Assembly: GCA_015066625.1 (NCBI GenBank)
Contig: SVOC01000019.1
Location: forward strand, 1-44,886
Direction of reading: 5' to 3'
DNA length: 44,886 nucleotides
From: Oscillospiraceae bacterium
Lineage (GTDB): Bacteria; Bacillota; Clostridia; Oscillospirales; Acutalibacteraceae
Part shown: positions 1-44,886 of the stretch, piece by piece
Layout: each line of letters opens with the position of its first letter
How positions within the stretch are numbered: the stretch's first letter is position 1
Translations under genes and position numbers: made by a program
Notes under the pieces: generated by a model
What the model was told of the DNA's origin: nothing
The model's input: the letters and a program-made list of their open reading frames with translations, nothing else
Database searches by the model: none

Positions 1-22
1 AAAGTCCATCGAGAATATACAT
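1..22 (-). CDS. 5' end of a mobile-element gene (partial, unknown)
   Basis: Only seven codons are inside the window (MYILDGL), read leftwards from an ATG at 20-22. The start is chosen because an AAAGGAG Shine-Dalgarno sequence lies a few bases upstream on the minus strand, at about 32-38. The gene lies just downstream of the structured RNA-like segment and close to the tRNA-Arg attachment-site copy, so it probably belongs to the integrated element. Too little sequence is present to assign a family. Confidence 0.45.
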
Positions 23-47
23 TCTTATCTCTCCTTTCATTTTAAAG

Positions 48-420
48 ATAGCCGACAATGTTATTGAACGGCTATGTAATAGACCGAAACCCATTCTTGG
101 CGAATCGGTCTTATGTTAAATGCAGTATTTGTCCTCGACACCCCTGCATAGCTTTTGCTTTATGGGAAACACATAGGTTACAGTTTGCTAAACCGTATCA
201 TAGGAATCTCACCTCTGCCGGGTACTCCGCCAGCTCCGTAGAGAAGTATCATTATCATTCTGACTGTCATCGCCATATCGGTTGCAATCCGATAATCGTG
301 CAGGGGTTATCGCTCTTTCCACTTTCGGAAATCAAGGCGTACCTGCTACCGTAGCTACTCATCAGAAATAAAGTCCTATGTGAGTGACTTATTCACTTTT
401 CAATGTTCGTGAAAGGCTTT
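48..420 (-). ncRNA. putative structured RNA / long structured 5' leader, with pseudoknot
   Basis: Several exact helices can be drawn: 48-54 with 69-75, 81-87 with 105-111, 180-186 with 190-196 (one G-U), 276-281 with 289-294, and 316-320 with 327-331. Two long-range helices also form: nine base pairs between 140-148 and 299-307, and eight base pairs with a two-base bulge between 221-231 and 336-343. These two cross, giving a pseudoknot. On the minus strand the last hairpin ends just before the Shine-Dalgarno of the gene starting at position 22, so the RNA would be that gene's leader or an RNA encoded immediately upstream. Known element-borne RNAs with this position include HEARO/omega RNAs before IscB-type genes, but I cannot match a class. 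Identity is unknown; the structure itself is seen. Confidence 0.45.
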
Positions 421-505
421 GGAAAAATACCCTTCACTATATATGCACTGGGAAGTGCCATTTGGGGGGGTAGTTTTCAAAAAAATTTTTTTGAAAAACA
501 AAAAA

Positions 506-539
506 AGCTGCCCGTTCTATCAGTTAGAAACGGACAGCT
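506..539 (-). terminator. intrinsic terminator (minus strand)
   Basis: AGCTG...CAGCT inverted repeat with an inner CCGTT/AACGG arm, followed on the minus strand by a run of seven Ts. It insulates the structured RNA-like segment from transcription arriving from the right. Confidence 0.6.
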
Positions 540-540
540 A

Positions 541-892
541 ATTAGCGTAGTTATAATGTTTTAAATACTATATTTTCATACCATAAAGTAATGCTATTAT
601 GACGAGAAGTTTTTTGTTATCGATTGACTTTTGAATTAAAATATGTTTACAATTAGATTGATGTATAAAACTCAAAAAAATCTCTTTTTGGAAGCGATAG
701 GAACAGATTAACTCGATGTCATTACCCAAAAAACAGCCTTTTTGCTAACAGCCTGCTAACAGGAACGTGAAAAAACAGCAAAAATCAGCCGATATTTTAA
801 GGGAACAGATTAACTCGATAATGCGTGAAATCGTTGATATATAAGGGATTAGGGCACCTTGGAAGGGAACCCAAAAACTGCTTCTGGAGGAT
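541..892. other. non-coding right terminus of integrated element
   Basis: No credible gene is seen here. The stretch is AT-rich and holds an 18-bp direct repeat (700-717 and 802-819) and a tandem 9-bp repeat TGCTAACAG (743-751 and 754-762), all close to the attachment-site copy at 893-937. This layout is what arm-type integrase or excisionase binding sites look like; that role is inference. Confidence 0.5.
700..819. repeat. pair of 18-bp direct repeats next to attR
   Basis: GGAACAGATTAACTCGAT occurs exactly at 700-717 and again at 802-819, on the same strand, 102 bp apart. A 9-bp tandem pair TGCTAACAG lies between them. They may be arm-type binding sites for the element's recombinase or directionality factor. 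Confidence 0.6.
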
Positions 893-937
893 CTCCTAAG
901 CGAAAGGCCGTGGGTTCGAATCCCGCCGAGGACGCCA
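893..937 (+). tRNA. 3' fragment of tRNA-Arg(CCU); attachment-site copy (attR)
   Basis: The sequence from the anticodon loop (CTCCTAA, anticodon CCT at 895-897) through the T arm (GTGGG-TTCGAAT-CCCGC), acceptor strand CGAGGAC, discriminator G and CCA is intact. Sequence 5' of 893 does not form an anticodon stem, D arm or matching acceptor GTCCTCG. It is therefore not a functional tRNA but a duplicated 3' end, the usual scar of a tyrosine recombinase that integrates into a tRNA gene. The intact tRNA should lie at the element's other end, left of the window. Confidence 0.8.
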
Positions 938-971
938 AAAACCGACCTTGCCTTGCGGCAGGGTCGGTTTT
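938..971. terminator. bidirectional terminator after tRNA-Arg fragment
   Basis: AAAACCGACC and GGTCGGTTTT form a ten-pair stem with further inner pairs. T-rich tracts follow on both strands, so it can end tRNA transcription from the left and the two-gene minus operon from the right. Confidence 0.75.
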
Positions 972-974
972 CTT

Positions 975-1511
975 TTAAAACACAAAGCTGATTACAAGAA
1001 CGATTATCCAGAGAAGCGTTGTGATGCAGTATTTTTCCGCATATGCACCTGCATAGGTAATAACCGTTGGGATATATGCAAGAATTCTGCCGATTGCGTT
1101 GCCCTTTTTCTGACGGTAGAGCAAATCGTGAAGATTCATTGCGTCCTCAACAAGAGGAAATACGTTGCAAAGCATTGATACACCCACATATGTCATAAGA
1201 ACATAGAGCACGAAAAGTCCAACGGAATCCTGAGGTGTAATACCCATATATCTGAGATTCATAAAACCTGCAAGGAAAATCCATAAGCCTGCACTGAAAT
1301 TCATAAATGCGGGACCGGTTGCAAGAAGATATGCCGCAAAGCCCTTTGAAGCAAGTGTATGGTCAACATGACCGCAGGCTTCGTCTATGCGGAGATATCC
1401 GGGCACTTCTACGGGCAGACCCAGCATTTTGCAGGTCAGATGCTCCCAGAAGCCTTTGATATAGGCACCGGGGAATGTAAGAATTTTTGAAGCTATATAA
1501 AGAGCTGTCAT
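975..1511 (-). CDS. conserved multi-pass membrane protein
   Basis: 178 residues with about four hydrophobic segments (roughly residues 60-85, 95-120, 138-158 and 160-178) and a short N-terminal amphipathic part. No catalytic motif is recognised; the middle loop VEDAMNLHDLLYRQKKG is polar and basic. The ATG overlaps the stop of the upstream gene by four bases, so the two are translationally coupled and probably work together at the membrane. The function is unknown. The reading frame is convincing from its coupling and the downstream terminator. Confidence 0.75.
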   Translation of the reverse strand: MTALYIASKILTFPGAYIKGFWEHLTCKMLGLPVEVPGYLRIDEACGHVDHTLASKGFAAYLLATGPAFMNFSAGLWIFLAGFMNLRYMGITPQDSVGLFVLYVLMTYVGVSMLCNVFPLVEDAMNLHDLLYRQKKGNAIGRILAYIPTVITYAGAYAEKYCITTLLWIIVLVISFVF

Positions 1512-3043
1512 GCCAGGTCACACTCTCCTTCCGTAAGAACTTGTGCCGCAGTCTTTTTGCCTGCGATAATTTCTTTTGTTACATCTTCAAGAACGCTTTC
1601 CTCAAACTGACCGAGGATTTCCTCTATATCTTCCGAATATTCTTCGTCCATCTTGTCGCTGTTTTTCAAAAGATATGCACTCAGATAAAGGGTGTTGTAG
1701 AACGCAGGGTCGTCCAGAGTGCTTGTATCATAGGTTGACTGATAGATGTAATATGCATAGTTGTATGCAAGCATCATTGAGTCAAAAGCATTCACATAGT
1801 CGCTGTCTGCCAGATAAACGAGAGCAAGCTGGCGGTGAAGTTCGGGAATTGATTCATAGCTTTCAATCGCTTCAAGGCAGAGTGTTTTTGCCTTATCCTG
1901 CTGAGCGGTTCTTCTGAGATAAACGATTTCAAGCATATATGCGGTTTCGGTTTCTTCGTTGTTGACCTTGAACTCCGCAAGAGTCTTGCTTGCCGCATCC
2001 TTGTTGCCCGAATCAAGCTCAATATCCATTTTAAGGCTGTATGCATCGTATTTTGAGGTGTCGTTGCTGATTATCTTTTCAAGATATTCAACCGCTTCTT
2101 CGCCTTTGCCTGCCGCCGCAAGAGTTTCCGCCATTGGCTGATAATAAATCCAGCCGTAGTCCTTGCCCGTTGCAAGTGCGGATTCTTCAAGGTCTTTGAG
2201 GATTTCAACCTGATAATTCACATCGGATTTCAACAAATCCGCAACCGCAAATTTATAGAAATCGATATAAAGATCGGTAACACCTTCCTTGCCCTTGAAG
2301 GAATCAAGCTCAGCATAGATTTTTTCAGCATCGGGCTTTTCGTCATATGCTTTGTTGAGGGTTTCTTCAATAAGGTCAAAGGTAGCGTCGTGCTCCTCAC
2401 TGACTGCTTTATACTTCTTCACAAAGCCAAGCTCACCGACCTTGGTGCTTCCCAGCATATTCTGTGCAACATAATAAGCATCAATGGGGCTGCTGTAATT
2501 TGCAACTGCATTGATAATGCGTTTATTGACGCCCATACCGACCTTTGTATACTGAGATTCCATGCCCAGAATGCTGTTTATTTCGTCAGCCATTGTCTGC
2601 ACATCGGCATATGCGGTATATGCGCCGTACCAGTTTTTGTTCTTTGCGAAGGTATCGCCCTTGATAACCTGCAGTGAAGGTGCACTTGCAAGAAGCACCA
2701 GCACAAAGGCAAACACGCTGAAACCCAACGCGACAAAGGCACTCAGCCACGCAATAAGGGGTATTCTGCGCTTGAGCATTTTTGTTTCGCATTCAATGCA
2801 GTAGTCGCTGTCTTCCGCAACCTCTCTTTCACCGCAAACGGGGCAGATTTCCGCAGGCTCACGGTTTTCTTCTTCACAGGTTTCTTCGGTTTCCTCAACC
2901 GATTCTTCCATCTGTTCGGATTCTTCTTCCTGAACCGTTTCTTCCTGCACTTCTTCTGCGTTTTCTTCCTGCACCGTTTCTTCGTCAGGGAGTATTTCTG
3001 CTGTTTCTTCTTCGGGAATACCGTTCAAATTTTCTTTATCCAA
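1508..3043 (-). CDS. membrane protein: acidic N-terminus, zinc ribbon, TPR-like outer domain
   Basis: 511 residues. Residues 1-62 are almost entirely acidic (Glu-rich). C67/C70 and C82/C85 form a CxxC...CxxC zinc ribbon, followed by one membrane span at about 96-119. The rest, probably extracytoplasmic, is helical with TPR-like units such as AETLAAAGKGEEAVEYLEK. The start is TTG, chosen from an AGGAGG eight bases upstream. It is the first gene of a two-gene operon. Zinc-ribbon plus TM plus TPR proteins are common in Ruminococcaceae but have no assigned role; it may be an envelope assembly or sensing scaffold (inference). Confidence 0.75.
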   Translation of the reverse strand: MDKENLNGIPEEETAEILPDEETVQEENAEEVQEETVQEEESEQMEESVEETEETCEEENREPAEICPVCGEREVAEDSDYCIECETKMLKRRIPLIAWLSAFVALGFSVFAFVLVLLASAPSLQVIKGDTFAKNKNWYGAYTAYADVQTMADEINSILGMESQYTKVGMGVNKRIINAVANYSSPIDAYYVAQNMLGSTKVGELGFVKKYKAVSEEHDATFDLIEETLNKAYDEKPDAEKIYAELDSFKGKEGVTDLYIDFYKFAVADLLKSDVNYQVEILKDLEESALATGKDYGWIYYQPMAETLAAAGKGEEAVEYLEKIISNDTSKYDAYSLKMDIELDSGNKDAASKTLAEFKVNNEETETAYMLEIVYLRRTAQQDKAKTLCLEAIESYESIPELHRQLALVYLADSDYVNAFDSMMLAYNYAYYIYQSTYDTSTLDDPAFYNTLYLSAYLLKNSDKMDEEYSEDIEEILGQFEESVLEDVTKEIIAGKKTAAQVLTEGECDLA

Positions 3044-3172
3044 ACGCTTATCCTCCTTTTCTGTCTGTTACAAATTCATATTTTATCATTTATCTTTGCG
3101 AATTTCAATAAATTATGAAATATTTACATATTATTAATATTAACATCACTTTTCATTTCGGCTGTGATGTGC

Positions 3173-3178
3173 TATACT
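3173..3178 (+). promoter_or_regulatory. extended -10 promoter of flavin reductase gene
   Basis: TGCTATACT (extended -10, TGn-TATACT) lies about 20 bases before the start codon region, with only a weak -35. The gene's CGGAGG Shine-Dalgarno follows. Confidence 0.5.
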
Positions 3179-3200
3179 TAACTTACGGAGGCGTGTATTT

Positions 3201-3695
3201 ATGAAAGAAATAAACATCAGAGATATCAAAAAAAGTCCCGTTGAGCTTATTTCCGACGGCTGGGGTCTTGTTACCGCAGGCAACGAAAACAGCTTCAACA
3301 CAATGACCGTAAGCTGGGGTGCCCTGGGCGAAATATGGGGCAAGGATGCGGCATTTGTATTCATCCGTCCTCAGCGATACACCTATGAATTCACCGAGAA
3401 AGAAGATATTTTCACACTCTCTTTCTACGGCAGCGAATACAAAGATGCGCTGAAACTCTGCGGCTCGAAAAGCGGCAGAGATATCGATAAAGCGGCTGTC
3501 TGCGGTCTTACTCCCGTTTTCACCGACGGAGGAGTTACCTTTGAGCAGGCGGAATATACCCTTGTGTGCCGTAAAATGGCTTCACAGTTTATTGACCCCG
3601 CAGGCTTTGCGGATAATTCAATAGAAAATAACTATGCCAACAAGGATTATCACAAAATGTATGTTGGCGAAATTATAAAAGTTTACCAAAAATAA
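3201..3695 (+). CDS. flavin reductase-like domain protein (FMN split barrel)
   Basis: 164 residues that follow the flavin reductase family layout: N-terminal KSPVELISDGWGLVTAG with NSFNTMTVSWGALGEIWGK (the family's T-x-S-W flavin-binding strand), the RPQRYTYEFT segment, FTLSFYG, then the C-terminal HKMYVGEIIKVY strand. Such proteins bind FMN and reduce it or transfer electrons to partners; the substrate here is unknown. A CGGAGG Shine-Dalgarno precedes the ATG. It is a single gene with its own promoter; the sigma gene begins about 85 bases downstream. Confidence 0.85.
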   Translation: MKEINIRDIKKSPVELISDGWGLVTAGNENSFNTMTVSWGALGEIWGKDAAFVFIRPQRYTYEFTEKEDIFTLSFYGSEYKDALKLCGSKSGRDIDKAAVCGLTPVFTDGGVTFEQAEYTLVCRKMASQFIDPAGFADNSIENNYANKDYHKMYVGEIIKVYQK

Positions 3696-3703
3696 AAATT
3701 TTA

Positions 3704-3731
3704 TGTCACCTTTTGTCTTTCTCATCCGTTT
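3704..3731 (+). promoter_or_regulatory. putative ECF-sigma autoregulatory promoter
   Basis: TGTCACC at 3704-3710 and GTTTATGTAGTGA beginning near 3727 resemble the region before the other ECF operon in this window (TGCAAC and ACTTATTAAATGA), with a similar 18-19 base spacer. ECF sigma factors usually activate their own promoter. The recognition motif itself is inferred from two copies only. Confidence 0.4.
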
Positions 3732-3781
3732 ATGTAGTGAAAGGCAAAGGTGATTTTGCTTTTTTGAGAGGAGGCGATGAT

Positions 3782-4270
3782 TTGCCCGCCGATAAACAAA
3801 AAATCGTGCCTGACCCGGAGCGTGCCGTTGAAGAATACGGCAACAGTCTTTACCGTCTGTGCACCGTTATGCTTCAGAACTGTGACGACGCTCAGGATGC
3901 GGTGCAGGATTGCTTTCTGCGTTACATAACCAAGGCACCGGATTTCAGGTCATCCGACCACGAAAAAGCCTGGCTAATCCGTGTGGCAACCAACATATGC
4001 AAAGATATGCTCAGATTCCGCAAGCACTCAAGCTATCTGAGTCTTGATGAAATCCGCACTCTCACTTCAAGCGAGGATAATGCGCAAATCCTCGGTATGC
4101 TGGGATTGCTGGAAGAAAAATACAGAGCGGTTATTCATCTGCACTATGTTGAAGGCTACGGCACAGCCCAAATTTCGGATATGCTGGGCATAACATCCGC
4201 CGCCGTGAGAAAACGGCTGCAGAGAGGCAGAGAAAAACTGCGTGAAATTTATGAAAAGGAGGCGATATGA
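3782..4270 (+). CDS. ECF-type RNA polymerase sigma factor
   Basis: 162 residues. Region 2 spans about 15-85 (ALEEYGNSLYRL-like start, DAQDAVQDCFLRY, AWLIRVATNICKDMLR) and region 4 about 105-155, with the helix-turn-helix GYGTAQISDMLGITSAAVRKRLQRGREKL. I choose TTG at 3782 because a GAGAGGAGG lies at 3766-3774 with seven-base spacing. The longer frame back to 3713 has no Shine-Dalgarno and would overlap the promoter. The gene overlaps the next by four bases (ATGA), so sigma factor and probable anti-sigma are coupled. Confidence 0.88.
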   Translation: MPADKQKIVPDPERAVEEYGNSLYRLCTVMLQNCDDAQDAVQDCFLRYITKAPDFRSSDHEKAWLIRVATNICKDMLRFRKHSSYLSLDEIRTLTSSEDNAQILGMLGLLEEKYRAVIHLHYVEGYGTAQISDMLGITSAAVRKRLQRGREKLREIYEKEAI

Positions 4271-4836
4271 CAATGGATTTCAGCAAAATCAAACCCGCCG
4301 TTGAGGATATAACCCTTTCCGATGAGCAAAAAGAAAAGATACTTGATGCCTGTCGGGGCAAAAAACGAAAATTCAACTATAAACCACTTGCTTTTGCCGC
4401 CGCTGCTGCAGTAACCGTTGTTGTTATTGCCTCTCCCGGTTTCATATTCAGGGCAGGTTCATCCAACGACGCCGCTGAAAATGTGAAAGAGGATTATTAC
4501 GACATTGCAAGCGGAGGTTTTTATCTCTACACCGCCGACGGAGATTTCAGCCCCCAGAGTGCGGAAGAAAACGGCGCGGCTGCAGATATTCCCGTGTTTA
4601 AGGCAGAGGGCTTTCCCGAGCAGTATTCGGTCATACCCCGTGAATTTAAGGCACTTGCAGACAGCACCGAATACGAAAACTGGGTGTCGGGAATTTCTCC
4701 CGACGGGGGAATGGCGCTGATGCAGTTTGTGAAGCATTTCGGCGTTGAACGAAGTGATTTTGACAATGCAAATATTGCCTACGCCGCAAGAACAGGCAAA
4801 TTCTTCAATGCCGATGAGGTCTATTCGTTCAAATAA
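4267..4836 (+). CDS. probable membrane anti-sigma factor
   Basis: 189 residues: a charged cytosolic N-terminus of about 37 residues (DITLSDEQKEKILDACRGKKRK), one membrane span (about 40-60, LAFAAAAAVTVVVIASPGFIF) and an extracytoplasmic domain of about 125 residues that I do not recognise. A short cytosolic sigma-binding segment plus one TM, coupled to an ECF gene, is the standard anti-sigma arrangement; function is inferred from this. ATG 4267 and ATG 4273 are both possible starts; GGAGG at 4258-4262 is four or ten bases upstream. Confidence 0.7.
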   Translation: MTMDFSKIKPAVEDITLSDEQKEKILDACRGKKRKFNYKPLAFAAAAAVTVVVIASPGFIFRAGSSNDAAENVKEDYYDIASGGFYLYTADGDFSPQSAEENGAAADIPVFKAEGFPEQYSVIPREFKALADSTEYENWVSGISPDGGMALMQFVKHFGVERSDFDNANIAYAARTGKFFNADEVYSFK

Positions 4837-4837
4837 A

Positions 4838-4862
4838 AAACCGCCCTCGGCGAGAGCGGTTT
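4838..4862. terminator. bidirectional terminator
   Basis: AAACCGC/GCGGTTT stem with inner CTC/GAG pairs between two convergent genes. The minus-strand side continues into TTTTTT, so it mainly ends the lipoprotein gene. Confidence 0.7.
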
Positions 4863-4870
4863 CAGACTGA

Positions 4871-5410
4871 TTATTCAACGATTTTGTAGCCCAGGTCAAT
4901 TACTTCGGGCTTGCAGTATGTTTCGTAAAGCTGATCATAGGGGTAGGATGTGATGTCGGTATACTTAACGACAACCATCATGGTTTTCTTGTCCTTTTCA
5001 AGAATCTTGCAGTCCTTGGTGTTTTCCGCAACAGCTATGCGTGAGGTGTAGTCTTCCATCTTATCATAGAAATAATAGCTGATTCTGTAATCAATCTCAC
5101 CCTTTTTGTTGTAAACATACTTCTGATATTCCTTGCCTCTTGACACGGAAACTTTCAAAACAAGCTCCTTGCCCTTCTTGGTCTTGCCTATTTTGGCAAC
5201 GTATTCATCAATCTCTTCGTTGAGTTTATCCTGCTTCTTCTGTTGCTCAGCCTGTTCCGACTCTCTTTCAGCCTGAAGCTGGCTGACCTGTGCCTGGAAA
5301 TCATCAGGCGAATACGGATCTGTTTCTTTATTTTCGGAAGGCTTTACTTTGCAGGCGGCAAGTGTAAGAAGTGCCGCAACGGCAAGAATAACGGATATTA
5401 TCTTTTTCAC
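4871..5410 (-). CDS. lipoprotein with coiled-coil segment, unknown function
   Basis: 179 residues. The signal peptide has a clear lipobox (TLAAC, Cys20). Residues about 35-75 are Gln/Glu/Lys-rich and heptad-like (QAQVSQLQAERESEQAEQQ), followed by an alpha/beta domain of about 100 residues with no family I recognise. The start is GTG at 5410, supported by GGAGG about eight bases upstream. It is divergent from the DUF4349 lipoprotein gene, and both are exported, so they may share a regulatory region. Function unknown. Confidence 0.75.
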   Translation of the reverse strand: MKKIISVILAVAALLTLAACKVKPSENKETDPYSPDDFQAQVSQLQAERESEQAEQQKKQDKLNEEIDEYVAKIGKTKKGKELVLKVSVSRGKEYQKYVYNKKGEIDYRISYYFYDKMEDYTSRIAVAENTKDCKILEKDKKTMMVVVKYTDITSYPYDQLYETYCKPEVIDLGYKIVE

Positions 5411-5537
5411 GGAAATCTCCTCCTTGTGTTCAATCTATATAATATATGTGGCATATTTTCTCCAAAAAGTCAAGGCTTTTAAAGAAATTTTACATTTATG
5501 CAAACCCAACATAACAATTAAGAAAGGTGATGTTGAA

Positions 5538-6440
5538 ATGAAAAAATTATTTGCAATTCTCCTTTGTGCCGTAATCGCATTTTCGTTTGCGGCTTGCGGA
5601 GCAAAATCAAACGATGCCGCACCAAATGAATCGGGTATGGCAATGAGTCAGGATTCCGGTTTTCAAAATGTAGCGAATGAAAAGGTTGAGCTTTACTCCT
5701 ACACCGCAGGCGGTTCGGGTGCTGTTACGGATTCTTCATCAGCCAAAAATACTCAGAACGAAAAAATCATCAAAACCGTTGAGCTTTCCGTTGAAACAAA
5801 AGAATATGAAGCATACCTCAAATCTCTCGCCGCAAGCGTCAATGCCGCAGGCGGATATATTGAAACCTCAACAACCGACCTTGGCAGCAGTGCTTACTCA
5901 AACCGATATGCAACATACACCGTGCGTATCCCTTCCGCAAACCTTGATGCATTCATCAATGCGGCAAATGAGAAAGGCACCATCGTTTCAAAAACAGAAA
6001 ATCAGCAGAATGTAACCCTTGAATATGTTGACCTCGAGAGCAGAATCGAAGCCTACAAAACAGAAAAAGCTACCCTTACGGGTCTGCTTGAAAAAGCGGC
6101 ATCACTTGAAAATGTTCTTGCAATTCAGGAAAGACTTTCAGAGGTGAATTATCAGATTGAAACCTACACCTCACAGCTTAAAGTTCTTGAAAACAGGGTA
6201 AGCTACAGCACCGTAACTATGAGGATAAACGAGGTTGAGCGTGTTACGGAAGCAAAGCCCACCGTATGGACACGCATCAAAAACCGTTTTCTCAATAATC
6301 TTGATATTCTTGCAGACGGCTTCATCGACCTTGTTGTTACCGTCGTGGGCGGTCTGCCCGTAATCATTCCTCTGGGTATTGCAATTTTCCTTGTAATCAT
6401 TATCATCAAAAAGATAATCAGAAAACGCAGAGGATATTAA
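5538..6440 (+). CDS. DUF4349 domain lipoprotein
   Basis: 300 residues: signal peptide and lipobox (SFAAC, Cys20), a low-complexity Ser/Gly linker to about 70, then the DUF4349 pattern (VELSVETKEYEAYLKSL, GGYIETS, YTVRIPSANLDAFINA, GTIVSKTE..DVTLEYVDLESR) with a coiled coil at about 180-230, one membrane span near 268-292 and a KKIIRKRRGY tail. The ATG at 5538 follows AAAGGTGATG and starts a perfect signal peptide; an in-frame upstream extension has neither. DUF4349 proteins are envelope proteins of unknown role, found beside sigma factors and stress genes. Confidence 0.88.
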   Translation: MKKLFAILLCAVIAFSFAACGAKSNDAAPNESGMAMSQDSGFQNVANEKVELYSYTAGGSGAVTDSSSAKNTQNEKIIKTVELSVETKEYEAYLKSLAASVNAAGGYIETSTTDLGSSAYSNRYATYTVRIPSANLDAFINAANEKGTIVSKTENQQNVTLEYVDLESRIEAYKTEKATLTGLLEKAASLENVLAIQERLSEVNYQIETYTSQLKVLENRVSYSTVTMRINEVERVTEAKPTVWTRIKNRFLNNLDILADGFIDLVVTVVGGLPVIIPLGIAIFLVIIIIKKIIRKRRGY

Positions 6441-6455
6441 ATACCGACACTCAGA

Positions 6456-6479
6456 CGGCACGCTTGAAAGAGCGTGCCG
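6456..6479 (+). terminator. intrinsic terminator after DUF4349 gene
   Basis: CGGCACGCT/AGCGTGCCG nine-pair perfect stem followed by CTTCTTTT. Confidence 0.8.
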
Positions 6480-6579
6480 CTTCTTTTATTAAATTTATTT
6501 TAATTCTTTTAAAGAAAATATAATTATATTCTTTTTGTTATCATATAATATGGATTAATATTACAGTGAAAGGAAGCTG

Positions 6580-8763
6580 ATGATTCTGGCTAAAACACTT
6601 GTTTTAACCGAAAAACCCTCCGTTGCAAGAGATATCGCCCGTGTGCTGGGCTGCAAAAAGAACGGCAACGGATGTATAATCGGCGATAAATATATAATCA
6701 CCTGGGCGCTGGGTCACCTTGTCACTCTGGCAGACCCCGAAGCCTATGACAACAAATACAAAACCTGGCGTATGGACGACCTTCCCATGCTTCCGGGACA
6801 TATGAAGCTGGTTGTTATCGGTCAGACCTCAAAGCAGTTCAAGGCAGTAAGCTCACTCCTTGGCAGTAATGAAGTTGACAAGGTTGTTATTGCAACCGAC
6901 GCAGGCCGCGAAGGCGAGCTTGTTGCACGCTGGATTATTCAGAAGGCAAACTGCAGAAAGCCTATGTTCAGACTCTGGATTTCATCACAGACGGATAAGG
7001 CAATCCGTGAGGGCTTTGCCTCATTGAAGCCTGCTTCTCAATACGATAATCTCTACCGCAGTGCACAGTGCAGAGCAGAAGCAGACTGGCTTATCGGTCT
7101 TAATGTGAGCCGTGCACTTACCTGCAAACACAATGCCCAGCTTTCCGCAGGCAGAGTACAGACACCCACTCTTGCCATGATAGTAAAGCGTGAAGAAGAA
7201 ATTCTCAGATTCAGGTCAAAGGATTATTTTACCGTCAAAGCGGATTTCGGCGGATTTTCCGCAATATACAAAGACAGCCGCAATCAGGCAAGATTCTTTG
7301 ATGCATCGGCGGCACAGCAGATTGCAGATGCGGTAAAAGGCGGCAGAGGAATTATCTCTGAAGTAAAAAAAGTCTACCGTTTCAAAGCACCTCCTGCAGC
7401 ATACGACCTTACGGAGCTTCAGAGGGATGCCAACAAAAAATACGGCTATTCCGCAAAGCAGACTCTCTCTCTTATGCAGAGTCTTTACGAAACTCATAAG
7501 CTCCTCACCTACCCCAGAACGGATTCACGCTACATTACAAAGGATGTTGCCGCAACATTGCCCGAAAGACTCCGTGCAATAGCGGTGGGACCCTATAAAG
7601 ATGGGGCAAACTCGGTGCTCCGTGCAAAACCCCTTCAGACAAAATATATCGTAAACGATGCCAAGGTTACAGACCATCACGCCATAATTCCCACCGAGCA
7701 GTATGTTGACCTTAACAAGCTTTCAAGGGAAGAACGCCATATATATGATTTGGTTGTACGCCGTTTTCTTGCGGTACTCAGCACACCCTTTGAATATGAC
7801 GAAATGCAGGTTACCGTAACCGTGGGCAAGCACAAATTCTATACAAAAGGTCAGGCTGTGAAATCAGCCGGCTGGAAGGCTCTCTATGATTCGTCTCTTT
7901 CCGATGAAGATGAGGGCGATGAGGATATTTCGTCACAGTCGCTGCCTCCCCTTGTGCAGGGTGCAAGCGTCAATGTGGGCGGGGTACGCCTTGTTGCAGG
8001 CAAAACCTCACCTCCCGCAAGATACACCGAAGCAACCCTGCTTTCAGCAATGGAAAACCCCACGGGCCAGGTTGACGACGGCTCGCTGAAAGATGCTCTC
8101 AAGACCGCAGGCGGTCTGGGCACACCTGCCACAAGAGCAGATATAATCGAAAAACTCTTTGATTCCTTCTGCGTTGAACGCAGAGGCAAGGAAATCTTCC
8201 CCACATCAAAGGGCAAGCAGCTTATTGACATCGTACCCGCCGACCTTAAATCCGCCGAGCTTACCGCAAGGTGGGAGCAAAGGCTTTCGCTTATAGCCAA
8301 AGGCAGTGCCGACAGCAGAAAATTCATCGAAGAAATGCGTGACTACGCAAGCTCACTTGTAAGCTCCGTTAAATCGGATGATGCCAAGTATAAGCACGAT
8401 AATATGACCCGAGAGCCCTGCCCGGAATGTGGCAAATACCTGCTTGAAGTCAACGGCAAAAAGGGTAAAATGCTTGTTTGTCAGGACAGAGAATGCGGTT
8501 ACCGTAAAAGTATATCCGTTATCACCAACGCTCGCTGCCCCGAATGCCACAAAAAGCTTGAAATGCGCGGTGAGGGTGACAAAAAAGCATTTTTCTGCGT
8601 CTGCGGATACAGAGAAAAGCTTACCGACTTTGAAAAGCGAAAAGAAAGTGCAGGCGCAGGTAAAAGGGATGTTGCAAAATATATGCAGCAGCAATCAAAG
8701 CAAAAAACATCAAGTAATCCCCTTGCCGACCAGCTTGCAAAATGGATGGAGGAAAACCAATGA
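6580..8763 (+). CDS. topB: DNA topoisomerase III
   Basis: 727 residues, type IA topoisomerase that passes single strands to decatenate or relax negatively supercoiled DNA. The Toprim domain has TEKPS (E11) and ATDAGREGE (D107-E111), and the active-site tyrosine is Y311 in LLTYPRTDSRYI. Further motifs are AGRVQTPTLAM (about 190-200) and the DHHAIIPT segment. Two zinc ribbons at the C-terminus (CPEC at 614 and CPEC at 653) extend the family core. AAAGGAAG precedes the ATG, and TATAAT at 6544-6549 gives a probable -10. Full-length and chromosomal in style. First gene of a four-gene run, overlapping the next by four bases. Confidence 0.95.
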   Translation: MILAKTLVLTEKPSVARDIARVLGCKKNGNGCIIGDKYIITWALGHLVTLADPEAYDNKYKTWRMDDLPMLPGHMKLVVIGQTSKQFKAVSSLLGSNEVDKVVIATDAGREGELVARWIIQKANCRKPMFRLWISSQTDKAIREGFASLKPASQYDNLYRSAQCRAEADWLIGLNVSRALTCKHNAQLSAGRVQTPTLAMIVKREEEILRFRSKDYFTVKADFGGFSAIYKDSRNQARFFDASAAQQIADAVKGGRGIISEVKKVYRFKAPPAAYDLTELQRDANKKYGYSAKQTLSLMQSLYETHKLLTYPRTDSRYITKDVAATLPERLRAIAVGPYKDGANSVLRAKPLQTKYIVNDAKVTDHHAIIPTEQYVDLNKLSREERHIYDLVVRRFLAVLSTPFEYDEMQVTVTVGKHKFYTKGQAVKSAGWKALYDSSLSDEDEGDEDISSQSLPPLVQGASVNVGGVRLVAGKTSPPARYTEATLLSAMENPTGQVDDGSLKDALKTAGGLGTPATRADIIEKLFDSFCVERRGKEIFPTSKGKQLIDIVPADLKSAELTARWEQRLSLIAKGSADSRKFIEEMRDYASSLVSSVKSDDAKYKHDNMTREPCPECGKYLLEVNGKKGKMLVCQDRECGYRKSISVITNARCPECHKKLEMRGEGDKKAFFCVCGYREKLTDFEKRKESAGAGKRDVAKYMQQQSKQKTSSNPLADQLAKWMEENQ

Positions 8764-10379
8764 AACGTTTTCTTTCTTTGATTACGGTTTTTGCCCTGCT
8801 CATTACCTGCACATCCTGTTCAGGAGGCGGCAACAAAGCCATATCTTACAGCCTCAGTGCATCACCCTCAACCCTTGACCCTCAGTATGCAACGGATACA
8901 GGTGCTCACATAATCATCGGCAACACCTTTGAAGGTCTTATGCGTCTTTCCGAAAACGGGGAGGTCGTAAACGCTCTTGCGGAAAGCCATACCGTTTCTT
9001 CCGACGGGCTTACCTACACCTTCAATCTCAAGCACGACACCGAATGGTACTGCCCTTCCGTGCTCAAAAGAGAATTCGGTGAAGAATTCTACAATAAATT
9101 TTCAACAGAAAAAGTAACTGCAAGGGATTTTGTTTTTGCCATGCAGAGAGCTGTTTCGCCCAACACGGGCTCGCCCTCGGCACACCGCCTTTTCATCATT
9201 GAAAATGCGGCGGAAATTCATTCCGGCAAAGCAGATGCTTCGGCTCTGGGCGTTACCGCACCGGATGATTACACTCTTATCATAAAGCTGAATGAAAAAA
9301 GCCCCGATTTTCTTGAAAGACTGACGGAAAGCGTATTTATGCCCTGCAATGAAGATTTCTTCAATTCAATGAACGGCAGATACGGTCTTACCCACAGGCA
9401 TATTCTTTGCAACGGCCCGTTTTATGTAGGCTCCTGGGCAAAGGATGACTCTCTTTCCATAAGAAGAAACAAATATTACTCGGGCTCACGTGAGGTGCTC
9501 CCAAGCTCCGTTAACTTTGATTTCGGTTTTGACCTTAAAACCGTTTCTTCACGCATATCCTCCGCATCACTTTCGGCGGCAATGCTCCCTCCCGATTGCG
9601 CTCTGCCCGAAAACTCAACCGTCATAAAAGAAAACAAAAACTCGGTTTTCGGTTTTATTTTCAACTGCAAAGATAAATACACCCAAAACCTCAATGTAAG
9701 ACTTGCACTGTGCAACTCCGTTGACAGAAGCCTCTTTTCGCAGGAAATTAACGGCGCAACGCCTATGAGCGGATTCGTACCCGAAAGCTGTTCAATGGGC
9801 AGTTCAGGATACTGCGAAACCGTAGGCGGCAGAACTCCGCAGATAAACCAAAACACCGCCGCGGCTCAGGCATACTGGCGCACGGCACTTACGGAGCTTG
9901 ACAAGGATGTTGTTCAGCTTACGGTGCTCTGCCCCGAATGGCTCGACAATCAGGTGCGCCGTCAGCTGCAAATCTGGCAGCAGACTCTGGGCATAAGCCT
10001 TGGTATATCCATAGAAACAAAAACTCCCGAAGAGATTCAGGCGGCTGTGAATTCAGGTAATTTTCAGATTGCCCTTGCAGGCATTGAAGCTGAGCAGGAC
10101 AGTGCTGTTGACTTTCTTGCATCTCTCAGAAACGGCGGAGTCATGGGCTTCAATTCCGATGAATACGGCATTGTTATCGACCGACTTCTCACCGTTGAGG
10201 ATGAAAACGACCTTCTTGGCGGATGCTACACTGCGGAAAACTATATTCTTCAGCAGGGCTACTGCTACCCCCTTTACTGCCGTTCAAGCCGCTTTGTTGT
10301 AAATAACGACATTGAGGGCATAACTCTGGGCAATTCCGAAAGCACGGTTTGCTTTATCGGCACAAAGAGGTACGACTGA
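8760..10379 (+). CDS. ABC-type oligopeptide-binding lipoprotein (SBP family 5)
   Basis: 539 residues. The short signal peptide ends near TCTSC (probable lipid-modified Cys at 17 or 20). The family pattern is clear: SASPSTLDPQYATDTGAHII, GLTYTFNLKHDTEWYCP, VTARDFVFAMQRAV, VTAPDDYTLIIKLNEKSPDFLERL and NGPFYVGSW. These proteins capture peptides outside the membrane and pass them to an Opp-type permease. No permease or ATPase genes are nearby, so this is an orphan receptor. The ATG overlaps the topB stop by four bases. The cargo is unknown. Confidence 0.88.
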   Translation: MKRFLSLITVFALLITCTSCSGGGNKAISYSLSASPSTLDPQYATDTGAHIIIGNTFEGLMRLSENGEVVNALAESHTVSSDGLTYTFNLKHDTEWYCPSVLKREFGEEFYNKFSTEKVTARDFVFAMQRAVSPNTGSPSAHRLFIIENAAEIHSGKADASALGVTAPDDYTLIIKLNEKSPDFLERLTESVFMPCNEDFFNSMNGRYGLTHRHILCNGPFYVGSWAKDDSLSIRRNKYYSGSREVLPSSVNFDFGFDLKTVSSRISSASLSAAMLPPDCALPENSTVIKENKNSVFGFIFNCKDKYTQNLNVRLALCNSVDRSLFSQEINGATPMSGFVPESCSMGSSGYCETVGGRTPQINQNTAAAQAYWRTALTELDKDVVQLTVLCPEWLDNQVRRQLQIWQQTLGISLGISIETKTPEEIQAAVNSGNFQIALAGIEAEQDSAVDFLASLRNGGVMGFNSDEYGIVIDRLLTVEDENDLLGGCYTAENYILQQGYCYPLYCRSSRFVVNNDIEGITLGNSESTVCFIGTKRYD

Positions 10380-10813
10380 TGAAAAGAAAAATCGTTACTT
10401 TTCTTTGCTGGCTTGCGGTTGCGGCATGTATGGGCGTTATATTTTATTTTTCAGCCCAGCCTGCCCAGGTTTCACAATCCGTAAGCGACGGATTCGCTTT
10501 TGCCTTTAACTTGCCCTTCGGCAGTTTTATAGTCCGCAAAGCTGCTCACTTCCTTGAATTTGCAGGGCTTTCCGTTCTCATTTTCAACGCACTTCACAGC
10601 ACATACGGCAAATTCAGACCTTTTGTATCATTCATAATCACCGCTCTTTATGCACTGACAGACGAAATCCACCAGATTTTCGTTGACGGGCGTGCCTGCC
10701 GTTTTTTTGACTGGGTTGTTGATTGCTCAGGTGCGGCGGCAGCGCTGATTTTTGTGTGTCTGATTGTTTATATTTCAGACAAAAAGAAAAGGAGATGTTA
10801 CGATGACCGATAA
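10379..10813 (+). CDS. VanZ family membrane protein
   Basis: 144 residues with an N-terminal span, the VanZ signature KAAHFLEFAGLSVLIFNA, then ALYALTDEIHQIFVDGRACRFFDWVVDCSGAAAAL and a last membrane span. VanZ-like proteins are small membrane proteins; one confers low-level teicoplanin resistance, but most, like this one outside a van cluster, have unknown functions. The ATG overlaps the preceding TGA by one base, and the gene overlaps the next by 11 bases, so all are in one operon. Confidence 0.87.
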   Translation: MKRKIVTFLCWLAVAACMGVIFYFSAQPAQVSQSVSDGFAFAFNLPFGSFIVRKAAHFLEFAGLSVLIFNALHSTYGKFRPFVSFIITALYALTDEIHQIFVDGRACRFFDWVVDCSGAAAALIFVCLIVYISDKKKRRCYDDR

Positions 10814-12092
10814 CGAAAAAATTATGATTGCAGGCTGTGCGGCAGGTGCCGCAGCGGCAACAGTACCTGCGGTTTACGGTTTTATGAAAGCAACCGCAAG
10901 GCAGCCCATCTGCGACAAGGATTTTCTCCGTGCGGAAGACGGCGGTTTCATCTCCGAATGCGGTGCACCCACCGTGCTCAGAGGCATAAATCTTAACGAC
11001 GACCTTTTCTGGTATAAGAAAGACGGTCTTGACGAAAGCTCAAAAACCGCCGATGTTTTTGCCGCACTTGAAGAACGCTTTGGCAGATACGGTACAAGAC
11101 AGCTTGCTCAAAAATACAACGAGGGCTTTATTACTGCATCCGATATCAAAAAAATCGCAAAGCTTGGTGCAAACTGCGTAAGAATTCCTCTGCGTTACAA
11201 ATTCCTTTTCAGCAAGGAAAACTGCAAGGGAGATATTGATTTTGACCGCCTTGATTACATTATTGAAAAGTGCAGAAAAGCAGGGCTTTATGTTATTCTT
11301 GACCTGCACTCCGCACCGGGCTTCCAGAATACGGATTCCGCCTGCGGCAAAAACGAAGAAAGCGTGCTTTTCAGCTCATCGAAAGAAGGCTTTGAGGCAA
11401 GAAACGCAACCGTAAGACTGTGGACACAGATTGCCGCACACTACAAGGATGAGCCTGCCGTTGCGGCATACGACCTGCTTAACAGACCTCTTAACCGCAT
11501 TGCCCGGTGGGAAGAAAGCCTTGATATGCTTCACAAATTTTACAGAAGGCTTCTCAAAGCCATCCGCAATGTGGATGAAAAACACATAATAATTTTTGAA
11601 GCCGCAGGTGCACCCCACACCCTGCCTTCACCCGAAAAATTCAAGGGTGAAAATATTGCATACGGTATTTATTCACATTGCAACACCACCTTTGAAATTC
11701 AGGCACTCGTAAACGGCATAAAGAAATTCAAAGAAAGCGGCATACCCTTTGTTATCTGCAAGCTCCGTGCAGAAGAGAATCTCGCCTCATCACTTGAAGC
11801 AATGAACGATAACGGAATTTCCTGGCTTGCAGGCGACTACAAGGGTTCGGGACTTAAATCCGCCTTCCTTTACGGCGGCAGTGTGCCCGAAGCTGACCTT
11901 ACCTTTGACAGCTACGATGTTATCGGTGAAAAATGGTCAAAGCCCCTTGCCACAAAGAATTTTGAACTCAACAAAGAAATGAGTACCGTTCTTAAAAACG
12001 CCTTCAAATACGGTGCAATAAGCATTGTGAAGCCCGAAGGCAAGCCGAAATTCAGAGCAAAGATGGGTTCAAGGCTCATTTACGGTAAATAA
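10803..12092 (+). CDS. GH5-fold protein with both catalytic glutamates lost (pseudoenzyme)
   Basis: 429 residues. A hydrophobic N-terminal segment (8-30) may anchor it. The GH5 barrel is recognisable: LRGINLNDDLFW (59-70), GANCVRIPLRY (122-132), GLYVILDLHSAPGFQN (161-176), WTQIAAHYKDEPAVAAYDLLNRP (207-229) and WLAGDYKGSG near 345. The acid/base motif NEP reads NRP (R228, codon AGA at 11484), and the strand that should end in the nucleophile (VxGEF) reads VICKLR (K320 at 11760). Hydrolysis by the GH5 mechanism is therefore unlikely; a binding or scaffold role is inferred. GGAGATG precedes ATG 10803. Last gene of the topB operon. Confidence 0.8.
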   Translation: MTDNEKIMIAGCAAGAAAATVPAVYGFMKATARQPICDKDFLRAEDGGFISECGAPTVLRGINLNDDLFWYKKDGLDESSKTADVFAALEERFGRYGTRQLAQKYNEGFITASDIKKIAKLGANCVRIPLRYKFLFSKENCKGDIDFDRLDYIIEKCRKAGLYVILDLHSAPGFQNTDSACGKNEESVLFSSSKEGFEARNATVRLWTQIAAHYKDEPAVAAYDLLNRPLNRIARWEESLDMLHKFYRRLLKAIRNVDEKHIIIFEAAGAPHTLPSPEKFKGENIAYGIYSHCNTTFEIQALVNGIKKFKESGIPFVICKLRAEENLASSLEAMNDNGISWLAGDYKGSGLKSAFLYGGSVPEADLTFDSYDVIGEKWSKPLATKNFELNKEMSTVLKNAFKYGAISIVKPEGKPKFRAKMGSRLIYGK

Positions 12093-12100
12093 AAAATCAC

Positions 12101-12125
12101 AGCCGTCGGCAACAAGCTGACGGCT
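12101..12125. terminator. bidirectional terminator
   Basis: AGCCGTC/GACGGCT stem between convergent genes, flanked by AAAAAATCAC on the left and GATTTTTAC on the right. Confidence 0.75.
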
Positions 12126-12130
12126 GATTT

Positions 12131-12664
12131 TTACTTTATACCGTATTTACCTGCATAATCAAGAACAATATTGCGAAAATGCTCCGATTTAAAGCTGTTT
12201 TTAACGTCCGTAAGGTCAACATATGCTCCCGATTTCAAGTTTTGTATTATCGCCTCCGCAACAAAGCATTCAAACAGCCTTTCATCCGAAAAAGCCTGCT
12301 CAACATCCGTGTTCATTCTCTCATTTATCCCCTCAACGGCACTGCGGTATATCAGGTTATCCTTTCCCAGAAGTCTGCCGCATTTTTCAAGGCAGGCAAT
12401 GCCTTCACGCATATCATTAACCGTAATTTTCCCTTTGAAATTCACAGCTTTCTCTCCGCCTGTAAGTATCGAGTCAACCGATGTTTCAAGCACCGTCGCA
12501 AGGTCAACGAGTATTCCCGTGTCGGGCAAAGTCTCGCCTCGCTCCCACTTGCTGACCGCCTGGAAAGATATGTTAAGCCTTTCTCCGAGCTGAGTCTGAG
12601 TTATCCCCTTTGCCCTTCTCAGTGTCGCTATCTGTAATCCGATTTTTTTCATATCAACCGACAT
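12131..12664 (-). CDS. XRE-family transcriptional regulator
   Basis: 177 residues. A Cro/CI-type helix-turn-helix occupies about residues 8-62 (IATLRRAKGITQTQLGERLNISFQAVSKWERGETLPDTGILVDLATVLETSVDSIL). The C-terminal 110 residues are a helical domain without recognised motifs, presumably for dimerisation or ligand sensing. AAAGGAG is spaced seven bases from the ATG. It stands alone between two terminators, so its target cannot be read from operon structure; autoregulation is the usual pattern. Confidence 0.85.
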   Translation of the reverse strand: MSVDMKKIGLQIATLRRAKGITQTQLGERLNISFQAVSKWERGETLPDTGILVDLATVLETSVDSILTGGEKAVNFKGKITVNDMREGIACLEKCGRLLGKDNLIYRSAVEGINERMNTDVEQAFSDERLFECFVAEAIIQNLKSGAYVDLTDVKNSFKSEHFRNIVLDYAGKYGIK

Positions 12665-12827
12665 AAAACGTCTCCTTTCAATTTGTTTCGTTTATAATTA
12701 TACCTGCAAATATCAATGTTTCAATAATCTGCCGGTTGAAACTTTACGGCAAAAATTTTTCTTATAAAACGTGTAAACCCCCTCGGATATACCAAGGGGG
12801 TTCTTTAAGCATAATATAAGTCAGAGC
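12665..12827. other. intergenic region with terminator hairpin
   Basis: Holds the upstream region of the XRE gene and, near 12775-12802, a C-rich/G5 hairpin (ending AAGGGGGTT) that terminates the zinc-ribbon gene on the minus strand. Nothing else is seen. Confidence 0.6.
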
Positions 12828-13106
12828 TTATGCCTGCTCCTGCTTCTTAGCAAAGCACTCGCTGCAATAAACAGGTCTGTCCTCACGGGGCTTAAAGGGA
12901 ACCTTTGCAACTCCACCGCAGGAATCACATGTTGCTTCAAACCACTCACGCTCGCCACGTGCAGCATTCTTGCGTGCAGCACGGCAATCCTTGCAACGCT
13001 GGGGCTCATTTACAAAGCCTTTTTCAGCATAGAATTCCTGTTCGCCTGCAGTGAAAGTGAATTCATTGCCGCATTCCTTACAGATGAGAGTCTTGTCTTC
13101 GTACAT
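12828..13106 (-). CDS. small zinc-ribbon protein (two CxxC pairs per half)
   Basis: 92 residues. N-terminal half: CKEC (9-12) and CKDC (38-41), spaced as in the 'probable zinc-ribbon' family around FTFTAGEQEFYAEKGFVNEPQRCKDC. C-terminal half: CDSC and CSEC, matching the CxxCG...PVYCSECF tail. Similar cytosolic proteins of unknown function are frequent in Clostridia. GAGGTT precedes the ATG. It lies 50 bases after sigH and may be co-transcribed with it. Its role is not known; nucleic-acid or protein binding is possible. Confidence 0.8.
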   Translation of the reverse strand: MYEDKTLICKECGNEFTFTAGEQEFYAEKGFVNEPQRCKDCRAARKNAARGEREWFEATCDSCGGVAKVPFKPREDRPVYCSECFAKKQEQA

Positions 13107-13156
13107 TGTTTTTAACCTCGCTTGAAAATATTTTTTATTCTACCCCTTGCGGAGCA

Positions 13157-13735
13157 TTATAAACCCAATAAAGTGCGCATCTTTTTGCGTATGCGCTGTA
13201 AAGCATTATCAACCGCTTTATCACTGCAACCCAGCTTATGAGCAATCTGCGAATAGCTCATATCAAGCAGTCTCAGGTCAACAACCTGCTTTTCAAAATC
13301 CGAAAGCTCCTCTGTAAGAAGATCTCTGATGTGCTCCGAACTTTCCTTTTCGGATACTATGTTGGCAGGGTCGGTGCTTGAATCCGTCACATCAACATCG
13401 GATGTTTCGTAAGGCACGGCTTTTGAAAGGGCGGCGTTCTTATTGTTGAAACTTGTCCTCACCGCTGAAACAATACGGTTGTTTATGCAGACCTCGGCAT
13501 ATGCTTTAAATGAACCTTTTGAAGCGTCGAATGTTTTAACCGCATCGAGAAAACCCAGCATACCCTCCTGAGCAAGGTCATCGCCGGAAATCCTTGGTCC
13601 TGCGAACCCGGAAGCCTTTGCCCTTGCAACGGGAGTTACCGCCGCAATCAGAAGCGCCATTGATGCATCGTCGCCGTTGGCGGCACGGACCGCAAGCTCC
13701 TCATCCGTCAGGGTTATTTTGCTTTTTTCGCACAT
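13157..13735 (-). CDS. sigH: RNA polymerase sigma factor of the SigH (Spo0H) type
   Basis: 192 residues. Region 2: DDLAQEGMLGFLDAVKTFDASKGSFKAYAEVCINNRIVSAVRTSFNNKN closely follows the Spo0H pattern (DIVQEGMIGLYKAI...SFKAFAELCITRQIITAIKTATRQKH). Region 4: LSDFEKQVVDLRLLDMSYSQIAHKLGCSDKAVDNALQRIRKKM matches the SIDNALQR helix of SigH. In spore formers SigH drives entry into sporulation and stationary-phase genes. GAGGTAG precedes the ATG, and a consensus promoter lies upstream. A related sigma of another name cannot be fully excluded. Confidence 0.82.
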   Translation of the reverse strand: MCEKSKITLTDEELAVRAANGDDASMALLIAAVTPVARAKASGFAGPRISGDDLAQEGMLGFLDAVKTFDASKGSFKAYAEVCINNRIVSAVRTSFNNKNAALSKAVPYETSDVDVTDSSTDPANIVSEKESSEHIRDLLTEELSDFEKQVVDLRLLDMSYSQIAHKLGCSDKAVDNALQRIRKKMRTLLGL

Positions 13736-13765
13736 TGGACTACCTCATTTTTATTGTTCCATAAT

Positions 13766-13794
13766 ATCATAATCCTTTTTTTGAATTTTGTCAA
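13766..13794 (-). promoter_or_regulatory. sigma-A promoter of sigH
   Basis: On the minus strand TTGACA (13789-13794), exactly 17 bases, TATGAT (13766-13771). The AUG of sigH lies about 30 bases further. Confidence 0.75.
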
Positions 13795-13956
13795 CAACAT
13801 TTTTGCAACATATCCGTTTATTTTTTGTTAATTGTGACGAAAGCATACAAAAAATGCAACATATTGTGTTTTTTTATCCGCTTAATTTATCCGCAGTCAG
13901 AATTTTTCATCTGTAAGCCAACATAATCGGTAAAAAATATATACGGAGTGATATAA

Positions 13957-14496
13957 ATGGACAATTCAAAAAAACTATGGCAGATAGTAACCCTGCTTGC
14001 TGCAGACCTTGCACTGCTGGTTCTGATTTCACTGCTTTCTTCGCCGACGGCAGGGGCAATGCATATGGGTCACAGCGGCGAAAAGGTGGCGGTTATTCAG
14101 CAGAAGCTTTGCGAAAATAAATTTTATTCGGGAGAAATCAGCGGAAAATACAGCATGGAAACACGCTCTGCCGTTAAAAATTTTCAGGAGCATTCAGGGC
14201 TTGAATCAAGCGGCGAAACGGACTATGCAACAATAAGCGCAATGGGAATAAGTTCCCGTACTCACCTCTGCTTTACCGCCGAGGCAGAGCTTCTTGCAAG
14301 ATGTGTGCAGGAAAGCGGCAGTGTGGGATATCCTTCCATGCTGAAAGCCGCAGAAGAAATTTTAAGCAAAACAAAAGCCGCCCGTACTCTGGGCAGCTAT
14401 GTTTGTGAATATTATCCCGATGTTATCGATTCTCCCGAGCCTTCGCCTGAGGCATACACCGCAGCCTTGCATGCATTACTAAACAGATATTTGTAA
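13957..14496 (+). CDS. membrane-anchored peptidoglycan-binding protein, degenerate SleB-like
   Basis: 179 residues: N-terminal membrane span (about 8-28), peptidoglycan-binding type 1 domain (37-95: HSGEKVAVIQQKLCENKFYSGEISGKYSMETRSAVKNFQ), then a C-terminal part resembling the cortex lytic SleB/CwlJ domain (LLARCVQESGSVGYPSMLKAAEEIL against LLARxVxGEARGExYxGQVAVAAVxL). The ARGE element and the downstream NR motif of active enzymes are missing, though a Glu (E119) remains, so hydrolytic activity is doubtful. It could be a cortex-binding regulator of germination (inference). GGAGTGAT precedes the ATG. Divergent from sigH. Confidence 0.72.
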   Translation: MDNSKKLWQIVTLLAADLALLVLISLLSSPTAGAMHMGHSGEKVAVIQQKLCENKFYSGEISGKYSMETRSAVKNFQEHSGLESSGETDYATISAMGISSRTHLCFTAEAELLARCVQESGSVGYPSMLKAAEEILSKTKAARTLGSYVCEYYPDVIDSPEPSPEAYTAALHALLNRYL

Positions 14497-14504
14497 ATTA
14501 TTTG

Positions 14505-14532
14505 TTGAAAAAAGAAGAGTGCGTGATATAAT
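14505..14532 (+). promoter_or_regulatory. sigma-A promoter of the TIR-receptor gene
   Basis: TTGAAA (14505-14510), 16-base spacer, TATAAT (14527-14532), starting just after the stop of the previous gene. AAAGGATG and the ATG follow. Confidence 0.7.
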
Positions 14533-14554
14533 TAATCAAAAGGATGTGAAGAAA

Positions 14555-17500
14555 ATGGAAAATCCCGGTCAAAACACAAAATACAGATATTACGCATTCA
14601 TAAGCTACAACCAAAAAGACCAGAAATGGGCAAAATGGCTTCAAAATCAGATTGAAAGCTATCGCTTGCCCACAAAAATCAGAAAATCCCAAATCGGCAT
14701 TCCCAAAAAGTTGTCGCCCGTTTTCCGTGATAAAACCGACCTTTCCGGAACAGTGCTTCAGGAAGCACTGCATAAAGAACTGGAAAGCAGTCGGTATCTT
14801 ATAGTAATCTGCTCTCCCAACAGCAACCAATCGGAGTGGGTAAACAAAGAAATCAAGCATTTTTGTTCCTTGGGAAGAGAAAAACAGATAATTCCCTTTA
14901 TTGTGGACGGTGTTCCTTTCTCAGACGACCCTGAAAAAGAATGTTTTCCCGAAGCGTTAAGAGAAATCACCCCCGAGCTTTTAGGAATAGATGTTAATGA
15001 ATTCGGAAGAAAGGATTCTTTTCTCCGTGTTATTTCAACTATGCTTGATATCCGTTATGACGATATTGCTTTGCGTGACAAAAAACGCCGCAACCGCCAA
15101 CGCGCCGCATTGGCAGCCTGCCTTGTCGCACTGACGGTTGCTTGCAGTCAATATATATGGTATAACACCGAACACAGCAAATATTATAAGTCGGTTGTAT
15201 ACCGCAACGAAATCCCCGAAGGAATTCACGAGGTTTCAAGCAAGCAAAAAGAATCCATGAATACGGTTTACAAAATAACACGTCTGCGCGGAAAAACCGT
15301 GCGGTTGGAGTGTGTAAACTCCTGTGATGTTCCCACGGATCCGTCTTTTACGGCCTCTGAACCCGACAGCCCATGGATAACATACACCTATAATGACTCA
15401 GGAGATTTGAGTTTTTCAAATGTATACGATACCTACGGAGTACTCAAATACACAAAAATATTCAAACATAACAAAGCCACTTATGAAATTGCGGTTGAAT
15501 ATCAAAGCACCGGAAATATGACCACTGCATCTGCACTTTCATCAAACTTCACATTTACAGGCAAAGATTCCGATGATTCAAAAAGTGAAATTACAAGACT
15601 CAACAATACATACAACGAAGACGGGCTTCTGATTAAATCCATGTATTGCAGGGATAACCTTTCCACTCCCGCCTGTGACAGCAGCGGCTCCTTTGGTGCT
15701 TCATTCGAATATGACAATCTGGGCAGAATCGTTCGTGTAAACGCTCTCGACGAAAAAGGCAATATACACAACTGTAAATACGGGTATTCGTCACAGATTT
15801 TGACCTATGATTCAGACGGTAATTTTATATCCGTGCGTTACCTTAATGCCAATGGAAACAAGGTTCGAAACGAACAATGTGCAAATTATATATTACTCAC
15901 ACTCAACAGCCGATGCAATGTGGCTGCCTTCAGTGTATTCGACGAAAACGATAACCCATGCAATTTAAAACTCGGATATTCTTCCCAAACTCTCGAATAC
16001 GACGAAAACGGCAATATAATATCCACCAAATTCTTTGACAACAAGGGAAATCCCGCATATGACAATACAGATTTCTGTCATGAAAAACGATATGAATATG
16101 ACGAAAACGGAAGAATAATAAAATTTTCTTCATTTGATGCCGATTCCTCTCCGATATATCTCAAATCTCTCGGCTTTTCTTCTGTGGAAAAAAAGCTGGA
16201 CGAAAAAGGTCGTATAATTGAGGAACGTTATTTTGACCATCAAGGTAAACCCGTGTGTAACATTTCAGGTGGCTATTATGCGATAACTTTTAAATACGAT
16301 AAAAACGGCTACCTGTGCGAGGAACACTATTGGGATGCAGACGGCAACCCAACCACTTGTAAAAACGGCTATACCTCTGTAATTGAGACACACAACCAAA
16401 ACGGTCAACCCACAAAACTTGAATTCCGTGACAAAAACAATGCCCTTTGTATGTCCACAGACAACTTTGCAATTATGGAAATGACCTACGACTCATTCGG
16501 CAACAACACAGAAATCCTTCATTTCGACGAAAAAGGCAACCCATGTATGGCCAGCGGATATTATCATAAAATAGTCCGGACTTACGAAGGCGGAAAACTC
16601 ATTTCAGAAGAATTATATGACACAGAAGGAAAGCCTGTGATCAGCAACGACGGTTCATTCGGGCACAAAAACGAGTACGACGAAAAAGGAAATTGCATAA
16701 GAACAACCTATTATGATACTCTGGGCAAACCGACAATGGATATTAACTATTACGCCGTTGTTGAATATGATTATGATGAATACGGAAATGTAATTGAAAA
16801 AAGATATTTCAACTCAGCTATGAAGCCCACAGAAACTTCCGGTTATTATAAGATAATATACGGATATGACAACCGCAACAACTGTATCAGAGAAGAACGC
16901 TTTTCTTTTGCACCGCAATCGCTCGACTATAATGTTATTGAATATGAATACGATTCTTATGATAATAACACCGTTATCAGATACTACAAAGACGGCAAAC
17001 CTGCAGATGATTTGGAACACGGCTCCCGTATAACCAAAGAATTCAATGCATTGGGACTAATAACCGAAGCAAAAAGCTTCTCATCAGACGGAAAGCTCTT
17101 TGCACAGGGAATGATTGCGGAAGGAAAATATAACATAATCAGGTACAACTATGATTCGGCGGGCAACGTAACCACAACTCAATATTTGAATCAAAAATCA
17201 GATAAAACAGAGGTTCTTTTAAAGGAAGAGCTCAGATATTATGATGCATACGGAAACTGTATAAAAGAAGCAGTAAAAACAAACAACGCTGTTTCTGACA
17301 ACGCATTCCACGATTGGTCGTGTGTTCTGAAACAAGAATATTCTCCCGAAGGATATTTAACAGCGATACAATACTATGACCAAAACGAACAGCCTATCTT
17401 ACGAAACGGAACATTCCGATTGGAATACGCTTATGATCCTGTTGGAAATATTACGGAAATCCGGCGTTACGGATTGGATTTAAAGCCGATCAAAGCTTAC

Positions 17501-18022
17501 GACGGTTATGTGGCAAAAGTTGTTTTTGAATATGATGACAGAGGTAACAGGAAAAAAGTCTCCAACTTTGACGAAAACGGAAAACTTTATGCCAACGAAC
17601 TTTATCCTGCAAGCATCACAGAAACAGTAACCGACATACAAGGAATTGAAGTTCAGAGAAAATATTATGATGAAAACGAAAAACTTTTGCTCCATATGCG
17701 TTCTCTGGCTGTAATCGAAAGTGCCAGCACCGCTTTCGGCAAGGAATACTTCTTGCCCGAAGACATAATAATTTCATATAATCAGTGGAATTTCTTTGAA
17801 AACGATCCGCTGTCACCGTTTGACGGATTCGCAGCAGCAATAGCAGAAGGAAACTACACAGAAAAAAATATTGTTATCTGTCGTCAGGATCCGACTACGG
17901 GTTACATTGATATTTTAGAATTCAATTTATCTGAAGGTGATCTTGGTTTAAACACTTCTTTTGATTTGTATACGCAAAACGATGTGGAATACCTTGAAGA
18001 AGTCTACAACGAATGTAAATAA
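14555..18022 (+). CDS. TIR domain - transmembrane - YD/RHS-like repeat receptor
   Basis: 1155 residues. TIR domain at 10-150: YYAFISYNQKD (strand A) and SRYLIVICSPNSNQSEWVNKEI with W95-x3-E99, the WxxxE typical of bacterial TIRs, whose Glu is catalytic in NAD-cleaving members. A basic stretch (RDKKRRNRQR, 175-183) precedes one membrane span (184-203), so the TIR domain should be cytosolic. The remaining 950 residues, predicted outside, are about 20-30 imperfect repeats with YDENGN / YFDxxGKP units, like YD/RHS repeats. ATG 14555 follows AAAGGATG; an upstream in-frame ATG has no Shine-Dalgarno. The gene has its own promoter and looks AT-richer than its neighbours, suggesting transfer. NADase activity and ligand sensing are inference. 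Confidence 0.82.
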   Translation: MENPGQNTKYRYYAFISYNQKDQKWAKWLQNQIESYRLPTKIRKSQIGIPKKLSPVFRDKTDLSGTVLQEALHKELESSRYLIVICSPNSNQSEWVNKEIKHFCSLGREKQIIPFIVDGVPFSDDPEKECFPEALREITPELLGIDVNEFGRKDSFLRVISTMLDIRYDDIALRDKKRRNRQRAALAACLVALTVACSQYIWYNTEHSKYYKSVVYRNEIPEGIHEVSSKQKESMNTVYKITRLRGKTVRLECVNSCDVPTDPSFTASEPDSPWITYTYNDSGDLSFSNVYDTYGVLKYTKIFKHNKATYEIAVEYQSTGNMTTASALSSNFTFTGKDSDDSKSEITRLNNTYNEDGLLIKSMYCRDNLSTPACDSSGSFGASFEYDNLGRIVRVNALDEKGNIHNCKYGYSSQILTYDSDGNFISVRYLNANGNKVRNEQCANYILLTLNSRCNVAAFSVFDENDNPCNLKLGYSSQTLEYDENGNIISTKFFDNKGNPAYDNTDFCHEKRYEYDENGRIIKFSSFDADSSPIYLKSLGFSSVEKKLDEKGRIIEERYFDHQGKPVCNISGGYYAITFKYDKNGYLCEEHYWDADGNPTTCKNGYTSVIETHNQNGQPTKLEFRDKNNALCMSTDNFAIMEMTYDSFGNNTEILHFDEKGNPCMASGYYHKIVRTYEGGKLISEELYDTEGKPVISNDGSFGHKNEYDEKGNCIRTTYYDTLGKPTMDINYYAVVEYDYDEYGNVIEKRYFNSAMKPTETSGYYKIIYGYDNRNNCIREERFSFAPQSLDYNVIEYEYDSYDNNTVIRYYKDGKPADDLEHGSRITKEFNALGLITEAKSFSSDGKLFAQGMIAEGKYNIIRYNYDSAGNVTTTQYLNQKSDKTEVLLKEELRYYDAYGNCIKEAVKTNNAVSDNAFHDWSCVLKQEYSPEGYLTAIQYYDQNEQPILRNGTFRLEYAYDPVGNITEIRRYGLDLKPIKAYDGYVAKVVFEYDDRGNRKKVSNFDENGKLYANELYPASITETVTDIQGIEVQRKYYDENEKLLLHMRSLAVIESASTAFGKEYFLPEDIIISYNQWNFFENDPLSPFDGFAAAIAEGNYTEKNIVICRQDPTTGYIDILEFNLSEGDLGLNTSFDLYTQNDVEYLEEVYNECK

Positions 18023-18035
18023 CCTTTAACCAACA

Positions 18036-18343
18036 AAAACCGCCCCAAGGGCGACCCTTCATAAGGAATTTAAGCCTTAAAAAGGCTATTTTGGTATATA
18101 ACTGCGTTGAAAATGCTCGGAATCCGTCAAGGATTCCTGTGCTTTTCGCCTTGTTCTATATCCAAACTATCTCTTTTTAAGGTGCAAAGCAGTTTTTATC
18201 AGGTTATTTTTCGTTCAGACAAAATGACAAAAATCCCGTAATACTTGATGTATTACGGGATTTTTTCGTGAAGTATTAACGGAAAAGAATCGATAAAAAC
18301 CTTAACTTCCTTGTGAAGGGTCGCCCAAGGGGCGGTTTTTGTT
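18036..18343. terminator. convergent-gene terminator split by MITE insertion
   Basis: The left half (AAAAACCGC before 18044) and right half (GCGGTTTTT after 18331) would together form one strong hairpin, AAAAACCGCCCC-AA-GGGGCGGTTTTT, if the insert and one target copy were removed. Plus-strand termination is now probably provided by the MITE's own hairpin at 18230-18264, followed by six Ts. Confidence 0.7.
18052..18323. mobile_element. MITE, 272 bp, with 23-bp terminal inverted repeats and 8-bp target duplication
   Basis: The terminal inverted repeats 18052-18074 and 18301-18323 match at 21 of 23 positions, starting CGACCCTTCA. The direct repeat CCCAAGGG flanks both ends (18044-18051 and 18324-18331). 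Inside are a long imperfect hairpin (CCTTAAAAAG 18075-18084 with CTTTTTAAGG 18173-18182, apex GGAATCC/GGATTCC at 18119-18137) and a perfect 15-pair hairpin at 18230-18264. No coding frame is present. An 8-bp duplication fits families such as IS66, ISL3 or IS6/IS256; the parent transposase is not in the window. Confidence 0.82.
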
Positions 18344-19496
18344 ATCTGCAAAGCTCTTCAGCAAGGGCTTCAAGCTGAGCGATATTTTCTTCGTTGACGG
18401 CGGATTTAATGTGAACGCCTGCTTCTGTGTATGTTATATCCTTGCTCTTTTCAAGCATTTTTCTCATAAACTTTTCAGCCATAAGCCCCCAGGTGCCGTT
18501 TTCGATAAAGCCTACGGTGCGCTTCTGATAGTTGCGCTCCGTAAGGTGCTTTAAGAATTCGTGCATAAAGGGAAAGATTTCGCCGTTGTAGGTTGTTGTT
18601 GCAAGAACCTGCTTGCCGTAGCGGAAGGCATCCTCAACCGCCTCAGCCATATCACAGCGTGCAAGGTCATTGACAACGACCTTGGGGCAGCCCTTTTCGC
18701 GGAGCTTTTCCGCAAGAATTTCAACAGCCTTTTTGGTGTTGCCGTAAACGGAGGTGTATGAAATAAGCACGCCTTCGCTTTCAACACCGTAGGATGACCA
18801 TATGTCATAAAGATTAATGTAATAACCGAGATTTTCGCTGAGTACGGGACCGTGAAGAGGACAGATAATCGCAATATCAAGGCCTGCCGCTTTTTTCAGA
18901 ACGGGCTGAACCTGAGGACCGTATTTGCCTACAATCCCGAAATAATAACGTCTTGCCTCGCAAGCCCAATCCTCGTCTGCATCAAGGGCACCGAATTTTC
19001 CGAAAGCATCTGCGGAGAAAAGCACCTTATCCTTGCTGTCATAGCTCATGATAACCTCGGGCCAGTGCACCATGGGTGCGGTTACAAAGTTAAGAGTATG
19101 TGCACCAAGCTCAAGCTGACTGCCTTCGCCCACAACAACCTGTCTGTCAGCAAAATCATTGCCGTAAAACTGCTTCATCATCGTGAACGCTTTGGTTGAT
19201 GAAACAATTTTTGCATCGGGGTAAGTTTCAGCAAAAAGCAGAATGTTGGCGGAATGGTCGGGCTCCATATGCTGAACAACAAGATAATCGGGAGCTTTGT
19301 CGCCGATAACCCCTTTAAGATTATTCAGCCACTCATCGCCGAAACGGGCATCCACCGTATCCATAACCGCAATTTTTTCATCGGTTATAACATATGAGTT
19401 ATATGCCATACCGTTTTCAACAACATACTGACCCTCAAAAAGGTCAACCTCTCTGTCATTGACACCTATATATCTGACATCTTCCGTAATTTTCAT
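18342..19496 (-). CDS. fprA: flavodiiron protein (FprA-type A-type flavoprotein)
   Basis: 384 residues. The metallo-beta-lactamase-like domain has the diiron ligands H76-x-E78-x-D80-H81, H144 and D163, plus the later HGP histidine. A C-terminal flavodoxin domain (from about 250, ISYTSVYGNTKKAVEILA) binds FMN. The family reduces O2 to water or NO to N2O in anaerobes, accepting electrons from rubredoxin or similar carriers. No extra rubredoxin module is fused. ATG 19496 is preferred over an upstream in-frame start because AAGGAGAAG is spaced from it correctly. Stands alone, 32 bases after the symporter gene. Confidence 0.92.
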   Translation of the reverse strand: MKITEDVRYIGVNDREVDLFEGQYVVENGMAYNSYVITDEKIAVMDTVDARFGDEWLNNLKGVIGDKAPDYLVVQHMEPDHSANILLFAETYPDAKIVSSTKAFTMMKQFYGNDFADRQVVVGEGSQLELGAHTLNFVTAPMVHWPEVIMSYDSKDKVLFSADAFGKFGALDADEDWACEARRYYFGIVGKYGPQVQPVLKKAAGLDIAIICPLHGPVLSENLGYYINLYDIWSSYGVESEGVLISYTSVYGNTKKAVEILAEKLREKGCPKVVVNDLARCDMAEAVEDAFRYGKQVLATTTYNGEIFPFMHEFLKHLTERNYQKRTVGFIENGTWGLMAEKFMRKMLEKSKDITYTEAGVHIKSAVNEENIAQLEALAEELCR

Positions 19497-19528
19497 AAAT
19501 CTTCTCCTTGACTTTGATATACGGTTCA

Positions 19529-20884
19529 TTATAACACAGATACCTTACTTTTTACAATAGATTTTCGGGTAAATACATTATTTTTCAGCTCATTTGTCGC
19601 CTCTTTCGAAAGCATCAGCAAAGCAAAAATATTGGGCACAGCCATAAGCCCGTTAAGGGTATCGGAAAGGCTCCACACGCTTTCAAGCTGTGTAACACTG
19701 CCTGCAAAGGCACAGACGATATATATTATGTTGTATACCTTACCGCTTTTTTCACCGAAAAGATATTCCGCGCCGCTTTTGCCGTAATACGACCATGCCG
19801 TAAGGGTTGCAAAAGCAAAAAGGCATATGCAGATGTTAAGGAAATATCCTCCTGCCCTGCCAAATACACTTTCAAACACTGCGGCACAAAGCGCCGCACC
19901 GTTAAGGTCTGTATCGGGCGACCACACTCCGCTTGTGAGAATGGCGGCGGCGGTTACGGTACACATAAGCACGGTATCAATGAACACCTCAAGAATTCCC
20001 CACTGACCCTGACGGGCAGGATTATCGCAATCTGCAGCGGCATGAATCACCGCACTGCTGCCAAGCCCCGCTTCATTTGAAAAAACTCCCCTCGATATTC
20101 CGTATCTTGCCGCCTTTGCCATTCCGTAGCCCGAAACCGCTTTGACGGTAAATGCCTCTTTTACGATGTATTTAAGGCTCGATAAAAGATCTTCAGCATT
20201 TTTGCCGATTATTATAAAGCAGGCGAGAATAAACACAGCCGACAGAACAGGTATCAGCTTTTCGGATATTGCCGAAATTCTTTTAAGCCCGCCCGAAACG
20301 GAAAAACCTGCAAGCACCGCAAGAATCAGACCTGCCGCAACGGGCGGCACTCCGAAGCCCGAAAGCCCCTGAGAAACGGAATTTGCCTGAGTCATATTTC
20401 CCATTCCCAAAGATGCACCGGTGAGAAAAACGGCATATGCACCTGCAAGCCACTTTATTCCCACACCCCGTTCAATATACTGCATAGGTCCGCCCCGCCA
20501 CTGCCCGTCGGCACCCGTCACTCTGTATTTCACTCCCAGAATGTTTTCACAGCAGCAGGTCATCATACCCAGCACCGCAGATACGCACATCCAGAAAACC
20601 GCACCGGGACCTCCCGAACAAAGTGCGGTGGCAACTCCCACAATATTTCCCGTTCCAAGGCAGGCGGCAAGAGCCGTTGTCAGCGCACTCATCTGCGAAA
20701 CGGAGCCTTTGTCTTTTTTGAATTTGGACTTTGAAAATATGGTTGACCCCAGCCAATCGCCTATGCCGAAAATCTGATAAAATCCCGTTTTTACAGAAAG
20801 AAAAAGCCCCGTGCCCAGAAAAACCGCCAGCATAGGCACTCCCCAGACAAAGGAACTTATTGCAGAATTAACCGTATAAAACAA
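19529..20884 (-). CDS. alanine/glycine:Na+ symporter (AGCS family)
   Basis: 451 residues, about ten membrane spans. Family segments are SALTTALAACLGTGNIVGVATAL, GGPGAVFWM, GGPMQYIERG, ISRGVFSNEAGLGSSAVIHAAA and LTAWSYYGKSGAEYLFG. It imports alanine or glycine with Na+ (or H+). The start is TTG at 20884: the family N-terminus (INSFVWGVPMLAVFLGTGLFL) needs the residues before the first ATG. The only Shine-Dalgarno, GAGGTGA, lies inside the 3' arm of the preceding terminator hairpin. fprA follows within 35 bases. Confidence 0.9.
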   Translation of the reverse strand: MFYTVNSAISSFVWGVPMLAVFLGTGLFLSVKTGFYQIFGIGDWLGSTIFSKSKFKKDKGSVSQMSALTTALAACLGTGNIVGVATALCSGGPGAVFWMCVSAVLGMMTCCCENILGVKYRVTGADGQWRGGPMQYIERGVGIKWLAGAYAVFLTGASLGMGNMTQANSVSQGLSGFGVPPVAAGLILAVLAGFSVSGGLKRISAISEKLIPVLSAVFILACFIIIGKNAEDLLSSLKYIVKEAFTVKAVSGYGMAKAARYGISRGVFSNEAGLGSSAVIHAAADCDNPARQGQWGILEVFIDTVLMCTVTAAAILTSGVWSPDTDLNGAALCAAVFESVFGRAGGYFLNICICLFAFATLTAWSYYGKSGAEYLFGEKSGKVYNIIYIVCAFAGSVTQLESVWSLSDTLNGLMAVPNIFALLMLSKEATNELKNNVFTRKSIVKSKVSVL

Positions 20885-20885
20885 A

Positions 20886-20921
20886 AGCCGTCACCTCATT
20901 AAATGTTATGAGGTAACGGCT
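20886..20921 (-). terminator. terminator hairpin carrying the next gene's Shine-Dalgarno
   Basis: AGCCGT-x-ACCTCA / TGAGGT-x-ACGGCT stem followed on the minus strand by TTTTGTTTTAT. The second strand of the stem (minus sense) holds GAGGTGA, the only Shine-Dalgarno of the symporter gene, whose TTG start falls in the T-tract. Confidence 0.7.
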
Positions 20922-20928
20922 GCAAATA

Positions 20929-21537
20929 TTATTTAACGTCGGTAAGCTTTACTTCAAATTTATACATATCAGCATAGCTCTTCACGTTTGTTGATGTGCT
21001 CTTGATGTAGAAAACCGCTTTGGGGCAAGCATCAAATGCAAACTCGCCGATTTTAACCTTATCGCCTCTGAACTGTGCGATTTTAAGGCTGTCGCAGTAG
21101 TAATAAGCGTATGTGCCGAGAGTTTCAAGGTCTCTGGGCATATCGGCCTGAACAAGGTTTTTGCACTCCGAGAAAGCGTATGCACCGATTTCGGTAAGGA
21201 GGGGAGATCTGTTCATAAGTGCCTTCTTGACCGAGCTGTTTGCAAAAGCGTAATCCTCGATTTTTGTAAGAGTATCGGGTGTTCTTACTACGGTTATGGT
21301 CTGCACATCCTTGAAGGCTTCCGTGCCGATAACGGTAACGGTATAATCATCAAGAGATGAAGGGATTTTAAGCTCAACAACAGGCTCTGTGCCGTTATAT
21401 TTTGTGATTTTTGCGGTATCATCGTCAAGAACAACATAGCTGTAAAGACCCGACTCATCAACCTTTTCTTTGTTGCAGGCGCAGAAAAGAGTGAGAACGC
21501 TTGCAACAATAAGTATAATTGACAGTACCTTTTTCAT
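20929..21537 (-). CDS. BspA-like leucine-rich repeat lipoprotein
   Basis: 202 residues. The signal peptide has its lipobox Cys near position 21 (LFCAC). From about 70 onward, BspA/LRR_5 units appear: VTVIGTEAFKDVQTITVVRTPDTLTKIEDYAFANSSV, LLTEIGAYAFSECKNLVQADMP, LETLGTYAYYYCDSL and VKIGEFAFDACP. Such repeats form surface-exposed solenoids, often used for binding. GAAAGGATT precedes ATG 21537. It lies about 25 bases after mltG and is probably co-transcribed with it. Ligand unknown. Confidence 0.85.
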   Translation of the reverse strand: MKKVLSIILIVASVLTLFCACNKEKVDESGLYSYVVLDDDTAKITKYNGTEPVVELKIPSSLDDYTVTVIGTEAFKDVQTITVVRTPDTLTKIEDYAFANSSVKKALMNRSPLLTEIGAYAFSECKNLVQADMPRDLETLGTYAYYYCDSLKIAQFRGDKVKIGEFAFDACPKAVFYIKSTSTNVKSYADMYKFEVKLTDVK

Positions 21538-21563
21538 TTTAAAAATCCTTTCGGTTTTATTTA

Positions 21564-22388
21564 TCAAAGACCTGCCTTACGGCAATTCTCTTTGTGCTGA
21601 CTGAATGTTTCGGCATAAATATATCTGCCTTCATTATCGGTTATGAAATAATAATAATCCGTATCCTCGGGGTAGAGAGCGGCATTTATTGCATCCGTAC
21701 CCACATTTGTTATAGGGCCTGCAGGCAGACCTTCGCAGTTGTAAGTATTATAAAGGTCAACAAGCTCATTGTAGCGGTCTTCCGTCACATAGGGCTTCAC
21801 ATAATCCCTTAAATAGAATGTGGCAACATCGCATTGAAGCTTCGGAAAAGCTCTGCTGTCAAGGCGGTTATGAATAACCGATGAAACCTTTCCCATTTCC
21901 GCAGGGTTGCCTGCCTCCTCCTGAATTATTGAGGCAAGGGTCAGAATTTCGTCAACGGTGTAGCCCAATTCGTCACACCTTGCGTAAATGCTTTCATCCA
22001 GCTTGACCTGTGTGTTTTTCAGAAATCTTTTCAGTGCGGATGCACCGCTTTCGTTTCTGTAAAATTCGTATGTATCGGGAAAAACATAGCCTTCAAGCAG
22101 AAACGCTCTTTCTTCGGGATTGGTTATCTCAAAGGAAAAGCCTTCAAGGCTTGCAGGGTCATTTGCCGCCGCCATAAATTCTTCCGCAGAGCATACACCG
22201 TTGTCGCTCAGTATCTGCGCTATCTGTGCAACAGTTGAACCTTCGGGGAAGGTAAGCCGCACGGTATGGGATGTTGTGGGCTCGTCCACGGTAATGGTGG
22301 GGTTGCTTGTATTGCAGGCTGAAAGGGATAAAACCGTCAGCACAGCAAGAACAATCACAATTAATTTTTTTATTGTTATCTTTCTCAT
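21564..22388 (-). CDS. mltG: endolytic peptidoglycan transglycosylase MltG
   Basis: 274 residues. The N-terminal hydrophobic segment ends in a lipobox-like LSAC (22-25). A LysM-like region (VRLTFPEGSTVAQIAQILSDNGVCSAEEFMAA) precedes the YceG core: LLEGYVFPDTYEFYR, LTLASIIQEEAGN (catalytic Glu), VIHNRL, LQCDVATFY and GLPAGPITNVGTDAI. It cuts nascent glycan strands and sets their length at the divisome/elongasome. The usual single membrane anchor appears replaced by a lipid anchor. There is no Shine-Dalgarno; the promoter directly abuts the ATG. Confidence 0.92.
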   Translation of the reverse strand: MRKITIKKLIVIVLAVLTVLSLSACNTSNPTITVDEPTTSHTVRLTFPEGSTVAQIAQILSDNGVCSAEEFMAAANDPASLEGFSFEITNPEERAFLLEGYVFPDTYEFYRNESGASALKRFLKNTQVKLDESIYARCDELGYTVDEILTLASIIQEEAGNPAEMGKVSSVIHNRLDSRAFPKLQCDVATFYLRDYVKPYVTEDRYNELVDLYNTYNCEGLPAGPITNVGTDAINAALYPEDTDYYYFITDNEGRYIYAETFSQHKENCRKAGL

Positions 22389-22395
22389 ACAGACG

Positions 22396-22424
22396 ATTTT
22401 ACCACAGTGCGGTATAAAAATCAA
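22396..22424 (-). promoter_or_regulatory. promoter of mltG, apparently leaderless
   Basis: TTGATT (22419-22424), exactly 17 bases, TAAAAT (22396-22401) on the minus strand. Only seven bases separate the -10 from the ATG at 22386-22388, so transcription should begin at or within a base or two of the start codon. Confidence 0.6.
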
Positions 22425-22492
22425 GTTTTTCGAAAATAGTTAACAATTACAAACCATTTGCTTATGCAGGGCATGATGTGGTCAATAAAAAA

Positions 22493-22514
22493 ACCGCCGG
22501 GAAAACCCGGCGGT
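22493..22514 (-). terminator. intrinsic terminator of the Thr-rich surface-protein gene
   Basis: ACCGCCGGG-aaaa-CCCGGCGGT perfect nine-pair stem, followed on the minus strand by TTTTTTTATTG. Confidence 0.85.
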
Positions 22515-22531
22515 AAATTCAAATCAAGAAA

Positions 22532-23005
22532 TTAGTCTTCCTTCTTTGTCTTGATAACTGCTACTGTACCTGCTGCAAGAGCAAGGAGAGCGATTGCGGG
22601 AACAACAATGCCGCTGCCTGTTGAGGGGATTGTTGTGTCAACTGCTGCGGGCTTCTTTGTTGTTGTGGTGTTACCCTGACCTTCGTATGCTGTTTCGCCG
22701 GGCTTGAGGGTAACTGTTTCGTCAACAACTGTTGTTGCTGTTGTGCCTGCTGCTGTTGTTGTGCTTGTATCAGCGTTAGCAGTAGTTGTGGTTGATGAAG
22801 CTGTTGTGGCGGTTGTGGTTTCCTTAGCTTCTGTTGTGGTGGTTGTGTCGAAACCATCCTGCTTATCGTCTGTTGTTGTGCTTTCGGTTGTAGCTGCTGT
22901 TGTTGAAGTTGTGGTTGTGGTGTCACCATCGTTTTCAGCAAAAGCTGTAACGAATGCACAGAGTGCAAACATCATTGCAAGAACGAGTGCGATTGTCTTT
23001 TTCAT
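22532..23005 (-). CDS. Thr-rich wall-anchored or membrane surface protein (IPSTG sorting signal)
   Basis: 157 residues: signal peptide (MKKTIALVLAMMFALCAFVTAFA), a middle region dominated by Thr/Ala (TTTTT runs, likely O-glycosylated or stalk-like), then IPSTGSG, a hydrophobic span and KTKKED at the C-terminus. This is an LPxTG-like sorting signal (Ile in place of Leu). No sortase gene is in the window. ATG 23005 is preferred because AAAGGA lies 11 bases upstream; a start four codons earlier would overlap it. Function unknown; a stalk or mucin-like surface coat is plausible. Confidence 0.8.
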   Translation of the reverse strand: MKKTIALVLAMMFALCAFVTAFAENDGDTTTTTSTTAATTESTTTDDKQDGFDTTTTTEAKETTTATTASSTTTTANADTSTTTAAGTTATTVVDETVTLKPGETAYEGQGNTTTTKKPAAVDTTIPSTGSGIVVPAIALLALAAGTVAVIKTKKED

Positions 23006-23209
23006 TCTCAAATCCATCCTTTAATCAGTTTTTTCGGCATAAATGCCTAATTTAATACACTAACAATTTTACACATAATCCTCCTCTTTGTCAAGTGAAT
23101 ATATTTACCAAAAAGAAGAATAAATCAGATTAATAATTGGTTATCATACTGTATTTTAAGTTTGTCAGTGCTAAAAATATAAATAAATCTATGTGAAAGG
23201 AGCTTTGTT

Positions 23210-23383
23210 ATGTCCTTCGGTTTTTTCGATAAGAAAAGGGATCCCAAATCCCAATGGCATATTCTCGAAAAGGATATCCGACCCGACTATGATGCCGACG
23301 ATATTCCTTCCGACGTGCTGGGCAGTTACACGGGCACCGCTTACGATGACCCCCGCCCTGTTCAGGACGCCGATGACCTTTAA
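23210..23383 (+). CDS. small acidic protein, 57 residues
   Basis: ATG at 23210 follows AAAGGAG with normal spacing and runs to TAA at 23381-23383: begins MSFGFFDKKRDPKSQW, then RPDYDADDIPSDVLGSYTG and ends VQDADDL. Very acidic in the second half, with no membrane span. Longer frames on either strand across this region lack Shine-Dalgarno sites and look like shadows. I have an impression of similar short proteins with a DIPSDVLGSYTG core in related Clostridia, which needs a search. Function unknown; it stands alone. Confidence 0.65.
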   Translation: MSFGFFDKKRDPKSQWHILEKDIRPDYDADDIPSDVLGSYTGTAYDDPRPVQDADDL

Positions 23384-23529
23384 AAAAGGGTTCGGCAGGG
23401 GCGTACTGTGCCTGTACGCCCCGCCTGCACTGCCATCTTTTTCCCCTTGGCGCTGTGTTCTTTCCCCAAAGAACACAGCGCATTATGCAAAAATCCGTTT
23501 CCCCATCCATCCTTGGGTTGCAGATTTTC
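23384..23529. repeat. palindrome-rich intergenic segment
   Basis: Holds GGGGCGTAC-tgtgcct-GTACGCCCC and, at 23450-23481, a perfect 14-pair hairpin GCGCTGTGTTCTTT-cccc-AAAGAACACAGCGC that is not followed by a T-tract. It is probably a REP- or MITE-like intergenic repeat; no other copy of exactly this unit is in the window. Confidence 0.5.
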
Positions 23530-25572
23530 TTATCTTATTATCTGTGACGAAATAAGTGTGCATCCGTCAATATCAAATGCAGTCACTTTTTCACCGGACA
23601 CGGTGTAAAGCGTGCCGCCGATGCATATGCCTCTGACCGCCGCATCCCCCGTGTATGCCGTATCGTGATTGTATGTGCCTACGGGAGTTATTTCTCCGTC
23701 TGCAACGTTAAAAAGAATATATGCGGATATTTCCGTATCTGTTGCAGGGTTATGATTGACAACAGGAATACCGAAAAGCATTTTTTCGCCGTCAAGCAAT
23801 ACACATCTGCCGTCATCTGCGGAAGGAAGGGTAACATTGCCTTCAAGAGTATAGACAGACGATGTTCTGGGGCTTGCGGGATTACTTACGTCAAAAAGTG
23901 TTACTCTGACTCTTCCGCCGTCACCGCCTACGCCGAGAAGGGCGGTATCCGAAACCGCATAAAGCTCACGGTAGAAGCCCTCTGTTGAAATGTTGCCTGC
24001 GGTTTTGGGCTTTGAGGGATCAGAAATATCGATAATGAGTGTTTTTTCGCTGTCGTCACCGGCAACAAAATATGCGTTGCCGCCGATATATTTTATGCTT
24101 CTGATTTTTTCGTTGGGGAATATTCCCGTAAGACCGCTTACAAATTCCATTTTCTCGTCGAGAACATAGAAATTATTTGCACCCGATTCGTTTGTAAGCA
24201 CCTTAAGATTACCCGATTTTTCATCAGCGGAAATACCGCCTGCCAGAGTGCCTTTTGCAATATATGAGCCTGCAAAGGAAATTCCCTCGGCACCGATTTC
24301 AAAACGGTAAATCTCCGTCAGGGAGCTGTGCTCCGATTTTGAATCGGAATCAACGGAAACAAAGCCTCTTGCAACCGCAACAGTATGCTCCGAGCAATAA
24401 ACTTCCTTGCCGCTGCCCAGAATTGCAAGCCTGCCTGCGGGCTTACGGTTATCAGCAATATCCGTAACCGTAATAAAGAGGAAGGATGCCTCGGGGTCAT
24501 TGACCGCGATAAAAAGCTCCTCTGCGGTAAGCTTTGTCACTTCACCGTTGACGGCAAATGACGGAATAAGCGAATTGCCGTTTTCGGATTTTGCCGCCGC
24601 AGGTGAAATTTCAACCTGTGTGACAAGGCTCAGCTTGTTACCGTAAAGACCAGACGATACATAACTGCCCTCCTGAGCGTGCTCACGGAGCTTCACGGGA
24701 GCAGACGGATCTGAAATATCGTAATGCACGGCAACGGTTGAGGCTTTGCCGTATGCCGCCGAACCGTCCATTGAATAAGTGTAGCTGTTCATAAGTGCGA
24801 TAAGACGGTTGTTTTTAACATATATTTCTATACATTCGTTAACCACACCTGCCGCCGAGCCGTCGGCAAGCACTACGGTTGAAACAACCTGCATCTCCTC
24901 GGCAGGGAGAGCTTTCACAATCTTTATCTGTTCAAGACCTGCACCGGTCTTTTCATCAACACCCGTCGTTACGATATAAAGATATTTACCGTCGGTTTTA
25001 ACAATATCCGCCGTAAAATCGCCGTAAGAAACAACCCCCGTTGATGCTTCGGGTTTTGTTTTGTCTGCGGTGTAATCCGCCTTTTCTGCGGATTTATCGT
25101 CGGCAACATAGTTGCTGTAGCCTTCAATAAGGCGGTCCACAATACTCTGAGTCACGCTCTGAGTTGAACCGTTATTGCTCTGAGGTGCCTTGCTCTCTTC
25201 TTTATTGCCGAGAATTTCAAGAACAGCTCTTTCAACTTCCTCATAGCTCCTTACACTCTTTACGGGCTCCATGCTTTCGTAGCCCTTGTAGAATGTATCG
25301 GTTTTGATAACCTTGACACCGCCCGTTCTCATGAACAGTGCGGCAACTACCACAACAACAAGCACAGCGGCAACCGCCGTAAGCCTGCGTAAGACGACAA
25401 TTTTGCCGTCAGTCCCCGTTTTAGCGGAAAAATCCTTTTCTTCGCCTTCATTATTTTTAAGCATCGCAACAATGCTTTCCTTGCGGAGCTTCAGAGGTAC
25501 TTCTGCACTTTCGGATGCACTTGTTATTTCTTCACCCAAAAAATCCAGAATTTCTTTTTCTGTTTTCTTCAT
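23530..25572 (-). CDS. membrane-anchored beta-propeller protein, probable sigma-factor partner
   Basis: 680 residues. The N-terminal 60 residues are cytosolic and charged, one membrane span lies at 63-81, a Ser/Asp-rich linker runs to about 180, and the rest is blade-like repeats of the C-terminal beta-propeller family (repeated YDISDPSAPVKL, ITVTDIADNRKP, IDISDPSKPKT, FDVSNPASPRT). ATG 25572 has GGGGGAG upstream and lies 19 bases after the ECF gene. Encoded right after an ECF sigma, with a cytosolic tail and outward propeller, it is a good candidate anti-sigma/sensor (inference). Propeller ligand unknown. Confidence 0.83.
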   Translation of the reverse strand: MKKTEKEILDFLGEEITSASESAEVPLKLRKESIVAMLKNNEGEEKDFSAKTGTDGKIVVLRRLTAVAAVLVVVVVAALFMRTGGVKVIKTDTFYKGYESMEPVKSVRSYEEVERAVLEILGNKEESKAPQSNNGSTQSVTQSIVDRLIEGYSNYVADDKSAEKADYTADKTKPEASTGVVSYGDFTADIVKTDGKYLYIVTTGVDEKTGAGLEQIKIVKALPAEEMQVVSTVVLADGSAAGVVNECIEIYVKNNRLIALMNSYTYSMDGSAAYGKASTVAVHYDISDPSAPVKLREHAQEGSYVSSGLYGNKLSLVTQVEISPAAAKSENGNSLIPSFAVNGEVTKLTAEELFIAVNDPEASFLFITVTDIADNRKPAGRLAILGSGKEVYCSEHTVAVARGFVSVDSDSKSEHSSLTEIYRFEIGAEGISFAGSYIAKGTLAGGISADEKSGNLKVLTNESGANNFYVLDEKMEFVSGLTGIFPNEKIRSIKYIGGNAYFVAGDDSEKTLIIDISDPSKPKTAGNISTEGFYRELYAVSDTALLGVGGDGGRVRVTLFDVSNPASPRTSSVYTLEGNVTLPSADDGRCVLLDGEKMLFGIPVVNHNPATDTEISAYILFNVADGEITPVGTYNHDTAYTGDAAVRGICIGGTLYTVSGEKVTAFDIDGCTLISSQIIR

Positions 25573-25591
25573 CACTTTTCTCCCCCTTTCC

Positions 25592-26125
25592 CTAAATCTC
25601 GCCGTCCAGTGCATTTCTCAGTTTGTCGAGTGATCTTTTGTACTTTGAACGCACCGTTGACGACGGACAGTCAAGGATATCGGCTATCTCGTGGCTTTTG
25701 TAGCCGCCCAATACTTTAAGCAGCACAATCTCCCTTTCATCAACCGAAAGGGTTTCAAGAGCCTTTTTCAGTTCAAACGACAGCTCAATGCCGCCGAAAT
25801 CAGCAGGCTCGTCGCGTCCCCCGTTTTCGTCATCGAGATAGACCAAAGACTTCTTTTTTTCATTTTCTGTGTAATATCTTTTACAAGCGGCGCAGAGGAT
25901 TCTGAAAAGCCAACCCTTGAACGCCTTTGAATTTTTCAGCGACTTAATCTGACTGAATGCAGACAGCACTGCGTCCGATACCGCATCCTGTGCAAGGCTT
26001 TCACTGCCCGTAACGCAGCAGGCATAGCAGTACATTTCTTTATAATACAACTCATAAAGCTCGCCGAATGCATCGGCATCGCCCTTCTTTGCAAGAGTAA
26101 CGAGTTCGTTTATCTGAGCGCTCAA
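25592..26125 (-). CDS. ECF-type RNA polymerase sigma factor
   Basis: 177 residues. Region 2: FGELYELYYKEMYCYACCVTGSESLAQDAVSDAVLSAFSQIKSLKNSKAFKGWLFRILCAACKRYY. Region 4: LSVDEREIVLLKVLGGYKSHEIADILDCPSSTVRSKYKRSLDKLR. It starts with TTG at 26125; AAGGAGGG is spaced about six bases upstream and no ATG is near. First gene of a two-gene unit with the beta-propeller membrane protein. Its upstream region shares TGCAAC / TTATTAAATGA-type blocks with the first ECF operon, suggesting autoregulation. Confidence 0.88.
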   Translation of the reverse strand: MSAQINELVTLAKKGDADAFGELYELYYKEMYCYACCVTGSESLAQDAVSDAVLSAFSQIKSLKNSKAFKGWLFRILCAACKRYYTENEKKKSLVYLDDENGGRDEPADFGGIELSFELKKALETLSVDEREIVLLKVLGGYKSHEIADILDCPSSTVRSKYKRSLDKLRNALDGEI

Positions 26126-26139
26126 AATCGACCCTCCTT

Positions 26140-26186
26140 ACCACTCTCATTTAATAAGTGTCATCAAATTGCTTTTTTGTTGCATA
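26140..26186 (-). promoter_or_regulatory. putative ECF-type autoregulatory promoter
   Basis: On the minus strand TGCAAC, about 19 bases, then ACTTATTAAATGA just before the AAGGAGG Shine-Dalgarno. Layout parallels 3704-3740. Motif inferred from two examples. Confidence 0.35.
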
Positions 26187-26271
26187 AAAAATAAAAAAAT
26201 TTTTAAATTTTATTTTTTACGGCTTTGGTTATACTATACATTAATAATATATTTAAAGCAAGGTGTAAATT

Positions 26272-27216
26272 TTGAAGAAACATTTATTGATTTTTCTGCT
26301 TATTGGTATTCTCACCCTTTCCGCCTGCACAGGCAGGGCAACTCTTGAAGAAACCGACGCAAATGCCCCCGCAACGGTTGAAGACTTACGCACAACCGCA
26401 GCGCAGACTCAGACCTCTGCCGTTATTCAGGGCGAAACATCGCCCTATACGGGCAAAAAAATTCTGCCTCCCGCCTCATTCACCGTCAGCGACCCCGAAA
26501 ACAAACGGGGCCTTCCCACGAAAAAGATTGAGCACAGCTACGGTGCCGCAAAAGACGGCAAGCCCAACAGTATTTCCGTTGATTTTCAGAAGTATTTTGC
26601 CTCAACGGGTTACAAGGTGTTTTGTTATGACACGCAGAGCGAAAAAAAGGTGCTTTATCTGACCTTTGACTGCGGCTGGGAAAACGGTTATACCGAAAAG
26701 TGCCTCGATGTTCTCAAAGAGAAAAATGTGCCCGCCGCATTTTTCTGCACTCTGGACCATGTAAAATCCTCGCCTGAACTTATTGCAAGAATGATAAACG
26801 ACGGTCACATCATCGGCAATCACTCTGCAAATCACGCCGATTTTTCGGAGATTTCAAGACAGCAAATGGCAGACGAAATTCTTGAATGTGATAATTACCT
26901 TCGCAAAAACTTCGGTTATGCCACAAGTTTTTTCCGTTTTCCCGAAGGTTCATATAACGAAAACGCCCTTGAACTTATTGATTCAATGGGCTACACAAGT
27001 GTTTTCTGGTCCTGTGCTTATGCGGATTGGGATGTGAATGATGTAAAGGGAGGCGATTATGCATACCAAAAAGTCACCTCACGCCTGCACCCGGGTGCGG
27101 TTATCCTTCTCCATTCCGTTTCACCCGACAATGCCGAGGCTCTCGGTAAAATCATTGACTTTGCGCACGGTCAGGGGTACGAATTCAGGGCACTGACCGA
27201 TTATAAATTCTCATAA
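26272..27216 (+). CDS. pdaA: PdaA-type polysaccharide deacetylase (muramic delta-lactam synthesis)
   Basis: 314 residues. Lipoprotein signal with lipobox LSAC (16-19), a linker to about 85, and a NodB-type deacetylase domain at 125-310: YLTFDCGWENGYT (D133; position 134 is Cys where most NodB domains have Asp and B. subtilis PdaA has Asn), GHIIGNHSANH (184-188 metal histidines), RFPEGSY, VFWSCAYADW, HPGAVILLHSVSPDNAEAL. These match PdaA closely. PdaA deacetylates muramic acid residues in spore cortex so that delta-lactam can form. The start is TTG with AAGGTG upstream. Its lipid anchor differs from the secreted B. subtilis protein. Confidence 0.88.
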   Translation: MKKHLLIFLLIGILTLSACTGRATLEETDANAPATVEDLRTTAAQTQTSAVIQGETSPYTGKKILPPASFTVSDPENKRGLPTKKIEHSYGAAKDGKPNSISVDFQKYFASTGYKVFCYDTQSEKKVLYLTFDCGWENGYTEKCLDVLKEKNVPAAFFCTLDHVKSSPELIARMINDGHIIGNHSANHADFSEISRQQMADEILECDNYLRKNFGYATSFFRFPEGSYNENALELIDSMGYTSVFWSCAYADWDVNDVKGGDYAYQKVTSRLHPGAVILLHSVSPDNAEALGKIIDFAHGQGYEFRALTDYKFS

Positions 27217-27220
27217 AAAA

Positions 27221-27243
27221 GGCTGTGTCATTACGACACAGCC
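27221..27243. terminator. bidirectional terminator
   Basis: GGCTGTGTC-attac-GACACAGCC between convergent genes, flanked by AAAAAA on the left and CGTTTTTT on the right. Confidence 0.85.
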
Positions 27244-27250
27244 TCGTTTT

Positions 27251-28201
27251 TTAATATCCGTATTTCTTTCTGTATGTTTCTCTGTCGCAGCGGGTAACAA
27301 TTTTTTCGCCGTCAAAAATCAGTATGCAGTAAGCACTGCCTGCTTTTTTCCCTTGGTCAAACCACTCTGCAAAAGCCTTCTGCATTGAAGTATTCCGGGG
27401 CAGCTCGGCAGGGCGGAGACAGCTCTTACCAACGTTGAAAATACGCCAGCAGTCACCGAAGTCGTAGGTCTGCTTGATATCAAGGGGCTGGAAATCAAGA
27501 ATAAAATCTGCTGCATTTGACTTTTCGGGAAGAATGTTAAGGTTATCCGGGTAAAGAAGCCATGAATTACAGCATACAATAATGTGTTTGCCGTCAAATC
27601 TGTCCTTGAAAAATTCAAAGGCTTTTTTATATGTATCCATTCTGACTTCGTATGTGAGTGGCTCTCTGTGCGACGGAATATGAAGGCCCAGACAGAATTC
27701 GTCTTCCTTTATAAAAATTCCGTTTTCCTCATAAAATTCTTCACCGAAATCGGAAAGATCAAACTGAAATCTGCCGATACCGAAGCGTTCAAGCTTATAA
27801 AAGCCCATAAACCAGCCTTCAACAAAGGTGCCCCATATATCGTAGTTTTCCTTGCACTCCAGCATTTTTGATTTAAGGTCAAGCACGGAGGTCCAATAAA
27901 TTTCTTCACTTATGCCTGCTTTTCTGTATGCCGCCAGAAGTGGCTTTGTGCAGTTTAAAAGAAGCACAAGATAAACAGTATAAACGGACTCATCTATAAG
28001 CTCGGCAAGCGCCTTTGACTTGTCGCTGAATTCGCCGAAATTCTTCTTTTTAAGCCAATATGCTCTGTACATTGACTCATAAATTTTATTTGCCTTTTCA
28101 TTTGCAAGAATTTTTTCTTCCGCTCTGATTATGGCTTCTCTTGCCTCAGCAGGATAATCGTGCTTTTCCATAACAAGCAGTGCGTGATTGTAATTTTTCA
28201 T
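27251..28201 (-). CDS. acyltransferase-like protein (DUF5596/GNAT-related, two-domain)
   Basis: 316 residues, no signal peptide or membrane span. The helical N-terminal half (ESMYRAYWLKKKNFGEFSDKSKALAELIDESVYTVYLVLLLN, WTSVLDLKSKMLECKENYDIWGTFVEGWFMGFYKLERFGIGRFQF) and C-terminal half (LGLHIPSHREPLTYEVRMDTYKKAFEFFKDRF, SWLLYPDNLNILPEKSN, CWRIFNVGKSC) match, from memory, a family annotated in gut Clostridia as acyltransferase-domain proteins. The substrate is unknown and catalytic residues are not obvious to me. GAGGTGG precedes the ATG. Single gene. Confidence 0.65.
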   Translation of the reverse strand: MKNYNHALLVMEKHDYPAEAREAIIRAEEKILANEKANKIYESMYRAYWLKKKNFGEFSDKSKALAELIDESVYTVYLVLLLNCTKPLLAAYRKAGISEEIYWTSVLDLKSKMLECKENYDIWGTFVEGWFMGFYKLERFGIGRFQFDLSDFGEEFYEENGIFIKEDEFCLGLHIPSHREPLTYEVRMDTYKKAFEFFKDRFDGKHIIVCCNSWLLYPDNLNILPEKSNAADFILDFQPLDIKQTYDFGDCWRIFNVGKSCLRPAELPRNTSMQKAFAEWFDQGKKAGSAYCILIFDGEKIVTRCDRETYRKKYGY

Positions 28202-28268
28202 TTTTCCACCTCACGGGTACATATATTAGATACATTATATAATACACGAACTCAAAATGCAACAAAAA

Positions 28269-28286
28269 AACCGCCCGGGGGCGGTT
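28269..28286 (-). terminator. intrinsic terminator of cysteine synthase gene
   Basis: AACCGCC/GGCGGTT stem followed on the minus strand by a run of seven Ts. Confidence 0.75.
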
Positions 28287-28290
28287 AATT

Positions 28291-29217
28291 TTATTTAAAA
28301 AGAGGTGTTGAGAAGTATCTCTCCGCTGTATCGGGAAGAACGGTTACAACAGTCTTACCCTTGCCCAGCTTTTTGGCAAGTCTGAGTGCCGCCGCAACAT
28401 TTGTGCCGCTGCTTATGCCGCACATAATGCCCTCCTTTGAAGCGAGATCCCTTGAAGTCTGCAGGGCTTCATCGTCGTTGACAATGCACACATCGTCATA
28501 AATTCCGCAGTTGAGAATTTCGGGGATAAGTCCGTCGCCGATACCCATCTGAACGTGAGTGCCGATTGAACCGCCCGAAAGAATAGCCGCATTTTCTGGT
28601 TCAACCGCCCATATGGTCATATCGGGGTTATGAGCTTTGAGCACCTCACCGATGCCCGTTATCGTTCCGCCTGTACCGATACCCGAACAGAAGCCGTGAA
28701 TGGGGCCGTCTACCTGTTCAAGAATTTCTGCCGCAGTAACATCTCTCTGCACCTGAGGATTGGCAGGGTTTTCAAACTGCTGAGGAACAAAAACATTACT
28801 GTCCTCTGCCTTCATTTTCATTGCAAGTGCGAGGCATTCTTCAATGCAAGCACCGATGTTGCCTGCATCGTGAACAAGAATTATCTCCGCACCGTAATGC
28901 TCAACAAGCTTTCTTCGTTCTTCGCTGACAGAATCGGGCATAATAATTTTAACCTTATAGCCCTTTACCGCACCCACAAGTGCAAGGCCTATGCCCTGAT
29001 TACCGCTTGTAGGCTCAACAATAACCGTATTTTCATTTAAAAGACCCCTTGCCTCGGCATCAAGGATCATATTGAGTGCGGTGCGTGTTTTGATTGAGCC
29101 GCCCACATTAAGACCCTCAAACTTAACAAGAATTTCCGCCGAATCGGGGTCGGTCATACGCTGAAGTCTGATAATGGGCGTACTGCCCATGGCCTCTAAA
29201 ATTGTATTACAAATCAT
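28291..29217 (-). CDS. cysK: cysteine synthase (O-acetylserine sulfhydrylase family)
   Basis: 308 residues, PLP fold type II. The PLP lysine is K43 in GGSIKTRTA; most CysK proteins read GSxKDR, so Asp is Thr here. Other motifs are PTSGNQGIGLAL (substrate loop), GIGTGGTITGIGEVLK (phosphate-binding loop) and GISSGTNVAAALRLAK. It forms cysteine from O-acetylserine and sulfide. The variant active-site loop leaves room for another O-acyl or O-phospho amino acid substrate. ATG 29217 follows AAAGGT and fits the family N-terminus (NTILEAMGSTPIIRL); the longer frame upstream runs through the promoter. Monocistronic. Confidence 0.88.
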   Translation of the reverse strand: MICNTILEAMGSTPIIRLQRMTDPDSAEILVKFEGLNVGGSIKTRTALNMILDAEARGLLNENTVIVEPTSGNQGIGLALVGAVKGYKVKIIMPDSVSEERRKLVEHYGAEIILVHDAGNIGACIEECLALAMKMKAEDSNVFVPQQFENPANPQVQRDVTAAEILEQVDGPIHGFCSGIGTGGTITGIGEVLKAHNPDMTIWAVEPENAAILSGGSIGTHVQMGIGDGLIPEILNCGIYDDVCIVNDDEALQTSRDLASKEGIMCGISSGTNVAAALRLAKKLGKGKTVVTVLPDTAERYFSTPLFK

Positions 29218-29266
29218 CTTAAAAAACCTTTCCTCGGTTTGATATTTCACAATTATACAGTTGGAT

Positions 29267-29295
29267 ATTATATCATATGCACAGGTCTTTTTCAA
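29267..29295 (-). promoter_or_regulatory. sigma-A promoter of cysK
   Basis: TTGAAA (29290-29295), exactly 17 bases, TATAAT (29267-29272) on the minus strand, about 50 bases upstream of the ATG. No T-box, SAM or other riboswitch is apparent in the short leader. Confidence 0.8.
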
Positions 29296-29405
29296 TGACA
29301 GAAAAATTGTACTTTGGCAAAAATACGGGATAATTTTATACTGTTTGCACAAGAACGGTTTACTTTCACACCCTGTGATGCTATAATGAAAACGGAGATG
29401 ATTTT

Positions 29406-30020
29406 ATGATTATCAAGGCTTTATCAAGGATTATAGGCGGTGCGGCAGGCATTGTTGCTCTCTCGGCAGGTGCATATATGCCCTTCGTCATAAGCGATTC
29501 CCTGAAAAAATTCAATGACGACTGCGATTATCTGCTTATTCTCGGCGGAAATGTTTTCGGTGCGGATACACCTTCACCTCAGCTTTTTGAGCGTATGAAG
29601 ACGGCGGCAAATTATCTGAACGAACACAAGGATGTTATCGCCGTGCCCTGCGGGGGATGCTTCCGTGAAGGTCAGAAGAAATCCGAAGCGGCGATTATTG
29701 CAGATTATCTTATCAGCCAAAGCATTGCACCCGAAAGAATTATTCTTGAAGATAAATCCGCAACCACTTATGAAAACTTTGAATTCGGCATACCCATCAT
29801 TGAAAAGCACTCTGGCAAAAAGGCAGAAAATCTGCGGATTGCCTTCCTTTCATCCGATTATCATATGCACCGTGCAGGAATAATCGCAAAGCAAAGCGGC
29901 ATCAGGGATGTGCGCCGTGTATCCTGCCCCACGCCGGGCAGCGCAATCCACAGATTCGGCAGAGAATACATCGTTGCATTTGAAATGTTTTACCGTACAA
30001 TCAAAAGCAAAATCAAATAA
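29406..30020 (+). CDS. DUF218/YdcF-like membrane-anchored protein
   Basis: 204 residues: N-terminal membrane segment (about 6-28), then the DUF218 Rossmann-like pattern: CDYLLILGGNVFGADTPSPQLFERMKTAANYL, VIAVPCGGCFREGQKKSEAAIIADYLISQSIAPERIILEDKSATTYENFEFG, AFLSSDYHMHRAGIIAKQSGI. The SEA, EDKSATTYEN and SDYHMHRA motifs are those of the YdcF/SanA group, which are linked to envelope integrity but lack a proven enzyme activity. GGAG precedes the ATG. It is divergent from cysK. Confidence 0.87.
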   Translation: MIIKALSRIIGGAAGIVALSAGAYMPFVISDSLKKFNDDCDYLLILGGNVFGADTPSPQLFERMKTAANYLNEHKDVIAVPCGGCFREGQKKSEAAIIADYLISQSIAPERIILEDKSATTYENFEFGIPIIEKHSGKKAENLRIAFLSSDYHMHRAGIIAKQSGIRDVRRVSCPTPGSAIHRFGREYIVAFEMFYRTIKSKIK

Positions 30021-30320
30021 AGAAATGGGGATGTAAAAAAAGCGCAGACCGCATAAAACAATCAAATAAAAGGATTCAGAAATGCCGGCAATGCTCAAAA
30101 AACCGTAAAATACAAGCTTTTGGGCAAAAAGACTTTTGTTTTTATGTTTTATGCTATAAACAAACCTCACCTCTCGGCGTATCTATATACGCCGTCGGGC
30201 AAGCCCCCGCAACGAAAAAATCGTTGTGGGGGTTCGGTTTGTTCATTCTGCATCTTTTTTTCCTATCCCCTGAAAAGAGGGCTGTAAAAAAACTTGCGTT
30301 TTTTTACAGCCCCTTATTTT
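30021..30320. repeat. palindrome-rich intergenic segment, no gene
   Basis: Three hairpins: 30175-30194 (CGGCGTAT/ATACGCCG), 30204-30232 (CCCCCGCAACGA/TCGTTGTGGGGG, one mismatch) and 30279-30312 (perfect 15-pair GGGCTGTAAAAAAAC/GTTTTTTTACAGCCC). The last can terminate the Gfo/Idh gene on the minus strand. The other two look like intergenic repeat units. No credible reading frame. Confidence 0.55.
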
Positions 30321-31325
30321 TTAAAAATTATAATCGGGCTTTACAATCTTACCCGTTGTCGCCGCTTCAACTATTGCAAGGCACACTGCAACGGTCTTTG
30401 CGCCCTCTCTTGCATCTGTCAGAACAGGTTTATTATTAAGAATCGCATCGGCAAAAACCTCAAATTCCTTGACTGCATTGTGGTTATTGACCTCAACCTC
30501 AATGCTTTCAGGCTCTTTTGTAACGCCCTCTTCGTCTACCGTATAGAGAGTAAGTGCAGGTGAAGTGTTGTCACATATAATTGTTCCCTTTGTGCCGTAG
30601 ATAACGGTACGCATTGTGTAATCACGCTTACAGCCCGTTGAAACAAACACCTTGCCTGCAAGGTTATCGCTGAATTTCATAATTGCGATTGTAGCATCAT
30701 CATAATCAACCATAGGGAGAAGCTTATGCGTGCCATAGGCAAAAACTTCAATGGGGTCACCTGCAAGCCAGCGGAGAAGGTCAACTGCGTGGCATCCGCC
30801 GCCGATAACGCCGTGACGCCTGGGGTCTGCGCGCCAATCATCACAAAGCTTCATATAGTCGTGAGCATACTCCGATTCAACAAAATAAAGCTCGCCGATT
30901 GTGCCTGATTCAATAATTTCCTTTGCCTTTTCAAATGCGGGAGTGAATCTGCAAATCTGACCCACCATAAATTTTGCGTCAGATTCATCGGCAACCCTTA
31001 CCATTTCTTCAATATCCTCACGGGTAAGTGCAAGGGGTTTTTCGCAAAGAACGTGCTTGCCTGCACGAAGCAAATCACATGATACCTTTACATGCTGCTG
31101 GTCGGGAATGGCAACCGTAACAACATCGATTTCATCATTGTTCATAATATCTCTGTAATCTGCAACCCGCTTTTCTTCGGGAATGCCGTATCTCTCACCT
31201 GCAAAGCGGAGATTTTCTTCGTTGCTGTCACAGATTGCGGCAATTTCCGCACCGTAGCTCATTGCACCCTCAACGTGGCACATACCAAACTTCATGCCAA
31301 TATTTGCTGCTTTTATTTTTCCCAT
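30321..31325 (-). CDS. Gfo/Idh/MocA family oxidoreductase
   Basis: 334 residues. N-terminal Rossmann domain (KAANIGMKFGMCHVEGAM, ending AAICDSNEEN), EKP motif (E95-K96-P97) with the catalytic Lys, and the GGGCHAVDLLRWLAG segment (H179, D182) of the C-terminal substrate domain. Family members oxidise or epimerise sugars and inositols with NAD(P). The usual GxGxxG reads GMKFGM here, a common looser form. ATG 31325 is chosen because AAGGTGATTG precedes it; an in-frame GTG three codons earlier lies in that Shine-Dalgarno. Substrate unknown. Confidence 0.87.
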   Translation of the reverse strand: MGKIKAANIGMKFGMCHVEGAMSYGAEIAAICDSNEENLRFAGERYGIPEEKRVADYRDIMNNDEIDVVTVAIPDQQHVKVSCDLLRAGKHVLCEKPLALTREDIEEMVRVADESDAKFMVGQICRFTPAFEKAKEIIESGTIGELYFVESEYAHDYMKLCDDWRADPRRHGVIGGGCHAVDLLRWLAGDPIEVFAYGTHKLLPMVDYDDATIAIMKFSDNLAGKVFVSTGCKRDYTMRTVIYGTKGTIICDNTSPALTLYTVDEEGVTKEPESIEVEVNNHNAVKEFEVFADAILNNKPVLTDAREGAKTVAVCLAIVEAATTGKIVKPDYNF

Positions 31326-31396
31326 ATCAATCACCTTCTGTATTTATGTTAAGTATATTACAATATTTGAACGACACTGTCAATCACAAAACAAAA

Positions 31397-31418
31397 ACGG
31401 CCTGCATATGCAGACCGT
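31397..31418 (-). terminator. terminator between oadG and Gfo/Idh gene
   Basis: ACGG-x-CTGCATATGCAG-x-CCGT hairpin, followed on the minus strand by TTTTTGTTTTG. Confidence 0.65.
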
Positions 31419-31428
31419 TCATTTTGAT

Positions 31429-31689
31429 TTAACCGTTATTTGTGCCGTTTGCCTGCTGTGCAGCGGCTTTGGCAGCTTTCTTTGCCTCTTTCTTCTGCTT
31501 TCTTTCGGGTGAGCCCAGATTGTTGAGAAGCGTAACGCAAAGAATGATGATACCCATAACAATGAAAATACCTATCATACCCTTACCCATAATAGGCACG
31601 GTCTGAGCAAGATTTTCGGGAGTTACGGCAAATTCATACTGCATTTCTGCAACGGTTGTTGCTACATCTGTAATTACTGTTGTATCCAT
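31429..31689 (-). CDS. oadG: OadG-like small membrane subunit (Na+ decarboxylase gamma)
   Basis: 86 residues: a polar N-terminus, one membrane span (about 33-57, GKGMIGIFIVMGIIILCVTLLNNL) and a Lys/Ala-rich cytosolic tail (ERKQKKEAKKAAKAAAQQ). This is the size and layout of the gamma subunit that ties the carboxyltransferase to the beta subunit. AGGAGGGG precedes the ATG. Its position 16 bases after the beta subunit supports the call; sequence alone would be weak. Confidence 0.72.
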   Translation of the reverse strand: MDTTVITDVATTVAEMQYEFAVTPENLAQTVPIMGKGMIGIFIVMGIIILCVTLLNNLGSPERKQKKEAKKAAKAAAQQANGTNNG

Positions 31690-31705
31690 TTATTTCCCCT
31701 CCTGA

Positions 31706-32848
31706 TTACTTAACAAGTGCGCCTACGAGTGTAAGGATAAGACCGCCGGCGATAACCGAAGCAACCTGACCCGATACGTTAACGCCGATTGAGTGCATAA
31801 GAAGGAAGTTCTGATTATCCTCTGCAAGACCCATCTTATGAACAACTCTTGCCGACATGGGGAACGCGGAAATACCTGCCGCACCGATCATGGGATTAAT
31901 CTTGTTCTTTGTGAAGAGGTTCATAATCTTTGCAATCATAATACCGCCGAAGGTGTCAACAACAAATGCAACAAGACCGAGAGCCATGATAAGGATTGTT
32001 TCAAATCTGAGGAAGTCCTCTGCAACCATCTTTGATGCGATTGTGAAGCCGAGGAAAATTGTGATAAGATTTGCAAGAACATTCTGTGCTGTTTCTGAAA
32101 GTGAATTAAGAACGCCGCATTCTCTGATAAGGTTACCGAACATAAGGAAACCGATAAGTGCCGTTGCATCGGGTGCAACAAGACCAACGATGATTGTAAC
32201 AACGATGGGGAAAAGAATCTTTGTAAGCTTTGAAACCTTCTTGCCTGTATTCTTCATACGGATAAGGCGTTCTTTCTTTGTTGTGCAAAGCTTGATGATG
32301 GGAGGCTGAACAATGGGAACAAGCGCCATATATGAATACGCCGCAACCATAATAGCCGCCGTATAATTTGAGTTAAGCATATTGGCAACGAAGATTGATG
32401 TGGGGCCGTCTGCCGCACCGATAATAGCGATTGAAGCCGCATCTTTGAGCTCGAAGCCGAAAAGTGAAGCAAGACAGAGGGTAAAGAAAATACCGAACTG
32501 TGCCGCAGCACCGAAAATCATAAGCTTGGGGTTTGTAAGCACGGGCTCAAAGTCAATCATTGCACCGATACCGATGAAAAGAATGAGAGGGAAAAGCTCG
32601 TGGCTGTCGATACCGATTTCAAAAAGGAAGTCGATAACGGCTCTTACGCCCGAAACCTCACCTGTTACTGCAGGGTCGGGGATGGGAAGGTTAACAAGGA
32701 TTGCACCGAAGCCCATAGGCAACAGAAGCGTAGGCTCCATTTCTTTTTTGATTGCAAGGAAAATCAGTATGCCGCCGATAATCCACATGATGATCTGTTC
32801 AGGCTGAGTGTTTGCGAGATTGCCGAAAATGTCACTCAAAATACCCAT
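31706..32848 (-). CDS. oadB: Na+-translocating decarboxylase beta subunit
   Basis: 380 residues, about nine to eleven membrane spans. Signature segments: GILIFLAIKKEMEPTLLLPMGFGAILVNLP, FIGIGAMIDFEPVLTNPK, IIGAADGPTSIFVANML, FGNLIRECGVLNSL, and AAGISAFPMSARVVHKMG near the C-terminus. It couples decarboxylation of carboxybiotin to Na+ export (oxaloacetate, methylmalonyl-CoA or glutaconyl-CoA type). AAGGAAGG precedes ATG 32848. No carboxyltransferase or biotin-carrier gene is adjacent, so those partners must be elsewhere and the true substrate is open. Confidence 0.92.
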   Translation of the reverse strand: MGILSDIFGNLANTQPEQIIMWIIGGILIFLAIKKEMEPTLLLPMGFGAILVNLPIPDPAVTGEVSGVRAVIDFLFEIGIDSHELFPLILFIGIGAMIDFEPVLTNPKLMIFGAAAQFGIFFTLCLASLFGFELKDAASIAIIGAADGPTSIFVANMLNSNYTAAIMVAAYSYMALVPIVQPPIIKLCTTKKERLIRMKNTGKKVSKLTKILFPIVVTIIVGLVAPDATALIGFLMFGNLIRECGVLNSLSETAQNVLANLITIFLGFTIASKMVAEDFLRFETILIMALGLVAFVVDTFGGIMIAKIMNLFTKNKINPMIGAAGISAFPMSARVVHKMGLAEDNQNFLLMHSIGVNVSGQVASVIAGGLILTLVGALVK

Positions 32849-32980
32849 TTTACAAATCCTTCCTTTCTTTAAACACATTCTCCGCCATTATAGCGTTTTA
32901 TTTACAGTAAGGATTATAAATCAACAAGCAAAAAAAAGCAAGCAATTTTTAACCTTTTCAAAGTTTTATTATTAAAAAAA

Positions 32981-33006
32981 GACGGCAGACTTATACATCT
33001 GCCGTC
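32981..33006 (-). terminator. intrinsic terminator of PHP-domain gene
   Basis: GACGGCAGA/TCTGCCGTC nine-pair stem followed on the minus strand by TTTTTTT. Confidence 0.85.
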
Positions 33007-33016
33007 ATAACATCTT

Positions 33017-34375
33017 TTAAATAGCTGCTGCAATTTCCATTATGATTGCGTAAATTTTTGTGCCCTTGAAAAATGCTGTCAGTTTTTCAATAAATGAAGG
33101 TTCTTTCGCTGCAAATCCGAGAGGCTCTGAGCCGTCATCAATAACCATAGCCTGAGAAATGCAGATGCCGCCTTCGCCGAAAATCTCGACTCTTACATAC
33201 TGAAAATCTTCCGCACCCTGAATAGTATCAAGGTCAAGGGTAACTGTTCCGTTACCGTTTACGGGCATTCTGCCGCCAACAACCTTACCGTCTGCAATAA
33301 ACTGAACGTACTGAGCATCAGTAACGCTTGCGGTAATCTTGTGACCGTCAACTGTAAGCTTTGAGAACATGGGGTAAGGAAGTCCCTCATTCGCAACGTC
33401 CATATCCTTATCGGGGCCGATTGTGTCGTTTGCTCTCAGTATTCTTGTGATGCCGAAGAACGCACCGCTCTGCATTGTAGCTTTGATATTTTCAACAGTA
33501 TTTTCTTTCATCATAAATATGCTGAATGAGCTGTCAATTGTGCCCGGGTGGTGAGCGTCACTGTTGCTGAAACCGATAACGTTTTTGCCGTAGGGAAGTG
33601 TGTACATCAGGATGTTATCCCAGAGAATTCTGTCATAACCGGTTGTGCCGTTTCTCTCGTTGAAAACTTCCATACCCAGACAGCTGTCATATTTAAGGAT
33701 AAGGTCGCCGAAGAATTTGATATTTGCTTCATCGTTTACTGCATCGGGATTTGAGTTTGTTCCAAGCCAGTCACCGGGATGGTTGATGTATGAGAGTCCG
33801 CCGTGCTCATCAATATATGCAACAGCCTGCTCATAACCCAGCTCATTTTCGGCACCGGGGAAACCGTTACCTTCATTTGCATCAAGGAAATGACCGTTAA
33901 CATGATTCTTTGTAAGAGAAAGATTGTTGAATTCATTTGCACCGAGAACGGGAGTCATTCCGTAGCCTCTGCCGTCATACGTGCCGCTTTTTATCGCTTC
34001 ATAATCTTCTGTTGTGAGATGCTCAAAGGGGTTATCAATAACAAACTGATAAAGGTAAAGGGGATGGAAAAAAGGAGCCTCATCCCAGTCAACGCCGGTA
34101 ATACCGTGATCGGAAACAGCAAGGAAATCATAACCCTGTTTGTAGGATTCCTTAACCATAACTTCCAGAGTATCATCTGCATCGCTGTATGTTGAGTGTG
34201 AATGAAGAGAACCCTTGTATGCGCCCCAGGCGCCTTCGCCGTCCCAGACAACATCTGCGTAGGGTGAAACGATTTTGTAGTCACCTGCCGCACCTGCGGT
34301 AAGACATACAGCGCCAAGCTGCATAATCATAAGTACGGAAAGTGCAATGCTGAGAATTTTTCTGAAGTTTTTCAT
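33017..34375 (-). CDS. secreted PHP-domain metal-dependent phosphoesterase-like protein
   Basis: 452 residues: signal peptide (about 1-29, ends TAGAAG) and a PHP domain from about 50: GSLHSHSTYSDADDTLEVMVKESYKQGYDFLAVSDHG (H58, H60, D64 and the later DH are metal ligands), GLSYINHPGDW, GMEVFNERNG and GFSNSDAHHPG. A beta-rich C-terminal domain follows at 330-430. Exported PHP proteins are less usual than cytosolic ones; the natural substrate is unknown. GGAGG precedes ATG 34375. It lies downstream of the DUF4474 gene but a terminator separates them. Confidence 0.85.
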   Translation of the reverse strand: MKNFRKILSIALSVLMIMQLGAVCLTAGAAGDYKIVSPYADVVWDGEGAWGAYKGSLHSHSTYSDADDTLEVMVKESYKQGYDFLAVSDHGITGVDWDEAPFFHPLYLYQFVIDNPFEHLTTEDYEAIKSGTYDGRGYGMTPVLGANEFNNLSLTKNHVNGHFLDANEGNGFPGAENELGYEQAVAYIDEHGGLSYINHPGDWLGTNSNPDAVNDEANIKFFGDLILKYDSCLGMEVFNERNGTTGYDRILWDNILMYTLPYGKNVIGFSNSDAHHPGTIDSSFSIFMMKENTVENIKATMQSGAFFGITRILRANDTIGPDKDMDVANEGLPYPMFSKLTVDGHKITASVTDAQYVQFIADGKVVGGRMPVNGNGTVTLDLDTIQGAEDFQYVRVEIFGEGGICISQAMVIDDGSEPLGFAAKEPSFIEKLTAFFKGTKIYAIIMEIAAAI

Positions 34376-34447
34376 TTTTCTGCCTCCTTGAAAGAGATTA
34401 CTCCTTAATTTAACCAAAAAACCATGAAAAAGTCAACAAAAAAATAA

Positions 34448-34469
34448 GGCTCCGCAAAAAAACGGAGCC
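34448..34469 (-). terminator. intrinsic terminator of DUF4474 gene
   Basis: GGCTCCG-x-CGGAGCC stem followed on the minus strand by TTATTTTTT. Confidence 0.75.
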
Positions 34470-34478
34470 GTTTGAAGC

Positions 34479-35624
34479 TTAAAGTATTACAGAAACAAGA
34501 AGCACCAGTACAGCAAACCAGCCTACAAAAGGCATAATCAGAGGCCATACAGGCATAAGGCTGAGGGCATACAGTGCACCGAAGTTAACCTTAATGAACA
34601 TTGTGCTTTCAGCTTCGCTGATGTTCTGCCATACAAATCTGATATCGTTGCCGTCAACATAAAATTCATCAAGACCGATATCATCCTTTGAATCTGCAAC
34701 ACCGAAGCCGCATTCTTTAAGACCGTCTGCAACAAGTGCTGTCATTTCCGCATCAACAAAGGTGATTCTGCCTTCAAGGCGAAGCTCATCGGCAGGCTCT
34801 TCCTGACGGAGATGGCCGTTTTTGAAGCCTGTACACCACCAGTATTTATCGTATTCTCTGGTGAATTCACGGGTCCATGTGCCGTTGGCTTCTTCGTGCC
34901 AGAGAGTCATTTCCATATTAAGCCAGTCTTCTTCGGCAGGACAGTTAAAAAATGTCCATTCGCTCATACCGTCATCGGTGTGAGGTCTGTTGTAGATACC
35001 GATTTCACCGCCGTAGAATACCATTCCGTACTGACCCTTCCACATTTGCAGCATCCAGTCCTTGCCTGCATGGGTGAAGAAAACACGGATATAGTCATAT
35101 TCCAGAAGAATGTAGGGCGAAGCAATGTCATAAATCTTGCCGAAGCCGAAGTTATACTGCCAGGCTTCCTTATCGTTTGTGTAATAATAGTCGTCAACAT
35201 AGCTGTACTGATAGCTGAGAATCTGCTGGCCTTCAAGCAGATCTTTAAGGAAGTTGCTGCTTGTTACAACATTAATCATAAATTCGCCGTAAAGCTTTTC
35301 GCCGTCAACCTGTGTTATTGCGGAAATAACCGCCTTACCCGCTTTGACGCCCTTTACAACACCTTTTTCATCAACGGTTGCAACGCTTGTGTCGGATGAT
35401 GCCCACAGAATGTGGGGCTGAGTTTCAACGTTTGTCACCTTTGCGGTTATTTGGATTTTTTTGCCTATTTTAACCGAAAGGCTTTCGCTTGTAAGCACAA
35501 GTGCGTGACCTGTGCCTTCGCCTTCACCTGCACCGTCGGTTGCATAAACCGATGCGGAAAAGCTTGTGAAAAGAAACATAAGAACAAAGAAAATTGCAGT
35601 AATTTTAGTTGCTGTTTTTTTCAT
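34479..35624 (-). CDS. secreted DUF4474 protein with Ig-like domain
   Basis: 381 residues: signal peptide (about 1-28), bacterial Ig-like group 2 domain (about 42-120, LVLTSESLSVKIGKKIQITAKVTN..ILWASSDTSVATVDEKGVVKGVKAGKAVISA), the DUF4474 domain (about 130-330, with VFFTHAGKDWMLQMWKGQYGMVFYGGEIGIYN and WWCTGFKNG), and a hydrophobic C-terminal segment that may anchor it. DUF4474 has no known activity. Of two adjacent ATGs I choose the second because GGAGG is then six bases away rather than three. Confidence 0.85.
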   Translation of the reverse strand: MKKTATKITAIFFVLMFLFTSFSASVYATDGAGEGEGTGHALVLTSESLSVKIGKKIQITAKVTNVETQPHILWASSDTSVATVDEKGVVKGVKAGKAVISAITQVDGEKLYGEFMINVVTSSNFLKDLLEGQQILSYQYSYVDDYYYTNDKEAWQYNFGFGKIYDIASPYILLEYDYIRVFFTHAGKDWMLQMWKGQYGMVFYGGEIGIYNRPHTDDGMSEWTFFNCPAEEDWLNMEMTLWHEEANGTWTREFTREYDKYWWCTGFKNGHLRQEEPADELRLEGRITFVDAEMTALVADGLKECGFGVADSKDDIGLDEFYVDGNDIRFVWQNISEAESTMFIKVNFGALYALSLMPVWPLIMPFVGWFAVLVLLVSVIL

Positions 35625-35760
35625 CATTTACCTCCGAACAAAAAATTTTACACTACATAATATCATATAATATCTGTAAATTCAAGCAACATTTACCCTG
35701 AATGTCTGAATTTAGAGAACAATTAATATTTATGGGTTTACTCACGTGCCGTTTGTATGC

Positions 35761-35766
35761 TATAAT
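35761..35766 (+). promoter_or_regulatory. -10 element of rlmD promoter
   Basis: TATAAT at 35761-35766 with a weak TTTACT-like -35 about 18 bases upstream; CGGAGG and the GTG start follow. Confidence 0.5.
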
Positions 35767-35794
35767 AGCATGATTAATTTTCGGAGGCAATGCC

Positions 35795-37429
35795 GTGGAA
35801 CTCAAAAAAAACGACAGAATAAACCTTAAAATAGAATCCTGTTCCTCAAACGGAAGCGGTGTGGGCAAGCATAACGGAATGGCAATATTCGTGCCCGCAA
35901 CCGCAGTAGGTGACGAAATAACCGCACACATATTAAAGGTAAAGAAAAACTATGCCTTTGCCAAGGTTGAAAGGGTTATCACTCCGTCACCCGACAGAAT
36001 AACCCCTGAATGCCCCGTTTACCTTAAATGCGGCGGCTGTGTATTCTCACATATGACCTATGAGGCAGAGTCGGAGATAAAAGCAACCCACGTAGCGGAA
36101 TGCTTCAGACGCATCGGCGGTGTGTATCCCGAATTTGAACCCGTCATTGCCGCCGAAAGCGATTGCCGTTACCGCAACAAAGCCCAATATCCCGTGGCAT
36201 ACGAAAATGGTGAAATCAGAACAGGGTTTTACTCCCCCCACAGTCACAGAGTCATTCACTGCCCCGACTGCCTTTTACAACCTGCGGAATTTGAAAGCAT
36301 TCTGGATGTGTTTGCCGATTATATAAAGAAAAAGGGCGTTACTGTCTATGACGAAACAAATCACCGCGGCTTGCTTCGTCACATTTACATCAGAAAGGGC
36401 AGTGCAAGCGGCGAAATAATGGTATGCGCCGTCATCAACGGCAAAAGCCTGCCCCACGAAACCGACCTTGTGAATGCGTTGCTCGAAAAAGAAAAATCAA
36501 TCGCAAGCATCATCATAAATTCAAACACCAAGGATACAAATGTTATTCTCGGTGCGGAATGCCGTACCCTTTGGGGTAAAGACAGCATTGAGGATATCCT
36601 CTGCGGTCTTAAATTCAGAATCTCTCCCCTCTCGTTCTATCAGGTCAACCGCAATCAGGCAGAAAAGCTTTACGGCAAGGCGGCTGAATATGCGGCACTG
36701 ACAGGCAGCGAAACCGTGCTTGACCTTTACTGCGGTGCAGGCACAATCGGTCTTTCAATGGCAGATAAGGCAAAAGAAATCATCGGTGTTGAAATCGTAC
36801 CCGAAGCCATTGAAGACGCAAAAATAAATATGAACCTCAACGGAATTAAAAACGCAAGGTTTATCTGCGGCGATGCAGCTGAGGCGGCGAAGGTGCTGAA
36901 ATCCGAAGGCATAAAGCCCGATGTGATTATTCTTGACCCGCCCCGAAAAGGCTGCAGCCCCGAAATGCTTGAAACCGCCGCACAGATGAACCCCGAAAGA
37001 ATAGTTTATGTATCCTGCGACCCTGCAACCCTGGCAAGGGACTGCGGCATACTTCAAGCCCTGGGCTACACCGCACAGAAAGCAACCCCCGTGGATATGT
37101 TTCCCCGTACGGGCCATATAGAGACGGTATGTCTTTTGTCCAAACTTAACACAAAGCATCATATCGAGATAGATCTAGATATGGATGAGCTGGATTTGAC
37201 CGATGCAGAGAAGAAAGCCACCTATCAGGAAATCAAGGATTATGTGCTTGAGAACAGCGGCTTAAAAGTCAGCAGCTTATATATCGCACAGATAAAACAG
37301 AAATGCGGCATCATCGAGCGTGATTGTTATAACAAGCCGAAATCCGAAGATGCGAGACAACCCAAATGTCCATCGAATAAAGAAAAGGCAATCATAGAAG
37401 CGTTGAAGCACTTTGGAATGATTAAATAG
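35795..37429 (+). CDS. rlmD: 23S rRNA (uracil-5-)-methyltransferase RlmD/RumA with C-terminal extension
   Basis: 544 residues. N-terminal TRAM-like domain, iron-sulfur cysteines C73, C79, C82 and C156 (or C159), SAM motif VLDLYCGAGTIGLSMA (308-323), DPPRKGC (381-387) and catalytic C408 in YVSCDPATLARD. It methylates a uracil of 23S rRNA using SAM. The normal protein ends near residue 450; residues 451-544 (37145 onward) are an extra domain of different codon use (IDLDMDELDLTDAEKKATYQEIKDYVL..GLKVSSLYIAQIKQKCG..HFGMIK). The start is GTG with CGGAGG seven bases upstream. The next features downstream are accessory in character. Confidence 0.92.
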   Translation: MELKKNDRINLKIESCSSNGSGVGKHNGMAIFVPATAVGDEITAHILKVKKNYAFAKVERVITPSPDRITPECPVYLKCGGCVFSHMTYEAESEIKATHVAECFRRIGGVYPEFEPVIAAESDCRYRNKAQYPVAYENGEIRTGFYSPHSHRVIHCPDCLLQPAEFESILDVFADYIKKKGVTVYDETNHRGLLRHIYIRKGSASGEIMVCAVINGKSLPHETDLVNALLEKEKSIASIIINSNTKDTNVILGAECRTLWGKDSIEDILCGLKFRISPLSFYQVNRNQAEKLYGKAAEYAALTGSETVLDLYCGAGTIGLSMADKAKEIIGVEIVPEAIEDAKINMNLNGIKNARFICGDAAEAAKVLKSEGIKPDVIILDPPRKGCSPEMLETAAQMNPERIVYVSCDPATLARDCGILQALGYTAQKATPVDMFPRTGHIETVCLLSKLNTKHHIEIDLDMDELDLTDAEKKATYQEIKDYVLENSGLKVSSLYIAQIKQKCGIIERDCYNKPKSEDARQPKCPSNKEKAIIEALKHFGMIK

Positions 37430-37439
37430 AACTGTTTTA

Positions 37440-37473
37440 AACCCTCTGAAAATCAAATGATTTTCAGAGGGTT
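37440..37473 (+). terminator. intrinsic terminator of rlmD
   Basis: Perfect 15-pair stem AACCCTCTGAAAATC/GATTTTCAGAGGGTT followed by TTCT. Confidence 0.8.
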
Positions 37474-37623
37474 TTCTGCAACTTAAAATATTGCCTTTGT
37501 AACGCACAAAATGCAAAATCGGTGATACAGGTCAAACTATACGCACCCTTCAATTACCGCACTCCAAATCCCTTATGTATCAACGGTTTCAGAACCTCTA
37601 TTTTTCTAATTTTCGCACAAAAA
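37474..37623. other. intergenic region, nothing recognised
   Basis: No gene, hairpin or repeat is evident. A 130-codon plus frame overlapping this stretch runs antisense to the DUF2798 gene and has no Shine-Dalgarno. Confidence 0.5.
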
Positions 37624-38208
37624 TTATGCTTCTATCGTCTGTTTTTCTTCTGCCTTTTTACGATTTTTGATATCTTTTGCAAAAATGGTTTTGAATATTG
37701 TTCTTACCGTAGGCTGAATAAAGAAAAGTTGAGTGAAGAATGCAAACGGGAAATTATAGCAAACAAGTTTGAGCCAATCTGCAAGCAAAGTCCAGATATC
37801 AAAACCTGCCTGATAGTTGTAATAAAGAAATGCGGCAATAAAACTCATAACGGGGCACATAATTCCGACCGTTGCACATATGATTGTGGTTTCAAAAAGA
37901 ACGGGATGGGTTGAACGGGGATCAAAGTTCTTGCAGGCAAGCTTGAACGAGAGCGGCGAACCAAGAAGGTTTTCGAGAGTATATGCAAGTACAAACTCGA
38001 TAAGTACAACCGCCCAGATGGGAACGGGTTTTCCGAATATGGGAACACCGCCCATTTTGTTGATTGCAGCGATTACACCTGTCTCGCCCGTAATCTGCAT
38101 AAACATATTACCGTGGATAACATAAAGGCTGTAAAATACGTAGGCGTGAACGGTAATCACAACGGTGATAAACGCAAAAACCATCCTTTGAAATTGATTT
38201 CTCGGCAT
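37624..38208 (-). CDS. DUF2798 family membrane protein
   Basis: 194 residues with four membrane spans: FQRMVFAFITVVITVHAYVFYSLYV (about 6-30), IWAVVLIEFVLAYTLENLLG (64-83), LFETTIICATVGIMCPVMSFIAAFLYY (100-126) and LLADWLKLVCYNFPFAFFTQLFFI (136-160), with a basic C-terminal tail. It looks like two DUF2798 units in tandem (each begins with a PRNQFQRMVFA- or KLVCYNFPFA-type helix). Function is unknown for the family. AAAGGAG precedes ATG 38208. Expression is probably controlled by the hairpin terminator between its promoter and its start. Confidence 0.78.
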   Translation of the reverse strand: MPRNQFQRMVFAFITVVITVHAYVFYSLYVIHGNMFMQITGETGVIAAINKMGGVPIFGKPVPIWAVVLIEFVLAYTLENLLGSPLSFKLACKNFDPRSTHPVLFETTIICATVGIMCPVMSFIAAFLYYNYQAGFDIWTLLADWLKLVCYNFPFAFFTQLFFIQPTVRTIFKTIFAKDIKNRKKAEEKQTIEA

Positions 38209-38236
38209 AATTAATCTCCTTTTCGGCATAAAAAAA

Positions 38237-38298
38237 GACACACCTGCAAATCTGTGTACCGTAATCAGATTTACGCATCAGAAGATGCCACGTGTGTC
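38237..38298 (-). promoter_or_regulatory. three-way-junction terminator in 5' leader (putative attenuator/riboswitch)
   Basis: P1 pairs 38237-38243 with 38292-38298 (GACACAC/GTGTGTC), P2 is 38275-38279 with 38284-38288 (GCATC/GATGC, AGAA loop), and P3 is 38248-38254 with 38266-38272. On the minus strand P1 is followed directly by seven Us (38230-38236) and then the AAAGGAG of the DUF2798 gene. A promoter lies just upstream, so this terminator must be overcome to express the gene. A short frame MAMNDTRGIF with stop begins near 38306 inside the leader but lacks a Shine-Dalgarno. Confidence 0.6.
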
Positions 38299-38324
38299 GT
38301 TCATTGCCATATTTATTTTTATGT

Positions 38325-38354
38325 ATTATATCATACGAATTAAAAAAATTCAAA
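38325..38354 (-). promoter_or_regulatory. sigma-A promoter of DUF2798 gene
   Basis: TTGAAT (38348-38353), exactly 17 bases, TATAAT (38325-38330) on the minus strand. Transcription would start near 38318, giving a leader of about 110 bases. Confidence 0.75.
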
Positions 38355-38385
38355 CATTTTTTGCGTGATTTTTTCTGAAATTTAT

Positions 38386-38393
38386 GCTATAAT
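38386..38393 (+). promoter_or_regulatory. extended -10 promoter for small-gene cluster
   Basis: TGC-TATAAT extended -10 with only a weak -35 upstream. Points right, divergent from the DUF2798 promoter. Confidence 0.5.
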
Positions 38394-38413
38394 TTAATCG
38401 TAACATAGTTACC

Positions 38414-38494
38414 ATGGGAGTGCTTTCAGCGGATATACCGACGGCAGCCGATATTATCCATAAATGGTCGCTCGAACATCTCTCTGCATTATAG
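38414..38494 (+). CDS. possible 26-residue leader peptide
   Basis: ATG at 38414 opens a short frame (begins MGVLSADIPTAADIIHKWS) ending TAG at 38494. It is the first ATG after the promoter but lacks a Shine-Dalgarno. It could be a leader peptide or a chance frame. Confidence 0.25.
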   Translation: MGVLSADIPTAADIIHKWSLEHLSAL

Positions 38495-38540
38495 GTCTGA
38501 TATTTCTGCCGTAATGTATCGTACCAAAGGAGGTGTTACT

Positions 38541-38789
38541 GTGAAGCGTGTAAAAGCCGCTTGCATTCTTCAGACATTGGTTTTTTCTCAGAAACCCGAA
38601 ATGGGATACAGCAAAGAACGTGCATTGAAAATCAATCTTGAAGAAATCGAGCATTACAAGAAAACTCTCGAAAAAGCAAAGACAAGATATCAGATAATTG
38701 ATACTGCCGAGCAGGAAGACGGTTCTGTTGTTGTTCACGTCAGAAAACAATACAACGATAAGACTGATACTTCCGAATATTTCGAGTAA
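38541..38789 (+). CDS. conserved small protein, ICE-type accessory
   Basis: 82 residues, starting at GTG 38541 behind a near-perfect AAAGGAGGTG. Text: VKRVKAACILQTLVFSQK..., then charged helices (INLEEIEHYKKTLEKAKTRYQIID) and a C-terminal beta part (DGSVVVHVRKQYNDKTDTSEYFE). From memory, similar proteins recur in integrative elements of Lachnospiraceae and Ruminococcaceae, without known function. It is co-directional with the next gene; a hairpin (38794-38822) sits between them. An in-frame ATG nine codons earlier lies before the Shine-Dalgarno. Confidence 0.7.
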   Translation: MKRVKAACILQTLVFSQKPEMGYSKERALKINLEEIEHYKKTLEKAKTRYQIIDTAEQEDGSVVVHVRKQYNDKTDTSEYFE

Positions 38790-38844
38790 TGCCGTCAGCC
38801 GTCCGTGTATTGCGGGCGGCTGAAAATTAAAACCGGAGGTAATT

Positions 38845-39096
38845 ATGACTACATTGGATTTTATCAAGAACAAAATGAAAACGCTTTACGAAACCAATCC
38901 CAATATTCATATCAGTATTTCAACTTCACATCCGAGAATATCTGTAAAAAATGATCCCGTTAAAATTACTGGAGTTTACAAAAATGTGTTCCGTGTTGAG
39001 GAATACAGCAGCGGTACACCAAGAAACCACACGCTTCAATATACAGACATATTAACAAAGCAAGTTGTAATAGATGAAATACAATTTAATGTATAA
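38845..39096 (+). CDS. Veg-like small protein, ICE-type accessory
   Basis: 83 residues behind CGGAGG. The pattern LDFIKNKMKTLYETNPNIHISISTSHPRI...VKITGVYKNVFRVEEYSSGTPRNHTLQYTDILTKQVVI follows the layout of the Veg family of Firmicutes (small beta-barrel-like protein; in B. subtilis, Veg influences biofilm and sporulation). Sequence identity is low, so this is an inference from order and the final YTDILT motif. Probably co-transcribed with the preceding 82-residue gene. Confidence 0.7.
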   Translation: MTTLDFIKNKMKTLYETNPNIHISISTSHPRISVKNDPVKITGVYKNVFRVEEYSSGTPRNHTLQYTDILTKQVVIDEIQFNV

Positions 39097-39141
39097 CAAA
39101 ACAGGTGCTTGAGTATAAAATCTCAAAGCACCTGTTTTGTT
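39095..39141. terminator. bidirectional terminator
   Basis: Sixteen-pair stem AACAAAACAGGTGCTT/AAGCACCTGTTTTGTT between the convergent Veg-like gene and NEAT operon. Confidence 0.85.
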
Positions 39142-39150
39142 GTGCGAAGT

Positions 39151-39927
39151 TTATTTTTTCTTTTTGATTTTTAATATAACCAACACAATCAACAGAATCA
39201 CAATAAGCGTAAGGGTTATTACGGATGTATAATTTTTATCGGAATATTCCGATTGAACGGTTGTTTCCGTTGTTTCGGATAATATTTCTGTATCGGAAGT
39301 TTGTTCGAACAATTCCGTTGTGGTTTCTGAAATTTCAACAACTGTGCTTTCGGTTACAGTAATTATCTGTGTAACCCTTTCGCCGTCTGTCTGTGTTACG
39401 GTAACAATTGTTGTTTCGGGTTCGGTTGAAACTGCAGTTACGGTTTCTGTTTCAAAAGATGAGATAAGTTTCAATGTTGAATAATCCACCTTAATTCTTG
39501 CACCGATATCCTTGTTTCCCATAATTGCAAGATGCGGATTAACTTTAACGGTTATATAATCGTTAGTATGAGGCATTATAAAATAAAATCCTGTGGGATT
39601 GCCTTCGGAATTTCTTGATTCAACTTTTGCGTCGGTGAAATTACCGTTTCTATCGGAAATGCGAAGCTCCTGAAGGCTTGCTTTAATGCCCATCATTGAC
39701 ATTTCACCCGAAGTAATGTGCATTGTTTTAACACCGTTTTCAACAACGATAGTTGCCTTTTTACCGATTGCATCTGCCGCCATGGATTCTTTGTCATCTT
39801 CCGAATGCCAGAGAGCAATATTGACCTCGTATGTACCGTCAGCCATTTCAGCGGCAAAGGCATTGATTGAAAACATAGAAGAAAGAATCACAAGGATAAA
39901 AGCAATTGAAAATATTATCTTTTTCAT
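39151..39927 (-). CDS. NEAT-domain surface protein (heme-binding type)
   Basis: 258 residues: signal peptide (to about 25, INAFA|AE), NEAT domain at about 27-155 (MADGTYEVNIALWHSEDDKESMAADAIGKKATIVVENGVKTMHITSG.., YFIMPHTNDYITVKVN), a Thr/Glu-rich stalk (160-230), one membrane span (about 234-253) and a KIKKKK tail. NEAT domains bind heme on the surface of Gram-positive bacteria. The usual C-terminal YxxxY heme motif is not evident here. GAGGAGG precedes the ATG. Last gene of a five-gene operon, overlapping DUF454 by four bases. Confidence 0.86.
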   Translation of the reverse strand: MKKIIFSIAFILVILSSMFSINAFAAEMADGTYEVNIALWHSEDDKESMAADAIGKKATIVVENGVKTMHITSGEMSMMGIKASLQELRISDRNGNFTDAKVESRNSEGNPTGFYFIMPHTNDYITVKVNPHLAIMGNKDIGARIKVDYSTLKLISSFETETVTAVSTEPETTIVTVTQTDGERVTQIITVTESTVVEISETTTELFEQTSDTEILSETTETTVQSEYSDKNYTSVITLTLIVILLIVLVILKIKKKK

Positions 39928-40331
39928 TTTGATTCCTCCTCTGTTTTTGTTGCAGGGGTATAATTCTTAACTCCGAATGTGAAATAGAGAATATGAAAAA
40001 GCCAAACTGCTCCGAGAATACCGCAGGGAACAAACAAATCCTTGCGGAACATCATAAAGAAACCAAAACTCATAAGGAGAGTTACCGTAATCATAACCTT
40101 GATTTTTGTTTTCTTAGTCATACCCTGACCTTTAACATAAGTTTCAAGGTTATTTTTATAGAGTTTTGTGCCCTTGAACCAAGTATCAAGTTTTTCGGAG
40201 CTTTTTGCAAAGCATACCGCGGCGAGCATAAGGAACGGAAATGCGGGAAGCATGGGCACAACGGCTCCAACCGCACCCAGTCCAACACCAATGAATCCGA
40301 CAACCACCAATGCAATCTTTTTTATTTTCAT
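39924..40331 (-). CDS. DUF454 membrane protein (YbaN-like)
   Basis: 135 residues: N-terminal span (VVVGFIGVGLGAVGAVVPMLPAFPFLMLAAVCFAKSSEKLDTWF, the DUF454 hallmark), a cytosolic loop with KGQGMTKKTKIKVMI, and two further spans. The role of DUF454 is unknown; it is often beside iron or heme transport genes, and its place here between the ABC pair and a NEAT protein fits that. GAGGTAG precedes the ATG. Confidence 0.82.
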   Translation of the reverse strand: MKIKKIALVVVGFIGVGLGAVGAVVPMLPAFPFLMLAAVCFAKSSEKLDTWFKGTKLYKNNLETYVKGQGMTKKTKIKVMITVTLLMSFGFFMMFRKDLFVPCGILGAVWLFHILYFTFGVKNYTPATKTEEESK

Positions 40332-40332
40332 A

Positions 40333-42018
40333 TCAAACTACCTCTTTCATTCTGCCGTTTTCGACCTTATAAATTCTGTCGGCAATAGCCATTGTTGATT
40401 CTCTGTGAGAAACAAGAATAATGCTTTTCTGCTTTTTCTGTTGAGCAAGTGCAGAAAGGATAATACCCTCGTTAATGCTGTCAACATTGCTTGTAGGCTC
40501 ATCGAGAAGAATAAGCTGACTGCCCTTGAGAAAAGCTCTTGCAAGCCCCAATCTCTGCTTTTCGCCTGCGGAAAGATTATCTCCGAGCGCTCCGACACGG
40601 CTCTGATATCCGTCGGGCAAAGTCATAATAAAATCGTGAACAGATGCCATTCTGCACGCATTTTCAAGCTCTTTTTGAGTAGCATCAGGCTTTGCAATAC
40701 GAAGATTATCTTCAATCGTTTCGTCAAACAGATATGTTGTCTGGCTGACCATCGTCACGTTATCAAGCAGATTATCGGAATCAATTTTGTCAATATCAAT
40801 GCCGTTATATTCAATGTATCCGTTATCCTTCTGCCAGAAACGGAGCAAAAGCTTTAAGAAGGTGGATTTTCCGCATCCGCTTTCGCCGACAATGCCGATA
40901 ATTTCGCCTTTCTTTGCATTCATGCAAACCTCTTTGAGAACCTTTGTTTCTTTGTCATATGAGAAGTCAAGTCCGTTTACTTCAAGCTTTTCATAGTCAA
41001 ATTTCTTTCCGTTTTCAACAGGATTTACTGCAGGATTTTCTGAAAGAAGATTAAGAACTCTGTCACCGCTTGCAAATGTCTGAGTAAGATTACCGGGCAA
41101 AGCCGCAATTGCAATAACAGGACCGAATGAACCAAAAACGGCAACAACGCCAATTATCATTCTGCCGACGGTGAGCATGTCTTCTCTGACAAGTAAAATT
41201 CCAACAACGAGTGCCACAATAATCGAAAGGGAAACTGCAAGTTCCGTTCCTGCTGCAGCCTTGGTTGTATCGTGCTTCATTTTCTTTGTTTCTTTGAGTA
41301 GAACTTCAGAGCGTTCATTGACCTGCTCTTTTCTCGCTTCGCCTGCATTATTGAGAACAATATCTTTTATACCCTTGATACTGTCAAGAAAATACGCATT
41401 AAAGGATGCGAATTCCGTTCTGTAACGAACTCCCGAAGCCTTGAGTTTTGCTGACGAAATAAACGGAACGGCAATTCCGATTGTAAGATAGGCAATTAAT
41501 GCAACCAATGCAAGCCAAGGACTTGAAACCGTACCCACAAAAATTATCACGGCAAGTGAAACGATAACCGCAATGCAGATTGGCGAAATCGTGTGTGCAT
41601 AGAAAACCTCAAGCGTTTCTATATCAGAAGTTATCATTGCAATAATGCTGCCTTTTTGTTTTGATTCGAGCTTTGCAGGGCAGAGAGTACGAAGTGCCGC
41701 AAAAATTTTGTCGCGCAAAACAGCAAGAAGTTTGAATGCGATATAATGATTGCTGTACTGCTCAAAAAATCGGAGTATTCCTCTCATAACACCACAGATA
41801 ACGCACAAGGCAATTATCATTCCATATGAAAGAGCGATTGTTTCACCAAGCACTTTTGCAATGCCGATTGAACCGAAAAGAGTAACACCCATTGCACAGA
41901 TAAAACCGACACTTCCGTTGATAACGGCAAGAAGCATTATGTATGAAAGCGAGCCGAGAAGCAAAATGAGACTTGCCATTATTCTTGCACCGCTTTGTCT
42001 TGATTTTTGTTTTTTCAC
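40333..42018 (-). CDS. exporter-fold ABC transporter subunit (TM + ATPase), second of pair
   Basis: 561 residues: six-span transmembrane domain (about 10-310) fused to an ATPase (about 340-561) with Walker A GESGCGKST, Q-loop TMVSQTTYLF, signature LSAGEKQRLG, Walker B LILLDEPTS and switch His in SHRES. Paired with the preceding gene as a heterodimer of the CydDC/IrtAB/SiaFG type. Such exporter-fold pairs include importers of heme or siderophores, which the NEAT and DUF454 neighbours favour. The start is GTG at 42018, GGAGGTG upstream, and it overlaps the first subunit by four bases. Confidence 0.85.
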   Translation of the reverse strand: MKKQKSRQSGARIMASLILLLGSLSYIMLLAVINGSVGFICAMGVTLFGSIGIAKVLGETIALSYGMIIALCVICGVMRGILRFFEQYSNHYIAFKLLAVLRDKIFAALRTLCPAKLESKQKGSIIAMITSDIETLEVFYAHTISPICIAVIVSLAVIIFVGTVSSPWLALVALIAYLTIGIAVPFISSAKLKASGVRYRTEFASFNAYFLDSIKGIKDIVLNNAGEARKEQVNERSEVLLKETKKMKHDTTKAAAGTELAVSLSIIVALVVGILLVREDMLTVGRMIIGVVAVFGSFGPVIAIAALPGNLTQTFASGDRVLNLLSENPAVNPVENGKKFDYEKLEVNGLDFSYDKETKVLKEVCMNAKKGEIIGIVGESGCGKSTFLKLLLRFWQKDNGYIEYNGIDIDKIDSDNLLDNVTMVSQTTYLFDETIEDNLRIAKPDATQKELENACRMASVHDFIMTLPDGYQSRVGALGDNLSAGEKQRLGLARAFLKGSQLILLDEPTSNVDSINEGIILSALAQQKKQKSIILVSHRESTMAIADRIYKVENGRMKEVV

Positions 42019-43739
42019 GCTTTCACCTCCATATATCCTTTTTCAAGCATCTTTTGTGTGTTATACAAGTCCGCATATCCGAGATTTGCTTTCATAAGTT
42101 CAGCGTGAGTGCCTTGTTCTTTAATTTTGCCGTCAGCAAGGAAATAGATTTTATCTGACGGAACAACATTTTCAAGGCGGTGAGAAATTACGATAACGCT
42201 CTTTTTCTCGCTTAAAGCCTTGATATTTCTCATTATTATTGCTTCGCTTTCAATGTCGATATTGCTTGTTGCTTCATCAAAAATATAGATGCTCTTATCT
42301 GCCACAAGATTGACTGCAAGCGCAAGTCTCTGCTTCTGTCCGCCCGAAATATTGCTTGCATCTTCAGAAATGATTTTATCAAGTCCGCCGTTTTCGGATA
42401 TAAAATCAAGGAGATTAACCGCTTTAAGTGCCGAATACATATCCTCATCGCTTGCGTTTTTATTTGCAATCAGGAAGTTTTCACGAACGCTGATATTGAA
42501 AATGTAAGTGTTGTAGCTTACAACGGAAAGGTGCGAATAATATGAACTTCTGTCAAGGTTTTCGATTCTGTGACCGCCGACTGTTATCTTGCCCGAATCA
42601 CTTCTCAATGCACCCGTAAGAAGATTGACAACTGTTGATTTTCCGCAACCGCTTTCACCGACTATTGCAGTCATACCCTTTGGCGAAAAATACATTGTTA
42701 TATTGTCAAGCACCTGTCTCTTTTTATCATAAGAAAATGAGACGTTATCTATTGCAATTTCTGTTCCGTCAACTTTTTCTTTGCCCCATTCCGGATCCGG
42801 TGTTTCAAGCAGCGAAAGAATTTTTCTGCCCGCACTCGCACCGTTCATCGCAACATGGAAAGTGCTTCCGAAAGCACGCAGAGGAAGGAAAAATTCAACC
42901 GCAACAAGAATAAGGAAAAGTGCATACGGAATTCCGAGACCGTTCATTGCACCCCAAACGGCAATTGCGATTCCGATACCCGCACCGCCGTAGGCGACCA
43001 GATCCATGATGGTTGTGCTTGCAAGCTGCATAACGAGAACCTTCATTGTGATTTTTCGGAATTCTTCAGAGTTTTCATTCATTTTAATATGCTGAGCCTC
43101 ATCTGCTTTGAATATTTTCAGTTCTTTAAGTCCCTGAACACTGTCGAGAAAACCGTCGCCCATTGATGTGTATTTGCCCCAATATTTTGCAAAAATTTTT
43201 TTCGCATATCTTGAAACAGCAACAATTGAAACGGGAATCAGCGGAACACAGCAAAGAAGAACAAGAGAGACCCGCCAATCAATGCCGACACAGATGAAGA
43301 AAAGAACAAACGGTGCAAGCATCGAATAGAAAAACTGCGGTATGTAGGAGGAATAATAGAGGTCAAGCTGTTCAACGCCCTCCATTGCAACTTGTGTAAG
43401 TCCTGCCATACTCATTCCGTCTGTGCTTCTGACACCGAGACAAACTATTTTTTCATAAACCTGCTTACGCAAATCCTTTTTCACTTTTCTGCCGAGAATG
43501 TCTTTTAAATCGCCCGAAATCCTTGAGCAGGCATATCTGACTGCAATCAGAACTGCGGCAAGAACGGCAGGGAGAAAAAATTCTTTTGCCTCTGCATTGT
43601 TTATTGCAAGCGAAATTGCAAAGCAGATGCAGGCGGTGATGCTTATGTTTGCAATCAGACCCAACGCCATAACCGCAACAGTCATAAAAACATATTTTTT
43701 GTTGATTCCCAAAAACTTAAATAAATCTTTATCTATCAT
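42015..43739 (-). CDS. exporter-fold ABC transporter subunit (TM + ATPase), first of pair
   Basis: 574 residues: six-span domain (about 10-315) and ATPase (about 330-574) with Walker A GESGCGKST, signature ISGGQKQRLA, Walker B IYIFDEATSN and ISHRLEN switch. ATG 43739 follows AGAGGATTC; a longer frame upstream runs inside the preceding gene. With the next subunit it would form a heterodimer. Direction (import or export) cannot be read from sequence; the operon context points to heme or siderophore uptake. Confidence 0.85.
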   Translation of the reverse strand: MIDKDLFKFLGINKKYVFMTVAVMALGLIANISITACICFAISLAINNAEAKEFFLPAVLAAVLIAVRYACSRISGDLKDILGRKVKKDLRKQVYEKIVCLGVRSTDGMSMAGLTQVAMEGVEQLDLYYSSYIPQFFYSMLAPFVLFFICVGIDWRVSLVLLCCVPLIPVSIVAVSRYAKKIFAKYWGKYTSMGDGFLDSVQGLKELKIFKADEAQHIKMNENSEEFRKITMKVLVMQLASTTIMDLVAYGGAGIGIAIAVWGAMNGLGIPYALFLILVAVEFFLPLRAFGSTFHVAMNGASAGRKILSLLETPDPEWGKEKVDGTEIAIDNVSFSYDKKRQVLDNITMYFSPKGMTAIVGESGCGKSTVVNLLTGALRSDSGKITVGGHRIENLDRSSYYSHLSVVSYNTYIFNISVRENFLIANKNASDEDMYSALKAVNLLDFISENGGLDKIISEDASNISGGQKQRLALAVNLVADKSIYIFDEATSNIDIESEAIIMRNIKALSEKKSVIVISHRLENVVPSDKIYFLADGKIKEQGTHAELMKANLGYADLYNTQKMLEKGYMEVKA

Positions 43740-44070
43740 TCTGAATCCTCTTTTCGAGTTTTTTCTTTTCCTGTTTGCTTTCAATCAGATGACGGGTTGC
43801 GAGTATCGGATGGTCAAAAACAATTCTCGGGCCTGAATACCGCATAACCTGACGTATCTTCTCACGCATTTCATGTTTGTAACAATGAATTTTGCAATTT
43901 GAGCAGAATGGTTTTTCATCATAGAACGGACATTTGCTCCGTCTGAATTCAACATAATCAAGCAACTTTTTACATTCGTCGCAAAGTTCATTTTTCTTTG
44001 AGTTGTGATTGCCTTTGCAGTATTTTTTTATCATTAGGGTAACAACCTGAATCTCTTTTTCTTTATTCAT
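43729..44070 (-). CDS. YgbA-like protein (nitrous-oxide-stimulated promoter family)
   Basis: 113 residues with a cysteine pattern typical of YgbA_NO: EIQVVTLMIKKYCKGNH, ELCDECKKLLDYVEFRRSKCPFYDEKPFCSNCKIHCYKHEMREKIRQVMRYSGPRIVFDHPILATRHLIE. In E. coli, YgbA responds to nitrosative stress and supports recovery; metal binding by the Cys cluster is likely. First gene of the operon, overlapping the next by 11 bases. Starts at ATG 44070 behind GGTGG. Confidence 0.84.
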   Translation of the reverse strand: MNKEKEIQVVTLMIKKYCKGNHNSKKNELCDECKKLLDYVEFRRSKCPFYDEKPFCSNCKIHCYKHEMREKIRQVMRYSGPRIVFDHPILATRHLIESKQEKKKLEKRIQNDR

Positions 44071-44087
44071 ATAACCACCATTGTTTG

Positions 44088-44149
44088 TTAGTTGTCGCTA
44101 ATTAGTTATGACTAACTACACATCAAAAAATATAGTTAGTCATTGCTAA
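44088..44149. promoter_or_regulatory. three TTAG-N6-CTAA operators (DtxR/IdeR-like metal regulator sites)
   Basis: Exact dyads TTAG-N6-CTAA at 44088-44101, 44102-44115 (adjacent) and 44136-44149, all in the leader just after the predicted transcription start (about 44154). Wider matches TTAGTTATGACTAAC and GTTAGTCATTGCTAAC resemble DtxR-family boxes. Repression in iron- or heme-rich conditions is the inferred role; the regulator is not in the window. Confidence 0.72.
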
Positions 44150-44160
44150 CTCGATAATAA

Positions 44161-44189
44161 AGTATAATAAATAATGATGAATTTGTCAA
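44161..44189 (-). promoter_or_regulatory. sigma-A promoter of the YgbA-ABC-NEAT operon
   Basis: TTGACA (44184-44189), exactly 17 bases, TATACT (44161-44166) on the minus strand. Operators lie immediately downstream. Confidence 0.82.
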
Positions 44190-44532
44190 GAAGTCTGATT
44201 TGAAAACACAATATTTATTTTCATCTATTGACAGCTAAAAAGAACTGATATAAAATATTGACGAACATTTGTTTGTTGCGAAATTAAAATATTTTTATTT
44301 TTCGTCAATTTTCAGGAAAAATTTTTGCATTCTCACTCCATAATAAGTGAGGGCAAATATTTTTAACTTTTTTAAAATTGTAGGAAAAATATATTCGCTT
44401 TCATTCCATATAAAGTGAGTGGAGTTTTTTCTGAAGCGGATTTTTTGAACAGATTGTAAATTGTTTTGTTTTTAGGAAAAATTCGTTCCGTTTCACTCCT
44501 TTATAAGTGGGATGATAAAAATTCTTCGTAGT
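44190..44532. other. AT-rich intergenic region with three tandem repeats
   Basis: No gene. Contains three copies of a unit of about 40 bp (44314-44353, 44382-44422 and 44474-44511), detailed separately, and T-rich stretches between them. Confidence 0.7.
44314..44511 (+). repeat. three imperfect direct repeats with inner dyad (tandem promoter/operator array)
   Basis: Each copy begins AGGAAAAAT, and about 15 bases later carries TCAC/TTCC...AAGTGAG, an imperfect dyad TCACT-N8-AGTGA. Starts are 68 and 92 bases apart. The blocks resemble ECF-sigma-like -35/-10 pairs or repressor sites; both readings are inference. They precede the gene at the right edge. Confidence 0.6.
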
Positions 44533-44546
44533 GAGGTGATGCAATT

Positions 44547-44886
44547 ATATCGGACAACCCTAATTTAAGTTACATCGTTAAACTCCCAAATCAAATAATT
44601 ACGATTCCGCAGGACAGTCATCTTGCGTGGCTTCCGCTTTTCTATGCGTTGCCCAAAGAACTTGTAATAAAGCGGAAGGATTATCTTGATATTCCGAGAA
44701 ATCCGCATGAAGTTCTTTACACGGATAAATACGATTATCTCATCAATGATGATGTTTTTCTTCAGCTCATCTGGGAATCTTATGCATGGTCGGTGTGGCA
44801 ATTCATTCAGGTTCCCCGTCGTGACGGTTACGCCAATATCCCCGGCAAGTGGACAGACTATTCGGGTGATTTTCCTTTGTGGCGGT
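44547..44886 (+). CDS. unrecognised gene, truncated by window edge, non-canonical start
   Basis: An open frame of 113 codons runs to the edge, reading ISDNPNLSYIVKLPNQIITIP..., WESYAWSVWQFIQVPRRDG and a Trp/Tyr-rich C-terminal part. No ATG, GTG or TTG is available near its 5' end; the GAGGTGA Shine-Dalgarno (44533-44539) points to ATT (44544) or ATA (44547). A nine-codon ATG frame (44539-44568, out of frame) overlaps the same Shine-Dalgarno, so a frameshift or a sequencing error is also possible. The product is not recognised. Confidence 0.5.
   Translation, partial: MSDNPNLSYIVKLPNQIITIPQDSHLAWLPLFYALPKELVIKRKDYLDIPRNPHEVLYTDKYDYLINDDVFLQLIWESYAWSVWQFIQVPRRDGYANIPGKWTDYSGDFPLWR

What the first reader, a model, noticed from the sequence alone, without database searches (positions are those of the whole stretch)
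14555..18022. Toll-receptor-like architecture: cytosolic TIR, one TM, large YD/RHS-like repeat ectodomain
A WxxxE-bearing TIR domain (W95, E99) sits on the predicted cytosolic side (basic RDKKRRNRQR before the span), while some 950 residues of YDxxGN/YFDxxGKP repeats lie outside. Bacterial TIR domains are usually fused to cytosolic sensors or stand alone, and this inverted, surface-sensing layout would couple an outside signal (phage, toxin or wall fragment) to NAD cleavage. The gene has its own promoter, looks AT-richer than neighbours, and its terminator was hit by a MITE, consistent with mobile defence cargo. Function is inference.
Basis: partly seen in the sequence, partly recalled or inferred. 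Interest (0 to 1): 0.78.

Follow-up and report, generated by a model that had tools for sequence, protein, structure and literature searches.

The report
Membrane TIR receptor with repeat ectodomain
A Clostridia-class genome carries a recently gained gene for a receptor-shaped protein, with an immune-type TIR domain predicted inside the cell and a long repeat arm predicted outside; related genes often sit beside genes for proteins that may respond to the TIR signal, some of them predicted ion channels, although no such partner was found in this genome.

Summary
Window 14555-18022 (+) encodes 1155 aa: TIR (TIR_2, E 1.1e-14), a basic stretch, one hydrophobic helix (184-202), then about 950 residues with 22 YDxxG-type motifs (shuffled mean 0.8). 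E99 is invariant in 34 of 34 aligned rows; W95 is not.

The gene is a recent gain: 1 of 45 genus genomes; five of eight relatives examined keep both flanking genes as neighbours without it. A 282-bp MITE splits its terminator.

The layout is not unique. A TIR-TM chassis carries YD, WD40, PQQ, Sel1 or short ectodomains, and the YD label changes at least 5 times on the TIR tree. New here: RyR-domain ORFs lie near TIR genes in 31 of 72 loci (grown profile; 19 of 72 with the first, single-seed profile), some on K+ channel-like proteins. Four ADPR-contacting residues of phage RyDEP are kept together in 46 of 60 rows.

Proposed: outside cue, TIR-made nucleotide, RyR protein response. No RyR was found in this genome. 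Activity, ligand and defence role are inference.

The parts
14505..14532 (+). predicted sigma-70 promoter TTGAAA-N16-TATAAT (11/12, extended TG)
   Evidence: consensus match only
14555..18022 (+). TIR-TM-YD repeat protein, 1155 aa
14597..14914 (+). TIR domain (residues 15-120); candidate catalytic Glu is E99
   Evidence: E99 invariant in 34 of 34 aligned rows
15074..15103 (+). basic juxtamembrane stretch RDKKRRNRQR (residues 174-183)
   Evidence: sequence
15104..15160 (+). predicted transmembrane signal anchor (residues 184-202)
   Evidence: KD 1.73, the only strong peak
15161..15400 (+). juxtamembrane region, predicted extracytoplasmic, with the Y..Y..(F/W)G(I/V)PEGI-type motif shared with other YD-type members
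   Evidence: end point approximate
15611..17587 (+). YD/RHS-like repeat array (motif hits at residues 353-1005)
17720..18019 (+). non-repeat C-terminal region (about residues 1056-1155), PDZ-like by eye only, no Pfam hit
   Evidence: the motif test found a PDZ-like motif in 1 of 33 other YD proteins
18035..18046 (+). left half of the split terminator stem (AAAAACCGCCCC)
   Evidence: sequence
18047..18328 (.). MITE, about 282 bp with inverted ends; three further copies in the genome
18329..18340 (+). right half of the split terminator stem (GGGGCGGTTTTT)
   Evidence: sequence
14497..18341 (.). whole inserted block, absent in the closest relative between the PG-binding gene (13957-14496) and the ODP-flavodoxin gene (18342-19529)

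Best explanation
It is a single-pass, signal-anchored TIR receptor gained recently as single-gene cargo. The N-terminal TIR is cytosolic, and the YD-repeat arm with its C-terminal cap lies outside and senses something at the cell surface. Sensing would bring TIR domains together so that they cleave NAD+ (inferred). In many relatives the product is probably an ADPR-type nucleotide read by neighbouring RyR-domain proteins, some of which carry K+ channel or TrkA_N modules, giving outside signal, nucleotide, then ion flux or growth arrest (inferred). In this genome no RyR partner was found, so here it either works alone by depleting NAD+ or talks to an effector not identified. Shown by computation: architecture, charge asymmetry, conserved Glu, recent gain, ectodomain swapping, RyR linkage in relatives and RyR ligand-residue conservation. 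Not shown: enzymatic activity, ligand, channel gating, defence.
For: TIR and YD repeats; TM and charge (62 of 71 scored family proteins more basic before the span than after). YD-repeat proteins with a lipobox-like motif, L079 and L080. E99 invariant 34 of 34; TIR profile matches TLR2, TLR1/6, AbTIR and SARM1 chains at E 2e-5 to 8e-3. TIR-TM-YD proteins in six other genomes and 29 parsed proteins with at least 4 YD motifs loci (five of the six genomes recur there). YD against not-YD needs 9 changes on the TIR tree, at least 5 forced by well supported branches. RyR ORF in 31 of 72 loci with a parsed TIR gene, 21 of 39 with at least 5 kb on both sides; 19 of 72 with the first, single-seed profile. 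Of 49 RyR ORFs 46 are on the TIR strand, median gap 1.7 kb. Of 11 such proteins scanned by Pfam, 7 pass the RyR cut-off, two of these with Ion_trans_2 and two with TrkA_N. TIR matches and RyR co-occur in 17 genomes of 391 (40 TIR, 28 RyR; odds ratio 23, p 4e-12; by genus 10 of 221, with 17 TIR and 20 RyR genera, p 4e-8). RyDEP ligand residues H75, W78, H100 and D117 are all kept in 46 of 60 RyR rows that span them. Recent gain.
Against: No RyR domain was found in the own genome by Pfam model, by one relative or by the TM-RyR profile (that profile missed 2 of the 6 other genomes searched), so the channel step is not supported for this gene. Of 72 loci 41 show no RyR ORF, including 15 of 32 YD loci and the closest relatives L081 and L082 in the short stretches held. 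Four of 11 RyR-called proteins scanned do not reach the Pfam RyR cut-off and three of them match no Pfam family, so part of the count rests on the grown profile. G047 has a TIR-TM protein but no Pfam RyR. PADLOC finds no consistent defence partner among 80 neighbours. No homologue in phage records or viral contigs. Many contigs are short and limit neighbourhood reading.
Confidence: 0.5

Rival explanations
1. Lone abortive-infection NADase: the ectodomain senses phage adsorption or envelope damage and the TIR depletes NAD+ by itself, with no second messenger.
For: Orphan gene with a predicted own promoter, gained recently; no RyR found in the genome.
Against: Many relatives have RyR genes nearby, which suggests signalling; no data on NAD+ consumption.
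Confidence: 0.27
2. Cell-wall or envelope sensor with a regulatory, non-immune role: the YD arm binds wall glycan and the TIR acts as an adaptor or mild signal source.
For: YD repeats also occur on membrane proteins and lipobox-bearing proteins in relatives (L075, L076, L077, L079, L080); the gene sits next to a peptidoglycan-binding protein gene.
Against: Sporadic, recently gained, repeated ectodomain switching; the peptidoglycan-binding neighbour is present at the site without the TIR gene.
Confidence: 0.15
3. Degenerate or exported RHS/YD-type polymorphic protein in which the TIR is the cargo.
For: YD repeats above curated cut-offs.
Against: TIR is N-terminal before a basic-flanked anchor; no RHS core or C-terminal toxin model hit; the aligned relatives have the same order.
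Confidence: 0.05

Closest known systems
Toll-like receptors / IL-1 receptors (animals)
   Same: Cytosolic TIR, one span, large repeat or modular ectodomain; TLR1, 2 and 6 TIRs are matched by the family profile.
   Different: TIR is N-terminal (signal anchor), ectodomain is YD repeats instead of LRR or Ig; possibly an enzyme rather than an adaptor; no evidence of shared descent of the architecture.
Thoeris ThsB (TIR second-messenger producer)
   Same: TIR matches Pfam ThsB_TIR above cut-off; proposed NAD-derived messenger.
   Different: Predicted membrane receptor with ectodomain; no ThsA recognised among the 17 window proteins scanned; the recurrent neighbours of relatives are RyR-domain proteins.
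RyDEP, phage RyR-domain protein (PMC13232231, 2026 preprint; outline with abstract, passages and section 4 seen)
   Same: Same Pfam family PF02026; the four ligand residues are conserved with the same spacing in RyR domains near TIR-TM genes.
   Different: RyDEP is a phage protein that destroys or sequesters 2'/3'cADPR; here RyR domains are bacterial and often on proteins with membrane segments, so sensing is the likelier role, although small stand-alone RyR proteins near TIR genes could act on the signal instead.
RHS/YD-repeat proteins
   Same: YD repeats above curated cut-offs.
   Different: No RHS core or C-terminal toxin model hit; a TIR and signal anchor precede the repeats.

Membership tests
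TIR domain superfamily (TIR_2) | Pfam match above gathering score | tested here: met
   55.4 bits against 28
Catalytic (NADase) bacterial TIR | Glu at the WxxxE position (its catalytic role in other TIRs is recalled) | tested here: met
   E99 invariant in 34 of 34 rows and aligned with a Glu in the TIR chains whose alignments were shown; W95 not conserved
Catalytic (NADase) bacterial TIR | NAD+ hydrolase or cyclase activity | not testable with these tools
   needs purified protein
Toll-like receptor architecture | cytosolic TIR, single span, extracellular sensor | tested here: inconclusive
   supported by hydropathy, positive-inside charge and lipobox-bearing YD proteins; no structure or topology experiment
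Toll-like receptor family | LRR ectodomain N-terminal to the span, TIR C-terminal | tested here: not met
   no LRR hit in the Pfam scan; TIR is N-terminal
Thoeris | adjacent ThsA-type effector | tested here: inconclusive
   17 window proteins scanned include none, but not every window ORF was scanned and ThsA was not sought genome-wide
TIR-TM / RyR group described here | TIR-TM chassis | tested here: met
TIR-TM / RyR group described here | RyR-domain partner in the genome | tested here: not met
   none found in the own genome; the same Pfam search found RyR in 7 of 10 genomes, including 6 of 6 other YD-type ones; profile A4 also none
RHS/YD polymorphic toxin | RHS core and C-terminal toxin domain | tested here: not met
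   no such model in the Pfam or NCBIfam scans at E up to 1

The most novel reading that the evidence does not exclude
Bacteria have a widespread class of true cell-surface TIR receptors: a constant TIR-TM chassis with swapped ectodomains reads outside cues and makes an ADPR-type messenger that gates RyR-domain proteins, among them K+ channels and TrkA_N-type membrane proteins, a prokaryotic parallel to both Toll receptors and cADPR-linked ryanodine receptor channels. The window gene is an orphan YD-repeat member gained as single-gene cargo.
Probability: 0.4. Interest if true: 0.92.

Novelty: new variant of a known kind. Interest (0 to 1): 0.7.

Why it matters
Almost all studied bacterial TIR immunity starts from cues inside the cell (recalled). 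A receptor-shaped family that would sense outside and signal through nucleotides to RyR-domain proteins makes two open questions testable: whether bacteria have Toll-like surface immunity, and what prokaryotic RyR domains read. The linked genes in relatives give natural sets for the test.

Tried and rejected
The ectodomain profile against the PDB gave only weak matches to coronavirus spike chains (E 0.03 or worse), read as chance. Phage and viral-contig searches found no homologue; plasmids gave nine records matched in the TIR part and one weak repeat match. A first genome-contig scan with the single protein found nothing; the alignment query found 79 loci (best 80 of 123 kept).

Considered and rejected: RHS toxin; Thoeris membership; defence-island membership as a rule (scattered PADLOC hits only); peptidoglycan-binding neighbour as a dedicated partner (present at the site without the TIR gene). 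PDZ-like C-terminal cap: L096 by a motif and L014 by Pfam below its cut-off; the window protein is undecided.

Rows dropped or weak: 7 of 79 loci gave no parsed TIR gene and are outside the 72, although two of them, L139 and L140, have RyR. Five contig-end proteins were dropped from the second tree and L158_9905 was relabelled from YD to WD40; before that cleaning YD needed 12 changes. The trees label YD at 2 or more motifs. The 32 YD loci still include L158. The RyR profile was grown over four rounds from one seed, because my pattern picked one seed only; weak members (L108, E 3e-4) may be drift, and the 60 rows include some loci held twice. Of 165 neighbours within 5 kb, 112 were listed and 80 passed to PADLOC and Pfam. 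The 32 left out were picked by hand; 16 of them overlap RyR ORFs, and two RyR-called proteins (L089, L108) were passed. The PADLOC table shows 25 of 36 families.
Full report
WHAT IS THERE. Window 14555-18022 (+) is an open frame of 1155 codons and a stop. Residues 15-120 are a TIR domain (PF13676, E 1.1e-14; ThsB_TIR E 1.4e-10). The only strong hydrophobic peak is residues 184-202 (KD mean 1.73; next elsewhere 1.02), directly after RDKKRRNRQR. After it come about 950 residues that match RHS_repeat and YD_repeat_2x above the curated cut-offs and hold 22 YDxxG-type motifs against 0.83 in shuffles. The gene has a promoter match at 14505-14532 and 38-41% GC against 43-49% in the bins around it; both ends of the window are also low.

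TOPOLOGY. Charge asymmetry predicts N-terminus in, repeats out; 62 of 71 scored family proteins are more basic before the span than after, 9 are not. Only 2 of those 71 (identical proteins of one MAG, with a second TIR-TM unit) have another strong hydrophobic stretch later. Independent support: YD repeats occur behind lipobox-like motifs in two other proteins (L079, L080) and after membrane segments in L075, L076 and L077 (read by eye). Structure prediction was off, so this remains a sequence-level inference.

RECENT GAIN. The protein is found in 1 of 45 genus genomes, whereas the neighbouring ODP-flavodoxin gene is found in 43 of 45. Of eight such regions fetched, five keep the peptidoglycan-binding and ODP genes as direct neighbours with no TIR match between them, including G025, whose ODP protein is 96% identical and where the two genes nearly touch; in the other three the peptidoglycan-binding gene was not found beside ODP. 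The inserted block is 14497-18341. It ends in a 282-bp MITE with inverted ends; three more copies lie elsewhere in the genome, 95-97% identical over the aligned part. No integrase was recognised among the 17 window proteins scanned.

A FAMILY, NOT A ONE-OFF. The search matched 6 of 299 family genomes, 15 of 394 order genomes and 41 of 391 class genomes (own genome counted; the family and order counts include repeat-only hits; 40 of the 41 class genomes have a hit on the TIR part). Six other genomes have TIR-TM-YD proteins with the same juxtamembrane motif. In 72 of these loci 79 TIR proteins were parsed; 72 of the 79 have a hydrophobic 19-mer of at least 1.4 after the TIR, and 29 have at least four YD motifs. 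Other ectodomains examined by Pfam are WD40 (L119), PQQ (L012), Sel1 (L115) and short unassigned (L130). On the TIR tree the YD label needs 9 changes, at least 5 forced by well supported branches, so ectodomains have been swapped or lost repeatedly. E99 is invariant in 34 of 34 aligned rows; W95 varies. The profile reaches TLR, AbTIR and SARM1 chains at E 2e-5 to 8e-3.

RyR PARTNERS IN RELATIVES. Clustering of 377 ORFs from 31 YD loci gave one non-TIR family in more than three loci; it is in 11. Pfam identifies RyR (PF02026) in members, together with Ion_trans_2, TrkA_N, papain-like (C39) or cyclase domains; of 11 RyR-called proteins scanned, 7 pass the RyR cut-off, and 4 (three membrane proteins without any Pfam family, and L092) do not. 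A first profile from one seed finds RyR ORFs in 19 of the 72 loci; the grown profile finds them in 31 of 72, and in 21 of 39 with at least 5 kb on both sides. Of 49 such ORFs 46 are on the TIR strand, 14 lie within 100 bp and 30 within 2 kb. Eight carry a TVGYGD-like K+ selectivity motif, and 32 of 49 have predicted membrane segments. An independent Pfam search shows RyR in 6 of 6 other YD-type genomes, next to the TIR gene in four (G101, G594, G626, G1041) and on other contigs in two (G418, G803), and next to a TIR-TM gene with another ectodomain in G230; G047 (TIR-TM-PQQ), G685 and the own genome have none. Across 391 class genomes TIR and RyR co-occur in 17 (40 TIR, 28 RyR), odds ratio 23; by genus 10 of 221 (17 TIR genera, 20 RyR genera). 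Genera are not fully independent, so the p values are indicative; 23 TIR genomes have no Pfam RyR and 11 RyR genomes no TIR match. RyR density in that class (34 hits in 391 genomes, roughly 1 per 28 Mb by my estimate from about 2.4 Mb per genome) would give about 0.04 in the 1.16 Mb searched; other phyla were not measured.

WHY RyR MATTERS. A 2026 preprint (PMC13232231; outline with abstract, passages and section 4 seen) shows a phage RyR-domain protein that binds and cleaves 2'/3'cADPR; H75, W78, H100 and D117 contact the ligand. In the RyR domains near TIR genes these positions, at the same spacing, are H in 61 of 65 rows, W in 60, H in 54 and D in 53; all four together in 46 of 60 rows that span them. 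This makes ADPR-type ligand binding plausible, not proven. Passages of PMC9092222 list ADPR, cADPR or variant cADPR as products of TIR_2-labelled domains of gut bacteria, which supports, but does not show, an enzymatic TIR here.

THE ORPHAN PROBLEM. The own genome (97.7% complete) shows no RyR by Pfam, by one relative or by a ten-sequence profile (it detected 4 of the 6 other genomes searched). The closest relatives L081 and L082 also show none in the short stretches held (ORFs listed). So for this gene the channel step is not supported, and lone NAD+ depletion or an unknown effector remains open.

LITERATURE. Ten searches listed no title or abstract describing bacterial TIR receptors with swapped ectodomains or TIR-TM/RyR pairs; some lists were capped (25 of 3,419, 20 of 406, 20 of 27). 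The library lacks most subscription papers. Two likely relevant works were not held: Burroughs 2015 (NAR; recalled) and a 2025 preprint on TIR systems cited in PMC13232231. PMC7075850 (passages) reports diverse bacterial TIR architectures; in the passages shown, transmembrane receptors are named only for animals. Passages of PMC8195603 and PMC7159879 describe other conflict systems with variable, sometimes extracellular, domains, a precedent for swapped sensors.

VERDICT. The architecture and recent gain are solid at sequence level; the receptor reading is well supported; the TIR-to-RyR pathway is a strong hypothesis for the family and not supported for this gene.

Noticed in passing
window 198-255 (-): pemK RNA motif (RF02913, 69.9 bits, gathering 34.8).
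   Followed up: no
L016 8913-10076 (own genome C9): A second, shorter TIR protein (388 aa frame) with a basic stretch, a hydrophobic stretch and a small C-terminal domain; neighbours look like housekeeping genes by eye.
   Followed up: partly
L090, L096, L135: Cluster of M48 peptidase, a small protein and a zinc-ribbon protein recurring beside TIR-TM and RyR genes.
   Followed up: partly
L075 8832-11219 (-), L076 6049-10191 (+): Proteins with several hydrophobic segments that end in YD repeats, without TIR.
   Followed up: no
L082, L085, L090, L092, L096, L097, L098, L099, L135, L158: Several TIR-family genes in tandem or close together, some with different ectodomains.
   Followed up: partly
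L092 17390-20806: One protein with membrane segments, a RyR-like segment (grown profile only), a papain-like peptidase and a Lectin_like domain, directly after two TIR-TM-YD genes.
   Followed up: no
L144: The record is titled Bordetella parapertussis, but it is a MAG and its TIR groups with a Verrucomicrobiota protein in the tree; the label may be wrong.
   Followed up: no
window 18047-18328: MITE family with three further copies in the genome.
   Followed up: partly
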